64,000 nucleotides of DNA from Flagellimonas allohymeniacidonis. GTDB taxonomy: Bacteria; Bacteroidota; Bacteroidia; Flavobacteriales; Flavobacteriaceae. The notes under the pieces were generated by a model. That model was not told the DNA's origin and did no database searches. It was given only the letters and a program-made list of their open reading frames with translations. Positions 1 through 64,000 of the stretch are shown piece by piece; position 1 is the stretch's first letter, and every line of letters begins with the position of its first letter. The translations under genes were made by a program, and so were the position numbers. The stretch is taken from positions 261,882 to 325,881 of the forward strand of contig NZ_SGIU01000002.1 of the NCBI RefSeq assembly GCF_004296335.1, given 5' to 3'.

Positions 1-252
1 CGAGGCAAAGGCAAATCCATCTTCGGCGTCTTCCATTTTGCATACCTTTTCAATAAATTCTGAAGAATTGGGGTTGGAGTAACGCGAATAAACATTACGG
101 TCCTTCTCCTCGGCAAAGGAAGCCCTCATATCTTCGGCATCCTCGAACACAAAACTCGAAGTCAAATACATGGGACTTGAATGTTCCAGGAAGGTTGTTC
201 TTTCGATTTGGGTTCGAATGGCCTCCGTTTCAAACTGTTTTTTGTTCTCCAT
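1..252 (-). CDS. Trans-sulfuration PLP enzyme, N-terminal 84 residues (partial)
   Basis: Only the first 84 codons are in the window and the gene runs off the left edge. The visible part reads MENKKQFETEAIRTQIER and later NVYSRYSNPNSSEF. The Y-S-R-Y-x-N-P-N/T segment is the substrate/PLP-phosphate loop of the Cys/Met-metabolism PLP family (cystathionine gamma-synthase, O-succinyl- or O-acetylhomoserine sulfhydrylase). The PLP lysine lies outside. The start ATG overlaps the stop of the upstream MetX-AK-HSD fusion as TAATG, so the two are almost certainly translationally coupled in one operon. Context argues for a homoserine-ester sulfhydrylase or cystathionine synthase/lyase (MetZ/MetB-like). 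The exact reaction cannot be set from this fragment. Confidence 0.85.
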   Translation of the reverse strand, partial: MENKKQFETEAIRTQIERTTFLEHSSPMYLTSSFVFEDAEDMRASFAEEKDRNVYSRYSNPNSSEFIEKVCKMEDAEDGFAFAS

Positions 253-3200
253 TACATTTTTTCAGCAATTCGTAAAATATCTCCAAAGACTCCTCTTGCA
301 GTAACTGCAGCCCCTGCACCAGCGCCTTGAATTACCAGTGGGTTTTTTCCATAGGATTGGGTATAAATTTCAATGATGGAATCTGAACCTGATACCTGCC
401 CCAATGCACTTTCCTTGGGTACAGAAATCAATTTCACCTCCAAAATACCCTTATCTTCCTGCAAGTTGCCATGCAAATCTCCCACATACCGCAACACATG
501 GTTCGGTTTCTGTTGTTTTTTCAACTGTTGAAAGGTATCATTTAAGGTTTCCAGTTTCGTCAAGAACGCCTCTTTGGGTACAGACTGCAATTCGGTCGGA
601 ATAAGATTTTGAATATCAATTTCTGAAAACTCATTTTGTAAATCCAACTCTCTGGCCAAAATCAAAAGTTTGCGCCCAACGTCATTTCCAGAGAGGTCCT
701 CTCGGGGGTCGGGTTCAGTGAATCCTTTCTGCATGGCTTCTTCAATGATACTTGAAAAAGAAGTATCCACTTCCGAAAACGTATTGAAGATATAGCTTAG
801 TGAACCTGAAAAAACACCTTTTATCCTGGTGATGTTCTCTCCGGAGAGGTGCAGCAATTTAATGGTATCAATCAAAGGAAGACCGGCCCCTACATTGGTC
901 TCATAGAGGTACTGTTTTTGATTTCTTTTTAATCCGCTTCGGGTTGACTTATAAAAATCAAAATCCAAGGTGTTGGCAATCTTATTGGAAGAAACCAAAT
1001 CGAATCCGTTGTCAATGAGCTGCTCATAATTGGAAACAAAGCTCTCACTCGCTGTATTATCGACAGCAATTAGGTTCCCCAGATGTTGTTGTTCGGCAAA
1101 TTCAACGACGGTTTCAAGGGAATAAGGAATCCCTTTCTCCTCTATGGTTTTTCTCCAACTCTTTTTTATTCCCTTGGAATTGAGAATCAACTTTTTTGAG
1201 TTGCCCACAGCAAAAATCCTAAGGTCGATTCCCTTTCGGCTTTCTATTTTCTTTTGGGAGGCCAAAATTTGATCAATCAATGTCCCTCCCACATTGCCGT
1301 GACCAAAAATGGCCAGATTTACTTGCTTAGCAATTCCAAAAATCTGCCCATGGACAACATTCAGGGCTTTATGCAGATCGGATTGCTTCACGACGAGACT
1401 CACATTTCTACCGGAAATGGTATTGTTGAACAATAGGGGGATGACATGGTTCTTGGCCAGGGCATTAAAGGATTTGTGAAATGTCCCCAAATCCAATCCT
1501 ACAATCGAAATAACCGCTACATCATCATTTACTGTGATTTGGTCCACATCATTTGAACTGTAGTCGGTTTCAAATTCTAGATCTAGCAGCTTTTTAGCCC
1601 TTTCCGCTTTCTTTACATCTACTATGAGTCCTATTCCCCTCTCCGAGGAGCCTTGTGAAATAATACCAACATTGATGTTGTTCAGGGCCAAGGTTCGAAA
1701 TATCCGTGCATCGATTCCCACTTTTCCCAAAAGGCCCCTTCCCTCCAAATAGACAAGGGCAACATCATCCAAAACCGATAGCGAACGTATGCCTCCGTTA
1801 TCCGTTTTAGGACCTATCAAAGTTCCCTTGCCTCCATTGTTGAAGGTATTCAGTATTCTGAGTGGGATATTTTTTTCCAGTAAGGGGATTATGGTTTTCG
1901 CATGCAAAATTGTAGCGCCAAAATTTGCCAACTCGTTGGCTTCATCATAAGATATCGTATCTATCAATTTGGCATCGGGGACCAATTCTGGATTAGCCGT
2001 AAAGATTCCATCTACATGGGTATAGTTCACCAGTTCTTTCGCATCTAAATAGTTGGCGAAGAGCGCTGCAGAGTAGTTGGTTCCGTTTCTTCCAAGCGTA
2101 GTGGTTTCACCTTGCAAGTTCGAAGCTATAAAGCCAGTGACAATTGGTATGGTATCCCCTTCCAAGTCATGGAAATAACGAATCACATTTTCCTTGGAGC
2201 TCGCTTCATCCACCTCTGCATTACCAAAAGCACTGTCCGTTTTAAGTAAATTTCTGGTGTCAACGGATTCTGCATTAACACCATTTCTTTTTAGCAAGGC
2301 CGTAATCACCTTGGCCGATATCAATTCTCCATAGGACAACAGTGCATCCTTTGTCTTTGCGCTATAGTCCCCAATCATTGAAACACCTTGAAGTAGTTTT
2401 TCAATTTTCTTGACTTCATCATCAATGGCTATATCAAAATCTGCTTGTTGATATTCGACAAAAGATCTGAGCTCCTCTTCAAAATTCTGTCCTTGGCTTG
2501 CTATTTCCAAAAGACTTTCCAATTCGTCCGTAGCCTTTCCCCTAGCGGAAAGAACTACGATGAATCTTTCTTTTTGTTTCGCTTTTTCGGAAATGATTTC
2601 CAAAACACTTTGAATTCCCACCCCATTGGCCAGGGATTTCCCCCCGAACTTTAAGACTTTGAGCGCTCCACCTTGGCCATTTTTTGGAAAAACAGGCAAT
2701 AGAAGCTTTTCCAGTTGTTCAAACTCCATTAAAAAGGCATCATGGCCATGAAGCGATTGTACTTCCCCGTAGGTTACATTGGCATTGGCCTGAGCAAAAC
2801 GGCGATACGTTTCCTTGTTTTCCTCGGCAGTAAAAAATAAATCGGAATTGACCCCAACAATATGAATTCTGGTGTCACTATCCTGAAGCCTTTCGAAGCT
2901 GCTTTCGCCATTTCGAGCGACATCGATGGTCTTCAAAAGCTGATTCATTAGCTTATACGCGGACAATTGAAACCGTTCTTGAAGTTTTTTGCCATGATGC
3001 ATCAGCCAACTCTCCACATTAAATACCTGAAGTTCTTCATTGGTGCTTCGCTGAAAACGTTCTTTAAATGACGCTGGAGTTCGATAACATAGCATCGCAT
3101 GCATGCGAGCATCATGTACCGGTTCTTTGGAGTTGACCAAAATTTGTTCCTGAATCTGGCAATTGGCAATTAACCAGTCTGTCGACTTCCAATCTGAGGC

Positions 3201-3668
3201 AACAGGGATGAGATGTTCGGTTATAGCAGGGTCTTGAACGGCCATCTCCCAAGCCAAGCCTCCTCCAAGTGAGCCCCCAATAATTGCGTATAATCTCTTA
3301 ATATTAAGGGATTCAAGTCCCAGCAAAAAAATCTTGGCTATATCTGCTGCCACAAAGTCTTTGTAGTTCTCAATAATGAAACCGTCATACCCATTACCTG
3401 GTATGTTGAAGGCCAAAATGGTATATTTATCCGTGTCGATCCCCTTCTTTTCTCCTATTAAATCGACCCACCAACCCTTCTCACCGGCAACATTGGAATT
3501 TCCCGTAAGGGCATGATTGACCAAAACTATAGGTGCAGAATGCAGGGGCCGACCAAACACCTCATATGACAGGTTTATATTTTGCGTAACCCCGCTAAGC
3601 GTTTTGAATTTCTCTATTTTCAGGTTTTGAAGCATACCTTCTTTTCCATTGCTATTTAGCGTAGCCAA
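252..3668 (-). CDS. thrA: Trifunctional fusion: homoserine O-acetyltransferase-like + aspartokinase + homoserine dehydrogenase
   Basis: The 1138-residue protein has three parts. Residues about 13-330 are an alpha/beta-hydrolase MetX-like domain with nucleophile motif GGSLGGG (Ser133), a likely acid Asp276 and GHDAF His309. Residues about 337-620 are an aspartokinase domain starting KFGGKS, followed by an ACT region to about 775. Residues about 783-1138 are a homoserine dehydrogenase with NAD(P) motif FGHGNVGG (788-795). Together they would phosphorylate aspartate, reduce aspartate semialdehyde and acylate homoserine. The intermediate aspartate-semialdehyde dehydrogenase is not in the window. 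AK-HSD (ThrA) fusions are classical; the N-terminal MetX addition is, to my knowledge, a Bacteroidota habit. The gene sits between metY (48-nt gap) and a PLP enzyme (overlapping stop/start). A shorter start at Met12 is possible. Acyl donor (acetyl versus succinyl) is inferred, not shown. Confidence 0.92.
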   Translation of the reverse strand: MATLNSNGKEGMLQNLKIEKFKTLSGVTQNINLSYEVFGRPLHSAPIVLVNHALTGNSNVAGEKGWWVDLIGEKKGIDTDKYTILAFNIPGNGYDGFIIENYKDFVAADIAKIFLLGLESLNIKRLYAIIGGSLGGGLAWEMAVQDPAITEHLIPVASDWKSTDWLIANCQIQEQILVNSKEPVHDARMHAMLCYRTPASFKERFQRSTNEELQVFNVESWLMHHGKKLQERFQLSAYKLMNQLLKTIDVARNGESSFERLQDSDTRIHIVGVNSDLFFTAEENKETYRRFAQANANVTYGEVQSLHGHDAFLMEFEQLEKLLLPVFPKNGQGGALKVLKFGGKSLANGVGIQSVLEIISEKAKQKERFIVVLSARGKATDELESLLEIASQGQNFEEELRSFVEYQQADFDIAIDDEVKKIEKLLQGVSMIGDYSAKTKDALLSYGELISAKVITALLKRNGVNAESVDTRNLLKTDSAFGNAEVDEASSKENVIRYFHDLEGDTIPIVTGFIASNLQGETTTLGRNGTNYSAALFANYLDAKELVNYTHVDGIFTANPELVPDAKLIDTISYDEANELANFGATILHAKTIIPLLEKNIPLRILNTFNNGGKGTLIGPKTDNGGIRSLSVLDDVALVYLEGRGLLGKVGIDARIFRTLALNNINVGIISQGSSERGIGLIVDVKKAERAKKLLDLEFETDYSSNDVDQITVNDDVAVISIVGLDLGTFHKSFNALAKNHVIPLLFNNTISGRNVSLVVKQSDLHKALNVVHGQIFGIAKQVNLAIFGHGNVGGTLIDQILASQKKIESRKGIDLRIFAVGNSKKLILNSKGIKKSWRKTIEEKGIPYSLETVVEFAEQQHLGNLIAVDNTASESFVSNYEQLIDNGFDLVSSNKIANTLDFDFYKSTRSGLKRNQKQYLYETNVGAGLPLIDTIKLLHLSGENITRIKGVFSGSLSYIFNTFSEVDTSFSSIIEEAMQKGFTEPDPREDLSGNDVGRKLLILARELDLQNEFSEIDIQNLIPTELQSVPKEAFLTKLETLNDTFQQLKKQQKPNHVLRYVGDLHGNLQEDKGILEVKLISVPKESALGQVSGSDSIIEIYTQSYGKNPLVIQGAGAGAAVTARGVFGDILRIAEKM

Positions 3669-3716
3669 AGATTCCCCAAAGAAGTTCGGCTACGCGTTAA
3701 AAAGGGTTTTTACCAA

Positions 3717-5009
3717 TTACGCCAAAACTGATTTGTCAATAGTGGCAAAGGCTTGTTCCAAATCAGCTTTTAAATCGGATAAATCTTCCAAGCCCACAGA
3801 AAGTCGAATCAAATCTTGGGTTACTCCCGTAGACTCTTGAGCAGCCTCGTCCAACTGCTGATGGGTGGTACTTGCTGGATGGATAATCAAGGATTTTGTA
3901 TCTCCAATATTGGCGAGCAATGAGAATATTTTGGTCTCATCGGCAATCTTTTTGGCAGATTCAAAACCTCCTTTTACCCCAAAAGTCACGATACTACTTT
4001 GCCCATCGGGAAGGTATTGGTCCGAAAGTGCTTTGTATGCGCTAGATTCGAGGCCAGGATAATTCACCCAAGTCACCTCATCCTTATCTTCAAGCCATTT
4101 TGCCAATGCCAAGGCATTTTCGCTATGCTTTTTCATACGAATCTCCAACGTTTCCAATCCTTGGATAATTTGAAATGCATTGAACGGACTCAAGCAAGCC
4201 CCATGATCACGTAGACCTTCAATACGAACTTTAGCGATATATGCCGCAGGCCCCAAGGCCTCGTGATACACCAATCCATGATACCCAGGCGATGGTTCCG
4301 TAAACTCTGGAAACTTGCCATTTGCCCAATCGAAAGTTCCCGCATCAATAATTGCACCTCCCAGGGCAGTTCCATTACCATTGATATACTTGGTCAGTGA
4401 ATGAATCACAATATTGGCCCCATGTTCAATCGGTTTCAACAATGCTGGAGATGCGACTGTGTTATCGACAACAAAGGGAACTTTTGCAGCTTGGGCCTGT
4501 TTTGAAATGGCTTTAAGGTCGAGTACATCCAATTTTGGATTCCCTAATGATTCCACAAAAAATGCCCTAGTGTTTTCCTGAACTGCTTTTCCAAAATTCT
4601 CTGGGTCCGAAGGATCAACAAATGTGGTGGTTATACCCAATCTTGGCAAAGTCACGCTGAAAAGATTGTAGGTTCCACCATATAGGCTATTGGATGAGAC
4701 AATGTGGTCTCCGGCTTTGAGCAGTACCAACAAGGCCGTGTTTATCGCACCAGTACCTGAAGAGCATACCACCGATGCTATTCCGCCCTCTAAGGCTGCC
4801 AATCGCTGTTCCAAAATATCGTTGGTAGGGTTATTGATCCGGGTGTAGATGTTACCAAACTCTTGCAAAGAAAACAGATTGGCGGCGTGGTCTGCATTAT
4901 TGAACACGTATGCCGTGCTTTGATAGATAGGAACCGCCCGGGTTCCTCCGTTAACGGTCACATCATGTCCGGCATGAAGGGCATTGGTAGAAAATTTTTG
5001 ATCACTCAT
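3717..5009 (-). CDS. metY: O-acetylhomoserine aminocarboxypropyltransferase (sulfhydrylase)
   Basis: A 430-residue cytoplasmic PLP enzyme that uses sulfide and O-acetylhomoserine to make homocysteine. The Cys/Met-metabolism PLP fold is clear: STAYVFNN near residue 31, YTRINNPTND at 55-64, SLYGGTYNLF near 108, VDNTVASP near 181, and SLTKYINGNG at 204-213, in which Lys207 is the expected PLP lysine. Length (about 430) suits MetY rather than the shorter MetB/MetZ (about 380-400). It is the first gene after the SAM-I riboswitch and is followed by the MetX-AK-HSD fusion, whose product would supply its substrate. The start is the ATG about 120 nt after the aptamer, and no better one is seen. Confidence 0.95.
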   Translation of the reverse strand: MSDQKFSTNALHAGHDVTVNGGTRAVPIYQSTAYVFNNADHAANLFSLQEFGNIYTRINNPTNDILEQRLAALEGGIASVVCSSGTGAINTALLVLLKAGDHIVSSNSLYGGTYNLFSVTLPRLGITTTFVDPSDPENFGKAVQENTRAFFVESLGNPKLDVLDLKAISKQAQAAKVPFVVDNTVASPALLKPIEHGANIVIHSLTKYINGNGTALGGAIIDAGTFDWANGKFPEFTEPSPGYHGLVYHEALGPAAYIAKVRIEGLRDHGACLSPFNAFQIIQGLETLEIRMKKHSENALALAKWLEDKDEVTWVNYPGLESSAYKALSDQYLPDGQSSIVTFGVKGGFESAKKIADETKIFSLLANIGDTKSLIIHPASTTHQQLDEAAQESTGVTQDLIRLSVGLEDLSDLKADLEQAFATIDKSVLA

Positions 5010-5099
5010 GACTTTAGTTTTTGAGATTATAAACAGAATTAAACTTATAAGTCAAACTTCCTCAGATATATAAACCCGAGCAGCGAAATCAAAAAGTTA

Positions 5100-5127
5100 T
5101 AAAGAAAGAGAATCGAAATAATTCGAT
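5100..5127 (-). terminator. Candidate riboswitch expression-platform hairpin
   Basis: Just downstream of the SAM-I aptamer, read on the minus strand, ATCGAA-TTAT-TTCGAT forms a short hairpin followed by a pyrimidine run (TCTCTTTCTTT). Its position between aptamer and metY fits a SAM-controlled attenuator. The stem is only 6 bp and AT-rich, so this is tentative. An alternative is control by ribosome access further down. Confidence 0.35.
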
Positions 5128-5129
5128 GT

Positions 5130-5256
5130 ATTGTTATCTATTCCAAAATCCATTACTCTGGAAATCGGATAGAATTTAGCACCTTCTTTGAATTAGGGGA
5201 CAAAGGGTTGCTAAGGCTTCACAGGGTCTATTCCCTCCACCTTTCTTGATAACTAT
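5130..5256 (-). promoter_or_regulatory. SAM-I (S-box) riboswitch controlling metY operon
   Basis: Read on the minus strand the leader contains GTTATC (5253-5248), AAGAAAGGTGGAGGG, GACCCTGTGAAGCC, TTAGCAACC, AAGGTGCTAAATTC and a closing GATAAC (5138-5133). These are the conserved S-box blocks in order. P1 is GTTATC/GATAAC, the P3 stem is CTTTG/CAAAG, and a P4-like hairpin lies before the closing strand. Such aptamers bind S-adenosylmethionine and shut off methionine genes. It sits between a -7 element and metY, which fits feedback control of the whole metY-fusion-PLP enzyme operon. Confidence 0.93.
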
Positions 5257-5282
5257 TCAATACGTGTTTGAACTTTGAGAGA

Positions 5283-5290
5283 CAAATATA
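5283..5290 (-). promoter_or_regulatory. Bacteroidota -7 promoter element (metY operon)
   Basis: Minus-strand TATATTTG matches TAnnTTTG. Transcription would start near 5276, about 20 nt before the P1 stem of the riboswitch. A good -33 TTTG was not found, so strength is uncertain. Confidence 0.6.
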
Positions 5291-5346
5291 AAGTCAGAAT
5301 CTTCTAAAATCCTAATCTTTTTGGAAAATTTCACAAATCCCCAACC

Positions 5347-7281
5347 TTAATTGGGTAGAAGGGAGAACTCAATGGTAGAGTCTGTAAAAACCGTATGGGT
5401 TTGGGTTTTGAAATCATCTTCCTCCGCTTTGAAAATGTTTTCCACATAGGTTTGTGGATTCAAATCGATCAAGGGAAACCATGTGCTTTGCACTTGAATC
5501 TGTAATTTATGTCCCTTTTTGATCGTATGGAAAACGTCCTGCAGTTTTAAGGACACTTCTGTTTTTTTGTTCGGAATGAAGGGCTCTGGATTTGAAAAAC
5601 TGTTTCTGAATCGACCCCGTATCACTTCGCTACGCACCATTAAATGGTAATTATCCAATTTTAGATGATCCTGCATTTCTTCATTGGTCTCGATATCGGC
5701 AGGGTGCACATCAATAATCTTCACGACCCAATCGGCCGCCGTACCTGTGGTAGCCACTTGAAGATTCGTCATAATCTCTCCGGCCAAGGTAAGGTCTTCA
5801 TCGAGTACCTCGGTTTCAAAAGTCAAAACATCCGATCTGCGCGCTGCAAATCTTTGGTCATCTGTCATGTATTTCCTTGGTGTGAAAACTGACTTGATGT
5901 CTTCCGAATAGGGCACTGGTTTTTTGATATCACTTATGAATGTAAGTCCCGTTTGACTTCTCTGGCTTTCTGTCAATTTTTGCCCTTCAGACAAAAAGAA
6001 AGTCTTTTTGACCCTTTCTTCTGGTGGCCATGTGTCCAATGTTCTCCATTCCTTTCTTCCAGAATCAAACACGTAGGCCTCAGGCAGTCCCGTTTCGCCA
6101 TTACCTTCTTCCTTCAAAAAATGGTTGAAGAATTTGGTCTCAATATTTTTTTGATAGAACTCAGAAATGGAATCTCCAAAAAAGTAATTGCCTACTGTGG
6201 TTCTACCATTTCTTCGAGCCCATCCCCCATGGTCCCATGGCCCAAAAACAACCGTGTTATAGTTGCCTTCATTATACTTCTCAATGTTCTTGTAGGTTTC
6301 CAGCGGACCATAAAGGTCCTCAGCATCAAACCAGCCACCCACGATCATGGTAGCCACATGACTCTTTACATCTTTCAAATGTTGGATGATTCCCCTACTC
6401 TGCCAAAGTTCATCATAATTGGGATGGTCCTTTAATTCGTTCCAGAAAAAGTCGTCCGTGACACCTTCGGGGCGAATTTTAGGGGTATCTGCGGTTTCAT
6501 ATTCAAAATAGGAGTTCAGGTTTTCCAAAGGTCCGGAATCCAAAAAAAATTGATATTGGTCAGCGGTTCCAATATCTGGCAAAACATACCAAGCCGTGTC
6601 TATGGGACTGTCATTATTGGGTCTTGGTGTCCCAAAAAGGGAGGTGACCCTAAAATAACTCAACAAATAAGCTCCATTATGATGAAAATCATCAAAAAAG
6701 AAATCCCCAATACAAGCTTGTGGCGAAGCGGCCTTTAACGCTGGGTGCGCATCCACTGTGGCGTATGTTGCATAAAAACCGGGATAGGAAATGCCCCATA
6801 CCCCGACACGTCCATTGTTGTTTTCAACATTGTTGACCAACCATTCTATGGTATCGTACGTATCTGAACTCTCATCAACATCCTCATTGGATGTTTTGTT
6901 GGGTTTGTAAGCTCGCATGTTCTCATAGTGCCCCTCACTTAGCCAACGCCCCCGTACATCTTGATACACCACATGATAGCCTTCCTTCATCATATGGATG
7001 TTCGGACCTATCTGCTTGCGAAACTGACCCTCGCCATAAGGTCTGGAGCTATAGGGTGTTCGCTGCATAATGATGGGATACTCCTTCGAGGTATCTTTCG
7101 GGGAATAAATGGTAGTGTGAAGTTTTACACCGTCCCGCATTTCAATATCAACTTCCTTTTTCAGGTAGTTTTCGGCCACATAGTTTTCTTCTGCAACCTC
7201 CTTTTTAACGGTTTTCTTGCATGAGGAAAAACCAACAATCAATAGAAATACAAGTACAAAATAGCGTAAGCCTCGCTTCAT
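5347..7281 (-). CDS. CocE/NonD family hydrolase lipoprotein (S15-like)
   Basis: About 644 residues from the chosen ATG. MKRGLRYFVLVFLLIVGFSSC is a lipoprotein signal with lipobox Cys21. An in-frame ATG nine codons upstream would spoil the signal peptide, so the shorter start is preferred. The mature protein has the X-Pro dipeptidyl-peptidase/CocE layout: EMRDGVKLHTTIYSP, the VVYQDVRGRWLSEGHY oxyanion region, nucleophile motif GISYPG (Ser165 from this start), and VFGPWDHGGW near the middle, which carries the probable catalytic His. The C-terminal third is the jelly-roll XPP_C-type domain. These enzymes cleave amino-acid esters, beta-lactam side chains or X-Pro dipeptides; the substrate cannot be told. 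It lies between metY and metK on the same strand but past the riboswitch, so it is probably a separate unit. Confidence 0.88.
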   Translation of the reverse strand: MKRGLRYFVLVFLLIVGFSSCKKTVKKEVAEENYVAENYLKKEVDIEMRDGVKLHTTIYSPKDTSKEYPIIMQRTPYSSRPYGEGQFRKQIGPNIHMMKEGYHVVYQDVRGRWLSEGHYENMRAYKPNKTSNEDVDESSDTYDTIEWLVNNVENNNGRVGVWGISYPGFYATYATVDAHPALKAASPQACIGDFFFDDFHHNGAYLLSYFRVTSLFGTPRPNNDSPIDTAWYVLPDIGTADQYQFFLDSGPLENLNSYFEYETADTPKIRPEGVTDDFFWNELKDHPNYDELWQSRGIIQHLKDVKSHVATMIVGGWFDAEDLYGPLETYKNIEKYNEGNYNTVVFGPWDHGGWARRNGRTTVGNYFFGDSISEFYQKNIETKFFNHFLKEEGNGETGLPEAYVFDSGRKEWRTLDTWPPEERVKKTFFLSEGQKLTESQRSQTGLTFISDIKKPVPYSEDIKSVFTPRKYMTDDQRFAARRSDVLTFETEVLDEDLTLAGEIMTNLQVATTGTAADWVVKIIDVHPADIETNEEMQDHLKLDNYHLMVRSEVIRGRFRNSFSNPEPFIPNKKTEVSLKLQDVFHTIKKGHKLQIQVQSTWFPLIDLNPQTYVENIFKAEEDDFKTQTHTVFTDSTIEFSLLPN

Positions 7282-7354
7282 GGTCAACAAGTTTAATTTG
7301 TTGCCCATAAATCTACGAAGAAATCTATAGGTAGTTTCAAAGTAAAAGACCGAT

Positions 7355-8611
7355 TTAAGCCAAATTAAAGGCAGCCTTTACCTGATCTACCATATCCAGT
7401 TTTTCCCAAGTAAAAAGCTCAACTTCTTTTTCCACCTTTCCATTATAGGGAGACTCAAAGACCTTGTTCACTTTGATGGATGGTTTGCCCATGTGACCAT
7501 AGGCCGCAGTTTCCAAATAGATTGGATTTCGAAGTTTAAGACGACTTTCAATGGCAAAGGGTCTCATATCGAAAAGTTCAGAGGCTTTCAACGCAATTTC
7601 CCCATCGGAAAGATTCACATTGGCAGTGCCATAGGTATCGACAAAAATGGATGTTGGTTCAACCACTCCAATAGCGTAGCTTACCTGAACCAAAATTTCA
7701 TCGGCCACTCCAGCAGCCACTAAATTTTTAGCAATATGCCTTGCGGCATAAGCTGCACTTCGGTCTACTTTACTTGGGTCTTTACCGCTAAAAGCGCCTC
7801 CGCCATGGGCACCTTTACCGCCATAGGTATCGACAATAATTTTTCTTCCTGTCAATCCGGTATCCCCATGTGGGCCTCCAATCACAAATTTCCCGGTTGG
7901 ATTGATGTGGTATTTAATGTCATTGGTAAAAAGTTTCTGAATCTCATCCGGCAACAACTTTTTTACTTTGGGAATGACAATCGAAATAACATCTTCCTTG
8001 ATTTTGGCCAACATGCGCTCATCGGAATCAAAATCATCATGTTGTGTAGAGACTACGATGGTATCAATTCGCTGTGGCACATTTTCATCGGAGTACTCAA
8101 TGGTCACCTGTGCTTTGGCATCGGGCCGAAGGTAATTTATCTGTGAGCCTTCCCTTCTCAAATCGGCTAAAACCTGCAGAATTTTATGGGAAATATCCAG
8201 GGCCAACGGCATGTAATTTTCTGTTTCCTTAGTGGCATAACCGAACATCATGCCTTGATCACCAGCACCTTGCTCTTCCTTGGTGGCGCGATCTACACCT
8301 TGGTTAATATCTTGGGATTGTTCATGGATCAGAGAAATCACCCCACAGGATTCGCCACTAAATTGATATTCCCCTTTGGTGTACCCTATTCTGTTGATAA
8401 CTTCTCTTGCTATGTTCTGTACGTCCAAATAGGTATCACTCTTCACTTCCCCCGCTAAGACTACTTGGCCTGTAGTCACCAAAGTTTCACAGGCTACCTT
8501 GCTATCGGCATCAAAAGCCAAAAAATTATCTAAAAGGGCATCACTAATTTGGTCAGCAATCTTATCTGGGTGTCCTTCACTGACCGATTCTGAAGTAAAT
8601 AAATATGGCAT
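7355..8611 (-). CDS. metK: S-adenosylmethionine synthetase
   Basis: A 418-residue cytosolic enzyme that makes SAM from methionine and ATP. It opens with [18 protein letters not shown], then [16 protein letters not shown] near residue 118, [20 protein letters not shown], and [19 protein letters not shown], i.e. the three MetK subdomains with their ATP, Mg and K-binding motifs. Length is slightly over the common 385-400. A SAM-II-like aptamer and a -7 element lie upstream on the same strand, so its product probably represses it. It is divergent from the deoxynucleoside kinase gene. Confidence 0.97.
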
Positions 8612-8705
8612 AGTTTTAAATTGCTTTGAATTTTTGACGGGAAGGCAACAGAAAGCTCACAGGAATCGAAATCACCTTTAAAGGAATATAAAGGCTTAAC
8701 GTTTA

Positions 8706-8752
8706 CTGTTTTAGCATTTAATAGAGGTTGCAATCAGTCAAATCTATCCTCG
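8706..8752 (-). promoter_or_regulatory. SAM-II-like riboswitch upstream of metK
   Basis: On the minus strand the segment reads CGAGG-ATAGATTTGACTGATTGCAA-CCTC-TATTAAAT-GCTAAAACAG. The P1 stem GAGG/CCTC (8751-8748 with 8727-8724), the loop sequence GATTTGA...GATTGCAA and the 3' GCTAAAA strand follow the SAM-II (metA motif) pseudoknot layout closely. It begins a few bases after the expected transcription start. The metK ATG is about 95 nt further on, so direct Shine-Dalgarno masking, the usual SAM-II mechanism, is not obvious. The call rests on pattern memory, not a covariance-model score. Confidence 0.82.
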
Positions 8753-8762
8753 TTTTGAAGGG

Positions 8763-8770
8763 CAAAAGTA
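8763..8770 (-). promoter_or_regulatory. -7 promoter element of metK
   Basis: Minus-strand TACTTTTG fits TAnnTTTG and puts the start of transcription near 8756, immediately before the SAM-II-like aptamer. No clear -33 element was seen. Confidence 0.65.
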
Positions 8771-8900
8771 CGTATTTGGAAGATATTTTAAAACTTTGTT
8801 TGTATTCAACAATACTCCTGCCATTTCATCTGGTTTTTTTTCTCCAACTGGATATACTTTGTATATTGCGCGGACCGACTTTTTGGGAAAATAAATTCAT

Positions 8901-9515
8901 ATGCACATTGCCGTAGCAGGAAATATTGGGGCAGGAAAAACCACCTTAACCAACTTACTTGCAAAACATTACAAATGGAACGCTCAATTTGAGGATGTCG
9001 TGGACAATCCTTATTTGGATGATTTCTACACTCAGATGGAGCGCTGGAGCTTTAATCTGCAGATTTATTTTTTGAACAGTCGGTATCGGCAGATTTTAAA
9101 AATCCGGGAAAGTGGAAAAAATGTCATCCAAGACCGTACGATTTACGAAGACGCCCACATTTTTGCTCCCAATCTGCACGCAATGGGCTTGATGACGAAC
9201 CGAGATTTTGAGAACTACAAAAGTCTCTTCGAGCTTATGGAGTCTTTGGTGCAACCTCCTGATCTTTTGATTTATTTGAGGAGCTCCATTCCCAACTTGG
9301 TCAACCAGATTCATAAACGAGGGCGAGAATATGAAAATTCAATTTCAATTGACTACTTAAGTCGGCTCAATGAGCGATACGAGGCATGGGTTGACACCTA
9401 TGAAAAGGGGAAGCTGTTGGTCGTGAATGTCGATAATATCAATTTTGTCGATGAACCTGAAGATTTAGGTGAAGTCATCAACCGAATCGATGCGGAATTG
9501 CACGGTCTTTTTTAG
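8901..9515 (+). CDS. Deoxynucleoside kinase
   Basis: A 204-residue member of the dCK/dGK/dNK family, phosphorylating deoxynucleosides in the salvage pathway. The N-terminal P-loop GNIGAGKT is at residues 7-14. DRTIYEDAHIF is the ERS/DRS-type motif, and YLRSSIPNLVNQIHKRGREYE is the lid/sugar-recognition stretch. Length matches bacterial dAK/dGK proteins. It is divergent from metK and stands alone. Base preference cannot be assigned from sequence alone. Confidence 0.92.
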   Translation: MHIAVAGNIGAGKTTLTNLLAKHYKWNAQFEDVVDNPYLDDFYTQMERWSFNLQIYFLNSRYRQILKIRESGKNVIQDRTIYEDAHIFAPNLHAMGLMTNRDFENYKSLFELMESLVQPPDLLIYLRSSIPNLVNQIHKRGREYENSISIDYLSRLNERYEAWVDTYEKGKLLVVNVDNINFVDEPEDLGEVINRIDAELHGLF

Positions 9516-9666
9516 AGAAAACCAAGATTTCGTTAGTCCAGTCTTCATTTATTTTACGTTGGGTTAGGCCCATCCCTCACTGAAAGGCCATCTTCACTCA
9601 TTTTAAGTTTACTTGAACTCCTTCCATAGATAACTTCATGGCATGATAACTTCAAAACATCGTACT

Positions 9667-10371
9667 ATGAAAACAAAAAAGAATTCAAACTTACAATTGG
9701 AGAAAAATTCGACATTGTATTTTGTGTTGGGATTAACAGCAATTCTAGCCCTAATTTACACCGCGTTTGAATGGAAAATGTACTACAAGACCAGTACTGA
9801 ATTAGGAGAATTATATGTTCTGGATGATTTGAGAGAAGAAGCTCCTATAACTATTCACAAGTTGCCACCACCACCACCTCCCAAGATTCAGACGCCACCT
9901 GTAATAGAGGTAGTTCCTGATGAAATAGATGTCGAGGAAACGGTAATTCAGTCTACTGAGGTAAATACAGACACTCAGATAGTTGATGTTGATGATGTTG
10001 AAGTGGCTGAAGTAGATGGTCCAGAGGAGATTCCCTGGATTCTAGTTGAAGATGCTCCCATTTTTCCTGGATGTGAAGGTGAAAGTGACAAAAAAGCCTG
10101 CTTTCAAGAAATGATGCAAAAGCATATTCGAAAAAACTTTCGTTATCCTGAACCTGCACAAGAAATGGGATTACAAGGAAGGGTGAATGTGGTTTTTACC
10201 ATCCATAAAGATGGCAACATAAGTGATATAAAAATGAGGGGGCCTCACAAGATTCTTGAGGATGAGGCTTCAAGAATCATTGCAAAACTTCCCAAGATGA
10301 CACCAGGAAAACAAAGGGGAAAAGCTGTAAAAGTACCCTTCGCTATTCCTATTACCTTTAAGCTACAATAG
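9667..10371 (+). CDS. TonB-like energy transducer, PGCEG type
   Basis: 234 residues from the second ATG (MKTKKNSNLQ). The upstream ATG eight codons earlier is possible, but the shorter N-terminus looks more typical. One transmembrane helix (TLYFVLGLTAILALIYTAF) is followed by a proline run (LPPPPPPKIQTPPV), an acidic linker, and a C-terminal TonB domain. That domain starts IFPGCEGESDKKACF, carries HIRKNFRYP...GLQGRVNVVFTI and ends in IPITFKL. The Cys pair in PGCEG...CF is shared with the TonB-C protein near 22.4 kb. No exbB/exbD is adjacent. It probably couples proton-motive force to an outer-membrane receptor, or is one of several TonB-like paralogues. A strong terminator follows. Confidence 0.85.
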   Translation: MKTKKNSNLQLEKNSTLYFVLGLTAILALIYTAFEWKMYYKTSTELGELYVLDDLREEAPITIHKLPPPPPPKIQTPPVIEVVPDEIDVEETVIQSTEVNTDTQIVDVDDVEVAEVDGPEEIPWILVEDAPIFPGCEGESDKKACFQEMMQKHIRKNFRYPEPAQEMGLQGRVNVVFTIHKDGNISDIKMRGPHKILEDEASRIIAKLPKMTPGKQRGKAVKVPFAIPITFKLQ

Positions 10372-10380
10372 TCGAGCACA

Positions 10381-10412
10381 AAAAAAACACGCCATAAAGG
10401 CGTGTTTTTTAT
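10381..10412. terminator. Bidirectional intrinsic terminator
   Basis: AAAACACGCC-ATAAA-GGCGTGTTTTTT: a GC-rich stem flanked by A and T runs on both sides. It serves the convergent TonB-like gene and hppA. Confidence 0.9.
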
Positions 10413-10435
10413 ATCAATTAAGGTATAGTTACTTA

Positions 10436-12838
10436 TTATTCTATGGCTTTCGAGCTTTTATAGGCTTCCACCAACTTTTCAATCTCCTCCTTGGAAGAAG
10501 CGGTAAACTCTTCTACCTCTTTGGTAAGTTCACCTTCAATTTCACTAGTTGATGTTACAACTGCTTTATAAGCACCATCAGCTGTATTACTGATTTCAAC
10601 TTTTACCTGTTTTTCAACTGGTTTGGTTTCCTTCATCCCTTCGGCAGTGATGGAAATTTTAGTACCATTTTCTTTTAGCATGCTTACCTCATCTGCTGGG
10701 GAAAGGCTCACCAAACTCGGAGCAATTACCAATGCCACAACGGACATCAACTTCAACAAGATGTTCAAAGATGGACCGGAGGTATCCTTAAAAGGATCTC
10801 CAACGGTATCTCCAACAACAGCCGCTTTATGCGCATCAGAACCTTTACGGCCTTCACTCTCGATGGTCTTTTTAGCATTGTCCCATGCACCTCCAGCATT
10901 GGATTGGAAAATTGCCATTAGTACACCTGCAGTGGTAACCCCTGCAAGCAATCCGCCCAACATTTCGGCTCCGCCGATAAATCCAACAGCTACAGGAACC
11001 GCAATGGCCAAAAGACCAGGAAATACCATTTCCTTAATGGACGCCGTAGTTGAGATTGCGACACACTTGTCGTATTCTGCCAAACCATCAGCGGCGTCAA
11101 ATATTTTTCTATCAGCTTCGGATGCTTTTGAGATATCTGAATCATATTTACGCATCACTTCCAAAGCAGCTTTCAATTGTGGGATATCCCTAAACTGTCT
11201 TCTTACTTCCTCAATCATGGCCATGGCTGCTCGTCCAACAGCGTTCATTGAAAGGGCCGAGAATACAAATGGAAGCATACCTCCTACTAACAATCCTGCC
11301 ATAATATCTGGTTGGGATACATCAATGGAAGTAACACCAGCTGTTTTCATAAATGCAGCGAATAAAGCTAGAGCAGTCAAAGCGGCAGATGCAATCGCAA
11401 ATCCTTTTCCAATGGCCGCAGTAGTGTTTCCCACTGCATCCAGTTTATCGGTACGCTCACGAACCTCACTTGGCAATTCAGCCATTTCAGCAATACCTCC
11501 GGCATTGTCAGAGATAGGTCCGTAGGCATCAACAGCCAATTGGATACCGGTGTTTGCCAACATACCTACAGCGGCAATGGCAATTCCATAAAGTCCTGCA
11601 AAGTGATGAGAAACTAGTATGGCAGCAGCAATCAAAATAATTGGGATAGCCGTAGACATCATTCCAACACCCAATCCTGCAATGATATTTGTAGCAGAGC
11701 CTGTTTCAGATTGTCGAACTATGGAGTTTACAGGTTTTTTACCTGTTCCTGTATAATATTCAGTAACCTTACCAACGGCAAGACCAGCAACCAAACCAGC
11801 AATGGTAGCCCAGAAAACACCCATTGCAGAGTATTCTTTGCCACCCTCCATCCAAGATTCTGGCAACATTTCATTGATTAAGAAGTAAGAGGCCACAAGC
11901 ATTAAAGCCGCTGAACCAAATTCTCCAATATTCAAAGCGGTTTGTGGGTTTCCTCCATCCTTAACACGAACAAAGAAAGTACCTATTATGGACATAATAA
12001 TCCCCACAGCTGCCAAAGCCAAGGGCAAGTATACAGCTCCTAGACCGTCAAAAGCGGCTTGAAATTCAGGAAGTCCTGCAAAAACAGCTCCCAATACCAT
12101 GGTACCGATAATGGACCCTACATAGGATTCAAAAAGGTCCGCTCCCATACCAGCAACATCGCCAACATTATCCCCTACGTTATCTGCAATGGTAGCTGGA
12201 TTTAAAGGGTGATCTTCAGGAATACCTGCTTCCACTTTCCCAACCAAGTCAGCACCTACGTCCGCAGCTTTGGTGTAAATTCCACCACCCACACGAGCGA
12301 AAAGTGCTATTGATGATGCGCCCAAGGAGAATCCGGAAAGTACATTCAATATTTCCCCCAGTGCCCAACCTTGACCGCTATATATCATAAAGAGTCCACT
12401 TAGACCCAATACACCAAGACCAACAACACCAAGACCCATTACCGCACCTCCAGCGAAGGCAACTTCCAAAGCTTTTCCCAAAGAGGTTCTAGCTGCGTTC
12501 GTAGTCCTTACATTCGCTTTTGTAGCTACTCGCATTCCAATGAAACCTGCAAGAGCAGAACAGATGGCCCCTACTATAAAGGAAACGGCAACCATACCAT
12601 TGGAACCTTCTTCATTGCTTCCTTTGAAAAAGAGCAAAATAGCCACTGCTATTACGAAGATGCTCAATATTTTATATTCTGCCTTGAGGAATGACATAGC
12701 GCCATCGGCTATGTTTTTGGCTATCCTGGCCATCTTTTCATCCCCAACTTCTTGTTTCGAAACCCAGACGTTTTTAATGAACACGTACAGAAGGCCCAAG
12801 ACCCCAAATGCGGGCAGAAATTTTACGATTAGATCCAT
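10436..12838 (-). CDS. hppA: Membrane-bound ion-translocating pyrophosphatase with C-terminal tail
   Basis: An 800-residue integral membrane PPase with about 16 helices that pumps H+ or Na+ at the cost of pyrophosphate. [28 protein letters not shown] and [20 protein letters not shown] are the catalytic signature; a second acidic block [11 protein letters not shown]...[15 protein letters not shown] lies near residues 650-690. [12 protein letters not shown] has Ala rather than Lys at the position that marks K+-dependent enzymes. H+ versus Na+ specificity is not decided. The protein is longer than the usual 670-730 residues. After the last helix ([14 protein letters not shown]) comes a soluble tail of roughly 65-70 residues, rich in Glu, Lys and Thr. 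The next gene upstream is the soluble pyrophosphatase, but a terminator and a promoter separate them. Confidence 0.95.
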
Positions 12839-12874
12839 AGTTGTTTTGAAATTTTAAGATTTTTTTAATGGTGG

Positions 12875-12882
12875 CAAAAGTA
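12875..12882 (-). promoter_or_regulatory. -7 promoter element of hppA
   Basis: Minus-strand TACTTTTG, a TAnnTTTG match 37 nt before the hppA start, lying just past the ppa terminator. The -33 region is not canonical. Confidence 0.6.
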
Positions 12883-12901
12883 GTGAAATACCTACGAATA
12901 A

Positions 12902-12938
12902 AAAAAATGCGTTTTTAGGGTAAAAAACGCATTTTTGT
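12902..12938 (-). terminator. Terminator of ppa
   Basis: An AAAAATGCGTTTTT/AAAAACGCATTTTT hairpin with a short loop, placed 16 nt past the ppa stop on the minus strand. It ends the soluble pyrophosphatase transcript before the hppA promoter. Confidence 0.85.
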
Positions 12939-12953
12939 TTGGTTGTAAAGCCC

Positions 12954-13481
12954 TCAAATTGTGAAGGTTCTTTTCTTTTTGTGTTCGCTCTCTTCGTAGC
13001 GTTTTACACACTTGTGATAGATTTTTACCGCTTCTTCGGCACCACCCCATCCCCCAGTGTCGACCTTTTTCTCTTCCAAGTCTTTATAAACTTGAAAAAA
13101 GTGTTCAATTTCCTTTAACCGATGTGGGTTTAAATCGCTGATATCGCTTCTTTTACTCCAAATGGGGTCGGATATGGGCACACATATCAGTTTTTCATCC
13201 GGACCTTTCTCATCGGTCATATGAAAAACCCCAATTGGTTTTACCTCCATAACCACCATGGGATAGGTTGGTTCGGTTCCCATGACCAATACATCCAAAG
13301 GGTCTTTATCCAAAGCCAAGGTTTCGGGAATGAAGCCATAGTCTCCGGGATACATCATTGATGAAAAAAGCGTGCGGTCAAATCGGATTTTGTTCAAAAC
13401 AAAATCGTATTCGTATTTGTTGCGGCTACCTTTTGGAATCTCAATTAGAACATCGAAGGTAACTTCTTGTTTTTCTGCCAT
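12954..13481 (-). CDS. ppa: Soluble family I inorganic pyrophosphatase
   Basis: A 175-residue cytosolic enzyme that hydrolyses pyrophosphate. KGSRNKYEYD near the N-terminus, YPGDYGFIPETLALDKDPLDVLVMG (the D-x-D-P-x-D metal-binding core), and KPIGVFHMTDEKGPDEKLICVP are family I motifs. Length is typical. It has its own -7 element and terminator although it precedes hppA on the same strand, so the two PPases seem independently controlled. Confidence 0.96.
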   Translation of the reverse strand: MAEKQEVTFDVLIEIPKGSRNKYEYDFVLNKIRFDRTLFSSMMYPGDYGFIPETLALDKDPLDVLVMGTEPTYPMVVMEVKPIGVFHMTDEKGPDEKLICVPISDPIWSKRSDISDLNPHRLKEIEHFFQVYKDLEEKKVDTGGWGGAEEAVKIYHKCVKRYEESEHKKKRTFTI

Positions 13482-13500
13482 TTCTCTATAATTGGTGTTG

Positions 13501-13508
13501 CAAAAATA
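13501..13508 (-). promoter_or_regulatory. -7 promoter element of ppa
   Basis: Minus-strand TATTTTTG, a TAnnTTTG match 20 nt upstream of the ppa ATG. Confidence 0.55.
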
Positions 13509-13555
13509 GAGGGTTTCAAGGGATTGAAAGCACGATTTTCCGCTTTCTATGTTAA

Positions 13556-16051
13556 CTAAAATTTAAATCCGAAGGAACCGGTTACCCCGAAAGCCCGTGC
13601 ATCGGGATTATCCAAGTAATTACCCCTAAAGTTAAAGTCGATTCTTAAAATTTTGAAGATATTGCCGATACCAAAGGAATACTCCCAATAGATTTGATCA
13701 TCTGGCGCGACAAGGGGAATATTGGTTGGCGCATTCAAGGCTATGTTTCCATCAGATAGTTGACCCCAAGCACCGCGAAGTCCAACAATTTCCCTCAGGT
13801 TCAGCTTCCGCAATAACGGAATTCTAGAAAAGAGCCTTCCATTAAAATTGTGTTCCAAATGTACTGTGGCATAGGTATCGGTCACAAACTCATAAAAATC
13901 CAAATTTGGAAAGGTGTTGTAGAGCGAGAAAAGTGTTTGGTTTCCTGGAACGACGCTCAGAAGGCTCAATGGCACTTCGCCAAAGGTTTTCCCCAACTCA
14001 ATAGTACTGGTCAACCTACCAAAACCACCAACCTGCCAAGGTTGTGTATAAGAAAATTGAAGTCGCTCGTAGTCAAAATCACTTTCCAAGAATCCATCTA
14101 TACCTTTGGTATAGTTCAATACCAAGATACTATGATTATCATTAATATTGACACGTTCCACCCCATATCCAATCGTACGTTTCCCAGGAGTATATATTAA
14201 GGTAGTGTTGATATCAAATTGCTTTACCTCTGAAGAAATCCCGGTAGGTGAACTTGGGTCAATGTAATCGAGGCTAAAGGCATCGGGTAATGCCGAGCTT
14301 AAGGTCCGGAAGGATCCTCCCAATCGAATCCTGAAGTTGGTCACTGGTTCCATTTCAAAATTCATGGTAGAAAGGTTGATATTGGTAAGTCGGTCATTGG
14401 CGCCTACCGTTACGAGTGCTGATGATGCAATGCTCCTTCCCAAAACATCGTTGGTGCTAGTTAAGCTTATGCCCAACTGTTCTATATCCCTCCGATTTCC
14501 ACCAGATAGGATCAAGCGGGTTTTTCGGTCCAGCAAAAACTTTCCGGCCAGCCCGTGTTTAAACTTTCGATCGCTGAATCCATAGGCCATGTACCCCTCT
14601 AATCTCCATGTATCATTTTGACCAAAATAGGTCCTTGCCCCTGCCCGTAATCTGGTGCCTTCGGCATCATTAAAGCCAAAGGTGCTGTAAATATCCCCAA
14701 TGTCGATATTCCATTTATCAATTTCGATGTATCCCGAACCCAATACACTTACTACGTTGTAATAGGTTTTAAATTTCGGGACCGTTTTTAGGGTATCTAA
14801 AAGTTTAAAAATACCGGATTCGTCCTCATTGAGTTTCTCCAAGCGGGCATTGTTCCAAAATGTGCTATCCCTACTAAAGACCCGCGGATCATAGGGGTCC
14901 GCCACAGCCTTGTAAAACTCTTCCGAGCGCGGCACATCGAACTCATAATTATCGTATACTGTGGTACGCTTTCCGTAAACCCCTCGGGATTTTTCCTTTT
15001 TGGAAAAACTGAAATCACTGAGCATATAATCTCGCTTCAGAAGGAAAACAGAATCATTGACCACATCAAAGTCCTGCTCAATATAAACTTCCTTTACCCA
15101 GTTGATGTTGGCACTTTTGGTAACCTGAAGATTAATTTTCTTAATGGCGAAGGTGGTGTCGTTCACCCAAAAATCTCCCTTGAAGGTGAGCTCATTTTTT
15201 CTTCTGGGGTAATAAATAATGTTATAGCACCATTTGTTGTCTATGAATGTGCTATCCGACAATACATAATTATAGGTGTCCACCCCAGTTTTGGACAAGG
15301 GACTGGTGAAACTCTTATCAAAGAATTTCAAGTAATTATTATAAATGTCATAATCGGAATACAGGTCCTCTACAAAGGCAGTTATGGCCTGATTACCGCT
15401 AAAGCCAGAATTCTTATTGCCCAGAACATCCTCCTTTTCTTTATTCAAAAGATTATCCCCATATACTTTGGAAAAGTTTTCATTCAAAAACAGCGGGAGG
15501 TACGTTTTACCAGTGATTCGGGAGGTATCCAAATCTTCAAAAACAAATTCAAGTCCTTTAAATAGTTTGCTTTTGATCAACGCACTATCAATAGTGTTTA
15601 GGTCAAACTCAATTTTTTCATACTTATCGTACTTATACTGCTTGAACTTTCGAACCCCATTTTCCCGTTTCTTCGCCCAGATTTTTTTTAGAATTTCTAT
15701 CGCAGGATTATCTTTTTTGGATTGTTTTCCGGTATATACAATGACTTCCTTAAGCTGTTCTGTGGATTCCCTAAGCTCAATTTTCATATCGTAATTGACT
15801 TTTTGGGGCAAGTCAATCTCAAGGGTCTCATATCCAATAAATGATACAATAACCGTATCGTATGTGCTATCTGACTCTAGATAAAATCGTCCATTGTCGT
15901 TGGTAATGGTTCCTTCGGAAGAATTTTTGAACAATACGTTTGCAAAGGCTATAGGAGATCCCGATTCATCCAAGACAATACCTCCTACCTTGGTTTGGGA
16001 AAAAGTAAAAAATATGGATAGGAAAAAAAAAGAAAAAAGGAACTTTCTCAT
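13556..16051 (-). CDS. DUF5686 outer-membrane protein with carboxypeptidase regulatory-like domain
   Basis: About 831 residues from MRKFLFSFFFLSIFFTFSQ, a Sec signal peptide; the first in-frame ATG five codons earlier gives a poorer one. Residues about 20-100 form a CarboxypepD_reg-like beta-sandwich (VGGIVLDESGSPIAFANVLFKNSSEGTITNDNGRF). The rest is the DUF5686 region, ending in repeated beta-strands and a terminal Phe, as expected of an outer-membrane barrel. Proteins of this type are common surface proteins of unknown function in Flavobacteriia. No partner gene is adjacent, and it lies alone between ppa and pdhB. Confidence 0.85.
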   Translation of the reverse strand: MRKFLFSFFFLSIFFTFSQTKVGGIVLDESGSPIAFANVLFKNSSEGTITNDNGRFYLESDSTYDTVIVSFIGYETLEIDLPQKVNYDMKIELRESTEQLKEVIVYTGKQSKKDNPAIEILKKIWAKKRENGVRKFKQYKYDKYEKIEFDLNTIDSALIKSKLFKGLEFVFEDLDTSRITGKTYLPLFLNENFSKVYGDNLLNKEKEDVLGNKNSGFSGNQAITAFVEDLYSDYDIYNNYLKFFDKSFTSPLSKTGVDTYNYVLSDSTFIDNKWCYNIIYYPRRKNELTFKGDFWVNDTTFAIKKINLQVTKSANINWVKEVYIEQDFDVVNDSVFLLKRDYMLSDFSFSKKEKSRGVYGKRTTVYDNYEFDVPRSEEFYKAVADPYDPRVFSRDSTFWNNARLEKLNEDESGIFKLLDTLKTVPKFKTYYNVVSVLGSGYIEIDKWNIDIGDIYSTFGFNDAEGTRLRAGARTYFGQNDTWRLEGYMAYGFSDRKFKHGLAGKFLLDRKTRLILSGGNRRDIEQLGISLTSTNDVLGRSIASSALVTVGANDRLTNINLSTMNFEMEPVTNFRIRLGGSFRTLSSALPDAFSLDYIDPSSPTGISSEVKQFDINTTLIYTPGKRTIGYGVERVNINDNHSILVLNYTKGIDGFLESDFDYERLQFSYTQPWQVGGFGRLTSTIELGKTFGEVPLSLLSVVPGNQTLFSLYNTFPNLDFYEFVTDTYATVHLEHNFNGRLFSRIPLLRKLNLREIVGLRGAWGQLSDGNIALNAPTNIPLVAPDDQIYWEYSFGIGNIFKILRIDFNFRGNYLDNPDARAFGVTGSFGFKF

Positions 16052-16145
16052 GTTTTGATCGCTCATACAACCGAAAACAGCTTTGGCTGTCTGCAGTTAA
16101 CTCTGGTCAATTTGGTTAGGGTAATTTCTTATCAAAAACTATTCC

Positions 16146-16177
16146 TTAAAAAAAGCCTCCTTTTAGTTGAGGAGGCT
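16146..16177 (-). terminator. Terminator of pdhB
   Basis: Minus-strand AGCCTCC-TCAACTAAAA-GGAGGCT followed by a T run; it lies about 40 nt past the pdhB stop. Confidence 0.88.
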
Positions 16178-16213
16178 AATATACCGTACAAATAGTATTC
16201 TGTTAACACCGAC

Positions 16214-17191
16214 CTACTTATATAACACTTTCTTAACAGCTTTTATTACGTCATTATGGTTGGGCAACCACTCAGCAAGTAAAACTGGAGAGTAGGGTGC
16301 AGGCGTATCCGCTGTATTAATTTTGACTATGGGCGCATCCAAATAATCAAATGCTTTGTCCTGAACTTGGTAAATAATCTCAGTCGCCACATTTCCAAAA
16401 GGCCAAGCTTCTTCCAAGATGACCATGCGATTGGTCTTCTTCACAGAATTCAAAATCGCATCATAATCCATAGGGCGAACGGTGCGCAGGTCAATAATTT
16501 CACAACTAACCCCTTCTTTTTCCAATTCATCGGCAGCCTTGTAGGCTTCTTTTATGATTTTTCCAAAGGAAACTATGGTAACATCATTACCTTCTCTTTT
16601 TATATCGGCAACCCCTAGTGGAATTGTATACTCTCCTTCTGGAACCTCACCCTTATCACCATACATCTGTTCCGACTCCATAAAAATAACGGGGTCATCA
16701 TCTCTTATCGACGACTTCAAAAGTCCTTTGGCATCGGCCGGATTGGAAGGCACAACAACCTTAAGACCAGGGCAATTGGCAAACCAGCTTTCAAAAGCCT
16801 GGGAATGCGTAGCTGCCAGCTGGCCAGCTGATGCAGTGGGACCCCTAAATACGATGGGGCACGGAAATTGCCCACCTGACATTTGCCGAATCTTCGCTGC
16901 GTTGTTTATGATTTGATCTATACCGACCAGTGCGAAATTAAATGTCATGAATTCAATGATGGGTCGGTTGCCGTTCATGGCAGAACCTACTCCTATACCG
17001 GCAAAGCCCAACTCCGAAATGGGGGTGTCGAGTACCCGCTCTGGTCCGAATTCATCCAACATCCCCTTAGAAGCCTTATATGCCCCATTATATTCGGCAA
17101 CTTCTTCTCCCATGAGGTAGATGGTATCGTCTCTTCGCATTTCTTCGGACATAGCCTCGGCTATGGCTTCCCTGAATTGTAATGTCTTCAT
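16214..17191 (-). CDS. pdhB: Pyruvate dehydrogenase E1 component, beta subunit
   Basis: A 325-residue thiamine-diphosphate-dependent E1 beta subunit. Features are LMGEEVAEYNGAYKASKGMLDEFG, TPISELGFAGIGVGSAMNG, PIVFRGPTASAGQLAATHSQ, VVPSNPADAKGLLKSSIRDDDPVIFMESE, and the C-terminal transketolase domain with IDLRTVRPMDYD. With E1 alpha, E2 and E3 it converts pyruvate to acetyl-CoA. No alpha subunit is next to it, so the complex genes are scattered. Other branched-chain E1 beta subunits are similar, but the GEEVAEYNGAYKASKG start is typical of PdhB. It has its own promoter and terminator. Confidence 0.93.
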   Translation of the reverse strand: MKTLQFREAIAEAMSEEMRRDDTIYLMGEEVAEYNGAYKASKGMLDEFGPERVLDTPISELGFAGIGVGSAMNGNRPIIEFMTFNFALVGIDQIINNAAKIRQMSGGQFPCPIVFRGPTASAGQLAATHSQAFESWFANCPGLKVVVPSNPADAKGLLKSSIRDDDPVIFMESEQMYGDKGEVPEGEYTIPLGVADIKREGNDVTIVSFGKIIKEAYKAADELEKEGVSCEIIDLRTVRPMDYDAILNSVKKTNRMVILEEAWPFGNVATEIIYQVQDKAFDYLDAPIVKINTADTPAPYSPVLLAEWLPNHNDVIKAVKKVLYK

Positions 17192-17237
17192 TGAACAGTT
17201 CTAAAAGGGTTTACGTATTCTGTGTTAAAAAGGCAAG

Positions 17238-17245
17238 CAAAAATA
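17238..17245 (-). promoter_or_regulatory. -7 promoter element of pdhB
   Basis: Minus-strand TATTTTTG, 47 nt before the pdhB start codon. The pdhB and etfB promoters diverge in this intergenic region. Confidence 0.5.
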
Positions 17246-17293
17246 GGAAATTATAAACGAAGAAAAGGAGGCTAAAAATCAAAAAAAAGAACA

Positions 17294-17321
17294 AAATTTA
17301 TTATGCATGCATAATAAATTT
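17294..17321. promoter_or_regulatory. 28-bp perfect palindrome, candidate operator of etfBA
   Basis: Centred between 17307 and 17308, core TTATGCATGCATAA, with perfect dyad symmetry for 14 bases on each side. It ends 13 nt before the -7 element of etfB and so covers the -33 region, as a repressor site would. The same core recurs at 49785-49800 before a GDSL lipoprotein gene. The binding protein is unknown; a TetR-type regulator of lipid metabolism is an inference. Confidence 0.75.
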
Positions 17322-17334
17322 CGGATTTTATGGC

Positions 17335-17342
17335 TATCTTTG
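17335..17342 (+). promoter_or_regulatory. -7 promoter element of etfBA
   Basis: TATCTTTG, an exact TAnnTTTG match, 21 nt before the etfB ATG. Confidence 0.7.
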
Positions 17343-17363
17343 GACGTTAAAATGTGAAAGTAT

Positions 17364-18110
17364 ATGAAGATTTTAGTTTGCATTAGCAACGTTCCAGACA
17401 CCACCTCTAAAATCAACTTTACAGAAGGTGATACCAAGTTCGATACCAATGGGGTGCAGTTTGTCATCAATCCCAATGATGAGTTCGGTTTAACCCGTGC
17501 CATGTGGTTCAAAGAAAAGCAAGGAGCCACCGTTCATGTAGCAACGGTCGGAGGGGCACAAACCGAGCCTACAATCCGTAAAGCCCTTGCTATTGGTGCC
17601 GATGAGGCCATTCGCATAAATGCAGAGCCGACCGATGGCTTTTTTGTGGCAAGACAACTTGCCGAAGTCGTTAAAAATGGTGGATATGACTTAGTTATTG
17701 CGGGAAGGGAATCCATTGATTACAATGGAGGTATGGTTCCCGGAATCTTGGCCACACTTCTCGATATGAATTTTGTAAATACCTGTATCGGACTTGAAGT
17801 GGACGACAACAACGCCACCGCAATGCGTGAAATAGATGGTGGAAAGGAAAAAATAAGTACTTCCCTCCCTTTAGTTATTGGTGGGCAAAAGGGATTGGTA
17901 GAAGAGAGTGATCTTCGAATTCCCAATATGCGCGGCATTATGATGGCACGAAAAAAGGCACTTAACGTGGTGGAACCTATTGATGCACCTAAACCGACCC
18001 AAGACCAAAAGTTCGAAAAACCAGCACCAAAAGGACCAGTAAAGCTGGTGGATGCTGAAAACGTAGGGGAGTTGGTCAACCTATTGCATAACGAAGCGAA
18101 AGTAATCTAA
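17364..18110 (+). CDS. etfB: Electron transfer flavoprotein, beta subunit
   Basis: 248 residues. With EtfA it carries electrons from acyl-CoA dehydrogenases to ETF:quinone oxidoreductase. MKILVCISNVPDTTSKINF, NPNDEFGLTRAMWFKEK, RKALAIGADEAIRI, VIAGRESIDYNGGMVPGILATLLDMNFV and ADLR-like ESDLRIPNMRGIMMARKK are conserved ETF-beta blocks, including the AMP site and the recognition-loop region. etfA follows after 71 nt. The palindrome and -7 element upstream indicate regulated transcription, probably tied to fatty-acid use. Confidence 0.95.
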   Translation: MKILVCISNVPDTTSKINFTEGDTKFDTNGVQFVINPNDEFGLTRAMWFKEKQGATVHVATVGGAQTEPTIRKALAIGADEAIRINAEPTDGFFVARQLAEVVKNGGYDLVIAGRESIDYNGGMVPGILATLLDMNFVNTCIGLEVDDNNATAMREIDGGKEKISTSLPLVIGGQKGLVEESDLRIPNMRGIMMARKKALNVVEPIDAPKPTQDQKFEKPAPKGPVKLVDAENVGELVNLLHNEAKVI

Positions 18111-18181
18111 CAAAAATCACAATATAAATCTCAATATCCACTTCGAAATTTGGGATTTGAACATTGAAATTTCAAAAAAAT

Positions 18182-19150
18182 ATGTCAGTATTAGTTTATA
18201 CCGAATCCGATAAGGGAAAATTTAAGAAGAATGCCTTTGAGGTAGCCTCTTATGCCTATGCCGTGGCGCAACAGCTGGGTGAAAGCGTTACTGCAGTGTC
18301 CATGAATGTGGATGACAATGAAATTCTGGGCACATATGGGGTATCCAAAGTATTAAAGGTATCAAATGCCGATTTGCACACCTTCAATGCCAAAGCTTAT
18401 GCCAATGTTCTGGCCCAAGCGGCAGAAGCAGAAGGAGCCAAAGTAGTCATTGTGAGCTCAAGTGCCGATACCAAATTCTTGGCACCCATTCTTACGGCCA
18501 AACTCAATGCAGGTTATGTGCCCAATGTGGTGGCCGCTCCTGAAGGTACTTCCCCATTTGTAGTAAAAAGAACAGCCTTCAGCAATAAAGGCTTTGCCCA
18601 TACCGAAATAAGTGCGGAAATTAAGGTAGTTGGGGTTTCAAACAATGCTTTTGGCGCCGTTGAAAATCCAACATCTGCATCCGTAGAGGATTTTAGTCCA
18701 AGCCTTGGTGATGCCGACTTTACCACCAAATCTGTTGAAGTGGATAAGGTAGTTGGAAAAGCGACCATCGCCGATGCGGACATTGTAGTTTCCGGAGGAA
18801 GGGGACTCAAAGGTCCTGAAAACTGGGGCATGATTGAAGAATTGGCGGATATCTTAGGTGCGGCTACGGCCTGCTCCAAGCCGGTTTCCGATCTAGGTTG
18901 GCGATCCCATGGCGAACACGTAGGGCAAACTGGAAAACCTGTGGCCAGTAACCTATACATTGCCATTGGTATTTCTGGAGCCATTCAGCATTTGGCCGGG
19001 GTAAGTGCTTCAAAAACCAAAGTGGTCATCAATAATGACCCAGAGGCTCCCTTCTTTAAGGCAGCGGATTACGGGATTGTTGGTGACGCATTTGAAGTGG
19101 TCCCAAAGCTCATCGAAAAATTAAAGGAATTTAAAGCCCAAAACGCTTAA
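18182..19150 (+). CDS. etfA: Electron transfer flavoprotein, alpha subunit
   Basis: 322 residues from the ATG giving MSVLVYTESDKGKFKK; an in-frame ATG six codons earlier is less likely. The N-terminal domain resembles ETF-beta. The C-terminal FAD domain is complete: VSGGRGLKGPENWGMIEELADILGAA, VSDLGWRSHGEHVGQTGKPV, YIAIGISGAIQHLAGVSASK and VINNDPEAPFFKAADYGIVGD. It is the second gene of the etf operon and is followed by an intrinsic terminator. Confidence 0.95.
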   Translation: MSVLVYTESDKGKFKKNAFEVASYAYAVAQQLGESVTAVSMNVDDNEILGTYGVSKVLKVSNADLHTFNAKAYANVLAQAAEAEGAKVVIVSSSADTKFLAPILTAKLNAGYVPNVVAAPEGTSPFVVKRTAFSNKGFAHTEISAEIKVVGVSNNAFGAVENPTSASVEDFSPSLGDADFTTKSVEVDKVVGKATIADADIVVSGGRGLKGPENWGMIEELADILGAATACSKPVSDLGWRSHGEHVGQTGKPVASNLYIAIGISGAIQHLAGVSASKTKVVINNDPEAPFFKAADYGIVGDAFEVVPKLIEKLKEFKAQNA

Positions 19151-19174
19151 TTTTTGTTAATTTGCCCACTGCAA

Positions 19175-19224
19175 GGGGCTGTTCAGATAAATGGTGAAGC
19201 CACTTATTTGAACGGCCTTTTTTG
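19175..19224 (+). terminator. Terminator of etfBA
   Basis: GGGGCTGTTCAGATAAATGG pairs imperfectly with CCACTTATTTGAACGGCC and is followed by a T run. The long stem has one or two mismatches. Confidence 0.8.
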
Positions 19225-19229
19225 GTTTT

Positions 19230-19235
19230 AGGAGG
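19230..19235 (+). promoter_or_regulatory. Unusually strong Shine-Dalgarno (AGGAGG)
   Basis: A full AGGAGG ends five bases before the ATG of the bifunctional nuclease gene. Few other starts in this window have such a site, which fits the general loss of Shine-Dalgarno use in Flavobacteriia. It therefore stands out. Confidence 0.8.
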
Positions 19236-19240
19236 AGAAT

Positions 19241-19870
19241 ATGAGCTTAGTACGATTGAAAATAAAGGGGATATCTTATAGCCAAACCCAAAATGGCGCT
19301 TATGCCCTTATTTTAAACGAGGTTGAAGGAGATCGAAAATTACCTATAGTTATCGGTGCTTTTGAGGCGCAATCCATTGCCATTGCCCTGGAAAAGGAAA
19401 TCAAGCCCCCCAGGCCCCTCACCCATGACCTCTTTAAAAATTTTTCTGATCGGTTCGAAATCGTCATAAAACAGGTCATCATTCATAAATTGGTGGACGG
19501 GGTGTTTTATTCCAGCATTATTTGTGAGCGGGATAAGGTGGAAGAAATCATTGATGCCAGAACAAGTGATGCCATAGCCTTGGCTTTGCGATTTGACGCA
19601 CCCATCTTTACCTACAAAACCATTTTGGACAAGGCTGGAATCTTCCTTAAATTTTCTTCCAAGGAAAGTGAAGAAAACGAGGACGACAGTATTGTAGTGG
19701 ATGAAATTCTACAAGAAGGGGAAACCGTTGAAATAGAATCAGGAGCGGCATCACAAGGATACCGCGAACTTTCCTTAGAGGAACTCCACAAAGAGTTGGA
19801 TAAAGCAGTGGCCAACGAAGACTACGAAAAAGCTGCCAAAATTCGAGACGAAATTTCCAAGCGCAAATAA
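19241..19870 (+). CDS. Bifunctional nuclease family protein (DUF151) with UVR motif
   Basis: 209 residues. Residues about 1-135 are the DUF151/BFN domain (GAYALILNEVEGDRKLPIVIGAFEAQSIAIALE; TSDAIALALRFDAPIF). Residues about 170-207 are a UvrB/UvrC-type UVR helix pair (LSLEELHKELDKAVANEDYEKAAKIRDEI). DNase/RNase activity is known for some family members, but the role in Bacteroidota is unclear. The transporter gene follows after 8 nt, so they are cotranscribed. The preceding AGGAGG is exceptional for this genome. Confidence 0.9.
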   Translation: MSLVRLKIKGISYSQTQNGAYALILNEVEGDRKLPIVIGAFEAQSIAIALEKEIKPPRPLTHDLFKNFSDRFEIVIKQVIIHKLVDGVFYSSIICERDKVEEIIDARTSDAIALALRFDAPIFTYKTILDKAGIFLKFSSKESEENEDDSIVVDEILQEGETVEIESGAASQGYRELSLEELHKELDKAVANEDYEKAAKIRDEISKRK

Positions 19871-19878
19871 TCTCCCAT

Positions 19879-21342
19879 ATGGGTAAATACTACAGAGGTT
19901 TTCTTATACTCCTATTATTGGTTTGTGCTAACACCTTTGGTCAAAATACAGCGGTTCCTGATTCGCTAAGCTTAGCTGTTGATACCACCATCATTGACGA
20001 CATAACCGTTTCCCAGGCTCCTGAACTTGTTCCCAATCAAGGGTTTTCCATTAACACTCTTTGGAGAGGTGCTTTAGGCATGCTGGTTTTAATATTGATT
20101 TCCTTCCTTTTTAGTGCCAATCGCAAGGCTATCAATTGGAAAACGGTGGGTATAGGTCTTTCACTCCAGTTGCTCATCGCATTTGGTGTTTTGAAAGTCC
20201 CTTTCATACAGCTTCTCTTTGAAAAAATAGGACAAGTCTTTGTCAGCATCCTTGATTTTACAAGAGCCGGCAGCCAGTTTCTTTTTGAAGGATTGGTAGT
20301 GGATATGGATACCTTCGGATTCATTTTTGCCTTTCAAGTGCTTCCGACCATCATTTTCTTTTCCGCATTAACCTCCGTTCTTTTTTACCTCGGAATTATC
20401 CAAAAAGTGGTGCGAGCCTTGGCCTGGTTGTTGTCAAAAACCTTAGGGATTTCAGGAGCAGAAAGTCTTTCTGTCGCCGGAAACATATTTCTAGGGCAAA
20501 CCGAAGCACCATTACTCATCAAAGCCTATTTGGAAAAAATGAACAAGTCGGAGATCCTCTTGGTGATGATTGGGGGGATGGCCACGGTGGCAGGTGCTGT
20601 ACTGGCTGCCTATATTGGGTTTTTGGGAGGTGATGATCCTGCGCTTCGATTGGTCTTTGCGAAGCACCTTCTGGCAGCATCGGTCATGGCGGCTCCGGGA
20701 GCCATAACCATTTCAAAAATATTATATCCGCAGACCGAAGCGGTCAATACCGATGTCAGGGTTTCTTCAGAAAAGATTGGAGCTAACTTTTTAGATGCCA
20801 TCGCCAACGGAACTACTGAAGGACTCAAGTTGGCTTTGAATGTTGGTGCCATGCTATTGGTATTCGTCGCCTTTATTGCCATGATCAATGGCATTTTGGG
20901 ATGGATAGGCGATTGGAGCACATTCAATGACTGGATCGCGGCCAATTCACCCTACGAGAAATTTTCATTGGAAGCTATTCTGGGAACTATTTTCGCACCT
21001 TTAATGTGGCTCATTGGTGTAGCCAATGAAGACATCATGCTTATGGGACAACTATTGGGAATCAAATTAGCGGCCAGCGAGTTTGTTGGGTACATCCAAC
21101 TGGCCCAATTGAAAGATATGGCCAGTGGTCTTCATTTTACCTACAACAAATCGGTTATCATGGCTACCTATATGCTTTGTGGTTTTGCCAACTTTGCCTC
21201 CATCGGTATTCAAATCGGGGGTATTGGTTCCTTGGCGCCAGGCCAGCGTAAAACCCTATCTGAATTTGGGATGAGGGCCGTGTTGGGCGGATCCTTGGCC
21301 TCCTTGCTATCAGCTACCATTGCTGGGATGATTTTGGGGTAG
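19879..21342 (+). CDS. CNT-family nucleoside:cation symporter
   Basis: 487 residues. A signal-like N-terminus (GFLILLLLVCANTFGQ) and a polar stretch of about 45 residues precede the concentrative nucleoside transporter core. Core motifs are NWKTVGIGLSLQLLIAFGVLKVP, the FGFIFAFQVLPTIIFFSAL gate, SGAESLSVAGNIFLGQTEAPLLIKAYL, GGMATVAGAVLAAYIGFL and CGFANFASIGIQIGGIGSLAPGQR. It should import nucleosides with Na+ or H+. It lies 8 nt after the DUF151 gene and upstream of thyA; salvage of deoxynucleosides also fits the kinase at 8.9 kb. The extra N-terminal segment is unusual compared with enterobacterial NupC (about 400 residues). Confidence 0.92.
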   Translation: MGKYYRGFLILLLLVCANTFGQNTAVPDSLSLAVDTTIIDDITVSQAPELVPNQGFSINTLWRGALGMLVLILISFLFSANRKAINWKTVGIGLSLQLLIAFGVLKVPFIQLLFEKIGQVFVSILDFTRAGSQFLFEGLVVDMDTFGFIFAFQVLPTIIFFSALTSVLFYLGIIQKVVRALAWLLSKTLGISGAESLSVAGNIFLGQTEAPLLIKAYLEKMNKSEILLVMIGGMATVAGAVLAAYIGFLGGDDPALRLVFAKHLLAASVMAAPGAITISKILYPQTEAVNTDVRVSSEKIGANFLDAIANGTTEGLKLALNVGAMLLVFVAFIAMINGILGWIGDWSTFNDWIAANSPYEKFSLEAILGTIFAPLMWLIGVANEDIMLMGQLLGIKLAASEFVGYIQLAQLKDMASGLHFTYNKSVIMATYMLCGFANFASIGIQIGGIGSLAPGQRKTLSEFGMRAVLGGSLASLLSATIAGMILG

Positions 21343-21539
21343 GTTTGGTGAAAGATGATGGATGAGAGGTGATAGATTGATTGCTCATAGAATTTGCAGT
21401 CAGTATTAAGGACAGCAATCTGTATTAGTCCTTTAAAATATCCAGCTTTTTCAAAAAAGGATTTCATAGTTAATAAAATATAATAAATCCTAAGTGTGAG
21501 GCCTTTACCTTTTGCCCTTTACCTTTTAAATTTACAGCT

Positions 21540-22364
21540 ATGAAACAATACCACGACTTGCTCAAACACGTATTGGAGCACGGCAATCAAAAAGGAGATA
21601 GAACAGGAACGGGAACCTACAGTGTATTCGGTTATCAAATGCGATTTGACCTCTCGGAAGGCTTTCCTATGGTGACCACTAAAAAATTGCATTTAAAGTC
21701 CATCGTACATGAGCTGCTTTGGTTCTTGAAAGGTGACACCAACGTAAAATATCTTCAAGAAAATGGCGTACGCATTTGGAATGAGTGGGCCGATGAAAAT
21801 GGTGATTTAGGTCCGGTATATGGCCACCAATGGCGTAATTGGGATAGTGAGGGCATTGATCAAATTAAGCAGGTGATCGAAACCCTAAAGCAAAACCCCA
21901 ACAGCCGCCGTTTGTTGGTTTCCGCATGGAACCCCAGCGTATTGCCCGACACTTCGGTCTCTTTTTCAGAAAATGTGGCCAACGGCAAAGCTGCGCTTCC
22001 TCCCTGCCATGCCTTTTTTCAATTTTATGTGGCCGATGGCAAACTTTCATGCCAGTTGTACCAACGTAGTGCCGATATCTTTTTGGGCGTACCTTTCAAT
22101 ATTGCTTCTTATGCCTTATTTACGATGATGATTGCCCAGGTTTGCGGGTATGAAGCAGGGGAATTTGTTCACACCTTTGGGGACGCACATATCTACACCA
22201 ACCATTTGGAACAGGTGGAGCTGCAACTCAGCCGCGATATTCGCCCTTTGCCCACCATGCGACTCAACCCCGAAGTGAAGGACATTTTTGCCTTCACCTT
22301 CGAGGATTTTGAATTGCTTAACTACGACCCACACCCACATATAAAGGCCATGGTGGCGGTATGA
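21540..22364 (+). CDS. thyA: Thymidylate synthase
   Basis: 274 residues, folate-dependent dUMP methylation. [66 protein letters not shown] (catalytic Cys), [22 protein letters not shown] and HIYTNHLEQ are all present. The 197-nt gap before it holds two near-direct CCTTTACCTTTT repeats just before the ATG and no other gene. Its stop overlaps the next start. The partner enzyme folA is in this window at 39.6 kb, in a different unit. Confidence 0.97.
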
Positions 22365-23161
22365 TGCGCTTCAAACATTATCTGTTGCTCTTGGTTACAT
22401 CACTTCCCTTTATGCCATGCGCCCAACAAGAGGCTTATTCCTTTAAAGAGGTTGATGAATTTCCAGAAATAGAGGGCTATGCCTGTGATTCATCCACAGT
22501 GGACCCAAAAAGCTGTTTTGAGGAAAAATTGGCCGCTTTTTATGATAACACATTCGAGTATTCCTACGATCAATACGAGGATAATGAAGACTTGATTGCC
22601 TACACCCAATTTGTTATCACCAGAAAAGGGAAAATCAAGCAGGTCAAGGTTCGTTCGCAAAATGAGGACTTTAAGATCGTTACAACCAATGTTTTAAATC
22701 GCATTCCGATTTCAAGTCCTGCGACCAAGGGTGGCGAACCGGTGGATATGATTTTCACCATGCCTTTCTACTACAAGTTTGAAAATAGAATCAAAACCTA
22801 CAGTTACGAGTTTTCCAAGGATTTGGACACGATTCCTGTTTTCCCTGGATGCGAAGGCAAAAACGATGCAGAGAACAGAGAATGCTTCAAGGAAAAGTTG
22901 CAAAACCATATAAGAAAGCACTTTTATTATCCCAAAGAAGCGCAAAGAAAAAAAATTCAGGGAACTGTTATTGTGACCATACGCATTGGTACAACAGGTT
23001 CTGTGACCAACTACGAAACTGCCGGACCCGACCCTGTTTTGTCACATGAAACGCTAAGCATAATTAAAAAGTTGCCCACTTTTAAACCTGCCATTAAAAA
23101 TGGGAAAGCTGTGGAAACTTCCATTAGTTTTCCCGTCACCTACCGATTGACCACCTATTAA
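22361..23161 (+). CDS. Secreted protein with two TonB-C-like domains
   Basis: 266 residues, starting at an ATG that overlaps the thyA stop (ATGATG). A signal peptide ([20 protein letters not shown]) has a possible lipobox Cys. Two related units follow. Residues about 45-148 ([17 protein letters not shown]...[16 protein letters not shown]) are a diverged TonB-C unit. Residues about 160-264 ([35 protein letters not shown]...[14 protein letters not shown]...FPVTYRL) are a standard one. There is no proline linker and no ExbBD partner, so a classical TonB role is doubtful; a periplasmic adaptor is possible. The PGCEG...CF Cys pair matches the protein at 9.7 kb. Confidence 0.8.
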
Positions 23162-23212
23162 ACCCCAAATAAGCAAAAGGATTTAAGTACCAATTATGAC
23201 GAGTTATCCCTA

Positions 23213-24106
23213 ATGGAAATCATAAATCTAAACGATAACACATATCAATTTGTCAAAAACTTCAGGGACAACGCAGACCTAAGAAAAAGTCTTAACGAAC
23301 TCACCACTGTCACCTTTGGCTTCGATTTCGAACAGTGGTATCAAGATGGGTATTGGGGCGACCACTATGTTCCCTACTCCCTACTGCATAATGACAAGAT
23401 AATCTCCAACGTTTCGATAAGTAAAATTGAGTTCAATATCGAAAACAAGGCAAAGTTGGGTATTCAAATTGGTACGGTAATGACCGATGAGGCCTATCGC
23501 AAGCGAGGTCTTAACAAATTCATTTTGGAACGCGTACTGGGTGAGTGGAAGGACCGATGTGACTTTATTTACCTTTTTGCCAATGACAGTGTTCTTGACT
23601 TTTATCCCAAGTTCAATTTCAAGAGACTAGTTGAATACCAACATTCCAAAATTGTAAAACCTTCTGGAGCTTCGGGTATAAAACAACTCAACATGGCGAA
23701 CGAAAAGGAAAAAGAGCAGCTCATTGAAGCCATACGTACCTCCGCACCAGTGTCTAAAGTAGCAGCACGCAATAATGTCCCCTTGGTCATGTTTTACTGT
23801 CTTTCCTTTAAAAAAAATAGCATCTACTACATTGAAAGCCTAAAGGCTATTGTTGTTGCTGAGTATGAAGGTGACACCCTAATTGTGGACGATGTGTTTT
23901 GTAGAGAAACAGTTGACGTGAATGAAGTGATTCAATACATGTCCAAGAAAGGAACCCATAAGGCAGCATTGGGATTCACCCCTTTGGACGAAACGGATTT
24001 TTCAACTAGCTTAGTAACAGGCGAAGACACTTTATTTGTATGGAAAGACCATCTGGGGTTTTTCAAAAACAACCAGTGCAGATTTCCTGTTTTATCACAC
24101 GCCTGA
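23213..24106 (+). CDS. GNAT-family N-acetyltransferase, two-domain
   Basis: 297 residues. The N-terminal half carries a GNAT acetyl-CoA fold, with AKLGIQIGTVMTDEAYRKRGLNKFILERVLGEW as the beta4-alpha3 pyrophosphate loop (Q/R-x-x-G-L/K). The C-terminal half (FYCLSFKKNSIYYIESLKAIVVAEYEGDTLIVDDVFC) looks like a second, GNAT-related or Eis-like unit. Substrate unknown. It is the first gene of the accessory stretch that runs to 30.4 kb, 51 nt after the TonB-C gene. Confidence 0.8.
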   Translation: MEIINLNDNTYQFVKNFRDNADLRKSLNELTTVTFGFDFEQWYQDGYWGDHYVPYSLLHNDKIISNVSISKIEFNIENKAKLGIQIGTVMTDEAYRKRGLNKFILERVLGEWKDRCDFIYLFANDSVLDFYPKFNFKRLVEYQHSKIVKPSGASGIKQLNMANEKEKEQLIEAIRTSAPVSKVAARNNVPLVMFYCLSFKKNSIYYIESLKAIVVAEYEGDTLIVDDVFCRETVDVNEVIQYMSKKGTHKAALGFTPLDETDFSTSLVTGEDTLFVWKDHLGFFKNNQCRFPVLSHA

Positions 24107-24172
24107 TTGGAACTAAGGATTTAAAACTAGGGGAAGTGCACCTTTTCGAGCATTAGAGATCATACCAGTACC

Positions 24173-24595
24173 ATGAGCACCATCACTTGGAAAATATATT
24201 TGAAATCTGACCCCAAAACCGTCTTCGACTTGTTGACTACCGCCGAAGGCAGAGCAAAGTTCTGGGCAGAAAAAGCGGAGGAAATCGATGGTCAAATCCA
24301 CTTCGAGTTCCCAAATAGCCAAACCTATCAAAGTAGAATCCTGAAAACTATCTCCAATCAAGAATTCCATTTGGACTATTTTGACAGTTTGGTAAAGTTT
24401 ACGTTGGTCCCTTCCGAAAATGGCGGCACCGACCTAACCTTGACCAATGAAAATGTAGCGGAAAGCGAATTCGCAGAAGTAAACGCTGGCTGGGTTTCGG
24501 TACTGATGAACCTAAAGGCTGTGGCTGATTTTCAATGTGATCTACGAAACCACGACCCCAACAGGACGTGGGGTCAAGGGTATGTTGATAACTGA
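24173..24595 (+). CDS. SRPBCC/AHSA1-like ligand-binding domain protein
   Basis: 140 residues. ITWKIYLKSDPKTVFDLLTTAEGRAKFWAEKAEEIDGQIHFEF and the C-terminal GWVSVLMNLKAVADFQCDLRNHD follow the START/Bet v1-like (AHSA1) pattern: N-terminal strand, small helices, seven-stranded sheet and long C-terminal helix. Such proteins bind hydrophobic ligands or assist chaperones. Cytoplasmic, single domain. No informative neighbours. A fragment of AATCCACTAT similar to promoter repeats further downstream follows it. Confidence 0.75.
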   Translation: MSTITWKIYLKSDPKTVFDLLTTAEGRAKFWAEKAEEIDGQIHFEFPNSQTYQSRILKTISNQEFHLDYFDSLVKFTLVPSENGGTDLTLTNENVAESEFAEVNAGWVSVLMNLKAVADFQCDLRNHDPNRTWGQGYVDN

Positions 24596-24634
24596 AAAAA
24601 AATAATAATCCACTATTTTAGAAGAAAGAAAATA

Positions 24635-25255
24635 ATGACCAACCTTTTCTTAAGAGCCAAACACTGGCAGCTGTTTTTGGTACTTTTTGTACTTCCTGTT
24701 GCACTTCAACTGTATTCCTACTCCCATATTTTTAGGGAAATCGAACCCATTCCCGAACCCGATATGGGCAGCAAGGGGTTTACCCAAGTCTTAAATGAAG
24801 AGTTTATTCAATTCGAATTTTTACCCTATACAACAATCTTGGTAGCACTGGTGTTTTTTGGGTGGATTTGGTCCATGGCGATTGGATTGCAGAAAAAGAT
24901 TCCGACCGACATCCCCATGAAAGTAAAAAAATTCAAGATTTTTTTCTTTGTCCCATTTCTCTACATTCTATTCATCCTCATTTCTTTTACGGGATCATAC
25001 CCGGAGTTTGTACTTCTTTACATGCAGAATTTGGGCTTCAATCTTGTACTTATATTACCGTTGCATCTACTTTCCATGTTGGGTATTTTGTATTGTCTGT
25101 ACTTTGCAGCCAAGACCATAAAAACAGTTGAACTGCAACGGAAGGTAAACTTTGGAGACTTTATTGGAGAGTTTTTTCTTTTGTGGATTTCCTTTGTTGG
25201 TGTTTGGATTATACAGCCGAAAGTGAACAGACTCCATCAAGACCATAACCCTTGA
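24635..25255 (+). CDS. Integral membrane protein of unknown function
   Basis: 206 residues with about five hydrophobic segments: LFLVLFVLPVALQLYS, TTILVALVFFGWIWSMAIG, IFFFVPFLYILFILISF, LVLILPLHLLSMLGILYCLYFAA and FFLLWISFVGVWIIQP. No family was recognised. Flavobacterial genomes carry many such small membrane proteins. Its ATG follows an AATCCACTATTTTAG-like promoter sequence. Confidence 0.75.
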   Translation: MTNLFLRAKHWQLFLVLFVLPVALQLYSYSHIFREIEPIPEPDMGSKGFTQVLNEEFIQFEFLPYTTILVALVFFGWIWSMAIGLQKKIPTDIPMKVKKFKIFFFVPFLYILFILISFTGSYPEFVLLYMQNLGFNLVLILPLHLLSMLGILYCLYFAAKTIKTVELQRKVNFGDFIGEFFLLWISFVGVWIIQPKVNRLHQDHNP

Positions 25256-25404
25256 TTTGAACTACTTCACTTTGTAAAAATCAATTGGAGCCGTAACCGG
25301 AATACATAAAAGAACCACTTACGCACTGAAAAGGATACTTTGCTCATTTCTGGTTTTCCCGCATGCGATAAAGGAATAATTTGGTTTCAACAAATAACTA
25401 CACC

Positions 25405-26304
25405 ATGTTGAAAAACTACGCATTCCTTTTTTTTCTTTCCCTATTCGCTTTTGCCCAGTCGCAAACCACCGAATATTCGGGTACAGTCAAAATCAAAGGG
25501 GAAGATTATCCTTTACCTGGGGCCAATGTGGTGGTAAAGGGCACACAAATTGGCACACAAACAGACTTTGATGGCAACTTCAAAATAAATGTGCCGGATT
25601 CGCTGCGTGTTCTTACGTTCTCCTACCTCGGGGTCAAAACCCTTGATTACAAATTGGGCGAAGAACGATTTCTCGAAATCTTTTTAAAAGAAGATTGCAC
25701 CATCTGCTTTTTCGACAGCCAACAAATCGGATTTCATGTTCAAAGCGGCATACTCAACAACCCGTTGGGGGGCCAATTTGAGTTCACCTCGCCCATTATG
25801 TTTGGTCGACCTGTATTAGGGGGTAGCATAGGGTACCAAACCAATCGTCGGGAAAACCGATTCCTCACTGCAAATCTCGATCTAAAACATTTCTACGCGG
25901 ATTGTGGAATACGGATTGACCTTAAGACATCCCTTAGAAATCTGAACTTTGATGATCGTATCGATTCCAACAGCTATAGCGTACATGGTGATGTAAGCCT
26001 AAGAGGAGTAAAACTCATAGCGGGTTTCAGTAACATAGACTTCGTGGATGTCGATGAAAACAAGACGGTAAGGTCAAACGGGCCGCTGGTTGGGTTTGGA
26101 ACGTGGATTGGCCGGCCGTTTTATACCTACATTGATGCGAAAACCAGCATTTATAGGAACTTAAGCGAATACCAAGTTGAGGCGAAGTATACCTACAAAC
26201 GGCTTTCTAGCTTTATCCGCTATACCAAAGTGGGTGGTTTTAATGAATTAAGTTTGGGCGTTGGTTTTGAGTTCACCTACTATCTTCATAAAAGAGGAAA
26301 ATAA
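25405..26304 (+). CDS. Surface protein with carboxypeptidase-regulatory-like domain
   Basis: 299 residues from MLKNYAFLFFLSLFAFAQSQ, a Sec signal; the ATG eight codons upstream is less good. Residues about 25-95 form a CarboxypepD_reg-like domain (YSGTVKIKGEDYPLPGANVVVKGTQIGTQTDFDGNFKINVP). Two cysteines follow (DCTICFF), then amphipathic strands to the end (LSLGVGFEFTYYLHKR), suggesting a small outer-membrane barrel of about 200 residues. The plug-like domain resembles those of TonB-dependent receptors, but the protein is too short to be one. Function unknown. Confidence 0.78.
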   Translation: MLKNYAFLFFLSLFAFAQSQTTEYSGTVKIKGEDYPLPGANVVVKGTQIGTQTDFDGNFKINVPDSLRVLTFSYLGVKTLDYKLGEERFLEIFLKEDCTICFFDSQQIGFHVQSGILNNPLGGQFEFTSPIMFGRPVLGGSIGYQTNRRENRFLTANLDLKHFYADCGIRIDLKTSLRNLNFDDRIDSNSYSVHGDVSLRGVKLIAGFSNIDFVDVDENKTVRSNGPLVGFGTWIGRPFYTYIDAKTSIYRNLSEYQVEAKYTYKRLSSFIRYTKVGGFNELSLGVGFEFTYYLHKRGK

Positions 26305-26351
26305 ACGTCCCCAATGCTTTGAAGACTTTGTTTCAGCTTAATTGGAACAGC

Positions 26352-26379
26352 CAAAACCCCAACAATCCACTATCTTTAG
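26352..26379 (+). repeat. Promoter-like repeat copy A
   Basis: A 28-nt element (CAAAACCCCAACAATCCA followed by CTATCTTTAG), repeated at 27958-27985 with a single base change. It lies 41 nt before the MORN-like gene at 26421 and includes TATCTTTA, close to the -7 consensus. Confidence 0.8.
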
Positions 26380-26420
26380 AGAAGGTAGATTTTATTTGTC
26401 AGCGTTTAAAACTCCAAAAC

Positions 26421-27044
26421 ATGAGAATAGTTATCTCCATAGCATTTTTTCTTCTTCAATCGCAAATTTCATTTGCACAGGAAGGCGCCATCTACATTGC
26501 AGACAATAAGCTTTATGGGAAGTTAAAAAATGGTCTTCCCAAAAAAGATACCATCATTGAGCTAAAAAAAGATGGGGTTTTAGTGGGCAAAGGAGCAGTT
26601 GCCGTGAGCAAAAATGGCGTTAGCGATTTAAAAGTTGGCTATTGGAAAGAATACACTGAAAATGGAACTTTAAAAATGCAAGGGAATTACCGTCTGGGCT
26701 CCTATGTAAGTTGCTGCATGGGTGGGGCCTGTCGCTCTTTTTATTATTATCGCGCAGGACCCTGGAAAATTTATGATGGCAAGGGCGAACTCAAATACGA
26801 ACTGACCTTTGAGCCCACCGAGCTACATATTGAAACGACCTGTGAAGGTGGAGACAAACTGTTATTCGGAATAATCAAAGAGATTCCAGTAAAATATTGG
26901 AGTGATTTAACAAGCGAAAAGATTTTTGAGCTTCAAAGGCTCAGAACCGAAGACGAGTACGCCATTGGAATATGGACACCACTGAATGGGCGAATCTTTG
27001 TGGAGTCAAAAACAAAAAAGCCAAGTATTCGTCAAGAACCTTGA
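26421..27044 (+). CDS. Secreted MORN-like repeat protein
   Basis: 207 residues from MRIVISIAFFLLQSQISFAQ, a clear signal peptide. Longer in-frame starts would bury it. Two or three MORN_2-type repeats can be read: VGYWKEYTENGTLKMQGNY, AGPWKIYDGKGELKYELTF and an N-terminal YGKLKNGLPKKD. Cysteines at SCCMGGAC are notable. Such repeats occur in YwqK-type antitoxin-like and immunity-like proteins and in membrane-tethering proteins. No toxin partner is visible beside it, so function is open. It shares its upstream 28-nt repeat with the gene at 28009. Confidence 0.72.
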   Translation: MRIVISIAFFLLQSQISFAQEGAIYIADNKLYGKLKNGLPKKDTIIELKKDGVLVGKGAVAVSKNGVSDLKVGYWKEYTENGTLKMQGNYRLGSYVSCCMGGACRSFYYYRAGPWKIYDGKGELKYELTFEPTELHIETTCEGGDKLLFGIIKEIPVKYWSDLTSEKIFELQRLRTEDEYAIGIWTPLNGRIFVESKTKKPSIRQEP

Positions 27045-27070
27045 CCCAAAAGATCGCAGGCAAAACCCGG

Positions 27071-27487
27071 ATGAACAGAATAAAGTATTACTTGCTATTG
27101 ATTTTGGTTTTAATGATTGGAATCTTTCTGGTTTTCATTCTTAAGAATGGAACAAAAGAATTCGATAGCAACACTACTGAAATACCTCCACCATCTGACA
27201 ATGTTGAGAAGACCACGGTAGAATTTGAACGTGGAAAGGAAATTTTCATGGAAGATTGCCGAAAATGCCATGTTGCAAAATACATGAGACATAATTATCT
27301 GCATGACATTGTAGAGAAGGTGGGTGTTGAATATTTGAAACTATATATAACAAAACAAGATTCCTTGTTGAACGCCAAAGATGAATATGCTCTTGCTTTA
27401 AAAAATGAGTGGGGAAATAACGGAACCGTTCATAAGTTTAAGTACTCCGATGCCGAATTTGAGTTTTTGATTGAATATTTGAAATGA
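27071..27487 (+). CDS. Membrane-anchored mono-haem c-type cytochrome
   Basis: 138 residues from MNRIKYYLLLILVLMIGIFLVF, an uncleaved or signal anchor. The haem motif is CRKCH (in IFMEDCRKCHVAKYM). The C-terminal helix (YSDAEFEFLIEYLK) has the cytochrome-c sequence shape. At the place where an axial Met (MPxF) is expected the sequence is VHKF, so His may be the sixth ligand or the ligand may be absent. Small tethered electron carrier in the periplasm; partner oxidase not in the window. Its start overlaps no neighbour and lies 26 nt after the MORN-like gene. Confidence 0.78.
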   Translation: MNRIKYYLLLILVLMIGIFLVFILKNGTKEFDSNTTEIPPPSDNVEKTTVEFERGKEIFMEDCRKCHVAKYMRHNYLHDIVEKVGVEYLKLYITKQDSLLNAKDEYALALKNEWGNNGTVHKFKYSDAEFEFLIEYLK

Positions 27488-27565
27488 AAACTAAAACAAT
27501 ACGCGCTAGGACGCACAATAACACCACAAAATCTTGGCCGACAACACTTTTATACATTTAATAAA

Positions 27566-27943
27566 ATGAGTGAAATAGTTCAATTAATTGGCACTTATGA
27601 AATAGATGGACAAAAGGACGTTCATTTAATCGAATTGGGAATTGAAAAGAATCACCAGAATATTGATGTCGGACAAATTACACAGGCCCAAGAGGGAATT
27701 GACAAGATGAATTGGCAGACCCCATGGGATGAGAAATTTCTAAATTTTGATGGAACAATGATTATAGGTGATTGGATGGACACACCTAAGGACACTTCTA
27801 ACTTCACAAGACTGGCCTTTTTTCTTCATTTTCTAAATTTTGAAAAACCACTGCTAACACAATTCGGAGAAATTGATTTGATAAAACCTGTAATCTTACC
27901 AGATAGGTTGCGTTCAATTATTACCTATGAAAAGCCCAATTGA
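27566..27943 (+). CDS. Hypothetical cytosolic protein
   Basis: 125 residues, no signal peptide, no membrane helix and no motif that I recognise. It has several Trp/Phe-rich segments (MNWQTPWDEKFLNFDGTMIIGDW; FTRLAFFLHFLNF). It stands in a row of unrelated small genes on the plus strand, 78 nt after the cytochrome, in locally AT-rich DNA. An immunity-type role is conceivable from size and context only. Confidence 0.6.
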   Translation: MSEIVQLIGTYEIDGQKDVHLIELGIEKNHQNIDVGQITQAQEGIDKMNWQTPWDEKFLNFDGTMIIGDWMDTPKDTSNFTRLAFFLHFLNFEKPLLTQFGEIDLIKPVILPDRLRSIITYEKPN

Positions 27944-27957
27944 AAATTCTCAATAAA

Positions 27958-27985
27958 CAAAACCCCAACAATCCATTATCTTTAG
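27958..27985 (+). repeat. Promoter-like repeat copy B
   Basis: Second copy of the 28-nt element at 26352 (27 of 28 bases identical), 23 nt before the MORN-like gene at 28009. It contains TTATCTTTAG, a near -7 box. Confidence 0.8.
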
Positions 27986-28008
27986 GATAGAGTCAAGAAG
28001 TAAAGGAA

Positions 28009-28530
28009 ATGATTTTTATGAGCATAAATTATATAGCTGCACTATTATTTTCCCTATTCTCAATTTTGTGTAGTTTCGGACAAGACAATCTTGATATAAA
28101 AGAAATTTACATCGATAATGGGCTTGTCTACAAAGTCTCAAATAATACAAGATTCACAGGAGTTGCCCAGAAAGTTCGTAAAAATGGTCATGTAGTGTTT
28201 GAAGATTTTTATAATGATGGCGTAATACTCCACAGTATCAACTACTTTAATTCTCGGAACAAAGAACCCGCTGCAAAAACCATCTACCACAAAAACTTTG
28301 TCCCTAAACAAACAGTAAAGTATTTGTCAAATGAAAAAGGGGCATGGCAAGAGTTGACACATTATGATGAAAATGGACTCAAAATCCTCGAAGAAACCAA
28401 ACGAGATGGAATAATCACTTATAGTTGCGAATTCCTAAATGGTAAAAAACATGGTAAGGAATATTGCTTCGAGGAGGATGGCACTAAACTAACATTTTAC
28501 TACCGTAGGGGAAAAAAGATAAAACAATAG
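28009..28530 (+). CDS. Secreted MORN-like repeat protein (second)
   Basis: 173 residues; MSINYIAALLFSLFSILCSFGQ three codons in may be the true start. After the signal come MORN_2/YwqK-type units: NNTRFTGVAQKVRKNGHVVFEDFYNDG, NGLKILEETKRDGIITYSCEF and NGKKHGKEYCFEEDGTKLTFYYRRG. No enzyme motif. The 28-nt upstream repeat is nearly identical to that of the gene at 26421, so they may be coregulated or derived from one duplication. Function unknown; similar proteins are often labelled antitoxin components without proof. Confidence 0.7.
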   Translation: MIFMSINYIAALLFSLFSILCSFGQDNLDIKEIYIDNGLVYKVSNNTRFTGVAQKVRKNGHVVFEDFYNDGVILHSINYFNSRNKEPAAKTIYHKNFVPKQTVKYLSNEKGAWQELTHYDENGLKILEETKRDGIITYSCEFLNGKKHGKEYCFEEDGTKLTFYYRRGKKIKQ

Positions 28531-28567
28531 CTATTGGAAATTGAACTTAATACCATTCCCCTATAAA

Positions 28568-29128
28568 ATGATATTGACCGAAGAAAATATCGACGACCGC
28601 AAAATAGAACAACTGGTTGGTGAATCCATTAAATTGAATTGGAGAAAACCTGAAGCGAAAGGTGGCCCTGGTCTTTTTCTAAAATCCTTTATAAATAAGT
28701 CTGGTGGATTCGAAAGTATTCCAATTGACTCTAAATGTAATCTTGAAAAAAGGATAAACGGGCTATTACTGCATACCAATTTTTCAAATAAAATTGCTCT
28801 TATCCCAATTCCTAAAGATGATATTCTCGAGATAAAAATTACTCGTGGAAAAGAAGAAATTAACCCTACCCCTTTTTATCCCATGTGGATTTTGATGAAA
28901 TTAGGGGTTTCAGTTCTAAAAGCAAGGTATTTTGGTTTACGCATGAATCAGTACTCGATAGGACCAATGGAGCTAAACATAACAGCAAGAAATTATGAAA
29001 TGGACTTTGTAGCCAACGGCTTTTTGTTTGAGCGGCAATTGGATTTTTTGAAAGGTCTGGATTTGGGCGATAAACTGAATGTGATTCTAAAAGGTAAAGG
29101 AAAACCACATAAAATCTACTCTGAATAA
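28568..29128 (+). CDS. Hypothetical protein
   Basis: 186 residues from the ATG at MILTEENIDDRK; a TTG nine codons earlier is also in frame. No signal peptide or helix. Short sequence blocks such as NWRKPEAKGGPGLFLKSFI, PIPKDDILEIKITRGKEEINPTPFYP and LDFLKGLDLGDKLNVILKGKGKPH suggest a beta-rich soluble protein. Not recognised. It follows the MORN-like gene by 37 nt and precedes a lipoprotein gene by 20 nt, so these may be cotranscribed. Confidence 0.6.
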   Translation: MILTEENIDDRKIEQLVGESIKLNWRKPEAKGGPGLFLKSFINKSGGFESIPIDSKCNLEKRINGLLLHTNFSNKIALIPIPKDDILEIKITRGKEEINPTPFYPMWILMKLGVSVLKARYFGLRMNQYSIGPMELNITARNYEMDFVANGFLFERQLDFLKGLDLGDKLNVILKGKGKPHKIYSE

Positions 29129-29148
29129 TACAAGGAATAATTGAACCC

Positions 29149-29799
29149 ATGAGGAAAACTTTGTTGACAATCCCAATTTGCATGATTTTCAGCTTTTGCA
29201 ATACAAAAACTAAGGAAGAGAAATTTTGGGAATGGTTCTCAAAAAATAATCTAACCTATTACAAAGAGGTTGATGGAATTGACACTACTAAACCCCTATT
29301 TCAAAAACTCAATTCAGAATTGTCTAAGGTGGACAATGAGCTCACCTGGGAATTTAGCCCTATTATGGACAATGGCATTAGAGAATTAACGATTTCCGCG
29401 GACGGAATTGAAGAGTTCTTTCCTGCAGTGGAGAAACTAGTTCAGGCGGCACCAGAAATAACAAATTGGAAAATAAACGCATTTCGTCAAAGAATTCCTG
29501 GTGATGATTTGAAGATTAATTATGGTGATTTTTCCGTTTCATACTCCGATATATTCTTCAAGTATGTGGACGAAGGACACAAAATTGGTATTCAGCTTTT
29601 TATTAGGGGTTTTGATGGAAATGGACATAAACAAAATGCCATTTATATTCTTTTGGATGGATTAATTGGAGAATACGATACAGTGACTCAAATTGAATGG
29701 ATTGAGTGGAAAAAATTAGATGAATCAAAAACCGGTCAACTTTTTAAATTTTACGAATTAAGAAATTTGGTTGATCGAAAGAAAGAAGAAACCAAATAG
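29149..29799 (+). CDS. Lipoprotein of unknown family
   Basis: 216 residues. MRKTLLTIPICMIFSFC is a lipoprotein signal with Cys17. The mature part starts EKFWEWFSKNN and contains ELTWEFSPIMDNGIRELTISADGIEEFFPAVEKLVQAAPEITNWKINAFRQR. I have the impression of a recurring but uncharacterised bacterial family with this FWxWF...ISADGI...WKIxAFRQR pattern; I cannot name it. The C-terminal QNAIYILLDGLIGEYDTVTQIEWIEW looks compactly folded. Last gene of the small-gene row. Confidence 0.68.
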   Translation: MRKTLLTIPICMIFSFCNTKTKEEKFWEWFSKNNLTYYKEVDGIDTTKPLFQKLNSELSKVDNELTWEFSPIMDNGIRELTISADGIEEFFPAVEKLVQAAPEITNWKINAFRQRIPGDDLKINYGDFSVSYSDIFFKYVDEGHKIGIQLFIRGFDGNGHKQNAIYILLDGLIGEYDTVTQIEWIEWKKLDESKTGQLFKFYELRNLVDRKKEETK

Positions 29800-29855
29800 C
29801 ACTTTACATTCACGCAATTTCTTGATAAGAAATAAAGACTAAATCTTACTATTAT

Positions 29856-30065
29856 TTACCCCCTCAAAACCCCACAAATACTTCGCAAAGCAGCCGCCAC
29901 ATTTTGAATTTCGGCTCGGGCAAAAGCACCTTCCTCTACATAAAATAGCATTTCGACACCCTGATCCAATACTTCAGCTAGTTTACTTGGTGAGCCATAG
30001 CCCTCCTTGATCATATTGAACAAGTGTTTTGGCTTTTGACTCTCTTCATTTTCATCCATCGTCAT
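29856..30065 (-). CDS. 69-residue protein divergent from XRE regulator
   Basis: The sequence begins MTMDENEESQKPKHLFNMIKEG, then SPSKLAEVLDQGVEMLFYVEEGAFARAEIQNVAAALRSICGVL. It is mostly predicted helical with no known motif. Two starts two codons apart are possible; the first ATG lies inside the first operator (30061-30078). It is divergent from a 71-residue XRE regulator and shares twin operators with it, which suggests a controlled pair (regulator plus partner or antitoxin-like protein). Function unknown. Confidence 0.6.
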   Translation of the reverse strand: MTMDENEESQKPKHLFNMIKEGYGSPSKLAEVLDQGVEMLFYVEEGAFARAEIQNVAAALRSICGVLRG

Positions 30066-30078
30066 AATTATTTATGAC
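30061..30078. promoter_or_regulatory. Operator 1 GTCATAA-N4-TTATGAC
   Basis: An inverted repeat with 7-bp arms and a 4-bp spacer. It overlaps or abuts the start of the minus-strand 69-residue gene. It has the same arms and spacing as operator 2, centres 43 bp apart. Confidence 0.75.
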
Positions 30079-30102
30079 ATAAATATAATTAAAAATCAAC
30101 AT

Positions 30103-30122
30103 AGTCATAACATGTTATGACT
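30103..30122. promoter_or_regulatory. Operator 2, 20-bp perfect palindrome
   Basis: GTCATAA-CATG-TTATGAC with one more paired base on each side. It lies about 50 nt before the XRE gene. Together with operator 1 it is the probable binding site of the XRE protein. Confidence 0.78.
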
Positions 30123-30171
30123 TTTTATCAGTTTAATCTATTCAAATTTGCCTTGTACGTAATAATTTATT

Positions 30172-30387
30172 GTGACGAGGAAAGAGCTTTCCATAAAAAT
30201 TGGGAATAGAATCAAACAGTTGAGAAATGAGAGAAATATTTCCCAAGCTGAATTAGGACGACTTTGCAATCGCGATAAACAACACATCGAGCTTATCGAA
30301 AACCATAAGGTTTCTGCAAACACGTACACACTCTACACTATAGCAACGGCTCTGAACATCGAACTCAAAGAACTGTTTGACTTTTAA
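30172..30387 (+). CDS. XRE-family helix-turn-helix regulator
   Basis: 71 residues with a GTG start; no in-frame ATG exists upstream near it. The whole protein is one HTH_3/cro-C1 domain: IGNRIKQLRNERNISQAELGRLCNRDKQHIELIENHKVSANTYTLYTIATALNIELKELFDF. Size and form resemble controller (C) proteins of restriction-modification systems and small flavobacterial regulators. No restriction or methylase gene is within the window. The twin GTCATAA/TTATGAC operators in the divergent intergenic region are its likely sites, implying autoregulation. The cyclase gene follows 25 nt after its stop. Confidence 0.85.
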   Translation: MTRKELSIKIGNRIKQLRNERNISQAELGRLCNRDKQHIELIENHKVSANTYTLYTIATALNIELKELFDF

Positions 30388-30412
30388 GCATTCCCGCAGT
30401 ACCTTAAGCGGT

Positions 30413-31240
30413 ATGAAGCGTTTAAATTCCAATATCCTATTTGCACTAGCTGTTTTCACCCTGCTTTTGGGCTGCAACCCACAACCCAAAACCCCCGAGC
30501 CAAGCGAACCCATCAACAAGACCCAAAAGATTGTCGACCTCTCGCACGATTATTCCAAAGAGACCATTTACTGGGTCACCGCCAAAGAATTTGAGCTCGA
30601 TACCGTTTTTGAGGGCCAGACCGATAAGGGCTATTACTATTCCGCCTATAATATTGCCACGGCCGAACATGGTGGCACCCATATCGATGCCCCCATCCAC
30701 TTTTCCGCCGGCAAACAGACCGTTGATGAAATTCCGCTGGAGCGTTTGGTGGGCCCGGCCATCAAAATAGATGTATCGGCCAAGGTCATGGCCAATCCCG
30801 ATTATTTGGTCAGCGTGCAAGACTTTTTGGATTGGGAGGCCGAACAAAAACAAGAGATTCCCGATGGCAGCATTGTGCTCCTACAAACCGGCTATTCCCA
30901 ATTTTATCCCGATAAAATGAAGTATATGGGCACCGACCAACGCGGGGACGAAGCCATTAAGTTGATGCACTTTCCGGGGCTAGCACCCGAGGCGGCAGAA
31001 TGGCTAGTCAACAACCGAAACATCAACGCCATAGGTCTCGATACCCCCAGCATCGATTACGGGCAATCGCAGTATTTTGAAAGCCATGTGGTGTTGCTCT
31101 CCCATAATATCCCGGCCTTTGAAAACCTCACCAACCTTGACCAACTTCCCAAAACAGGATTTGAAATTGTGGCCCTGCCCATGAAGATCAAAGGGGGCAG
31201 TGGTGCCCCATTGCGTATTATCGCTCTGTTGCAGGAATAA
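30413..31240 (+). CDS. Cyclase-family (kynurenine formamidase-like) lipoprotein
   Basis: 275 residues from MKRLNSNILFALAVFTLLLGC, a lipoprotein signal (Cys21); a longer in-frame start is unlikely. The metal-binding motif HGGTHIDAPIHF matches HxGTHxDxPxHF of the cyclase/metal-dependent amidohydrolase family. Other blocks are IVLLQTGYSQFYP and NAIGLDTPSIDYG, as in arylformamidases and isatin hydrolases. The enzyme probably opens or hydrolyses a cyclic or N-formyl substrate in the periplasm. A kynurenine pathway is not visible nearby, so the substrate is open. Codon style differs visibly (more GC-rich) from the small genes before it. Confidence 0.88.
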   Translation: MKRLNSNILFALAVFTLLLGCNPQPKTPEPSEPINKTQKIVDLSHDYSKETIYWVTAKEFELDTVFEGQTDKGYYYSAYNIATAEHGGTHIDAPIHFSAGKQTVDEIPLERLVGPAIKIDVSAKVMANPDYLVSVQDFLDWEAEQKQEIPDGSIVLLQTGYSQFYPDKMKYMGTDQRGDEAIKLMHFPGLAPEAAEWLVNNRNINAIGLDTPSIDYGQSQYFESHVVLLSHNIPAFENLTNLDQLPKTGFEIVALPMKIKGGSGAPLRIIALLQE

Positions 31241-31268
31241 AAAAACACCCAAGCAAAAGCTTGGGTGC
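31240..31268 (-). terminator. Terminator of tandem-repeat lipoprotein gene
   Basis: CACCCAAGC-AAAA-GCTTGGGTG perfect 9-bp stem (31246-31267). On the minus strand it is followed by a run of T, so it ends the minus-strand gene; the plus side lacks a T run. Confidence 0.88.
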
Positions 31269-31315
31269 CTATAGGGTGACCACGTTAGGAAAGCACTAAC
31301 TAATCCTCTTTTTCA

Positions 31316-32635
31316 TTAATTGCGGGTCACCGTAATGGAGTTCGACAGCGCGTAAAAGCCCTCAAAATCTGCCACATTCTTACCGGCAGCCAAACCTTGA
31401 AGCCCATCTTCGTAGGTCAAATGCCAAATAAGGCACACCCCTACCCCTGCGGGGTCAAAGTCTACGCCCTCAACAGCCTCAATGGTTGGGGGAAGGCCCA
31501 AAATAGTATTTTGGTCGTCGGTAATTACAAAGGTCTGCTTGCTTCCAGTAAGTTCGCTATCGTCCAAGCTAATTCCACTCACCATATCAGGATACCCATC
31601 AATGGAAAATGTAAATGGACCTCCGGAGAGAACTCCGGCATTCAATCCGTTTCGGGTCACGGTCAGGGAATTCGAAAGGGCGTAAAAGCCTTCCAAATCG
31701 GACACATTGTTGCCAGCCTCCAATCCGGTCAAGCCAGGTTCGTAGGTGATATGCCAAATAAGACATACCCCAACACCGGCGGCATCAAAATCAACCCCTT
31801 CCACCGCATCGATTGTTGGGGGAAGGCCTAAAATATTGTTCTGGTCATCGGTAATCACCCATCTTTGGGTGCTTCCGGTCAAGTTGGTGGCATCCAAGGT
31901 CACCCCGCTCACCATATCGGGGGTTCCATCGACCGTAAACTCATACGGCCCTCCACCGATAACACCGGCATTTAAACCGTTGCGGGTGACGGTCAAGGCG
32001 TTGGACAGCGCATAGGCCCCATTAAAATCGGAAACGTTCATTCCAGGTTCCAATCCAGTCAGTCCCGGTTCGTAGGTCAAGTGCCAAATGAGGCATACCC
32101 CTACTCCAGCAGCATCAAAATCGACACCTTCCACTGCTTCAATAGTTGGGGGAAGTCCCAAAATATTGTTCACATCATCCGTAATCACAAAAGTTTGATT
32201 TGCGCCGTTCAAATTGGTGGCATCCAAGGTAACACCTGAGACCATGTCGGGATTTCCATCCACGATAAATTCATACGGTCCACCAGAAAGTACCCCAGCG
32301 TTCAAGCCATTGCGCACCACCACAATAAAGTTGGACAGGTCAAAGTCGCCCACAAAATCGTTGGTGTTCAAACCGGGTTCCAAACCTTGAAGGTCATCTT
32401 CGTACACCAAGTGATAAATGTAGCAAGAGCCCGTACCGGCAGCGTCAAAATCAACGCCCTCCACAGCCTCCAAAGTAGGGGGAATTCCCAAAACGTTGTT
32501 CATGTCGTCGGTGATGACGTAGGTGCGGTTGCTGCCCACCAAATTGCTGGCATCCAAGCTAATGCCCGATACCATATCGGGTGTGCCATCAACGATAATG
32601 CTAAAAGGTCCTCCGGATAGGGTTCCGGCGTTCAA
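31316..32635 (-). repeat. Four in-frame 330-bp coding repeats
   Basis: Unit borders on the DNA are 32306-32635, 31976-32305, 31646-31975 and 31319-31645. Units 2-4 are clearly closer to each other than to unit 1 (which has CYIYHLVYED where the others have CLIWHLTYE). This suggests recent expansion or gene conversion within the gene. Confidence 0.85.
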
Positions 32636-32725
32636 AACAATGGGTTCATCATCCGAATCCCCTTTGCAGGAGACCAGGAAAACCCCAATTGCCAAAAGCA
32701 GTAGTAAAGATTTTAAGTTGTTCAT
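31316..32725 (-). CDS. Lipoprotein with four tandem 110-residue repeats
   Basis: 469 residues. MNNLKSLLLLLAIGVFLVSC is a lipoprotein signal (Cys20), followed by an acidic linker. Four nearly identical units then fill the protein: residues 31-140, 141-250, 251-360 and 361-469. Each reads GLNAG-LSGGPF...VDG-PDMVSG...ITDDxNNILGLPPT...EAVEGVDFD-AG-G-CLIWHLTYE...SNxLTVTRN. Each has one Cys. The protein is probably a beta-rich, surface-exposed adhesive or scaffold lipoprotein. Similar repeats occur singly in large flavobacterial surface proteins. The gene is alone, terminated at 31.24 kb. Confidence 0.85.
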   Translation of the reverse strand: MNNLKSLLLLLAIGVFLVSCKGDSDDEPIVLNAGTLSGGPFSIIVDGTPDMVSGISLDASNLVGSNRTYVITDDMNNVLGIPPTLEAVEGVDFDAAGTGSCYIYHLVYEDDLQGLEPGLNTNDFVGDFDLSNFIVVVRNGLNAGVLSGGPYEFIVDGNPDMVSGVTLDATNLNGANQTFVITDDVNNILGLPPTIEAVEGVDFDAAGVGVCLIWHLTYEPGLTGLEPGMNVSDFNGAYALSNALTVTRNGLNAGVIGGGPYEFTVDGTPDMVSGVTLDATNLTGSTQRWVITDDQNNILGLPPTIDAVEGVDFDAAGVGVCLIWHITYEPGLTGLEAGNNVSDLEGFYALSNSLTVTRNGLNAGVLSGGPFTFSIDGYPDMVSGISLDDSELTGSKQTFVITDDQNTILGLPPTIEAVEGVDFDPAGVGVCLIWHLTYEDGLQGLAAGKNVADFEGFYALSNSITVTRN

Positions 32726-32901
32726 TGCGAAGTTTTTTTAATTGTTTCACAAAGAAACTGGCGAGTTATTGCAGAAGTATCACATAAAAATCAATATTCA
32801 TTATCCATTGATTTTCAGAGTTTTATGATAAAAAGAGTGGAGAATTGTAAAGATTGGCCCAGAAATTAGACTTTTTAAGAGGTGTACCCCACAAATTTGA
32901 A

Positions 32902-32922
32902 ACGAAACGGTGAAGGTTTCGT
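32902..32922. promoter_or_regulatory. Inverted repeat before response regulator
   Basis: ACGAAAC-GGTGAAG-GTTTCGT: 7-bp arms, 7-base spacer, 29 nt before the response-regulator ATG. Could be an operator for autoregulation or a small hairpin. Confidence 0.4.
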
Positions 32923-32950
32923 GATACTTTACATCTTATTTCGTCTTATT

Positions 32951-33664
32951 ATGAAAAAAGTTCTGATTGTTGAAGATGATTCCGAGATCATTCATCTGTT
33001 GGAAATACATTTAAAGGACCTCGGTTGCCAAGTGCTATCGGAAACGCGAGGCGATGCCGGACTCCGGAAGGCCATCAATGAAAATCCCGATTTGATCATT
33101 TTGGATGTGATGCTGCCGGAAATGGACGGTATTGAGGTCTGCCAAAAAATCAGGGCCAACAACATCACCTCTCCCATTATGATGCTTACCGCCCGATCGG
33201 AAGAAATTGACAAGGTTTTGGGCTTGGAAGTCGGCGCTGATGACTATTTGACCAAACCCTTTAGCGTTCGCGAGTTTCTTGCCCGGGTAAAGGCCATTTT
33301 CCGTAGGCAAAAAATGGGAGACACGGCCAAGGCATTGAACGGCAATCTCAAGTTGATGGAGTTCGATATGCTTTCCATCAATATTGAAATGCGTAAGGTG
33401 TTGTTGGATGGAAAAAAGGTGGAACTCTCCCCCAAAGAATTTGAACTTTTGGTTTTATTATCCTCCAACCCCGGAAAAAGCTACGACCGCACCCAACTGT
33501 TGAACATGATCTGGGGCTACGACTTTCAAGGCTACGAGCATACCGTGAATTCACATATTAACCGACTGCGCTCTAAAATTGAGCCCGATATGAGCAATCC
33601 CAAGTTTATTTTGACCACTTGGGGCGTGGGCTACAAATTCAACGAAGAACTGGCGGAAGCCTAA
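32951..33664 (+). CDS. OmpR-family response regulator
   Basis: 237 residues from the ATG giving MKKVLIVEDDSEIIHLLEIHL; upstream in-frame codons are not needed. The receiver domain has phospho-acceptor DLIILDVMLPEMDG and KPF (TKPFSVREFLARVKAIFRR). The C-terminal winged-helix DNA-binding domain (VELSPKEFELLVLLSSNPGKSYDRTQLLNMIWG) has the OmpR/PhoB form. A sensor kinase gene follows after 10 nt. Target genes are unknown; the 225-nt leader holds an inverted repeat that may be its own site. Confidence 0.94.
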   Translation: MKKVLIVEDDSEIIHLLEIHLKDLGCQVLSETRGDAGLRKAINENPDLIILDVMLPEMDGIEVCQKIRANNITSPIMMLTARSEEIDKVLGLEVGADDYLTKPFSVREFLARVKAIFRRQKMGDTAKALNGNLKLMEFDMLSINIEMRKVLLDGKKVELSPKEFELLVLLSSNPGKSYDRTQLLNMIWGYDFQGYEHTVNSHINRLRSKIEPDMSNPKFILTTWGVGYKFNEELAEA

Positions 33665-33674
33665 GCTGACCAAC

Positions 33675-35168
33675 ATGAAAAACAACATTCTCTCCGTTCG
33701 ATTTATCGTAAAACTGGTGCTTTCCTTCTTGGCCATTTTATTGTTGGTGGGAATTGGGTACACCATCACTTCGATATATCTGTCGAACAAATATTTTTAC
33801 GAAACCACCCAGCGCCTGCATGCCAATTTAGCGCAAGACCTTATTGACGAAAAATTTCAAAACGCCCAACCTTTTGATTCCACAGGGGCGGTGAACAAGG
33901 CGCTTTTTGGGGATATCATGCATGATATGATGGCCGTGAACCGGGCCATTGAAGTGTATTTGCTCGATCAAGAAGGAAGGGTGCAATATTCCGTGGTGTT
34001 GGACCATGACGCTCCGGAAACCAAAGAAAAACGGGTGGATTTGGCGCCCATTAAAAAGTTTATTGCTGAAGAGGGAGGTAATTATACCTTGGGCGATGAC
34101 CCCAAAGACCTCAGCAAACGGACGATTTTTTCGGCCGCTGAGTTCAACACAGAGGGTCGGCAGGGTTATGTATACATTATTTTGGCTGGAGAGGACTTTT
34201 TGGCCACCCGAAGCGATCTGATGAACAGTTATTGGATGCGATTGGGATTGGGAGGGTCCATCCTCACCTTGATCTTTGCCACCCTATTGGGCATATTGGC
34301 CATTTGGTATTTGACCCGAAGTCTGCGGCAGATCATCTATGCGGCAAAACGATTTCAACAGGGTGATCTCCACTATCGTATAGAGAATGCCGAAAAAACC
34401 GACCTGTCGAATGTCGCCACCACCTACAATCACATGGCAGATACCATTCTTTCCGATATCGAAAAACTAAAATCGGTAGAGCAACTCCGAAGAGAGCTGA
34501 TTGCGAACATTTCACATGATCTAAGAACACCACTATCCATTATACAAGGCTATATTGAAACCTTACACATGAAAGATGCAGAACTTTCACCTAAAGAACG
34601 CGAGGAGTACTTGAATACCATTTCAAAAAGCAGCGAACGCCTTTCGAAGCTCGTTTCCCAGCTGTTTGAGTACTCCAAACTGGAGGCCAATCAGATTGAG
34701 CCGGAAAAAGAACCCTTTTTGATCAGTGAGCTGGCGAACGACATCCACCGCAACTATTCCCTGCTGGCTGAAAAGAAGAACATTGACCTAAAGTTGGCCA
34801 TGAAGGAGAACATTCCATTGGTTTTTGCGGATATTTCATTGGTGGAACGTGCCATTCAAAACCTAATGGACAATGCCTTGAAATTCACCCCCGAAGGCGG
34901 GAAGGTTATTGTAAAAATTGAATCGGAAAATGACAATGTGGAGGTTACCATCCAAGATTCCGGGCCGGGAATCAAACAGGAAAACCAAGCCTTGATCTTT
35001 GAGCGCTACCGCCAGACCAAAACAGGGGAACAGAAGGAAGGTTCAGGACTGGGACTTGCCATTGTAAAGAAAATTATGGAGATCCACGACTCAAGAATAC
35101 GGGTTTTCAGCAAGCCCAATGAAGGTACCGCCTTTAGCTTTAGCTTGCCTGTTTACGCCATGGGCTAA
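33675..35168 (+). CDS. HAMP sensor histidine kinase
   Basis: 497 residues. First transmembrane helix at about 10-30 (FIVKLVLSFLAILLLVGIGYTI), a periplasmic sensor of about 140 residues, second helix near 185-210 (LGLGGSILTLIFATLLGILAIWYL), then HAMP. HisKA has H-box NISHDLRTPLSIIQGYIETL, and HATPase has N-box NLMDNALKFTPEGG and G-box GSGLGLAIVKKI. Partner of the OmpR-type regulator just upstream. The signal is not evident. The next operon (egtB) starts 37 nt after its stop, perhaps with its own TATCTTTA promoter. Confidence 0.93.
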   Translation: MKNNILSVRFIVKLVLSFLAILLLVGIGYTITSIYLSNKYFYETTQRLHANLAQDLIDEKFQNAQPFDSTGAVNKALFGDIMHDMMAVNRAIEVYLLDQEGRVQYSVVLDHDAPETKEKRVDLAPIKKFIAEEGGNYTLGDDPKDLSKRTIFSAAEFNTEGRQGYVYIILAGEDFLATRSDLMNSYWMRLGLGGSILTLIFATLLGILAIWYLTRSLRQIIYAAKRFQQGDLHYRIENAEKTDLSNVATTYNHMADTILSDIEKLKSVEQLRRELIANISHDLRTPLSIIQGYIETLHMKDAELSPKEREEYLNTISKSSERLSKLVSQLFEYSKLEANQIEPEKEPFLISELANDIHRNYSLLAEKKNIDLKLAMKENIPLVFADISLVERAIQNLMDNALKFTPEGGKVIVKIESENDNVEVTIQDSGPGIKQENQALIFERYRQTKTGEQKEGSGLGLAIVKKIMEIHDSRIRVFSKPNEGTAFSFSLPVYAMG

Positions 35169-35205
35169 GCCAATAATTGTTATCTTTAAGCAGTAAAAGT
35201 TTTTT

Positions 35206-36366
35206 ATGATTCTTACCGATTCTCTTCTGGATTTCTTTCTGGAAACCCGAAAACATTCCGAAGATATTTGCTCACCGCTTGAAACTGAGGATTATGTAGT
35301 GCAGCCTGTGGTGGACGTGAGTCCGCCCAAATGGCATTTGGGTCATACTACCTGGTTTTTCGAGGAATTTATCCTGAAACCCCATGCTTCTGATTATACG
35401 GAATTCAATGAGGATTTCTCTTTTGTCTTCAACAGTTATTACGAAACTGTGGGCAAACGGGTGGTTCGATCAGACCGTGGGAATCTTTCACGGCCTTCGG
35501 TAAAAAAGGTATACGAATACCGAGAGTATGTTACAGAAGGCATCAAAGGCTTTTTTCAGGAATCACAAAGCAAGGAACTGAATGCCTTGTTGGAGATTGG
35601 CATCCATCATGAAAAGCAGCATCAAGAATTATTGTTGACCGATATCAAGTTTATTCTGGGGAATAATCCTCTGTTACCGGTTTACTCCAAAGCATTTCAA
35701 GACCACCCTGTAGAGACGCACCAACAGGACTGGATTTCCGTGGAAGCGGGCATCTATGAAATTGGACATACCGCGGAGGATTTCTGCTACGACAATGAAT
35801 TGGGCAGACATAAGGTCTACCTTCAGTCCTACGAAATCTCAAATCGGTTGGTCACCAATGGTGAATATCTTGAGTTTATCAACGATAGTGGCTACGGCCG
35901 GTTTGACCTTTGGCATGCCGAGGGTTGGGACTGGGTAAACCAAAATCAAGTCTCTGCCCCCTTATATTGGCATGAAGTGGAAGGTGAATGGTATCACTAC
36001 ACTGCCCAAGGTTTGCAAAAGATAGATTCCAATGCCCCGGTGACCCATATCTCCTATTTTGAGGCTTTTGCTTATGCGCAATGGAAGGGTCTTCGGTTAC
36101 CCACAGAATTTGAATGGGAAGCGGCTCAAGCTTTTTTCCCTTGGGGCAAACGATGGGAATGGACCGAAAGCGCTTATTTGCCCTACCCCAACTATAAAAA
36201 GGCCGATGGTGCCCTGGGCGAATACAACGGAAAATTTATGGTCAACCAAAAGGTGTTGCGCGGTGGTTCGGTGGCCACGCCGGCGAAACACACCCGGCAC
36301 ACCTATAGAAACTTTTTTCACCCCCAATTACGATGGCAGTTTACCGGTATCCGGTTGGCCAAATAA
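35206..36366 (+). CDS. egtB: Ergothioneine sulfoxide synthase EgtB
   Basis: 386 residues. N-terminal DinB-like domain with the HX3HXE iron motif (HHEKQHQE; His135, His139) and His47 in WHLGHTTWF as a third ligand. The C-terminal FGE-sulfatase domain runs VEAGIYEIGH...GLRLPTEFEWEAAQAFFPWGKRWEWTESAYLPYP...VLRGGSVATPAKHTRHTYRNFFHPQLRWQFTGIRL. It joins hercynine with cysteine or gamma-glutamylcysteine to form the sulfoxide. It is slightly shorter than the mycobacterial enzyme (about 430). egtD follows, so the assignment is firm. egtA and egtC were not seen, hinting at the cysteine-using variant. A TATCTTTA near 35181 may be its -7 element. Confidence 0.92.
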   Translation: MILTDSLLDFFLETRKHSEDICSPLETEDYVVQPVVDVSPPKWHLGHTTWFFEEFILKPHASDYTEFNEDFSFVFNSYYETVGKRVVRSDRGNLSRPSVKKVYEYREYVTEGIKGFFQESQSKELNALLEIGIHHEKQHQELLLTDIKFILGNNPLLPVYSKAFQDHPVETHQQDWISVEAGIYEIGHTAEDFCYDNELGRHKVYLQSYEISNRLVTNGEYLEFINDSGYGRFDLWHAEGWDWVNQNQVSAPLYWHEVEGEWYHYTAQGLQKIDSNAPVTHISYFEAFAYAQWKGLRLPTEFEWEAAQAFFPWGKRWEWTESAYLPYPNYKKADGALGEYNGKFMVNQKVLRGGSVATPAKHTRHTYRNFFHPQLRWQFTGIRLAK

Positions 36367-36381
36367 CTTCAGCACCCAAAC

Positions 36382-37350
36382 ATGCAGAACAAAAATACGC
36401 CTGTATTCACCTCAGCCTTTGAGCAAGAGGTCTTTGAAGGTTTAACGACCTTTCCCAAACATTTATCCTCCAAATATTTTTATGATGAGGTGGGGGATAA
36501 ACTCTTTCAGGACATTATGGCGATGCCCGAGTATTATCTTACCAATTGTGAATTTGATATTCTTGAAAACCATAAAGAGGAAATAGCCAGCTTGTTTGCC
36601 CAAAATGGGGACCCTTTTAGTTTGTTTGAACTCGGTGCGGGAGATGGCAAGAAAACCAAGATTTTACTTCAACATCTTGTCGACAAGAGCATTGCCTTCG
36701 ATTATAGGCCTATCGACATCAGTCAAAACGCCCTGGACCAGTTGGAGGCATCTTTAAAACTAGAAATTCCGCAGGTGAGTATCAATACCTTGCAAGGCAC
36801 TTATTTTGATACACTTCGTGATATAGGCGAAACCAACGGTAGGCGAAAGGTGATTTTGTTCTTGGGCTCCAACATTGGAAATCTTTTACATCCCCAAGCC
36901 GTGGAATTCTTGATAAATATGAGAGATGCCATACATGAAGATGATTTGATTTTCATGGGCCTTGACCAGAAAAAAAATCCCCAGACGATTTTAGATGCCT
37001 ACAATGACAAAGCTGGTATTACCGAGGCGTTCAATAAAAACATCTTGAGTCGAATCAATAAAGAAATGGGCGGGGATTTCAATCTCGATAATTTTCTGCA
37101 TTGGGAGGTTTACGACCCAGAAACGGGAACAGCGAAAAGCTATTTGGTCTCCAAAGTGGAGCAAACGGTACATATCGAAAGTTTGGACCTCGAAGTACGA
37201 CTGAAGCGTTGGGAGACCATCCACACCGAAATCTCACAGAAATACGATGATGAGGTTGTGGAATGGTTAGCTGAAAAATCAGGACTACAAGTGGTCACTT
37301 CTTTTTCGGATCCCGAAGAGTATTTTAAAAACTATGTCCTAAAAAAATAG
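36382..37350 (+). CDS. egtD: L-histidine N-alpha-methyltransferase EgtD
   Basis: 322 residues. Three-fold SAM-dependent methylation of histidine to hercynine. LSSKYFYDEVGDKLFQDIMAMPEYYLTNCEFDIL is the typical EgtD N-terminal block. FELGAGDGKKTKILLQHL is the SAM-binding loop, VILFLGSNIGNL and DAYNDKAGITEAFNKNILSRINKEMGGDFNLD the histidine-site region. It follows egtB by 15 nt and precedes the DUF427 gene by 2 nt, so they form one operon. SAM consumption links it loosely to the metK genes earlier, but no common regulation is seen. Confidence 0.93.
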   Translation: MQNKNTPVFTSAFEQEVFEGLTTFPKHLSSKYFYDEVGDKLFQDIMAMPEYYLTNCEFDILENHKEEIASLFAQNGDPFSLFELGAGDGKKTKILLQHLVDKSIAFDYRPIDISQNALDQLEASLKLEIPQVSINTLQGTYFDTLRDIGETNGRRKVILFLGSNIGNLLHPQAVEFLINMRDAIHEDDLIFMGLDQKKNPQTILDAYNDKAGITEAFNKNILSRINKEMGGDFNLDNFLHWEVYDPETGTAKSYLVSKVEQTVHIESLDLEVRLKRWETIHTEISQKYDDEVVEWLAEKSGLQVVTSFSDPEEYFKNYVLKK

Positions 37351-37352
37351 CA

Positions 37353-37634
37353 ATGAAAGCCATTTGGAACAATACGGTAATAGCCGAAAGCAATGATACG
37401 GTCGTAATTGAAAACAACCACTACTTTCCTGAAGAAAGTATTAAAAAGGAGTATTTCAAATCAAGTGATACGCACACCACCTGTCCGTGGAAAGGGGTCG
37501 CTTCGTACTACTCCATTGAAGTGGATGGGCAAGAAAATACGGATGCAGCTTGGTACTATCCGGAGACCAGTGAACTGGCCAAATCTATTAAAGGCCGTGT
37601 GGCTTTTTGGAAAGGGGTCACCATCGAAGAATAA
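37353..37634 (+). CDS. DUF427 domain protein
   Basis: 93 residues. KAIWNNTVIAESNDTVVIENNHYFPEESIKKEYF and TTCPWKGVASYYSIEVDGQENTDAAWYYPET are the DUF427 signature: a compact, mainly beta domain with a conserved Cys-Pro-Trp-Lys-Gly. No biochemical role is established. It lies 2 nt after egtD in the ergothioneine operon, suggesting a role in or around ergothioneine handling. Confidence 0.88.
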   Translation: MKAIWNNTVIAESNDTVVIENNHYFPEESIKKEYFKSSDTHTTCPWKGVASYYSIEVDGQENTDAAWYYPETSELAKSIKGRVAFWKGVTIEE

Positions 37635-37659
37635 ATCTTCAATGGCGACCTCATCGTTT

Positions 37660-37956
37660 TTACAATTCCAATACCGCGTTCTCAGTTCCAGCGTAATCGT
37701 TCCACTGGTAACGGTCTGCAGCTTCATCGTTAATAAAGTTCCCATCAACAATGTATCTGAACTCATAGGAGTTCTCCATGGGAAGGTCGAAGGTTCCTTT
37801 GAAGGTACCGTTCTTTAGTTTTTTCAACATACTTCCTTTTGGGTTCCAATTGTTGAAATCTCCAACTACTGCTACTTTTTTAGCTTCTTCCGCAGGCACA
37901 GTAAATGTAACTTTACATACTGGCTTGCTTTTTAGGTATTGCTTTTTTATTGCCAT
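37660..37956 (-). CDS. CBM48/isoamylase early-set domain protein
   Basis: 98 residues, convergent with the ergothioneine operon. KKQYLKSKPVCKVTFTVPAEEAKKVAVVGDFNNWNPKGSMLKKLKNGTFKGTFDLPMENSYEFRYIVDGNFINDEAADRYQWNDYAGTENAVL is a stand-alone glycogen-binding-like (AMPK-beta/isoamylase N) immunoglobulin fold. No signal peptide. The GDFNNW and FRYIVDG blocks carry the usual glycan-binding aromatics. Function in bacteria unclear, probably an accessory glycogen-binding module. An inverted repeat lies upstream at 38029. Confidence 0.88.
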   Translation of the reverse strand: MAIKKQYLKSKPVCKVTFTVPAEEAKKVAVVGDFNNWNPKGSMLKKLKNGTFKGTFDLPMENSYEFRYIVDGNFINDEAADRYQWNDYAGTENAVLEL

Positions 37957-38028
37957 GGTCGTAATTCTTTTTAAAATTCAGAGCAAAACAAAATATAAAA
38001 CCGCTTTCTTACAATAAGTTAATGTCGA

Positions 38029-38045
38029 TTTATCAAATTGATAAA
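38029..38045. promoter_or_regulatory. Inverted repeat TTTATCAA-A-TTGATAAA
   Basis: 8-bp arms with a 1-base centre, about 75 nt before the CBM48 gene start. A further TTTGATAAAA lies at about 38070. Either a regulator site or an AT-rich coincidence. Confidence 0.35.
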
Positions 38046-38114
38046 ATGCCCCTTACAATTGCATTACTTTGATAAAATAGAGGTTCCAATTTTTCAAAAA
38101 AATGATATGGATCA

Positions 38115-39194
38115 TCAAGATCGGAGGATATCCATAATGGTCTTTATCTCATTTTCAGTATTGTAGAAGTGAAAACTTAAGCGAATTCCCTCTCCCCGCT
38201 GCACACAAACCACATCATTTTGCTGTAATTTATCAAATAGGCGACCATCACCCTTAATATTAAAGATGGTGCTATGCTCTTCGCGAAGTTGAACAAGCTC
38301 ATCCAATAGTCCCAATTCCTGAAAGCCCTTTTTTGCCATTAGACCCAACTTTTTGAGCTGTTCTTCAATGTTCTGCATGCCAATTTGCTCTAAAAACTCA
38401 AGGGAGAATTTTAGGCTTCCGAAGTTCAATGAATCCAGGTGTCCGGGTTCAAGGCGTTTGCAAAAGGGAATATCATCCCGTTTAGTTATATCCCGGTCGA
38501 CAGAGTTGTTTCCTATTGATTTCACATCAAAACGCTTCTTAGCCTCATCCTTCACCAAAACAAAGCCATTTCCATAACCCGCCAAAAGCCATTTATAGGC
38601 GCTGGCACCCAGCACGTCAATTCCTGAATCCTCAAAGTCAAAGCGCTGCGTACCACAAAACTGTGTGCCATCCGCTATGATCAAAAGGTCTTCAAATTCG
38701 GTTTTTAGCTTTTTTAGAAAATCTAAGTCTATTTTAACCCCACTTATCCATTGCACTAAGCTCAAGGCTAACACGTTGAACTTCCCCGATTTTACTTCGT
38801 TATAAATGTTTTCTTCAAGCTGAGCATTTATTTCAACATATTCCCTCTTGAAATCCCTGGTTTCAAAGGGCCAGTTCAATGAGGGATAATCATCCTTTAA
38901 AAGCAGCACATTTTGATCTTTGGGCAATCCTTCCAAGAGCAGGTTCAATCCCAAACTAAAATTCTGGACCAAGGCCACGTTCTGGGGTACACATTTGAAA
39001 AAACGTCCCACTGACTCGCGAACCAAAAACATCTGCTCAAAACTCTTTTCTTTCATCAAACTGCCCCCAATCAAATAATCCAAGTCGTGTTCTTGTCTCC
39101 ACTCGAGCAAATCTTCATTTAAAAGTCCGGTTGCGGCCGTATTGGCATAGATAGATTGTTTCAGCACTGGAAATTTGTCTCTTATGTCTTGCAT
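38115..39194 (-). CDS. Class-V aminotransferase-fold PLP enzyme
   Basis: 359 residues. Class V (NifS/SufS-like) fold with ADGTQFCGTQRFDFEDSGIDVLGASAYKWLLAGYGNGFVLV, in which the Lys after SAY is the probable PLP lysine. Other blocks are IYANTAATGLLNEDLLEWR, VALVQNFSLGLNLLLEG and RLEPGHLDSLNFGSLKFSLEFLE. No Cys in the typical desulfurase active loop was recognised. EgtE, the C-S lyase that finishes ergothioneine, belongs to the same fold. This gene is 0.5 kb away on the other strand, so the link is only a hypothesis. Isopenicillin-epimerase-like or general PLP enzymes are alternatives. Confidence 0.8.
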   Translation of the reverse strand: MQDIRDKFPVLKQSIYANTAATGLLNEDLLEWRQEHDLDYLIGGSLMKEKSFEQMFLVRESVGRFFKCVPQNVALVQNFSLGLNLLLEGLPKDQNVLLLKDDYPSLNWPFETRDFKREYVEINAQLEENIYNEVKSGKFNVLALSLVQWISGVKIDLDFLKKLKTEFEDLLIIADGTQFCGTQRFDFEDSGIDVLGASAYKWLLAGYGNGFVLVKDEAKKRFDVKSIGNNSVDRDITKRDDIPFCKRLEPGHLDSLNFGSLKFSLEFLEQIGMQNIEEQLKKLGLMAKKGFQELGLLDELVQLREEHSTIFNIKGDGRLFDKLQQNDVVCVQRGEGIRLSFHFYNTENEIKTIMDILRS

Positions 39195-39248
39195 TACTAA
39201 TGTTTTGGGTGCAATTCAATTATATTTGTTGTTAAAGATAGCCATTCA

Positions 39249-39638
39249 ATGTTATCAAGAAAGAAGGAAAAAAGTACAGTTGACCTAGAGCAACATGAAC
39301 TGCTCGAAAATGCTCAAAAACGAATCAAACAAAAGAAGCGTTTGTTTTCGCATTTTGTCATTTTTTTGATTGGGAGTGTTTTCTTGGTTTTAATCAACAA
39401 AATCCTGAAATACGGCGAAGAATACGATTGGTTTATTTGGGCCATTCTTGTTTGGGCTTTTTTGTTCATCCTTCATGCTTTTAATGTTTTTGTGACCCAT
39501 AAGTTTATGGGACAGGATTGGGAGAGACGACAGCGTGAACTTTTGGTAGAGAAACAGAAGAAACGTATCTCTGAAATACAAAAGGAAATTGAGACCGAGT
39601 TCCCTCTTTCTTCCATCAATAAAAAAAAAGAACCTTGA
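39249..39638 (+). CDS. 2TM-domain membrane protein
   Basis: 129 residues with two transmembrane helices (FVIFLIGSVFLVLINKILKY and WFIWAILVWAFLFILHAFNVFV), an N-terminal charged coil and a charged C-terminal helix (WERRQRELLVEKQKKRISEIQKEIE). It fits the 2TM domain family, often found fused or adjacent to histidine kinases; function unknown. The stop overlaps the folA start (TTGA). Confidence 0.8.
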   Translation: MLSRKKEKSTVDLEQHELLENAQKRIKQKKRLFSHFVIFLIGSVFLVLINKILKYGEEYDWFIWAILVWAFLFILHAFNVFVTHKFMGQDWERRQRELLVEKQKKRISEIQKEIETEFPLSSINKKKEP

Positions 39639-40132
39639 AAGAGTTGATCATTATTGCCGCTGCCGGTGAAAACAATGCACTGGGCATCAACAATGACCTT
39701 CCTTGGCATTTACCTGATGATTTTAAGCGATTTAAGATCTTGACCTCGGGCCACAAAATCATTATGGGCCGAAAAACCTTGGAGAGTTTTCCAAAACCCT
39801 TGCCCAATAGGGAACATATTGTGGTGACCCGCGATAAAAACTACATCCCAAAATTCCCTTGTACGCTTACTCATTCCTTGGAGGAAGCCATAGCGATTGT
39901 AGGGCCCAATGAACGAGCCTTTATTATCGGAGGAGGCGAAATTTATAAACAATCCATGAGTCTGGCCACTGATATTGAGCTAACCCGAATCCACGCTGCA
40001 TTTAAAGCGGATACTTATTTTCCTAAAATTGATACCGCCCAATGGGAATTGGTCAAAGAAGAGTATCACGGAAAGGATGAGAAACACCAATTCGATTTTA
40101 CCTATCAAACCTTTCGAAGAAAGGACATTTAA
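39635..40132 (+). CDS. folA: Dihydrofolate reductase
   Basis: 165 residues starting at a TTG that overlaps the stop of the 2TM gene. IIIAAAGENNALGINNDLPWHLPDDFKRFKILTSGHKIIMGRKTLESFPKPLPNREHIVVT is the DHFR core (substrate Asp in LPDD, NADPH loop GRKT). AFIIGGGEIYKQSM and DTYFPKID complete it. No in-frame ATG exists near the N-terminus, so TTG initiation is a real inference from sequence. Reduces dihydrofolate produced by thyA. Convergent with murI, stop codons overlapping. Confidence 0.94.
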   Translation: MKELIIIAAAGENNALGINNDLPWHLPDDFKRFKILTSGHKIIMGRKTLESFPKPLPNREHIVVTRDKNYIPKFPCTLTHSLEEAIAIVGPNERAFIIGGGEIYKQSMSLATDIELTRIHAAFKADTYFPKIDTAQWELVKEEYHGKDEKHQFDFTYQTFRRKDI

Positions 40133-40905
40133 AAATCGAGCTTTGCCACTTCAGTTTGGTTACCCACCAAGTTTTTGAGGACTTCAATATTGCTGTTGGA
40201 AAAGAATTTTGACGTCCCCAATGTTTCTGATTTAGTCAAAAGTTGAAGCTTCTCCAACACCGCGTGTGTCTGCCTTGCTACGGCTTCTCCAGAATCAATA
40301 ATATGAACATTCTTTGGTAGAATTTCAGTCAGCATTGGGATTAAGTAGGGATAATGTGTACAGCCCAACACAAGGCAATCTATTCCCACCTCAAGCATTG
40401 GTGCAAGGTATTGGATCAGCAATTTCCGAACTTCGTCAGACGCTTGCTTTCCCTGCTCAATAAGCTCTACCAAACCTTTCCCCTCTTGTTCCATAACAGT
40501 AATGCCTTCAGCATACATTTTAGAAGTACTGTGGAACAAAGAGCTGGACAGTGTGCCTTTTGTAGCCAATACCCCCACTTTCTTGGTTTGCGTATGAAGG
40601 GCAGCCGGTTTTATGGCTGGTTCGATGCCAATAAATGGCACTTCATAGGTTTTCCGAAGATATTCTATCGCATTGGTAGTAGCTGTGTTGCATGCCACAA
40701 CAATAATTTTACAATTTTTCTCTAACAGCAGCTCTACATTCTTTATGCTCAATTGTAAGATTTCCTCACTTGGCTTGGCCCCATAAGGGGCATTCTTGCT
40801 ATCGGCCAAGTAGATGGTATCTTCATATGGCATTTTCTTTCGAATTTCTTTCCAAATGGATGTACCACCAACTCCAGAATCAAAAATACCGACGGGTTTT
40901 TGCAT
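40129..40905 (-). CDS. murI: Glutamate racemase
   Basis: 258 residues; makes D-glutamate for peptidoglycan. PVGIFDSGVGGTSIWKEIRK, PYEDTIYLADSKNAPYG, IIVVACNTATTNAIEYLR (catalytic Cys) and DCLVLGCTHYPYLIPML (second Cys) are diagnostic. It lies on the minus strand downstream of the Skp/BamA block, after a terminator, so it may be independent. Confidence 0.96.
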   Translation of the reverse strand: MQKPVGIFDSGVGGTSIWKEIRKKMPYEDTIYLADSKNAPYGAKPSEEILQLSIKNVELLLEKNCKIIVVACNTATTNAIEYLRKTYEVPFIGIEPAIKPAALHTQTKKVGVLATKGTLSSSLFHSTSKMYAEGITVMEQEGKGLVELIEQGKQASDEVRKLLIQYLAPMLEVGIDCLVLGCTHYPYLIPMLTEILPKNVHIIDSGEAVARQTHAVLEKLQLLTKSETLGTSKFFSNSNIEVLKNLVGNQTEVAKLDF

Positions 40906-40934
40906 ACCTAAAAATAGCTAGAATTACAGCAACA

Positions 40935-40966
40935 AAAAACCGCTCATCCTTTCGGGAGGCGGTTTT
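40935..40966 (-). terminator. Terminator of the bamA-skp operon
   Basis: On the minus strand AACCGCCTCCCGAAAGGATGAGCGGTT, a stem with a small bulge, followed by T run. It lies between the first Skp gene and murI. Confidence 0.8.
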
Positions 40967-40992
40967 CTATAGTATTTTTTTGAGCGTAATTG

Positions 40993-41502
40993 TTAGAACC
41001 CCAGCTCTTGCTTTACTGCAGGCAAAAGGTCTTTCCCTTTGGCCACAATTAGACTCAACCCTGGGCTGGCATCAATTACATATTCGATACCTTCGGAAGC
41101 GGCCACTTTCTCAATGGCTGCTTTGGCCTTATCGGAAATAGGTGCAAACAATTCTTGTTGCTTTTTCTGCATTTCTTGTACCGCAGCTTGTTCCGCCTCT
41201 TGAATATTTTTTTCAAATCCCTGTAGTTCAACCGCTCTTTTTTGGTTCTCTTCTTCGGATTTTGAGGTAGCCTCGTTTGAGTATTGGGTATATTTATTTT
41301 TAAGCTCTGTCATTGAACTTTCTATATCCGCCCGGTAGGTTTCCTGTAATTTTTTAAGTTCGGCCTGAGCTGCCTTCATTTCAGGCATTTCAGAAAGCAA
41401 TTGCTGCACGTTGATGTGGGCAACCTTACTCTGGGCATTTACAAATCCCGTAGCCGCTACAAACAAAACCAGAGCTACGGCCATCTTCTTTACATTTTTC
41501 AT
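40993..41502 (-). CDS. OmpH/Skp-family periplasmic chaperone
   Basis: 169 residues. Signal peptide MKNVKKMAVALVLFVAATGFVNA, then AQSKVAHINVQQLLSEMPEMKAAQAELKKLQETYRADIESSMTELKNKYTQYS and a coiled coil, ending in GIEYVIDASPGLSLIVAKGKDLLP. This matches Skp, which holds unfolded outer-membrane proteins. Typical length. Second of two tandem Skp paralogues downstream of bamA. Confidence 0.92.
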   Translation of the reverse strand: MKNVKKMAVALVLFVAATGFVNAQSKVAHINVQQLLSEMPEMKAAQAELKKLQETYRADIESSMTELKNKYTQYSNEATSKSEEENQKRAVELQGFEKNIQEAEQAAVQEMQKKQQELFAPISDKAKAAIEKVAASEGIEYVIDASPGLSLIVAKGKDLLPAVKQELGF

Positions 41503-41545
41503 GATCTAAGTTACTATTTGAATGTTAATTTTAGTGTTTCAATAT

Positions 41546-42382
41546 CTATTTTTGAATTGAATCCTTTGGTTGTTCTTGCGCCTTTTTGCGATCCTCCAAC
41601 TTTGCATTTCTTTTTGCCTCGCGTTCCTCCAACAACTTCTTTCTTCTTTCTTCGTAGGCTTTTTTGCGTTCTTCCCTTAACTTCAGCTGTTCCGCTCTTC
41701 GATCCTCAGCCGCTTTGGCCTTCGCATCGCGAGATTCCGCAGCTTTTTCTTGTCTTTGTTTCAGGGCTTCGCTGATTTCCTTATCGGCTTCTTCCTCCTC
41801 CTCCTTGAACTGATCCAAACGACTTTTTTCTTTTGCTTTTCTATTGGATTTGCTCACCTTTCGGGTTCGAGCTATTTCCCTAAGAACCAAGTCGCTAATG
41901 TCATGTCTTTTTTCGGAGTACAACATTACGACATCTGCCGATTTATCGAAAATAAAATCGTATCTTTTATTTCCTCCTATTTTCTGCACCTCATTAAAGA
42001 CCTGATCTTGGATTGGTTGGATCAATAGTTGCTTTTGAAGCACCAAATCGCCCCTGGGTCCAAAGCGGTCTTGTTGATAATCCAGCATTTCGGCTTCCAA
42101 AATCTGAATTTCCTCTTCCCTTTCGGTAATCAATTCATCCGTTAAAAGAACTTTTTCGGCCATCAAGTCTTTTTTCATTTGCTCAATGACACTTTTTTTG
42201 AGCTCAATTTCCTGCTTCCACTTTTCAGCTTTGGCGCTCAATTGTTCGCTAGCTTCTCGATATTCCTCCACATTTTCAAGGATATATTCCATATCCACAT
42301 ATCCGATGCGCACACCTCGTTGCGAGAAGCCATACAGGCAGGTCATTAATGCAATAAATGACCATAGAATCTTGCTATTCAT
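41546..42382 (-). CDS. OmpH/Skp-like protein with long charged C-terminal tail
   Basis: 278 residues from MNSKILWSFIALMTCLYGFSQ, a signal peptide; the longer in-frame start gives a worse one. Skp-like core: RIGYVDMEYILENVEEYREASEQLSAKAEKWKQEIELKKSVIEQMKKDL, ending FIFDKSADVVMLYSEKRHDISDLVLREI. It then carries about 90 residues of Lys/Arg/Glu/Ala-rich helix (SRLDQFKEEEEEADKEISEALKQRQEKAAESRDAKAKAAEDRRAEQ). The tail is unlike ordinary Skp and may be an extended coiled coil. In the same operon as bamA. Confidence 0.88.
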   Translation of the reverse strand: MNSKILWSFIALMTCLYGFSQRGVRIGYVDMEYILENVEEYREASEQLSAKAEKWKQEIELKKSVIEQMKKDLMAEKVLLTDELITEREEEIQILEAEMLDYQQDRFGPRGDLVLQKQLLIQPIQDQVFNEVQKIGGNKRYDFIFDKSADVVMLYSEKRHDISDLVLREIARTRKVSKSNRKAKEKSRLDQFKEEEEEADKEISEALKQRQEKAAESRDAKAKAAEDRRAEQLKLREERKKAYEERRKKLLEEREAKRNAKLEDRKKAQEQPKDSIQK

Positions 42383-42479
42383 GCGAAATCCGCTTTTATA
42401 AAGAAAATATCGTGCCAAATTACTAAATAATTTAAAATGAATTACTTAGACATTTTTCCATGCCCGAATTTTCCATTGA

Positions 42480-45149
42480 TTAAAACTGCTGCCCGATGAT
42501 GAAGTGTGTTTGCCAGCCGCTAGGACCCACTGACCCGGGCCTGGCATCTGTATCGAAGCCGTAACCGAAATCAATTCCCAATAGACCGAATGCCGGCATA
42601 AAAATACGTAGCCCCACTCCGGCAGATCTTTTTAATTCAAACGGATTAAAGTCGCTAAAATTGTTGAAGGCGTTTCCTGCCTCCAAAAACGAAAGTGCAT
42701 AAATGGAAGCCGCTGGTTTAAGCGTGAGGGGATAACGCAGTTCAAGAGAGAACTTGTTATAAATGGTTCCCCCGTCCTGTTCCTGGCGACCTGTAATCGG
42801 ATTTATGATGAAAGGAGTCAAAGAGCTGTTTTCATAACCCCGTAACTGAATAATGTCCCTACCATCCAAAGTAAAGTTTCCTAGACCGTCTCCCCCAACA
42901 AAAAAGCGCTCAAAAGGAACATCGCCAATATCATTATTGTAGCTTCCCAAAAACCCGAACTCGGCATTGGTACGCAGCACCAGTTTGTCTACCAAACGGG
43001 TGTACCAATCGCCCCTGAACTTGATCTTGTAGAATTCCAAAAGCTTGAACCGTTCTTCTTCCAATTCTTCCAAATCGTTACTCAGACTCTGAAATTCCTG
43101 CTGCTCTGCCAATGAACCCGGTGTTTGCCCTATTTCGAAAAGTCGTTCGGTAATTTCGTCAATTTCGTTGCGTATTGCCTTAAAATCCTTATTTCTGAAC
43201 AGCGAGTAAGGAGGTGTAAATTTGGCCGTAAACTCAAAATTGGAACCTGTCAGCGGGAATATTCGGCTCGGTCCCTGAGAACTTCTTGATATCCCAAAAG
43301 TATAGTTCAGGGAATTTGAGGTTCCGTTTCCAAAATTGAAAAGACCGTTATTGAAATCATTAAAGTCATATAACTGGTAGCTCAAGGCATGGGATACCGT
43401 AAAGAAGTCATCAGGCCATTGAACCCTTTTTGCCAAACCAAGTGAAATTCCCGTGATGGAAAATCCACGATCCCTATCTACATCAATTCGGCCCCTATTG
43501 TCAAAATTACTGGCAAACTGTTGGGTCCGCGATAATGAAAAGTTAAATCGAACCGGTTTTTTCCCGCCCAACCACGGTTCTGAGAAATTCAGACTATACA
43601 CCCTAAACGACCGACTTGCCTGAAGACGAAGGGAGAAGGTTTGACCGTCTCCCATTGGGACAGGTTTGTAAGCCTCTCCTTTAAAAATATTCCTGAGTGA
43701 AAAATTGTTGAACGAAAGCCCCAAGGTTCCTATAAAGCCACCCCCACCGAAGCCACCTTGCAGTTCAATCTGACTGGATCCTGATTCAACCAAGCTATAT
43801 TTTATGTCCACGGTCCCTGCATTGGGGTCTGGGTTTTGAATATCCGGCACGATTTGTTCCGCATCAAAAAACCCAAGTTGACCCAATTCCCGAATACTTC
43901 GAACGATATTGTCCTTACTGTATCGCTGACCTGGTCGAGTTCGCAATTCCCGGAAAATAACGTGATCATTGGTTTTGTCATTTCCGGCAACGGTAACATG
44001 ATTGAGGAAAGTTTCTTTTCCTTCGATAATACGAATCTCAAAATCTATGGTATCGTTGACCGCAGAAACCTCAACCGGGTTAATGCTTGAAAATAGATAA
44101 CCGTTGTTTTGGTAGAGGTTGGTCAAATCTTCCCCATCAGGCTTGGAATCATCGGCAATTCGTTTTTTAAGCAAAACACCATTATATGTAGCCCCTTTTC
44201 GAATTCCTAAAACCTGTGCAAGTTGCCTATCGGTGTAAACCGAGTTACCTACAAAGTTGATATCTCCGAAGTAGTATTTATTTCCTTCTTCAACCTTAAT
44301 TTTAAGGTCGATGTTGTTCTCATTGACCTTAATGAAGGTATCTGAAAGAACCCGGGCATCACGATATCCTCTTTCCGCATAGGTATCAATCAGGTTTGAA
44401 AGGTCTTCCTGGTAATCACTTTTAATGTATTTCGATTTCTTCCAAAAACGATAAAGCTTCTTCTTTTTGGTCTTCTTCAATGCTTTGCTCAGCCTACTGT
44501 CGGACAGCTGTTCGTTGCCCTCAAAGGTGATACTTCTGATTTTTACCTTATCTCCTTTATTAACGTTGATTACCATATTTTGGGTATTGGTACCCGAGGT
44601 ATCAGCAGCTGTTGCGATATTAACTTTGGCATTTAAGTAGCCTTGCTTCTTATACTTGTTCTGAAGATAATTTTTTGTGTTGGCGATTAGACTTTCGGTA
44701 ATTTTCTTGCCTTTCTTTAAATCGGTATCATTGATGATATCATCGATTTTTCTTTTCTTGACTCCGTAAATGGTAACATTTGCCAGCGTGGGACGCTCCA
44801 AAATATTCAACTCCAAGAAAATCTTTCCGTCCTCAATTTTGGTGTAGTACATGGAGACGTTGCTAAAAAGCTCTAAACTCCAAAGCTTCTTGATCACAGC
44901 ACTTATCTGGTCACCGGGAACGGTAATGGATTGACCAACTCTGAGTCCGGTATACGTTTTTACGGTCTGCTCGTTGTAACTTTGAAGACCGGTTACCGAC
45001 AAACCCCCTAAAATATACGTTTTGCCATCTTCAAATGAAGTTTCCTGGGCAAAGCTGGTATTTAGGCTGAAGAGGAGAAGGAGTAGTGTTAGGTATGGTT
45101 TTATAGTATGGAGTTTGTTCTCAATTGAGTTGTTCGCTAGTTTTTCCAA
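42480..45149 (-). CDS. bamA: Outer-membrane protein assembly factor BamA
   Basis: 889 residues. Signal region PYLTLLLLLFSLNTSFAQ; five POTRA-like units between about 45 and 440 (e.g. VSGGLSVTGLQSYNEQTVKTYTGLRVGQ; KIRSITFEGNEQLSDSRLSKALK; YYFGDINFVGNSVYTDRQLAQVLGIRKG; FLNHVTVAGNDKTNDHVIFRELRTRPGQ). The C-terminal surface-antigen barrel has GFGGGGFIGTLGLSFNNFSLRNIF and GAGLRIFMPAFGLLGIDFGYGFD-like sequences and ends in Phe. It inserts beta-barrels into the outer membrane. Its start lies inside the last 29 nt of uppS; no alternative ATG is available. Tandem Skp genes follow. Confidence 0.96.
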   Translation of the reverse strand: MEKLANNSIENKLHTIKPYLTLLLLLFSLNTSFAQETSFEDGKTYILGGLSVTGLQSYNEQTVKTYTGLRVGQSITVPGDQISAVIKKLWSLELFSNVSMYYTKIEDGKIFLELNILERPTLANVTIYGVKKRKIDDIINDTDLKKGKKITESLIANTKNYLQNKYKKQGYLNAKVNIATAADTSGTNTQNMVINVNKGDKVKIRSITFEGNEQLSDSRLSKALKKTKKKKLYRFWKKSKYIKSDYQEDLSNLIDTYAERGYRDARVLSDTFIKVNENNIDLKIKVEEGNKYYFGDINFVGNSVYTDRQLAQVLGIRKGATYNGVLLKKRIADDSKPDGEDLTNLYQNNGYLFSSINPVEVSAVNDTIDFEIRIIEGKETFLNHVTVAGNDKTNDHVIFRELRTRPGQRYSKDNIVRSIRELGQLGFFDAEQIVPDIQNPDPNAGTVDIKYSLVESGSSQIELQGGFGGGGFIGTLGLSFNNFSLRNIFKGEAYKPVPMGDGQTFSLRLQASRSFRVYSLNFSEPWLGGKKPVRFNFSLSRTQQFASNFDNRGRIDVDRDRGFSITGISLGLAKRVQWPDDFFTVSHALSYQLYDFNDFNNGLFNFGNGTSNSLNYTFGISRSSQGPSRIFPLTGSNFEFTAKFTPPYSLFRNKDFKAIRNEIDEITERLFEIGQTPGSLAEQQEFQSLSNDLEELEEERFKLLEFYKIKFRGDWYTRLVDKLVLRTNAEFGFLGSYNNDIGDVPFERFFVGGDGLGNFTLDGRDIIQLRGYENSSLTPFIINPITGRQEQDGGTIYNKFSLELRYPLTLKPAASIYALSFLEAGNAFNNFSDFNPFELKRSAGVGLRIFMPAFGLLGIDFGYGFDTDARPGSVGPSGWQTHFIIGQQF

Positions 45150-45861
45150 ATCGTCGTTCTCTATTTTGGTAACTTAATATTGCTTCTACCAAATGATGCT
45201 CACTAAAATCGGGCCAAAATACGTCAATAAAATATAATTCGGCGTATGCAATCTGCCAAAGTAAAAAATTGCTTATTCTATGCTCTCCACTGGTACGAAT
45301 AAGCAAGTCTACATCCGGCAAAAAATGCGTGTAAAGATGAGTATTTATAACGGCTTCATCAATATTTTCAGGTGAAATTATATTATTTTTAACTTTGAGA
45401 CTGATGTCCTTAATCACGGTCTTCAACTCTTCGCGAGAACCATAGCTAAGGGCCAATGTCAAGGTCAATCCTGAATTTTTGTTTGTTTTTGAAATCACTT
45501 CGGAAAGTTCTTTTTGAGCCTTTGTGGGAAGTGATTCGATATTGCCGATGGCCCTTAATCGAATATTGTTCTTGTTAAGGGTATCCAATTCTTTTCGCAA
45601 AGAGGCTACCAGAAGTTTCATTAAAGTTTCGACCTCAATCTTGGGACGATTCCAGTTTTCCGTGGAAAAAGCGTAAAGGGTAAGGAACTCTATTTCGAGT
45701 TTAGCACAGTTTTCAACGGTCCTGCGAACCGCATCCACCCCATTCTGATGACCGAATACCCGGAGTTTTCCCCGTTGCTTCGCCCATCTCCCGTTGCCAT
45801 CCATAATGATGGCCACGTGTTTGGGAAGTCTATCCTTGTTTACATCGGTTAAAGTGTGCAT
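45121..45861 (-). CDS. uppS: Undecaprenyl (isoprenyl) diphosphate synthase
   Basis: 246 residues from the ATG giving MHTLTDVNKDRLPKH. The ATG 12 codons earlier would overlap the previous gene and adds a non-conserved extension. Conserved blocks are HVAIIMDGNGRWAKQRG, GVDAVRRTVENCAKL, LTLYAFSTENWNRP, SYGSREEL and DLLIRTSGEHRISNFLLWQIAYAELYFIDVFWPDF. Cis-prenyltransferase for lipid carrier synthesis. It is between the DUF6089 porin-like gene and bamA, in a standard Bacteroidota envelope cluster. Confidence 0.96.
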   Translation of the reverse strand: MHTLTDVNKDRLPKHVAIIMDGNGRWAKQRGKLRVFGHQNGVDAVRRTVENCAKLEIEFLTLYAFSTENWNRPKIEVETLMKLLVASLRKELDTLNKNNIRLRAIGNIESLPTKAQKELSEVISKTNKNSGLTLTLALSYGSREELKTVIKDISLKVKNNIISPENIDEAVINTHLYTHFLPDVDLLIRTSGEHRISNFLLWQIAYAELYFIDVFWPDFSEHHLVEAILSYQNRERRFGKTSEQLN

Positions 45862-45862
45862 T

Positions 45863-46546
45863 TCATTCAAAGCAGTCCTGGCAAGGTTTGCGTCCAAAGG
45901 TATACGTTAACGTAAGACCTGTAAAGACGTACCAGTCGTCGCTCAAAATGTTTCCAAATCTAAATTGCTCAAAATTGGAACCTTCGGGATTACTTCCATC
46001 CAAATTATCCGTGAAGGTATATCTTGCTCCAATCTCAGCACCTAGAATGAGAAAATTGTTCAAGCGGTACTTGGCCCCAACCGTCATTGGAATTGCAAAA
46101 CTACCTTCTTTTTGGTTAATATCCTGCACTTGTTGTGCATCAAAATAATTGAAGTCGTATCGAAAATAGGTCAAACCCGTATAAAGATAGGGTGTGAAGG
46201 CTGGTCCTAACTTATGAAGATTGTACTCAACAAAGTTGAATTCAAGGCCGGCAGAGGCTTCTAAGACCGAATTATCGATAACATACCCTCTTTGCACCCG
46301 AGATGCTTTTGAAGATTTGGAATCGTCGGCGGTAAAGCTGCCGTAGATAACACTGGCACGCCAAGCATACCTTTTGCTCTTGTTCCATTTGAATATACCC
46401 CCAAAAGCAGGTCCTGAAGGTAGAATGTAATTTGTTCTACCAACATCCCCTATCATATTGGCTCCTCCGGCAAAAACCCCAATTTCATAGGTTTGCGCAT
46501 TCATTTTGAAGACAATGCACAAAAAAATAGCCAAAACTATTCGCAT
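45863..46546 (-). CDS. DUF6089-type outer-membrane beta-barrel protein
   Basis: 227 residues. Signal peptide MRIVLAIFLCIVFKMNAQ; the mature protein starts TYEIGVFAGGANMIGDVGRTNYILPSGPAFGGIFKWNKSKRYAWRASVIYGSF and ends TGLTLTYTFGRKPCQDCFE, with alternating strands. This is the small porin-like barrel found between nadK and uppS in Bacteroidota. Two Cys at the C-terminus (CQDC) are unusual for a barrel. Exact function unknown. Confidence 0.85.
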   Translation of the reverse strand: MRIVLAIFLCIVFKMNAQTYEIGVFAGGANMIGDVGRTNYILPSGPAFGGIFKWNKSKRYAWRASVIYGSFTADDSKSSKASRVQRGYVIDNSVLEASAGLEFNFVEYNLHKLGPAFTPYLYTGLTYFRYDFNYFDAQQVQDINQKEGSFAIPMTVGAKYRLNNFLILGAEIGARYTFTDNLDGSNPEGSNFEQFRFGNILSDDWYVFTGLTLTYTFGRKPCQDCFE

Positions 46547-46658
46547 ACGATCAAAAAAGTTATTGTAATTAGGAGTAAAGGAAAGTCAATAAAAATACGG
46601 TTTTAAATGTTCTCCCTTGTTAAACAGTTTTTAAACGCTTTTATTGTTTTTTCTTGGT

Positions 46659-47540
46659 TCAATTACGCTTATCCTCGCCCCAGAGAAGTTTATTGCGAAG
46701 TGTTTTCAAAAAGCTTTCCGATTTATACTCTATCATTTTAATGGTGAAGTCTGATTTTCTTATACGGATTTCCGTTCCATTGGGGATACTGGCAATTCTA
46801 GAATCCAAGGAAATAAGGTGATTTTCTTCCCTACCGGAAACCTTTAGCCGAATTTCAGTGTCATCTGAAATTACTAAAGGGCGTGCGTTAAGATTATGTG
46901 GTGCAATTGGGGTAAGCACTAGTGACTTTGCAGTTGGTGCGATTACCGGTCCACCACAGCTCAGCGAATAGCCTGTTGAGCCGGTCGGCGTGGCAACGAT
47001 CAGTCCATCGGCCCAGTATGAGGTGAGATACTCCTCATTCAAATAGGTCTCCACGGTAATCATGGAGGTAGTATCCTTTCGACTCACAGTGATTTCATTT
47101 AAGGCAAAGTTTAGGCCGTTAAATTCATCCAAACCCGAAGTGGAGACAACTTCGACCAAGCTTCTTTCCTGAATCTTATAGGATTCCTTCAAAAATTCAG
47201 TCACCACCTTCCGGACATCTTCTTTTTTAAACGTTGACAAAAATCCGAGTCTTCCGGTATTGACCCCCACAATGGGAATCCCTAAATCCTCTATATAGGT
47301 CACAGCTCTCAACATAGTGCCATCACCGCCAAAACTGACAAGCATGTCATACGATTTGTCCAAGCCGGAAGATTGCGTAAATTTTTGGTAATCGTCAGAT
47401 ATTCCGAATTCGTAGAGAAGTTGAAAAAATTGTTCCTCAATACAGACCGTCGCTCCTATTTTGACAAGTTCATCCAACAACTCGTTTACGCAAGCCGTGT
47501 CCTGCTCGAGCAAGGTTTGACCGTAAATTGCCACTTTCAT
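46659..47540 (-). CDS. nadK: NAD kinase
   Basis: 293 residues, cytosolic. LVSFGGDGTMLRAVTYIEDLGIPIVGVNTGRLGFLSTF carries the GGDGT catalytic motif and the NxGxxGFL block; YWADGLIVATPTGSTGYSLSCGGPVIAP is the substrate loop. It phosphorylates NAD+ to NADP+. It begins 1 nt after the CBS gene's stop and is followed by the DUF6089 gene, so it belongs to the envelope cluster. Confidence 0.95.
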   Translation of the reverse strand: MKVAIYGQTLLEQDTACVNELLDELVKIGATVCIEEQFFQLLYEFGISDDYQKFTQSSGLDKSYDMLVSFGGDGTMLRAVTYIEDLGIPIVGVNTGRLGFLSTFKKEDVRKVVTEFLKESYKIQERSLVEVVSTSGLDEFNGLNFALNEITVSRKDTTSMITVETYLNEEYLTSYWADGLIVATPTGSTGYSLSCGGPVIAPTAKSLVLTPIAPHNLNARPLVISDDTEIRLKVSGREENHLISLDSRIASIPNGTEIRIRKSDFTIKMIEYKSESFLKTLRNKLLWGEDKRN

Positions 47541-47541
47541 A

Positions 47542-48198
47542 CTAAACGTTGAGGTATTTTTCGAGGTATTCCGAACGTTGCTTTAGATCCTCCAAAAACT
47601 GGTCGTCCCCGTTTCCAAAAACAACGTTGTAATTATATCGTCTAAAGGTCTGAGCCACCTCATTAAGGTTTAAGGTGCCTACTTTTAGGGTAATTTGAAC
47701 CACATCATTTTGGGAATCAGAAATAAAGGCACCAAGCAATCGGGCGTTGTTACCTTCCACAATCTGGGCAATTTCGCTAAAGGAATAATCTTTTATGCCT
47801 ACAGAAACCACCAAAATTCCACCAGGCTCCTTAAAAAAAGGAGTGTCAATAAAACGTGCTACCACGTCACCCAGGTCATAATAGCCAATAATAAGTTTGT
47901 TTTCATCCAAAACCGGTAGAATATTGGCTTCGTTTCTGGCAAACATCTCCAAAACATCCATCCAAGCCGTCTCTTTGGTTACTGAGAAGGTCTCCATGTC
48001 ATATCTGAAATCCTCAATTTTTTTGTCTGGCTCAAAACAAGGAAGGTCGTTTTCTGAAAGTACCCCCAAATATTCACCATTTTCCGTAACACCTACATGG
48101 GAAAAAGTGGTTTCCTCAAAAAAGAGAATCACTTTTTCCAGGGTTTCAGAAACCTCAAAAACAGGTACCGAAGAGATTATTTGATCTTGAATCTGCAT
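47542..48198 (-). CDS. CBS-domain protein
   Basis: 218 residues with two CBS repeats (about residues 8-60 and 68-130: ILFFEETTFSHVGVTENGEYLGVLSEN and NEANILPVLDENKLIIGYYDLGDVV) followed by an ACT-like tail (SFSEIAQIVEGNNARLLGAFISDSQNDVVQITLKVGTLNLNEVAQTFRRYNY). Likely an adenosine-nucleotide sensor. It heads the nadK-uppS-bamA cluster; divergent from pdxJ. Confidence 0.88.
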   Translation of the reverse strand: MQIQDQIISSVPVFEVSETLEKVILFFEETTFSHVGVTENGEYLGVLSENDLPCFEPDKKIEDFRYDMETFSVTKETAWMDVLEMFARNEANILPVLDENKLIIGYYDLGDVVARFIDTPFFKEPGGILVVSVGIKDYSFSEIAQIVEGNNARLLGAFISDSQNDVVQITLKVGTLNLNEVAQTFRRYNYNVVFGNGDDQFLEDLKQRSEYLEKYLNV

Positions 48199-48256
48199 AA
48201 CTAAACTCTTAAACGCAAAATACTAATTTTAAATCGCAAAAGGCGTGCCTAATTCT

Positions 48257-48264
48257 TAATTTTG
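48257..48264 (+). promoter_or_regulatory. -7 promoter element of pdxJ
   Basis: TAATTTTG, 18 nt before the pdxJ start, in the divergent CBS/pdxJ intergenic region. No good -33 match. Confidence 0.55.
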
Positions 48265-48282
48265 CTGGTCTAAAATAAATCC

Positions 48283-48999
48283 ATGACAAAGCTAAGCGTA
48301 AATATCAACAAGCTGGCAACTTTACGAAATTCAAGAGGGGGAAACGTTCCCGATCTTATTCAATCTGCAAAAGACATCGAGTCCTTTGGTGCCCAAGGCA
48401 TTACCATTCATCCAAGGCCCGATGAACGACATATTCGCTACCAAGATGCCCTGGATTTGAAGCAAGTGGTACAAACCGAGTTTAATATTGAGGGTAATCC
48501 TATTCCCAAATTTGTCGATTTGGTCTTACAAGTTAAACCAACACAGGTAACTTTGGTCCCCGATGCGGAGGATGCCATTACTTCCAATGCAGGTTGGGAC
48601 ACCCTAAAACACAAGGATTTTTTAGTAGATGTTATCGAAACATTTAAATCAGAAGGTATACGTACCTCGATTTTTGTAGATCCATCTCAGGAAATGGTTG
48701 AAGGAGCCGCAATGGTAGGGACGGACCGAATAGAATTGTACACAGAAAACTTCGCCAAGGAGTTTGCTCAGGGTAACCAAAGCAATGCAATACAGCCCTA
48801 TTTTGAAGCCGCACTCGTAGCGCAAAAAGTGGGGTTAGGAATCAATGCGGGCCACGACTTAAATCTGGACAACGTGAAATTTTTCAAGGAGAATATTCCC
48901 AATCTTTTAGAAGTGTCCATAGGGCACGCTTTGATCTGCGAATCCATCTATTTGGGTCTTGAAAATGTTGTCAATATGTATTTACATCGTTTAAAATAA
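48283..48999 (+). CDS. pdxJ: Pyridoxine 5'-phosphate synthase
   Basis: 238 residues. TKLSVNINKLATLRNSRGGNVPDLIQSAKDIESFGAQGITIHPRPDERHIRYQDA and VTLVPDAEDAITSNAGWD, RTSIFVDPSQEMVEGAAMVGTDRIELYTE, GLGINAGHDLNLDN are standard PdxJ blocks including the HPRPDERH active site. Last step of pyridoxine phosphate synthesis in the DXP-dependent pathway. Its stop overlaps the next gene's ATG (TAATG). Confidence 0.96.
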   Translation: MTKLSVNINKLATLRNSRGGNVPDLIQSAKDIESFGAQGITIHPRPDERHIRYQDALDLKQVVQTEFNIEGNPIPKFVDLVLQVKPTQVTLVPDAEDAITSNAGWDTLKHKDFLVDVIETFKSEGIRTSIFVDPSQEMVEGAAMVGTDRIELYTENFAKEFAQGNQSNAIQPYFEAALVAQKVGLGINAGHDLNLDNVKFFKENIPNLLEVSIGHALICESIYLGLENVVNMYLHRLK

Positions 49000-49769
49000 T
49001 GGAATTACTACATTCAAAAATACTTGGCGAAGGAGAACCCTTGCTTATTTTACATGGATTTCTGGGTATGTCCGATAACTGGAAATCCTTGGGGAAGCAG
49101 TATGCAGATGCTGGGTTTCAGGTGCACCTTATCGACCAACGTAATCATGGGAGGAGTTTTCACTCCCCAGACTTTGACTACGAACTTATGGGTGAGGACC
49201 TATTGTTTTACATGGATCATTATCAAATCGGCGAGGGCAACCTTATTGGTCATTCCATGGGTGGAAAAACGGCCATGCAGTTTGCGACATCAAATTATGA
49301 ACGTCTGGACAAGTTAGTTGTGGCGGATATCTCTCCAAAATATTATCCTGCCCACCATCAACCCATCATCAATGCGTTGACCCAATTGGATTTTGAATCC
49401 ATCTCCAGCAGAAAAGAAGCCGATGAACAACTTGCCAAACATTTATCAGACTTTGGAATTCGACAGTTTTTGTTAAAAAACCTTCATTGGGTAGAAACAG
49501 AAAAACTGGGGCTTCGTTTTAATTTGGATGTGTTGCGAAACAAAATGGAGGAAGTTGGGGATAACATTGATCCCCATGCAACCTTCAAGGGACCCACTCT
49601 ATTTCTGCGTGGTGACCGTTCGGAATACATAGTGCCCAATGACTTTGGTGACATTAAAAAACATTTCCCTCAAGCTGCCATTGAGACCATTGAAAATGCC
49701 GGTCATTGGTTGCACGCAGAGAACCCAAAGCAATTCTTCGAAAAATCAGTCGATTTTTTAAATTCCTAA
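48999..49769 (+). CDS. Alpha/beta-fold hydrolase (YbfF-like)
   Basis: 256 residues. LLILHGFLGMSDNWKSLGKQYADAGFQVHLIDQRNHGRS, nucleophile GHSMGGKTAM and C-terminal AGHWLHAENP (His) complete the catalytic triad of a small esterase. It is translationally coupled to pdxJ by TAATG. YbfF-type enzymes hydrolyse acyl-CoA or thioesters in vitro; the natural substrate is unknown. Confidence 0.9.
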   Translation: MELLHSKILGEGEPLLILHGFLGMSDNWKSLGKQYADAGFQVHLIDQRNHGRSFHSPDFDYELMGEDLLFYMDHYQIGEGNLIGHSMGGKTAMQFATSNYERLDKLVVADISPKYYPAHHQPIINALTQLDFESISSRKEADEQLAKHLSDFGIRQFLLKNLHWVETEKLGLRFNLDVLRNKMEEVGDNIDPHATFKGPTLFLRGDRSEYIVPNDFGDIKKHFPQAAIETIENAGHWLHAENPKQFFEKSVDFLNS

Positions 49770-49784
49770 AAAATAACACCTTTT

Positions 49785-49800
49785 ATTATGCATGCATAAT
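49785..49800. promoter_or_regulatory. ATTATGCATGCATAAT palindrome before GDSL lipoprotein gene
   Basis: A 16-bp perfect palindrome with the same core as the 28-bp operator of etfBA at 17294-17321. It lies 16 nt upstream of the -33 box at 49817. Confidence 0.72.
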
Positions 49801-49816
49801 TTTTTTGACCAATTAA

Positions 49817-49847
49817 TTGTCTGTATAACAAATTTCGCCTAGATTTG
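49817..49847 (+). promoter_or_regulatory. Canonical Bacteroidota promoter of GDSL lipoprotein gene
   Basis: TTG (49817-49819), 20-base spacer, TAGATTTG (49840-49847): an excellent -33/-7 pair. Transcription would start near 49853, about 50 nt before the ATG. Confidence 0.78.
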
Positions 49848-49902
49848 GTTAATACTGGTTAACGCTAAGTTTAACTTAAACTAACTCAAATTAATTTTAA
49901 AT

Positions 49903-51483
49903 ATGAAAAAGCTTTATGCCCTACTCCCCTTATTAGGGTTATTGTTTATTGCATGTGAGGATGATGACGCCCCGATCACAACTACACCAGACCCAGACCC
50001 GCCGGTTTTCTCCGCGGGCACAGCAAATTTTTCGAACTATGTAGCCGTTGGTAATTCCCTTACCGCCGGTTTCTCCGATAATGCCCTATTTAGGGATGGA
50101 CAAGAGGCTTCTTTACCCAACATGTTGGCTTCCAATTTTGCGCTAGTTGGTGGCGGTGCTTTCAATATTCCTTTTATGGCCGATAATCTTGGAGGAGCTA
50201 CCCTTCAAGGGAATCCTATTTTAGGCAACCGTTTAATTTTGGCCTTCTTACCAGATGGTCCTTCTCCCGTGCCTGCAGATGGCGTTGGAACCACAGAAAT
50301 TTCAACCAAGCTGGCAGGGCCTTTCAACAATATGGGTATCCCTGGAGCGAAGAGTTATGAATTGCTGGCTCCAGGATATGGCAGCGTGGCTGGTGTAGCC
50401 CTTGGCACGGCTAATCCTTACTTTGCTCGTTTTTCTTCTTCTGAAACAGCAACCGTAATCGGAGATGCTGCTGCACAAGGCCCAACCTTTTTCTCACTTT
50501 GGGCAGGAGCCAACGATATTCTGCTCTATGCCACCAACGGAGGCTCTGGCGTGGACAGAACTGGAAATTTAGATCCAACGTCCTACGACCGAAACGATAT
50601 TACAGACCCCAACGTATTTGCTGGGGCACTCGACGGTATGTTGCAAGCATTAACTGCCAGCGGAGCAGACGGTGTTATTGCCAACCTTCCCAATGTAACG
50701 GACATTCCTTTCTTTAATACTGTCCCCTTTGCTCCATTGGATCCTACCAATCCAGATTTTGGACCTCAAATTCCGGTTTTGAATGCCCAGTTTGCTGGCC
50801 TTAACTTGGTTTTCCAAGCTTTGGGAGTACCTGAAAGGCAATTTGTATTTTCTGAAACAGCGGCAAGTGCGGTAATAATCCATGATGAAGATTTGCCAAA
50901 CTTATCTGCTCAAATTACAGGGGCATTAATAATGAACGGAGTGGACGCTGCTACTGCCGGCGTAACAGGGTTTTTATATGGTCAAGCTCGCCAAGCCAAT
51001 GAGAATGATCTTTTGACCCTAACAAGTTCTTCAGAAATTGCTTCCTTAAATGAAGATGCAGTGACCACTTTGGAAGGACTCGGTCTACCTCCTGCAAGTG
51101 CTGCTCAACTAGCGGTCAACGGTATCACCTATCCCTTGGAAGACCAATGGGTGTTGACCCCGCAAGAGCAAGACGCAGTGGAAACTGCATTGATGGCTTA
51201 CAATCAAACCATTGAAACTTTGGCAACAGTATATGATTTGGCTTTAGTGGACGCCAATGCTTTACTATCCGAATTGAATGCCAATGGAATACCTTTATTG
51301 GATGGTAGTACGGTTACAGCAACCTTTGCTACCGGCGGCGGATTTTCATTGGATGGTGTCCACCCTGCGCCTCGGGGATATGCGATTTTGGCCAACGCCT
51401 TTATCGATGCCATTGAAGCAAAGTATGGCGCTGAGCTTCCAGGTGTAAACCCTTTGGATTATACAGGACTCTATATCGACTAA
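49903..51483 (+). CDS. SGNH/GDSL-hydrolase lipoprotein
   Basis: 526 residues. MKKLYALLPLLGLLFIAC is a lipoprotein signal (Cys18). The mature part has SGNH blocks: FSNYVAVGNSLTAGF (block I, GNSL instead of GDSL), SLWAGANDILLYAT (block III, GxND) and FSLDGVHPAPRGYAILANAFIDAIE (block V, DGVHP). The middle has a long insertion. Many Bacteroidota have such a secreted esterase near a FadL-type porin; the porin is not in this window, since a holin-like gene follows a terminator. It is controlled by a palindrome shared with etfBA. Confidence 0.88.
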   Translation: MKKLYALLPLLGLLFIACEDDDAPITTTPDPDPPVFSAGTANFSNYVAVGNSLTAGFSDNALFRDGQEASLPNMLASNFALVGGGAFNIPFMADNLGGATLQGNPILGNRLILAFLPDGPSPVPADGVGTTEISTKLAGPFNNMGIPGAKSYELLAPGYGSVAGVALGTANPYFARFSSSETATVIGDAAAQGPTFFSLWAGANDILLYATNGGSGVDRTGNLDPTSYDRNDITDPNVFAGALDGMLQALTASGADGVIANLPNVTDIPFFNTVPFAPLDPTNPDFGPQIPVLNAQFAGLNLVFQALGVPERQFVFSETAASAVIIHDEDLPNLSAQITGALIMNGVDAATAGVTGFLYGQARQANENDLLTLTSSSEIASLNEDAVTTLEGLGLPPASAAQLAVNGITYPLEDQWVLTPQEQDAVETALMAYNQTIETLATVYDLALVDANALLSELNANGIPLLDGSTVTATFATGGGFSLDGVHPAPRGYAILANAFIDAIEAKYGAELPGVNPLDYTGLYID

Positions 51484-51504
51484 CATCAACAAAATTTTAT
51501 ACCT

Positions 51505-51534
51505 TAAAGGCACCGCTTGTCGGTGCTTTTTTTT
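51505..51534 (+). terminator. Terminator of GDSL lipoprotein gene
   Basis: GGCACCG-CTTGT-CGGTGC followed by eight T. Confidence 0.9.
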
Positions 51535-51554
51535 ATTCACCTAATCAAACAACT

Positions 51555-51905
51555 ATGAATTTCATTATTCGCTTATTGATCAATGCCCTGGCAGTAATTA
51601 TTTTGTCATATGCCTTGCCGGGGGTTGGGGTAGATTCCTTTTTGACCGCTATCATTGTGGCTTTGGTGCTAGGGTTTCTTAACTTTTTGGTAAAACCTAT
51701 CCTTGTGCTTTTGACCTTGCCCATCACCATTTTAACCTTGGGACTTTTTCTTTTGATCATCAATGCCATTATCATCCTTTTGGCAGCCCATTTTATTTCA
51801 GGATTTTATGTGTCCAGTATCTGGTGGGCCATTCTTTTTAGTATCCTGCTCTCGATTTTGCAATCCATTTTGCAGTCCCTTCTTAAAGAAGATAAAAAGA
51901 AATGA
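51555..51905 (+). CDS. Phage-holin-family four-helix membrane protein
   Basis: 116 residues with four hydrophobic segments (FIIRLLINALAVIILSYAL, FLTAIIVALVLGFLNFLVKPILVLLTL, PITILTLGLFLLIINAIIILLAAHFI, WWAILFSILLSILQSILQSLL). It matches the mycobacterial-4TMS holin superfamily IV, which is common and non-phage in bacteria (YvlD-like). Role uncertain, no phage gene nearby. Confidence 0.85.
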   Translation: MNFIIRLLINALAVIILSYALPGVGVDSFLTAIIVALVLGFLNFLVKPILVLLTLPITILTLGLFLLIINAIIILLAAHFISGFYVSSIWWAILFSILLSILQSILQSLLKEDKKK

Positions 51906-51933
51906 TAAACTTTAAAGTACAGCACTTTAAAAG

Positions 51934-51964
51934 TTGCTGACCACAAGAAAATATCTTACTTTTG
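51934..51964 (+). promoter_or_regulatory. Canonical promoter of tig
   Basis: TTG (51934-51936), 20-base spacer, TACTTTTG (51957-51964); TSS near 51971, 30 nt before the ATG. A model -33/-7 pair. Confidence 0.8.
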
Positions 51965-52000
51965 CCACCCGTTTTTCAACAGTAATTTTAAGGTAGAAGG

Positions 52001-53323
52001 ATGAATATTACAAAAGAGCAGATTGATGATCTTAATGCAGTGGTTAAGGTTGCCATCACCAAGGATGACTATCAAGAAAAGGTGGATAAAATCCTTAAAG
52101 ATTATAGAAAGCAGGCGAATGTGCCTGGCTTCAGAAAGGGGCAAGTACCATTGGGCTTGATTAAAAAGCAATACGGCAAAGCTGTATTGGTAGATGAGGT
52201 GAACAAACTGATTCAAGACAATCTCAACAAATATCTTACTGAAGAAAAGTTGGATGTTCTAGGAAATCCGCTTCCCAAGCAAAAGGAAGATTTTGACTGG
52301 GACAATGAAACCCTTGATTTTGAATTTGAGTTGGGCCTCGCTCCCAACTTTGATGTTCAATTGAAAACCAAAAAGGCCATTGTTCAGTACAAGATTGTTG
52401 CCGATAAGAAGATGATCGATGAACAGGTTGAACGTATTCAAAAACAATACGGAAAACTAGTTACCAAAGCAGAGGTAGGTAAAGTTGCTGAGGTCATCGG
52501 CATCTTCAAAAATGAGGCTGAGGAAATCGAAAACAAGAGCACTCTTGAAATCGATAAAATAAAAAGCAAAAAAGCCGTAAATGCCCTTTTAGGGAAAAAA
52601 GTTGGGGAAGAAGTTACCCTAAATACCAAAGGTCTTTTCAAAGAGGATTATTTGCTTTCCGGTGCCTTGGGAATCGATAGGGAAAAGGCCGAAAAATTGA
52701 ACATCGATGTAACATTTACCATCGAGGAAATCAATGAAAGACAAGCTGCTACTCTAGATCAAGAATTGTTCGACAAACTTTTTGGAAAGGACAATGTGAC
52801 CTCTGAAAACGAGCTTCGGGACAAAATCAAGGAGGATTCTGAAAAGCAATTCGAGCAGCAGTCTGATCAAAAATTATTGAACGACATAACCGAAAGGTTA
52901 ATAGACAATACAAAGTTTGAACTTCCTGCTGAGTTTTTAAAAAAATGGATTCAACTTAGTGGAGAAAACCCATTAAGTGATGACGAAGCTTCCGAGGAGT
53001 ATGAAAAATCAGAAAAAGGTCTTCGCTATCAATTGATTGAGGGTAAAATAATCAAGGAGAACGACCTCCAGGTACAGTTGGAAGAATTAAAAGAGTTTTC
53101 CAAAGGATTCATCAAATCCCAAATGGCCCAGTACGGTCATTTGAATCCTTCTGAGGAAGAATTGGAAAACATCTCCATGCGGGTTTTGGGCAATCAAGAC
53201 GAGGTGAAAAGATTATCAGAACAATTGATGAGCCAAAAATTATTGGACCTTTATAAGGAAAAGGCCAATCTTAAGGTTAAGGAGGTGTCCTATGACAACT
53301 TCATTAAGGAAGCATATAGCTAA
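52001..53323 (+). CDS. tig: Trigger factor (ribosome-associated chaperone/PPIase)
   Basis: 440 residues. N-terminal ribosome-binding domain with KILKDYRKQANVPGFRKGQVPLGLIKKQYGKAVLVDEVNKLIQD (GFRKGxxP signature), a FKBP-like middle that is degenerate (GEEVTLNTKGLFKEDYLLSGALGIDREKAEKL), and a helical C-terminal chaperone domain. It binds nascent chains at the ribosome exit. The middle PPIase region is diverged from E. coli. It leads the tig-clpP-clpX block and is followed by a strong terminator. Confidence 0.93.
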   Translation: MNITKEQIDDLNAVVKVAITKDDYQEKVDKILKDYRKQANVPGFRKGQVPLGLIKKQYGKAVLVDEVNKLIQDNLNKYLTEEKLDVLGNPLPKQKEDFDWDNETLDFEFELGLAPNFDVQLKTKKAIVQYKIVADKKMIDEQVERIQKQYGKLVTKAEVGKVAEVIGIFKNEAEEIENKSTLEIDKIKSKKAVNALLGKKVGEEVTLNTKGLFKEDYLLSGALGIDREKAEKLNIDVTFTIEEINERQAATLDQELFDKLFGKDNVTSENELRDKIKEDSEKQFEQQSDQKLLNDITERLIDNTKFELPAEFLKKWIQLSGENPLSDDEASEEYEKSEKGLRYQLIEGKIIKENDLQVQLEELKEFSKGFIKSQMAQYGHLNPSEEELENISMRVLGNQDEVKRLSEQLMSQKLLDLYKEKANLKVKEVSYDNFIKEAYS

Positions 53324-53354
53324 GCTTGGTCTAAAAGAAAATAAGTATCTTTAC

Positions 53355-53390
53355 GGTGCCGAAAAACATAGTTTTCGGCACCTTTTTTTT
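53355..53390 (+). terminator. Terminator of tig
   Basis: GGTGCCGAAAA/TTTTCGGCACC with an 11-bp perfect stem and a T run of eight. It separates tig from clpPX. Confidence 0.93.
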
Positions 53391-53412
53391 AAGCTAAATT
53401 GAACAAAATCCT

Positions 53413-54090
53413 ATGGATTACGGAAAAGAATTCGAAAAATATGCTACCCAACACTACGGTATAAACAGCATGTACTACGACAAAATTGTTAGTAGTATGT
53501 ATCCCGTAAATATGACCCCAAATATTATTGAGGAAAGACAACTCAATGCCATTGCCATGGATGTTTTCTCCCGTCTTATGATGGACCGAATCATATTTAT
53601 GGGAACCGGAATCAATGATCAAGTGGCAAATATTGTACAGGCCCAGTTGTTGTTCCTTGAAAGTGCCGATGCCTCAAAGGATATTCAAATCTACATCAAC
53701 TCCCCAGGTGGAAGCGTTTACGCCGGTCTAGGGATTTATGACACCATGCAGTTCATCAAACCTGATGTGGCCACCATTTGTACGGGAATTGCCGCTTCCA
53801 TGGCCGCAATCTTACTATGTGCAGGTGAAAAGGGAAAAAGAAGTGGCCTTACCCATTCAAGGGTCATGATACACCAACCTTTGTCTGGAGCTCAGGGACA
53901 GGCCAGTGATATTGAGATTGCAGCAAAAGAGGTCCTGAAAATCAAAGATGAGCTTTACCAAATCATTGCAAACCATTCAGGACAGAAGTTTGACAAGGTA
54001 TATGAAGACAGTGACCGTGATTTCTGGATGAAGGCTCCAGAGGCAAAAGATTATGGGATGATCGACGAAGTTTTGGTAAGGGAACCCTAA
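53413..54090 (+). CDS. clpP: ATP-dependent Clp protease, proteolytic subunit
   Basis: 225 residues, slightly longer N-terminus than E. coli ClpP. Catalytic Ser in CTGIAASMAAILLCAGEKGKR; His in HSRVMIHQPLSGAQGQASDI; Asp from the DRD in DSDRDFWM. INSPGGSVYAGLGIYD is the conserved strand. It is followed by clpX after 94 nt, which is the proteolytic machine of the cytosol. Confidence 0.96.
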   Translation: MDYGKEFEKYATQHYGINSMYYDKIVSSMYPVNMTPNIIEERQLNAIAMDVFSRLMMDRIIFMGTGINDQVANIVQAQLLFLESADASKDIQIYINSPGGSVYAGLGIYDTMQFIKPDVATICTGIAASMAAILLCAGEKGKRSGLTHSRVMIHQPLSGAQGQASDIEIAAKEVLKIKDELYQIIANHSGQKFDKVYEDSDRDFWMKAPEAKDYGMIDEVLVREP

Positions 54091-54184
54091 TAATTCCGAA
54101 CCAATAAGTCAAAAAAAAACAGTTATCACGCGTACAAAACTCTCCTTTTTTTACGTTATTGTACGTTGAACCTCAAAGGTTAGT

Positions 54185-55420
54185 ATGGCCAAGGAAAATT
54201 TAGAATGCTCTTTTTGTGGTAGAAAGAAACCGGAAACCAACCTCTTGATTGCCGGTTTAGATGCCCATATCTGTGATCGATGTATTGAACAGGCCCATAG
54301 CATTGTAGCCGAAGAATCGAAACAATCAAAAAATCAAGATTTATCTTCTGAGCTCATTTTGAAAAAGCCCATGGAGATCCGCGATTTTTTGGACACTTTC
54401 GTCATTGGTCAAGAACGTACCAAAAAGGTCATGTCCGTAGCTGTGTACAATCATTACAAAAGGTTATTGCAGCCCAAAGGAAAGGACGATGAGGTTGAAA
54501 TACAGAAGAGTAATATCGTAATGGTAGGCCAAACAGGAACGGGAAAAACCTTGATTGCCAAAACTATTGCGCGTATGCTCAATGTTCCTTTGGCCATTGT
54601 GGATGCCACGGTGCTTACGGAAGCCGGTTATGTTGGAGAAGATGTGGAGAGTATTTTGACCCGTTTGCTTCAAGCAGCGGACTACAATTTGGAAAAAGCA
54701 GAGCGGGGCATCGTTTTTATTGACGAAATCGATAAAATCGCACGCAAAAGTGATAATCCCTCCATTACGAGGGATGTTTCTGGGGAAGGTGTTCAGCAAG
54801 GTCTATTAAAACTTCTGGAAGGTACCGTTGTCAACGTTCCACCAAAAGGTGGGCGTAAACACCCCGATCAAAAATTTATCGAAGTCAATACAGAAAACAT
54901 TCTTTTTGTGGCGGGTGGTGCTTTTGATGGTATTGAACGGATCATCACCAAAAGGCTGAATATGCAAGCGGTGGGTTACAGTGCTTCAAAGGCAGAGGAA
55001 AGTCTGGACAGTGAGAATCTTCTGCAATACATTATTCCCAGGGATTTAAAGGAATTTGGATTGATTCCAGAGATTATTGGTAGACTTCCCGTACTGACCC
55101 ATATGAACCCTTTGGATGCAAAAACCTTGCGGGCCATCCTCACCGAACCTAGGAATGCCATCATCAAACAATACGAAAAGTTGTTTGCCATGGACAATAT
55201 TACATTCAGCATTACCGAGCAGGCTCTGAACTACATTGTTGAAAAAGCGGTGGAATACAAATTGGGGGCCCGAGGACTTCGATCTCTATGTGAAGCTGTT
55301 TTTACCGATGCCATGTTTACTTTACCAAGCAGCGAGGAAAAAGAATTTAAGGTAACCAAGGCCTACGCGGAAGAGAAGTTATCTCATGAGACCATTAAAA
55401 AGTTAAAGGCAGTTTCTTAA
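54185..55420 (+). CDS. clpX: ATP-dependent Clp protease, unfoldase subunit
   Basis: 411 residues. Zinc-binding N-domain ([26 protein letters not shown]), Walker [15 protein letters not shown] (pore), Walker [10 protein letters not shown], sensor LLEGT and IGF-type loop region. It unfolds tagged proteins for ClpP. The stop overlaps the convergent hydrolase gene's stop by 4 nt. Confidence 0.97.
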
Positions 55421-55962
55421 AGTTCAACCGCCTTGTTGGTCACTTTTTGTAGCAATCCCAAACAAACTTCTGAAATAATCTTTTCGTCAGAATATAACTC
55501 GTGACCAAAACCTGGAACGATCTCCATTTTGGCGCCTACCTTACTGGCCCAATCCATTTTGGGTTTAAATTCATCACATTCTCCAAAAATTAGGCGCATT
55601 GCCACATTGGGCTTTCGCTCCTCAAATCGAACTCTAGTAGGCGAAACTGCGGTTAATGATTTCATGGGCAGGCCTTTTAAAGCGGCCTTATATGCTATGG
55701 TCCCTCCAGTACTAAAAGCCAAATAATGACAGGCTTCAGCTTCCTTCTTTAACAAATGGGCCACCGCTGTATCCATACCACCCTCCACAAAAGCCTTATG
55801 GATATTATCCTCAGTAGAAACTCTAACGTCTACGTTTCCAAGCTGTTGGCAGTCATAAAAGACAATATTGAAGTATTGCTGGAGGTATCCAAAGTAGGAG
55901 GTGATCCAAAGACCTTTTTTTACGCCCCACATATCAGAAAGTACAACGAGTTTTTCAGCCAT
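55417..55962 (-). CDS. Alpha/beta-hydrolase-like protein
   Basis: 181 residues. [38 protein letters not shown], nucleophile-like [16 protein letters not shown] (GxSxG changed to FSTGG), and a C-terminal [12 protein letters not shown] with the candidate His. The reduced nucleophile elbow makes it a degenerate or unusual member of the alpha/beta-hydrolase fold. Cytosolic, no signal. Role unknown. It lies convergent to clpX and next to the GH3 gene on the same strand. Confidence 0.7.
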
Positions 55963-56034
55963 TTTACGGTTTGGTTATAGTCTGTTCAACGATTAGGATG
56001 TGAAATTTCAACAGAAAAACTCGAAAATGCGCAA

Positions 56035-57546
56035 TTAATTGTTCATCTGAAGCAATTCTTCGATGTACGTTCTTTCATTGGACAATCTTGGTATCTTATG
56101 TTGCCCTCCCAATTTATCTTTAGATGCAAGCCAGTCACGGAACAAGTTTTTGCGGCCTAAATGCACTGTGGGCATTCCCAAGGTCATATTATTGTAGCGT
56201 TTGGCCTCATAGTCGGAATTCAAGGATTTTAAGGCATTATCCAAGAATTCAGTGAAGTAGGCGACATCCTTGGGTGGCTTTCTAAATTCAATGATCCATT
56301 CATGCCCTCCTTTTTCCGAACCGTTCATAAAAATGGGCGCTGCCGTATAGTCCATGATTTCCGTATCTGTTTTGATACAGATTTGCTTAAGTGCCTGTTC
56401 GGCGTTTTCAATGATCAATTCCTCACCAAAAGCGTTGATATGATGTTTGGTCCGCCCTGTTATCCGAATCCGGTAAGGGTTTTTTGAGGTAAACCGTACC
56501 GTATCCCCAATTTTGTATCGCCACAGACCCGCATTTGTGCTGATGACCAAGGCGTAGTTCACCCCAATCTCAACTTCCCATAATGGTATGGCCAGCTCCT
56601 CTCTTCCATAAACGTCCATGGGAATGAACTCATAGAAAATACCATAATCCAGCATCAGCAATAAATCTTCCGAGTTGTTTCGGTCTTGAATGGCAAAGAA
56701 ACCCTCACTGGCATTATAGGTTTCGTAGTAGTTAAAATTTCGCCTTGGTAAAAGTTTTTTGAATTGATCTCGGTACGGGGCAAAACTTACTCCCCCATGA
56801 AAATAAACTTCCAGGTTTTCCCAAACTTGAAACAAATGTTCCGAACCGGTTCGTTCAAGAACATCATTGAGCAAGACGAGCATCCAAGATGGCACTCCGG
56901 CCAAGCTGGTCACATTTTCGGTCAAACTCTCCTGAATAATGGCCTCTAATTTTGAATCCCATTCGCTCATCAAAGACACCTTATTGCTTGGCGTACTACT
57001 AAACTCTGCCCATAGGGGCATATTGTCTATCAAAATTGCCGAAAGGTCACCGAAAAAGCTCCCACTGTCTTCATAAAGCTCCTTACTCCCACCCAAGCGA
57101 AGGCTCTTGCCCGTAAAAAGCTGTGAATTTTCATTATTGTTCAAGTACAAACAGAGCAAGTCTTTACTGGACTTGTAGTGGCAATCTTCCAAAGCCTCCG
57201 AACTTACCGGAATAAACTTGCTTTTTGCATTTGTGGTCCCGCTACTTTTTGCGAACCACTTGATGTTGGTTGGCCAGAAGAGGTTTTGCTCACCCTTTCG
57301 GGTTCGCTCAATTAAAGTGGCGATATCTTCATATTCCACCAGGGGGACCCTTTCACGAAATGCCTCATATTTCAATCTATCACCAAAACCGTGTTGTTTT
57401 CCCATTACCGTATCCTTAGAAAAGTCAATCAAATAGGAAAGAACTTCGCTTTGCACATCCAACGGATACTTTAAAAAAAGCTCAATCTGATGGTAACGCT
57501 TTCTCAGTAACCAAGAGGCTATGGAGTTGAATAATGGTATTGGCAT
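56035..57546 (-). CDS. GH3-family acyl-acid-amido synthetase-like protein
   Basis: 503 residues. GH3 superfamily: FWPTNIKWFAKSSGTTNAKSKFIPVSSEAL (P-loop-like SSGTT), NYYETYNASEGFFAIQD, YKIGDTVRFTSKNPYRIRITGRTKHHINAFGEELIIENAEQAL. Plant GH3 proteins join amino acids to jasmonate or auxin; the bacterial ones are common in Bacteroidota and uncharacterised. Adenylation of a carboxylate is likely, but the substrate is unknown. Divergent from the DUF2797 gene. Confidence 0.87.
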   Translation of the reverse strand: MPIPLFNSIASWLLRKRYHQIELFLKYPLDVQSEVLSYLIDFSKDTVMGKQHGFGDRLKYEAFRERVPLVEYEDIATLIERTRKGEQNLFWPTNIKWFAKSSGTTNAKSKFIPVSSEALEDCHYKSSKDLLCLYLNNNENSQLFTGKSLRLGGSKELYEDSGSFFGDLSAILIDNMPLWAEFSSTPSNKVSLMSEWDSKLEAIIQESLTENVTSLAGVPSWMLVLLNDVLERTGSEHLFQVWENLEVYFHGGVSFAPYRDQFKKLLPRRNFNYYETYNASEGFFAIQDRNNSEDLLLMLDYGIFYEFIPMDVYGREELAIPLWEVEIGVNYALVISTNAGLWRYKIGDTVRFTSKNPYRIRITGRTKHHINAFGEELIIENAEQALKQICIKTDTEIMDYTAAPIFMNGSEKGGHEWIIEFRKPPKDVAYFTEFLDNALKSLNSDYEAKRYNNMTLGMPTVHLGRKNLFRDWLASKDKLGGQHKIPRLSNERTYIEELLQMNN

Positions 57547-57560
57547 TTTAGGTATCTTTA

Positions 57561-57577
57561 TCCTACATAAGGTAGGA
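57561..57577. promoter_or_regulatory. Inverted repeat TCCTAC-ATAAG-GTAGGA
   Basis: 6-bp arms, 5-base spacer, in the 95-nt divergent gap between the GH3 and DUF2797 genes. Possible operator. Confidence 0.35.
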
Positions 57578-57641
57578 CCTTTGGCTAAAATAGGTCATCT
57601 CCTTTTCATTATCAAATCCAATAAAACTCAATAATTCCACT

Positions 57642-58436
57642 ATGCTGTATGAAGGCGTGTTGCGCAAAATGCAAACTGAACTTGGCAGTCCCATCCAATA
57701 TTTTTTGGTATTCGAAAATGATTTTTTGAACATGAACCAAGCGCTGAACAAGCAGCTAAAAATCGAGTTCATTAAATATCAGTGCCTAAATTGTGGAGAA
57801 AACCGACCCATTTACAGACAAGGCTTTTGTAAAAGTTGTTTTTATGAAACCCCTGCCGCAGGGGAATGGATCATGAAACCTGAGCTCAGCAAGGCGCACT
57901 TAGATCAAGAGGACCGTGATTTGGAATATGAAAAGAAAGTACAACTACAACCCCATATTGTGTATTTGGCCAATTCGAGCAACGTGAAAGTTGGGGTAAC
58001 CCGAAAATCCCAGGTCCCAACGCGTTGGATTGATCAAGGGGCCCATGAAGCCATTGCAATTGCCGAAGTGCCCAATCGCTATTTGGCAGGAATTACCGAA
58101 GTTGCCCTAAAAGATTTCGTCAGTGACAAAACAAGCTGGCAAAAAATGCTCACCAACCGTTTGGAAGATGTAGATTTAGTGGAATGGCGTGAACGTTTGA
58201 AAGACAACATTCCCGAGGAAGCAAAAGAGTTTTTTCTGGAAAACAATGGTGAAACGGAATTGGAATTCCCAGTACTTCAATATCCAGAAAAAGTAAAGAG
58301 TCTTAACCTTTCCAAAACACCCTCGTATTCGGGAATGCTTAAGGGCATAAAAGGTCAATACCTCATCTTTGAAGATAGCACGGTTTTCAACGTTCGGGGC
58401 AGCGAGGGGTATTATGTGGGAATTGATATCCGGTAA
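57642..58436 (+). CDS. DUF2797 zinc-ribbon protein
   Basis: 264 residues. A four-Cys zinc ribbon near residues 48-69 (CLNCGENRPIYRQGFCKSC), followed by YLANSSNVKVGVTRKSQVPTRWIDQGAHEAIAIAEVPNRYLAGITEVALKDFVSDKTSWQKML (GIY-YIG-like form). DUF2797 proteins have no known function. It stands 50 nt before the Crp/Fnr gene on the same strand. Confidence 0.85.
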   Translation: MLYEGVLRKMQTELGSPIQYFLVFENDFLNMNQALNKQLKIEFIKYQCLNCGENRPIYRQGFCKSCFYETPAAGEWIMKPELSKAHLDQEDRDLEYEKKVQLQPHIVYLANSSNVKVGVTRKSQVPTRWIDQGAHEAIAIAEVPNRYLAGITEVALKDFVSDKTSWQKMLTNRLEDVDLVEWRERLKDNIPEEAKEFFLENNGETELEFPVLQYPEKVKSLNLSKTPSYSGMLKGIKGQYLIFEDSTVFNVRGSEGYYVGIDIR

Positions 58437-58486
58437 ATGCGCATGAAAAGGTTTACCTCAGATATTACAACGCTTTCCCTAAAAAA

Positions 58487-59050
58487 ATGAAGCATCCTTT
58501 AAGGGAACATATCGAGGAAATTATTGCAGTTACCGACGACGAATTCGACTTCATTTTAGGCCATTTCTCACCCCTGCAAAAGCGCAGACATCAGTTTTTG
58601 GTAGAAGAAGGAAAGATTGCGGATAAAGAATATTGGGTGGTCAAGGGATGTGTCAAAAGCTACTTCTTTGATGAGGAGGGAAAAGAACACATTCTTCAGT
58701 TTGGGATGGAAAACTGGTGGATTACGGATTATGAATCCTTTGTGACCCAAACCCCTTCAAAAATCTATATCGACTGCCTTGAGGACAGTGAACTGCTATA
58801 TATTACCCACGAAAACCGGGAAAAATTAACCTCCCAAATGCACAAAATGGAACGTTTTTGGGCCAAAAAAAGTAAGTTTGGCCGAATCGCTCTTCAAAAT
58901 AGAATTTTATCCCTACTCAAAAACTCGGCAAAAGAACGCTACAATGTGTTGCTTGCCCAATATCCTCAGCTATTTCAGCGTGTTCCAAAAAAATTGATAG
59001 CGGCATATCTCGGGGTATCCAGAGAAACGCTTAGCAGATTGAACGATTAG
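58487..59050 (+). CDS. Crp/Fnr-family transcription regulator
   Basis: 187 residues. cNMP-binding-like N-terminal beta-roll (KRRHQFLVEEGKIADKEYWVVKGCVKSYFFDEEGKEHILQFGMENWWITDYESF) and a C-terminal HTH_Crp (QRVPKKLIAAYLGVSRETLSRLND). The phosphate-binding cassette RxS is not obvious, so a ligand other than cAMP is likely. It precedes the 4-OT/SDR/NTF2 operon by 154 nt, with a symmetric site between. It is the likely controller. Confidence 0.87.
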   Translation: MKHPLREHIEEIIAVTDDEFDFILGHFSPLQKRRHQFLVEEGKIADKEYWVVKGCVKSYFFDEEGKEHILQFGMENWWITDYESFVTQTPSKIYIDCLEDSELLYITHENREKLTSQMHKMERFWAKKSKFGRIALQNRILSLLKNSAKERYNVLLAQYPQLFQRVPKKLIAAYLGVSRETLSRLND

Positions 59051-59123
59051 ATAAGAGAATATTATTTCTCTATTCTCCTTCTCTTCACTTAGCGCATTTC
59101 GTCTTCATACAAGGTGACACACC

Positions 59124-59140
59124 TCACAAATTATTTGTGA
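59124..59140. promoter_or_regulatory. Palindrome TCACAAA-TTA-TTTGTGA
   Basis: 7-bp arms with a 3-base centre. It is 33 nt upstream of the -7 element of the tautomerase operon and just past the Crp/Fnr gene. The arms are TCACA/TGTGA in the orientation opposite to the classic CRP site, hence only a candidate operator. Confidence 0.55.
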
Positions 59141-59173
59141 TTTTTCTCCTAACATCAGGGCTAAGCATGCCCA

Positions 59174-59181
59174 TAATTTTG
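59174..59181 (+). promoter_or_regulatory. -7 promoter element of tautomerase operon
   Basis: TAATTTTG 23 nt before the ATG of the tautomerase. Confidence 0.6.
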
Positions 59182-59204
59182 TGTCATATTTAAATCATAC
59201 TGTT

Positions 59205-59402
59205 ATGCCATACATTAACATTCAGGTTACGGATGAAAACGTGACCAAAAACCAAAAACGTCAGTTAATTGAGGGGGTAACCCAGCTTTTAGTCGACGTT
59301 CTCGACAAGAATCCCAAAACTACCCATGTGGTCATTCAAGAGGTACCCATCGATAATTGGGGATTCGATTCAAAACAATATTCAGAAACAAAAAAACAAT
59401 GA
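59205..59402 (+). CDS. 4-oxalocrotonate-tautomerase-family protein
   Basis: 65 residues from MPYINIQVTDENVTKNQKRQLIEGVTQLLVDVLDKNPKTTHVVIQEV. After Met removal the N-terminal Pro1 would be the catalytic base, so the shorter start (not the ATG eight codons upstream) is the right one. It probably acts on enol/keto substrates. Stop overlaps the SDR start as ATGA. Confidence 0.9.
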   Translation: MPYINIQVTDENVTKNQKRQLIEGVTQLLVDVLDKNPKTTHVVIQEVPIDNWGFDSKQYSETKKQ

Positions 59403-60148
59403 AAATGAAAAATCAAACCGTAATTATTACTGGGGCTTCAACCGGAATTGGGAAGGGAATCACTAGCTACTTCCTTGAAAAGGGCAGTAATGTAGTTATG
59501 AACTCTTCTAACGAGGAAAATCTAAAGAAAACGTATGAATCATTGGGAGCTCCATCCAATGCGGCTTGTTTAGCCGGAGATGTCAGTAACCCTAAAACAG
59601 GGCAAAAACTTGTGGCCTTAGCGCTTGAAAAGTTCGGCAGTTTGGACGTACTCATCAACAACGCTGGCGTATTTGCCCCTAAACCCTTTTTAGATGTTGA
59701 CGAAAGCGACCTGGATTATTATTTCAACGTCAATCTCAAAGGAACCTATTATACCTCACAAGCTGCTGTCTCAGAAATGGTAAAGCAGAACAACGGTTCT
59801 ATTATTAACATCGGAACAGTGTTGGTAGACCATGCCATCGACGGATTTCCTTCGTCGGCACCCATTACCAGCAAGGGGGCTATTCATGCATTGACCAGAC
59901 AGTTGGCCGCAGAGTTCGGTAAACATAACATTAAGGTCAACACCATTGCTCCAGGCATCATCAGAAGTCCACTACAAGGTAAAATTGGGGTGGAAGATGC
60001 AGACAGTCTGGCCGGGTTGCATTTGTTAAACCGAATTGGGGAAACCCATGAAGTTGCAGAAGCCGCCTATTACTTGGCCACAGCAGATTTTGTAACGGGA
60101 GAAACTATAAACGTAGCGGGCGGTCATACCGTTGGCCATGCTATTTAA
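59399..60148 (+). CDS. Short-chain dehydrogenase-like protein lacking the catalytic Tyr
   Basis: 249 residues from MKMKNQTVIITGASTGIGKG; longer in-frame starts are less likely. Rossmann cofactor motif TGASTGIG and NNAG are intact. The usual YxxxK is missing: the sequence is SAPITSKGAIHALTRQLAAEFG with Pro at the Tyr position, though the Lys is kept. NIGT replaces the usual NISS serine region. The result is probably not a standard reductase, or uses different residues. Coupled (ATGA) to the tautomerase, followed by an NTF2-like gene. Confidence 0.85.
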   Translation: MKMKNQTVIITGASTGIGKGITSYFLEKGSNVVMNSSNEENLKKTYESLGAPSNAACLAGDVSNPKTGQKLVALALEKFGSLDVLINNAGVFAPKPFLDVDESDLDYYFNVNLKGTYYTSQAAVSEMVKQNNGSIINIGTVLVDHAIDGFPSSAPITSKGAIHALTRQLAAEFGKHNIKVNTIAPGIIRSPLQGKIGVEDADSLAGLHLLNRIGETHEVAEAAYYLATADFVTGETINVAGGHTVGHAI

Positions 60149-60158
60149 ATAGGTTGAT

Positions 60159-60527
60159 ATGTATCAAAATGAAATAGCCGCAATAGAGCAATTGATCGCA
60201 AATTACTTCAATGGAATTTTTAAGGGAGATGTGACCTTATTGGGTTCATGTTTCCAGGAAGATGTGACCATTTATGGGGACATTGAAGGCAATGAATATA
60301 AAAAAAGTGTAAGCAGTTACTTGGATGGGGTAAAAAACCGAAAAAGTCCTCGAGAACTCAACGAAGAATTTGCCATGAACATTATTGGAGTAGATGTAAT
60401 GGGCAAAATAGCCATGGCGAAATTGCATGTTCCCATGTTGGGGTATAACTACTACGATTATTTGTCTTTGTGGAAAATAGACGACACTTGGAAAATTGTG
60501 AACAAGGTGTTTACCCATGTCACTTAA
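60159..60527 (+). CDS. NTF2-like (SnoaL-type) protein
   Basis: 122 residues. AIEQLIANYFNGIFKGDVTLLGSCFQEDVTIYGDIEGNEYKKSVSSYLDGVKNRK... and a C-terminal SLWKIDDTWKIVNKVFTHV are typical of the cone-shaped NTF2/SnoaL/DUF4440-type fold, often with a small-molecule pocket. Last gene of the tautomerase operon, 10 nt after the SDR, with a terminator behind. Confidence 0.82.
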   Translation: MYQNEIAAIEQLIANYFNGIFKGDVTLLGSCFQEDVTIYGDIEGNEYKKSVSSYLDGVKNRKSPRELNEEFAMNIIGVDVMGKIAMAKLHVPMLGYNYYDYLSLWKIDDTWKIVNKVFTHVT

Positions 60528-60537
60528 TTGGGAATGA

Positions 60538-60573
60538 GAAATGGCTTGGTTGAAAAATACCAAGCCATTTCTA
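60538..60573 (+). terminator. Terminator-like hairpin after the tautomerase operon
   Basis: AGAAATGGCTTGG-N10-CCAAGCCATTTCT: a perfect 13-bp stem; the T run starts only four bases further on. Confidence 0.75.
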
Positions 60574-60865
60574 TACTTTTTAACTGGGGGTTGGCAATTA
60601 ATTTTCCTCATTAAACACTAGGTCGATTTCCCCACCTGTTTGATAATAGGTTCTATGGTGGCTTTGTCTATATAATCAAATCCTTAGCGTTCTACTTTAC
60701 TGGCTTTTGGGGTCTGGGTTTAACAGGGCGGCAATGTGCAACGAAGACTTCGCCAATAACAAAACAAAGGAGTTTAACACACCTGTTTTTGGATAACTAC
60801 ATACGAATTTGAAACAATTTCTGTGATAACTCGTCTAAGGGTTAAGATACCATGGCCACTAGATT
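60574..60865. other. Non-coding stretch before TlpA-like gene
   Basis: About 290 nt with no convincing gene. Minus-strand frames show a broken coding-looking tail near 60600-60680 (e.g. QTGGEIDLVFNEEN ending at a TAA), which could be the end of a degenerate gene. I cannot support it further. No promoter consensus was found. Confidence 0.4.
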
Positions 60866-61735
60866 TTGAAAAAGCTTCTCTGTCTCTTTTTCATCGGACT
60901 TTTAAGTTCAAATTGCGCTGATTACACCAAAAAAAAGGAAATCAGCAACAACTTCGATTTGTCTTTGAAAATACAAGGAGAGTTGGATTCAATAAATCGG
61001 GTAAGCAATAGTCTGGTAAGGACACCAGAAACAAGCAAAGAAATTGTTCAAAATGATTCACTGACAAGAAGAATTAGCTATTTCACTGATAATATTATAG
61101 CGCTGCTGATTGAATCGTATGGAAAGGTAGAAACGGATACTATTCTTAAAACTTTGGGAGAACTGGATAACTCAGGTTTTATCCCTAGAAATCTTTATGA
61201 TAAGATGACCATTGAAGATTTCTCTACGGAAATTGGAAAAAAGGCCAAAAAAAAATACTTAGCTCATTTATCATCGATAAGAAAAAAGCAGACCAGTATT
61301 GAAAATGTAAATCTCATATCAGAAGACTTCATCGTTTACAGAGTTTTAGAAAAAGATACGGTTTCCCTCATAAAAGTGCTATCCAACCATAAGGGGCACA
61401 CCGTTCTGGATTTTTGGACCACATGGTGCGCGCCATGTAGGGCATTCAATCGAAACTTTGCCAAGGAATATCAAAAATTCAATGAAAGTGGTATACTCGT
61501 TATTGGACTAGGAGTTCGAGTACATGATGAGATTGAAAAGGAAAAATTCTTGACTGCTGTCCAAAACGATAACACTCCTTGGAAGCAGTACATTGATCTT
61601 GACAATCGACTTTATGATCGATTTAAAACCAAAAAGGTTCCTTTCCAAGTTCTTCTGGATGAAGAAAACAAAATAGTGAAAATCCTTTCATATGATATGG
61701 AAACCGAGCTTGAAGAATTAATACAAAGTCAATAA
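60866..61735 (+). CDS. TlpA-like thioredoxin-fold lipoprotein
   Basis: 289 residues, starting with TTG. An in-frame stop lies two codons upstream, so no longer ATG start is possible. MKKLLCLFFIGLLSSNC is a lipoprotein signal. An N-terminal helical region (about 20-150) precedes the thioredoxin-like domain: HTVLDFWTTWCAPCRAFNRNFAKEYQKF with the CxxC motif WCAPC, and KVPFQVLLDEENKIVKI (cis-Pro). Expected in the periplasm as a disulphide reductase or cytochrome-maturation helper. Convergent with the AsmA-type gene. Confidence 0.85.
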   Translation: MKKLLCLFFIGLLSSNCADYTKKKEISNNFDLSLKIQGELDSINRVSNSLVRTPETSKEIVQNDSLTRRISYFTDNIIALLIESYGKVETDTILKTLGELDNSGFIPRNLYDKMTIEDFSTEIGKKAKKKYLAHLSSIRKKQTSIENVNLISEDFIVYRVLEKDTVSLIKVLSNHKGHTVLDFWTTWCAPCRAFNRNFAKEYQKFNESGILVIGLGVRVHDEIEKEKFLTAVQNDNTPWKQYIDLDNRLYDRFKTKKVPFQVLLDEENKIVKILSYDMETELEELIQSQ

Positions 61736-61763
61736 AATTCCAACCTGGGACGTTTAATTGATT

Positions 61764-64000
61764 TTAATCGTTTACGCTATCTTTCTTCTTTTTCTTCAAC
61801 AAGCCCCCTAAAAGTGACTTGGCTGTTTTCTTGACTGGATCTTTGTCAGTTTCCGTGGAATCAGAAGTTTCTTCGTCTTTACCCCCCAATAAAGACCCCA
61901 GAACTTCCTTGGCAGCGGATTTTTCAGTATTGGTGGAATCCTTTCCTTCGGATTTGAACACGTCTGAAATTAAATCCTTAGCGGAATCCTTTCCCTTGTT
62001 GAGCAATTTTTGTTTTTGAATCTCCACCAATTGATGGGTAAGTTTACTTACGCCAGACGACAAATCTGTATTTACCGATGGGTTGGTATAGCTACCTCCA
62101 ATATTGGCCACAACAGGAATGGTGATATCCTCCAAATCGGAATCATCCATCTGGGCGATGAGGTTGTTCACCTCACTTCCCAAATACTTGGCAGGAACGT
62201 CAAGAGTGGCTTTGTAATCGAGTTGTTTTTCAAAACTGTGCCCTCCTGAAACGTTCACGGCAATATCCTTATAATTTACCGTGAAAGGTTTTACAGAAAC
62301 TAGACCGTTATCAAAATTGAGAACGGTCTTCAAATCATCAAGATTCAAATCTTTGGCATCCAAAAAATCCAATTGCCCGTTAAAGGCCGACAGAAGGGGT
62401 GCCTTTTGAGTGTTGACCTGAGTTGCCAAAAGTTCCGCCAAAATATTTCCTGAAATTGTTGCCAAATTTGGTGTGAAATCCTCCTTTAAGTTCCCAGAAA
62501 TTTCGATGTCTGAATTGAGTTTTCCCTGCAAGGCGTTAGCAATGGGCGCAACCACCTTGAATAAATCCAAGGCCTGAAAAGATTCCCCGATATTAAAATT
62601 GTCCATGCCCAAATTCATGGCAAAAGTGGGAATGGACTCCTTGGTGGAAACGGAACCTTGAAGGCCCAACGTACCGCCAAAAAGATTGGATTGAAATCCA
62701 TCCAGCGTAACCGTTTCATCCTTAATGACCATTGTCCCTTCAACGTTTTTCAAATTCAAATTGTCATATAGAACCGTATTTGCCTTAGCCCGTATCGTGC
62801 AATCCAAAAAAGAAGGGATCTTTAGCTGCTCGTCGGCATCAGATGTGTTCGTATCCGGTTCGGCTTCCGAGGTTTCATCCACCATAAAATCGTTTACAGC
62901 AAAGGTGTCGGAACTCAAATTGAAGTTCCCTTGCATATCCTCTTCATTGAACAGAAAGCCCAGAAAGTTCGTCAAGGTGCCAGATGCTTTAAAATCCGTA
63001 CTGCCGGTCTTTCCATGAAAGGAATTCAAGACAACCGTTTGCGGATTAAAGGTTAAGGACGCAGAACTTATGGCTAAAGGGTTTTTCAATTCCGCACTGG
63101 TATACTCAAAATTTGATACCGCCAAGGTGCCTGAAGTCCTGGTTCGCTCATAGTGCTTATTCTCCACTGAGGCCATATCAAAGGCCGTGGTCACGTCCGC
63201 TTCTAAAATTCCTTTCAAATTGTAATCTTCGGGCATGGGGTAAACTTGTGAGAGATTGCCCAAATTCATTCTTCCATCTGCATGGGCATTGACCTTGGTA
63301 TTTCCCAATAAATCAGTGATACGGGAATTGACACTAAAACGGTCTTGTCCGATCATAAAAGATAACCTTTTAATGTCCACATAAGTGTCTTCGGTAACCC
63401 CTGTTGTGTTGGCAATTAGAGCATCAATGAAAATATTCCGTACGGTCTGGGGTAATTCTGGATACTTGAATGAGGCATCATCGGAGTTTAACTTGATTTG
63501 AAACGTTGGAATATGTTCCTCATCCGCTATCCCCTTTAATTTTCCATCAACAGAAAAGTTTCCGGTGGTCTGAACATCTTCAATGTTTTTGGAATAGGTC
63601 TCTGGAATAACGGCCAAAAAATTCTTGAAATCTGACGAAGGCGTTCTAAAGCTGATATCAACTTCTTGATTCTCTTCATTGACTTGTACAAATCCCTCAA
63701 AAACCAAAGGCAATTGGTTTACCAAAGCTTTGTTTTCCAAAAATGAATATCGATTGTTCTTTAAGTCAATACCGATGAGGGCATCCAGAAACAATTTATT
63801 GTTTTTCAAATATTGAATACTGTCCAACTCAAAGGATACCGAGGCATCGGTCAAAGTCTTTAATTCAGAGGTTTCAAGGGAAAGGTCTCCGGTACCTGAG
63901 TGGTTCATCTCGGTAATTTCGAGGTGCATTCCACTGGCAAAATCATCGTAAACCACTTTGGATTCAAGTATTTCATAGGAATCCAATGCCAGAGTAAAAC
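61764..64000 (-). CDS. AsmA-family protein, C-terminal 745 residues (partial)
   Basis: The frame stays open through the right edge (FTLALDSYEILESKVVYDD), so the N-terminus is missing. Visible are repeated AsmA/TamB-like beta segments, e.g. SVSFELDSIQYLKNNKLFLDALIGIDLKNNRYSFLENKALVNQLPLVFEGFVQV, DGKLKGIADEEHIPTFQIKLNSDDASFKYPELPQTVRNIFIDALIANTTGV and DLRTVLNFDNGLVSVKPFTVNYKDIAVNVSGGHSFEKQLDYKATLDVP. A Lys/Ser-rich tail (GKDEETSDSTETDKDPVKKTAKSLLGGLLKKKKKD) ends it. AsmA-like proteins span the periplasm and transport phospholipids or affect outer-membrane assembly. Confidence 0.85.
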   Translation of the reverse strand, partial: FTLALDSYEILESKVVYDDFASGMHLEITEMNHSGTGDLSLETSELKTLTDASVSFELDSIQYLKNNKLFLDALIGIDLKNNRYSFLENKALVNQLPLVFEGFVQVNEENQEVDISFRTPSSDFKNFLAVIPETYSKNIEDVQTTGNFSVDGKLKGIADEEHIPTFQIKLNSDDASFKYPELPQTVRNIFIDALIANTTGVTEDTYVDIKRLSFMIGQDRFSVNSRITDLLGNTKVNAHADGRMNLGNLSQVYPMPEDYNLKGILEADVTTAFDMASVENKHYERTRTSGTLAVSNFEYTSAELKNPLAISSASLTFNPQTVVLNSFHGKTGSTDFKASGTLTNFLGFLFNEEDMQGNFNLSSDTFAVNDFMVDETSEAEPDTNTSDADEQLKIPSFLDCTIRAKANTVLYDNLNLKNVEGTMVIKDETVTLDGFQSNLFGGTLGLQGSVSTKESIPTFAMNLGMDNFNIGESFQALDLFKVVAPIANALQGKLNSDIEISGNLKEDFTPNLATISGNILAELLATQVNTQKAPLLSAFNGQLDFLDAKDLNLDDLKTVLNFDNGLVSVKPFTVNYKDIAVNVSGGHSFEKQLDYKATLDVPAKYLGSEVNNLIAQMDDSDLEDITIPVVANIGGSYTNPSVNTDLSSGVSKLTHQLVEIQKQKLLNKGKDSAKDLISDVFKSEGKDSTNTEKSAAKEVLGSLLGGKDEETSDSTETDKDPVKKTAKSLLGGLLKKKKKDSVND

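What the first reader, a model, noticed from the sequence alone, without database searches (positions are those of the whole stretch)
29856..30387. Divergent XRE regulator and 69-residue protein with twin operators
Seen: GTCATAA-N4-TTATGAC twice (30061-30078 and 30104-30121), centres 43 bp apart, about four helical turns, one touching the minus-gene start. Known: controller proteins of restriction-modification systems and phage repressors use such paired sites for switch-like control. No restriction, toxin or phage gene is present, so the pair may be a minimal self-contained switch or the remnant of a lost system.
Basis: partly seen in the sequence, partly recalled or inferred. Interest (0 to 1): 0.7.

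Follow-up and report, generated by a model that had tools for sequence, protein, structure and literature searches.

The report
Regulator-small protein module with persistent operators
A tiny DNA-binding regulator and the small protein gene beside it form a recurring module in marine flavobacteria, and in many related species the regulator is missing while its DNA landing site and its own style of promoter stay in front of the small gene, which suggests that something still unknown reads those sites.

Summary
In detail: GTCATAAN4TTATGAC occurs exactly twice in the 3.57-Mb genome, both between these genes. The pair is not a lone remnant. The 69-aa protein belongs to a family without a database model, found in 52 of 60 genomes of its genus group, often in several copies. 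Five XRE types sit divergently beside 41 of 131 copies read. For four types an operator was defined; XRE type matches operator in 34 of 35 loci and in 14 of 14 loci from other records. No restriction, toxin or phage gene appeared among 10 neighbours scanned. The surprise is the 90 copies without XRE: 83 keep one of the four operators, though no such genome has an intact cognate XRE (0 of 85 genome-type cases). Their promoter geometry is that of the XRE's own promoter: operator centre 29-30 bp before the -7 box in 75 of 86. My reading: in the window a C-protein/lambda-like switch (XRE activates itself from about -42 and represses the small gene); orphan copies sit behind that kind of promoter and are read by an unidentified unlinked factor. 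Binding, activation and the small protein's job are inferred.

The parts
29856..30065 (-). Small protein gene, 69 aa (second ATG 6 nt downstream is an alternative start); acidic protein of a family without a database model, modelled as three helices
30172..30387 (+). Type-A XRE regulator, 71 aa, GTG start
30061..30078 (.). Operator O1, exact palindrome over the start of the small gene; present (0-2 mismatches) in 9 of 9 XRE-linked type-A loci scanned
30104..30121 (.). Operator O2, exact palindrome; centre 30 bp upstream of the putative XRE -7 box and 25 bp upstream of the putative -7 box of the small gene
30159..30176 (.). Possible third operator, 2 mismatches, over the XRE start; not found in the 8 other type-A loci scanned, probably fortuitous
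30080..30087 (-). Putative -7 box of the small gene (TATATTTA on the minus strand)
   Evidence: -7 consensus from passages of PMC9723704
30143..30150 (+). Putative -7 box of the XRE gene (CAAATTTG)
   Evidence: -7 consensus from passages of PMC9723704

Best explanation
The window holds a complete XRE-linked form of a recurrent flavobacterial module. The XRE dimer binds O2, about -42 from its own start site, and activates its own gene. From O2 (about -38 for the small gene) and O1 (over its start) it represses the small gene, giving a self-sustaining switch whose output is the small protein. The module exists in at least four operator specificities, each with its own XRE. In 90 of 131 copies the XRE is absent (relics show loss in at least some), the small gene sits behind an XRE-type promoter (in some cases by inversion of the operator-promoter segment, in one case with a 4-bp longer spacer), and the operator is kept by selection because an unlinked, unidentified factor reads it. 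Shown by sequence: pairing, type matching, operator retention, geometry, no intact cognate XRE found, purifying selection on the small ORF. Inferred: binding, activation and repression, direction of change for most copies, the unlinked reader, and the small protein's job (dose-controlled effector or partner protein).
For: XRE type equals operator type: A 9/9, B 7/7, C 8/8, E 10/11; shuffled background at most 0.0015 per region. Check on 26 loci from records not read before: all 14 XRE-linked ones match, 8 of them titled outside the group (two are the same sequence). Geometry: the XRE's own box core lies at 30 bp (type B 29) in A 9/9, B 7/7, C 7/8, E 10/10; towards the small gene at 26 in A 8/9 and E 10/10; in orphans towards the small gene at 30 (B 29) in A 22/25, B 12/14, C 28/32, E 13/15, and in 7/7 further orphans. 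The sequence after the operator in orphans resembles the XRE promoter (identity 0.39-0.48, null 0.28-0.30) and not the small-gene promoter of XRE-linked loci (0.19-0.32, null 0.27-0.31) in all four types. Operator columns in orphans carry 1.59-1.76 bits, the left flank 0.21-0.35; 21 of 25 type-A orphans have a perfect palindrome. No orphan genome has an intact XRE of its type: A 0/25, B 0/13, C 0/32, E 0/15 (resting on searches). Orphan pairs: median dN/dS 0.15 over 69 pairs. XRE relics beside orphans: G031, G050, G051, G027, G050. L189 against L187: 95-bp inverted match, E 1.9e-5. L150 against L142: direct match, box at 30 instead of 26.
Against: No binding or expression data, and the unlinked reader was not found. 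With operators masked, 63 of 86 orphans match XRE-linked loci better inverted, but 22 direct and 1 ties; L150 is not inverted. Seven of 90 orphans carry none of the four motifs (3 of these 7 have ORFs under 55 aa); 5 of the 83 others also have short ORFs. Type D (5 loci) has no recognised operator; type-E locus L199 and type-C locus L478 outside the group (limit 2 mismatches) lack theirs. The box core used for XRE-linked loci (TT[TGA][GCA]) is looser than that for orphans (TT[TG][GC]) and also scores at other offsets: type A 8/9 at 35 and 16, type C 8/8 at 26 (22/32 in orphans), type E 10/10 at 31 and 26. Distant XREs exist in some orphan genomes: an A-like XRE at 45% with a GTCATAT-like palindrome in G031 and one at 43% in G053 (both with type-A orphans), 42-55% relatives of type E in several, about 41-46% relatives of type C in a few, so a diverged reader of XRE kind is not excluded. 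Some genomes are incomplete MAGs. -42/-38 rest on a -7 box position published for another flavobacterium.
Confidence: 0.55

Rival explanations
1. The module is a plain XRE autorepressor of a small gene, and orphan operators persist because XRE-bearing forms come and go within each species, so the operator is re-used often; no other reader exists.
For: XRE-linked and orphan states occur at the same site groups; some losses look recent: L187/L189 dS 0.30 with a relic XRE carrying two stops.
Against: Many orphan-orphan pairs listed exceed dS 1 while operators stay near-perfect; orphan spacing differs from the small-gene promoter of XRE-linked type-A and type-E loci (30 against 26), whereas simple XRE loss should leave the 26-bp form.
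Confidence: 0.2
2. The small protein itself (alone or in a complex) reads the operator in orphans, having replaced the XRE.
For: The operator follows the small gene in genomes without the XRE; 34 of 35 exact type-A palindromes in 99 genomes and 20 of 20 exact type-C matches in 60 genomes lie beside a small gene.
Against: Every group mean is acidic, pI 4.5-5.1, charge -3.9 to -6.3; the profile does not match XRE; the model is three helices with no structural match at E<=0.001; operator type and small-protein clade are partly decoupled, e.g. L194 in the type-C locus with an E-like operator.
Confidence: 0.1
3. A toxin-antitoxin or immunity pair: the XRE is the antitoxin/immunity regulator and the small protein a toxin.
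For: Size and pairing; the XRE has weak similarity to Y4mF-family antitoxins (TIGR03070, E 3.7e-8, 33.2 bits against a cut-off of 71.65).
Against: Divergent rather than operonic; 90 of 131 copies have no XRE beside them, 82 of these with an ORF of 55 aa or more, and orphan pairs are under purifying selection, which a toxin needing this XRE would not allow.
Confidence: 0.07

Closest known systems
Controller (C) proteins of type II restriction-modification systems (C.AhdI, C.Kpn2I)
   Same: Small XRE-fold protein (nearest solved chain C.AhdI); two dimer sites; activation of the own operon from a distal high-affinity site is described for EcoRV (passages of PMC6237814). The Kpn2I C-box oligonucleotide printed there contains GTCATA/TATGA-type half-sites like those here.
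   Different: No restriction or methylase gene among the neighbours scanned; the partner is a small protein of unknown function; the regulator is often absent while operator and partner stay.
Lambda-type repressor circuits (cI at PRM, operator near -42)
   Same: Divergent promoters, operator about -42 from the regulator's own promoter (analogy recalled, not from a call).
   Different: No phage gene among the neighbours scanned; no hit of the small protein in 50,697 phage records, 72,556 plasmids or, by pattern search, IMG/VR; the XRE is 71 aa, too short for a further domain.
CylR2/CylR1 of Enterococcus
   Same: CylR2 is a 66-aa XRE and the second nearest solved relative (E 2.7e-4); it works with a small partner (recalled).
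   Different: CylR1 is recalled as a membrane protein; the small protein here was modelled as three helices and is acidic. The two were not compared.

Membership tests
R-M controller (C) proteins | Small XRE/HTH protein of the C-protein kind | tested here: met
   C.AhdI E 5.8e-6; PADLOC Control_protein 1.4e-8, second to HTH_VI 5e-11
R-M controller (C) proteins | Linked restriction endonuclease and methyltransferase genes | tested here: not met
   No R-M hit for the 9 neighbours of the XRE among 10 proteins scanned at 23.2-32.7 kb
R-M controller (C) proteins | Two-site operator upstream of own gene, positive then negative autoregulation | tested here: inconclusive
   Sites and geometry present; regulation not measurable here
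Phage lysogeny switch | Prophage context or phage relatives of both genes | tested here: not met
   Small protein not found in phages, plasmids or IMG/VR; XRE hits in 54 phage records all under 60% identity and to HTH PHROGs; the 9 other proteins scanned have no phage function, two of them match PHROGs of unknown function
Type II toxin-antitoxin | Toxin cannot be kept without its antitoxin | tested here: not met
   90 of 131 copies lack an XRE beside them; orphan pairs under purifying selection. Toxicity itself not tested
Known protein family for the small protein | Match to Pfam, NCBIfam, PHROGs or PADLOC | tested here: not met
   78 members scanned: scattered hits only, best E 0.0015, no family matched by more than 5 members
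XRE superfamily (small protein as degenerate XRE) | Profile homology to XRE | tested here: not met
   hhalign probability 0.4, 4 columns

The most novel reading that the evidence does not exclude
A genus-wide family of small proteins whose genes have taken over the promoters of their own lost regulators, in four parallel operator specificities. Each operator is still read, at about -42, by a dedicated unlinked activator not yet identified, so regulators are swapped out while the operator code persists.
Probability: 0.4. Interest if true: 0.78.

Novelty: new variant of a known kind. Interest (0 to 1): 0.6.

Why it matters
Operators are expected to decay once their regulator is gone. Here 83 of 90 copies without a linked regulator keep one of four operators, mostly at a fixed distance to the promoter. 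That makes a clear question testable: what reads them? It also offers a natural series for how a promoter changes from a repressed to an activated-looking layout (26 to 30 bp, or inversion). A bench precedent for such sensitivity is IscR (abstract of PMC8561392: moving the -35 element by 1 nt turns activation into repression). And it adds a small-protein family that the four model libraries used here do not hold.

Tried and rejected
Small protein as a degenerate XRE: suggested by eye, rejected by hhalign; the AF2 model has three helices, mean pLDDT 90.9. No structural match at E<=0.001 in PDB or BFVD; best Z 5.5, to ZapD, in a second look, under the level that means anything for helical bundles. 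An absent match does not show a new fold.

Mobile carriers: no phage, plasmid or IMG/VR record with the small protein (the IMG/VR search works by short patterns). The type-A palindrome followed by TT was found in 37 viral contigs, not followed up. The XRE search of IMG/VR gave two short partial matches, not followed up.

Same-type exclusivity ('one module per type per genome'): in the main group type A is 35 copies in 35 genomes at 9 site groups; co-occurrences 0 against 9.8 expected by permutation, C 0 against 4.7, B 0 against 1.8 (13% of permutations also 0), E 0 against 4.2, or 0.5 if its sites are merged (53% also 0). Three loci with A and B operators were counted as A; counting them as B as well gives one double (G042). 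I do not lean on this: descent from one ancestral copy per type would give the same, and outside the group genome G425 has two complete type-C modules (L480, L481).

Shared 5' ends of XRE and small gene: weak, clearest in type C (0.52 against 0.43), E 0.45 against 0.40, none in A; not claimed. XRE paralogues elsewhere as readers: the ones I looked at were generic or of the related A-like lineage, not all were read. Literature: three searches on this pair; two found no paper, one listed a single unrelated title.

Rows dropped or special: 131 copies read from regions of the genus group; 8 with ORFs under 55 aa left out of protein comparisons; L136 counts as orphan but its XRE is cut by the contig end, so here it counts as XRE-linked (41 linked, 90 orphans). 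Family scans used 78 of 123 usable sequences (A1); the structure alignment used the window and 66 of 79 related-loci loci (A4). The check used 26 of those 79 loci, picked as lying on contigs not read before: 14 XRE-linked, 7 orphans with a motif, 5 with neither (one, L257, with a 3-mismatch E motif). Of 9 XRE-linked loci in other genera (two repeat) 8 have the matching operator.

Full report
Observation. They are the only exact copies in the genome. Across 99 genomes (60 of the genus group, 39 of the order) the exact palindrome occurs 35 times in 32 genomes, all in the genus group; the reversed control pattern occurs once in each of 5 genomes. Thirty-four of the 35 lie within 130 bp of the start of a small-family gene; the exception, in G048, which has no small-family hit, looks by eye to be inside a coding sequence.

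The small protein. It has relatives in 52 of 99 genomes, all among the 60 of the genus group. Record titles in a separate collection are mostly Flagellimonas, Allomuricauda or Muricauda, with a minority of others such as Croceivirga and Poritiphilus (best 80 matches kept). In 349 genomes of the family it was found in 10, each of another genus among 237, the window's included. Scans of 78 members against Pfam, NCBIfam, PHROGs and PADLOC gave only scattered weak hits, best E 0.0015, and the best PDB sequence match is E 0.3. A model from 67 sequences has three helices, mean pLDDT 90.9, pTM 0.72, with no significant structural match. Group means are acidic. Coding is under purifying selection with or without an XRE beside it: median dN/dS 0.15 for 69 orphan pairs, 0.13 for 15 XRE-linked pairs (pairs at the same site with at least 70% protein identity).

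The XRE partners. I read 131 copies. Forty-one have a divergent XRE (one, L136, cut by a contig end), of five sequence types A-E. Type motifs for A, B, C and E were defined by eye on these loci and then counted: XRE type equals operator type in A 9/9, B 7/7, C 8/8 and E 10/11, with a shuffled background of 0 to 0.0015 per region. On 26 loci from other records all 14 XRE-linked ones have the expected operator, eight with titles outside Flagellimonas/Allomuricauda/Muricauda, two of these (L274, L275) the same sequence. In genomes of other genera 8 of 9 XRE-linked loci match, L478 does not. XREs of types A (10, one cut by a contig end), B (7), C (8) and E (11) at 73% identity or more lie beside a small gene; a type-B XRE with a stop in G052 does not, as no small gene was found in G052. 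The XRE thus looks like a dedicated regulator of the small gene. In the synteny grouping flanking genes go with site, not type; three site groups hold more than one operator type. I saw no third gene that travels with the pair.

Orphans. Ninety of 131 copies have no XRE beside them; 83 carry one of the four operators (A 25, three of which also carry B; B 11 more; C 32; E 15) and 7 none. In orphans the operator columns carry 1.59-1.76 bits and the 33 bp well to the left 0.21-0.35 bits. No genome holding an orphan of a type has an intact XRE of that type: A 0/25, B 0/13, C 0/32, E 0/15 (with searches). More distant XREs, at about 29-55% identity, do occur in several of these genomes, including A-like XREs in G031 (with related palindromes) and G053. 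Relics of the cognate XRE sit beside five orphans: type A in G031, type C in G050, G051 and G027, type E in G050.

Promoter geometry. In Flavobacterium psychrophilum the TAnnTTTG box lies at -12 to -5 (passages of PMC9723704). In XRE-linked loci a box core lies 30 bp (type B 29) from the operator centre towards the XRE in A 9/9, B 7/7, C 7/8 and E 10/10, which puts the operator near -42; towards the small gene it is at 26 in A 8/9 and E 10/10. In orphans the core towards the small gene is at 30 (B 29) in A 22/25, B 12/14, C 28/32, E 13/15, and in 7 of 7 further orphans. The core is short and other offsets also score in some types (listed under evidence against), so the second test matters more: position by position the orphan stretch resembles the XRE promoter (A 0.387, B 0.478, C 0.416, E 0.411 against nulls of 0.28-0.30, sd 0.013-0.017) and not the small-gene promoter of XRE-linked loci (0.318, 0.297, 0.191, 0.314 against 0.27-0.31). 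The asymmetric type-B operator also has the orientation it has towards the XRE.

How orphans arose. In L189 (orphan, XRE relic with two stops) against L187 (complete, dS 0.30) a 95-bp stretch spanning the operators and the XRE start matches in inverted orientation (70.5%, E 1.9e-5; alignment score 78 inverted, 45 direct). Palindromes match either way, so I masked operators: 63 of 86 orphans match XRE-linked loci better inverted, 22 direct, 1 tie. L150 shows another route: its XRE is truncated, the region is not inverted, yet the box is at 30 instead of the 26 of its relative L142. Both routes end at the same geometry, which suggests selection for it.

Mechanism. I read the window as a C-protein/lambda-like switch: XRE at O2 activates itself from about -42 and, with O1, represses the small gene. 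The XRE's nearest solved relative is the controller protein C.AhdI. In orphans, conserved operators at about -42 without a cognate XRE point to an unlinked reader, most simply an activator, possibly a diverged XRE. I could not identify it. The small protein is too acidic to be an obvious DNA reader, and its clades are partly decoupled from operator type.

Limits. All of this is sequence evidence. The genomes include incomplete MAGs. Type D has no recognised operator. Counts over related genomes are not independent events.

Noticed in passing
L043-L050, L315, L320: A related XRE lineage (recognition helix KDRQA.EK.ENGKVNPT); several loci have GTCATAT-type palindromes (2-3 mismatches to the type-A motif), in some about 40 bp apart, and in L044, L045, L047 and L050 the divergent gene encodes another protein of roughly 100 aa (LPLQAYFGSLTPQK and variants), possibly a parallel module.
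   Followed up: no
L472 (G404 contig C18) 3522-15857: Five small-family copies in one 12-kb stretch without an XRE hit.
   Followed up: no
L126, L133, L160, L292: A further orphan group shares upstream sequence around GGATCA and TACTTTGGCATAATCATTCTTTA (L133 also scored as a weak type-A site), possibly another operator type.
   Followed up: no
L109, L115, L094: Orphans carrying a type-A operator at the -42 position and a type-B motif (2-4 mismatches) just downstream of the -7 box, as if one activates and the other represses.
   Followed up: no
Type-E orphans, e.g. L208, L214: Their -7 box TAnnTTGC resembles motif SM5 (TAnnTTGY), ascribed to an alternative sigma factor in F. psychrophilum (passages of PMC9723704).
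   Followed up: no
L275: A contig labelled Sneathiella MAG shows the same upstream sequence and XRE as a flavobacterial MAG contig (L274); probably mis-binned.
   Followed up: no
window 35206-37350: Two genes that look by eye like an EgtB/OvoA-type and an EgtD-type ergothioneine pair (recalled, not searched).
   Followed up: no
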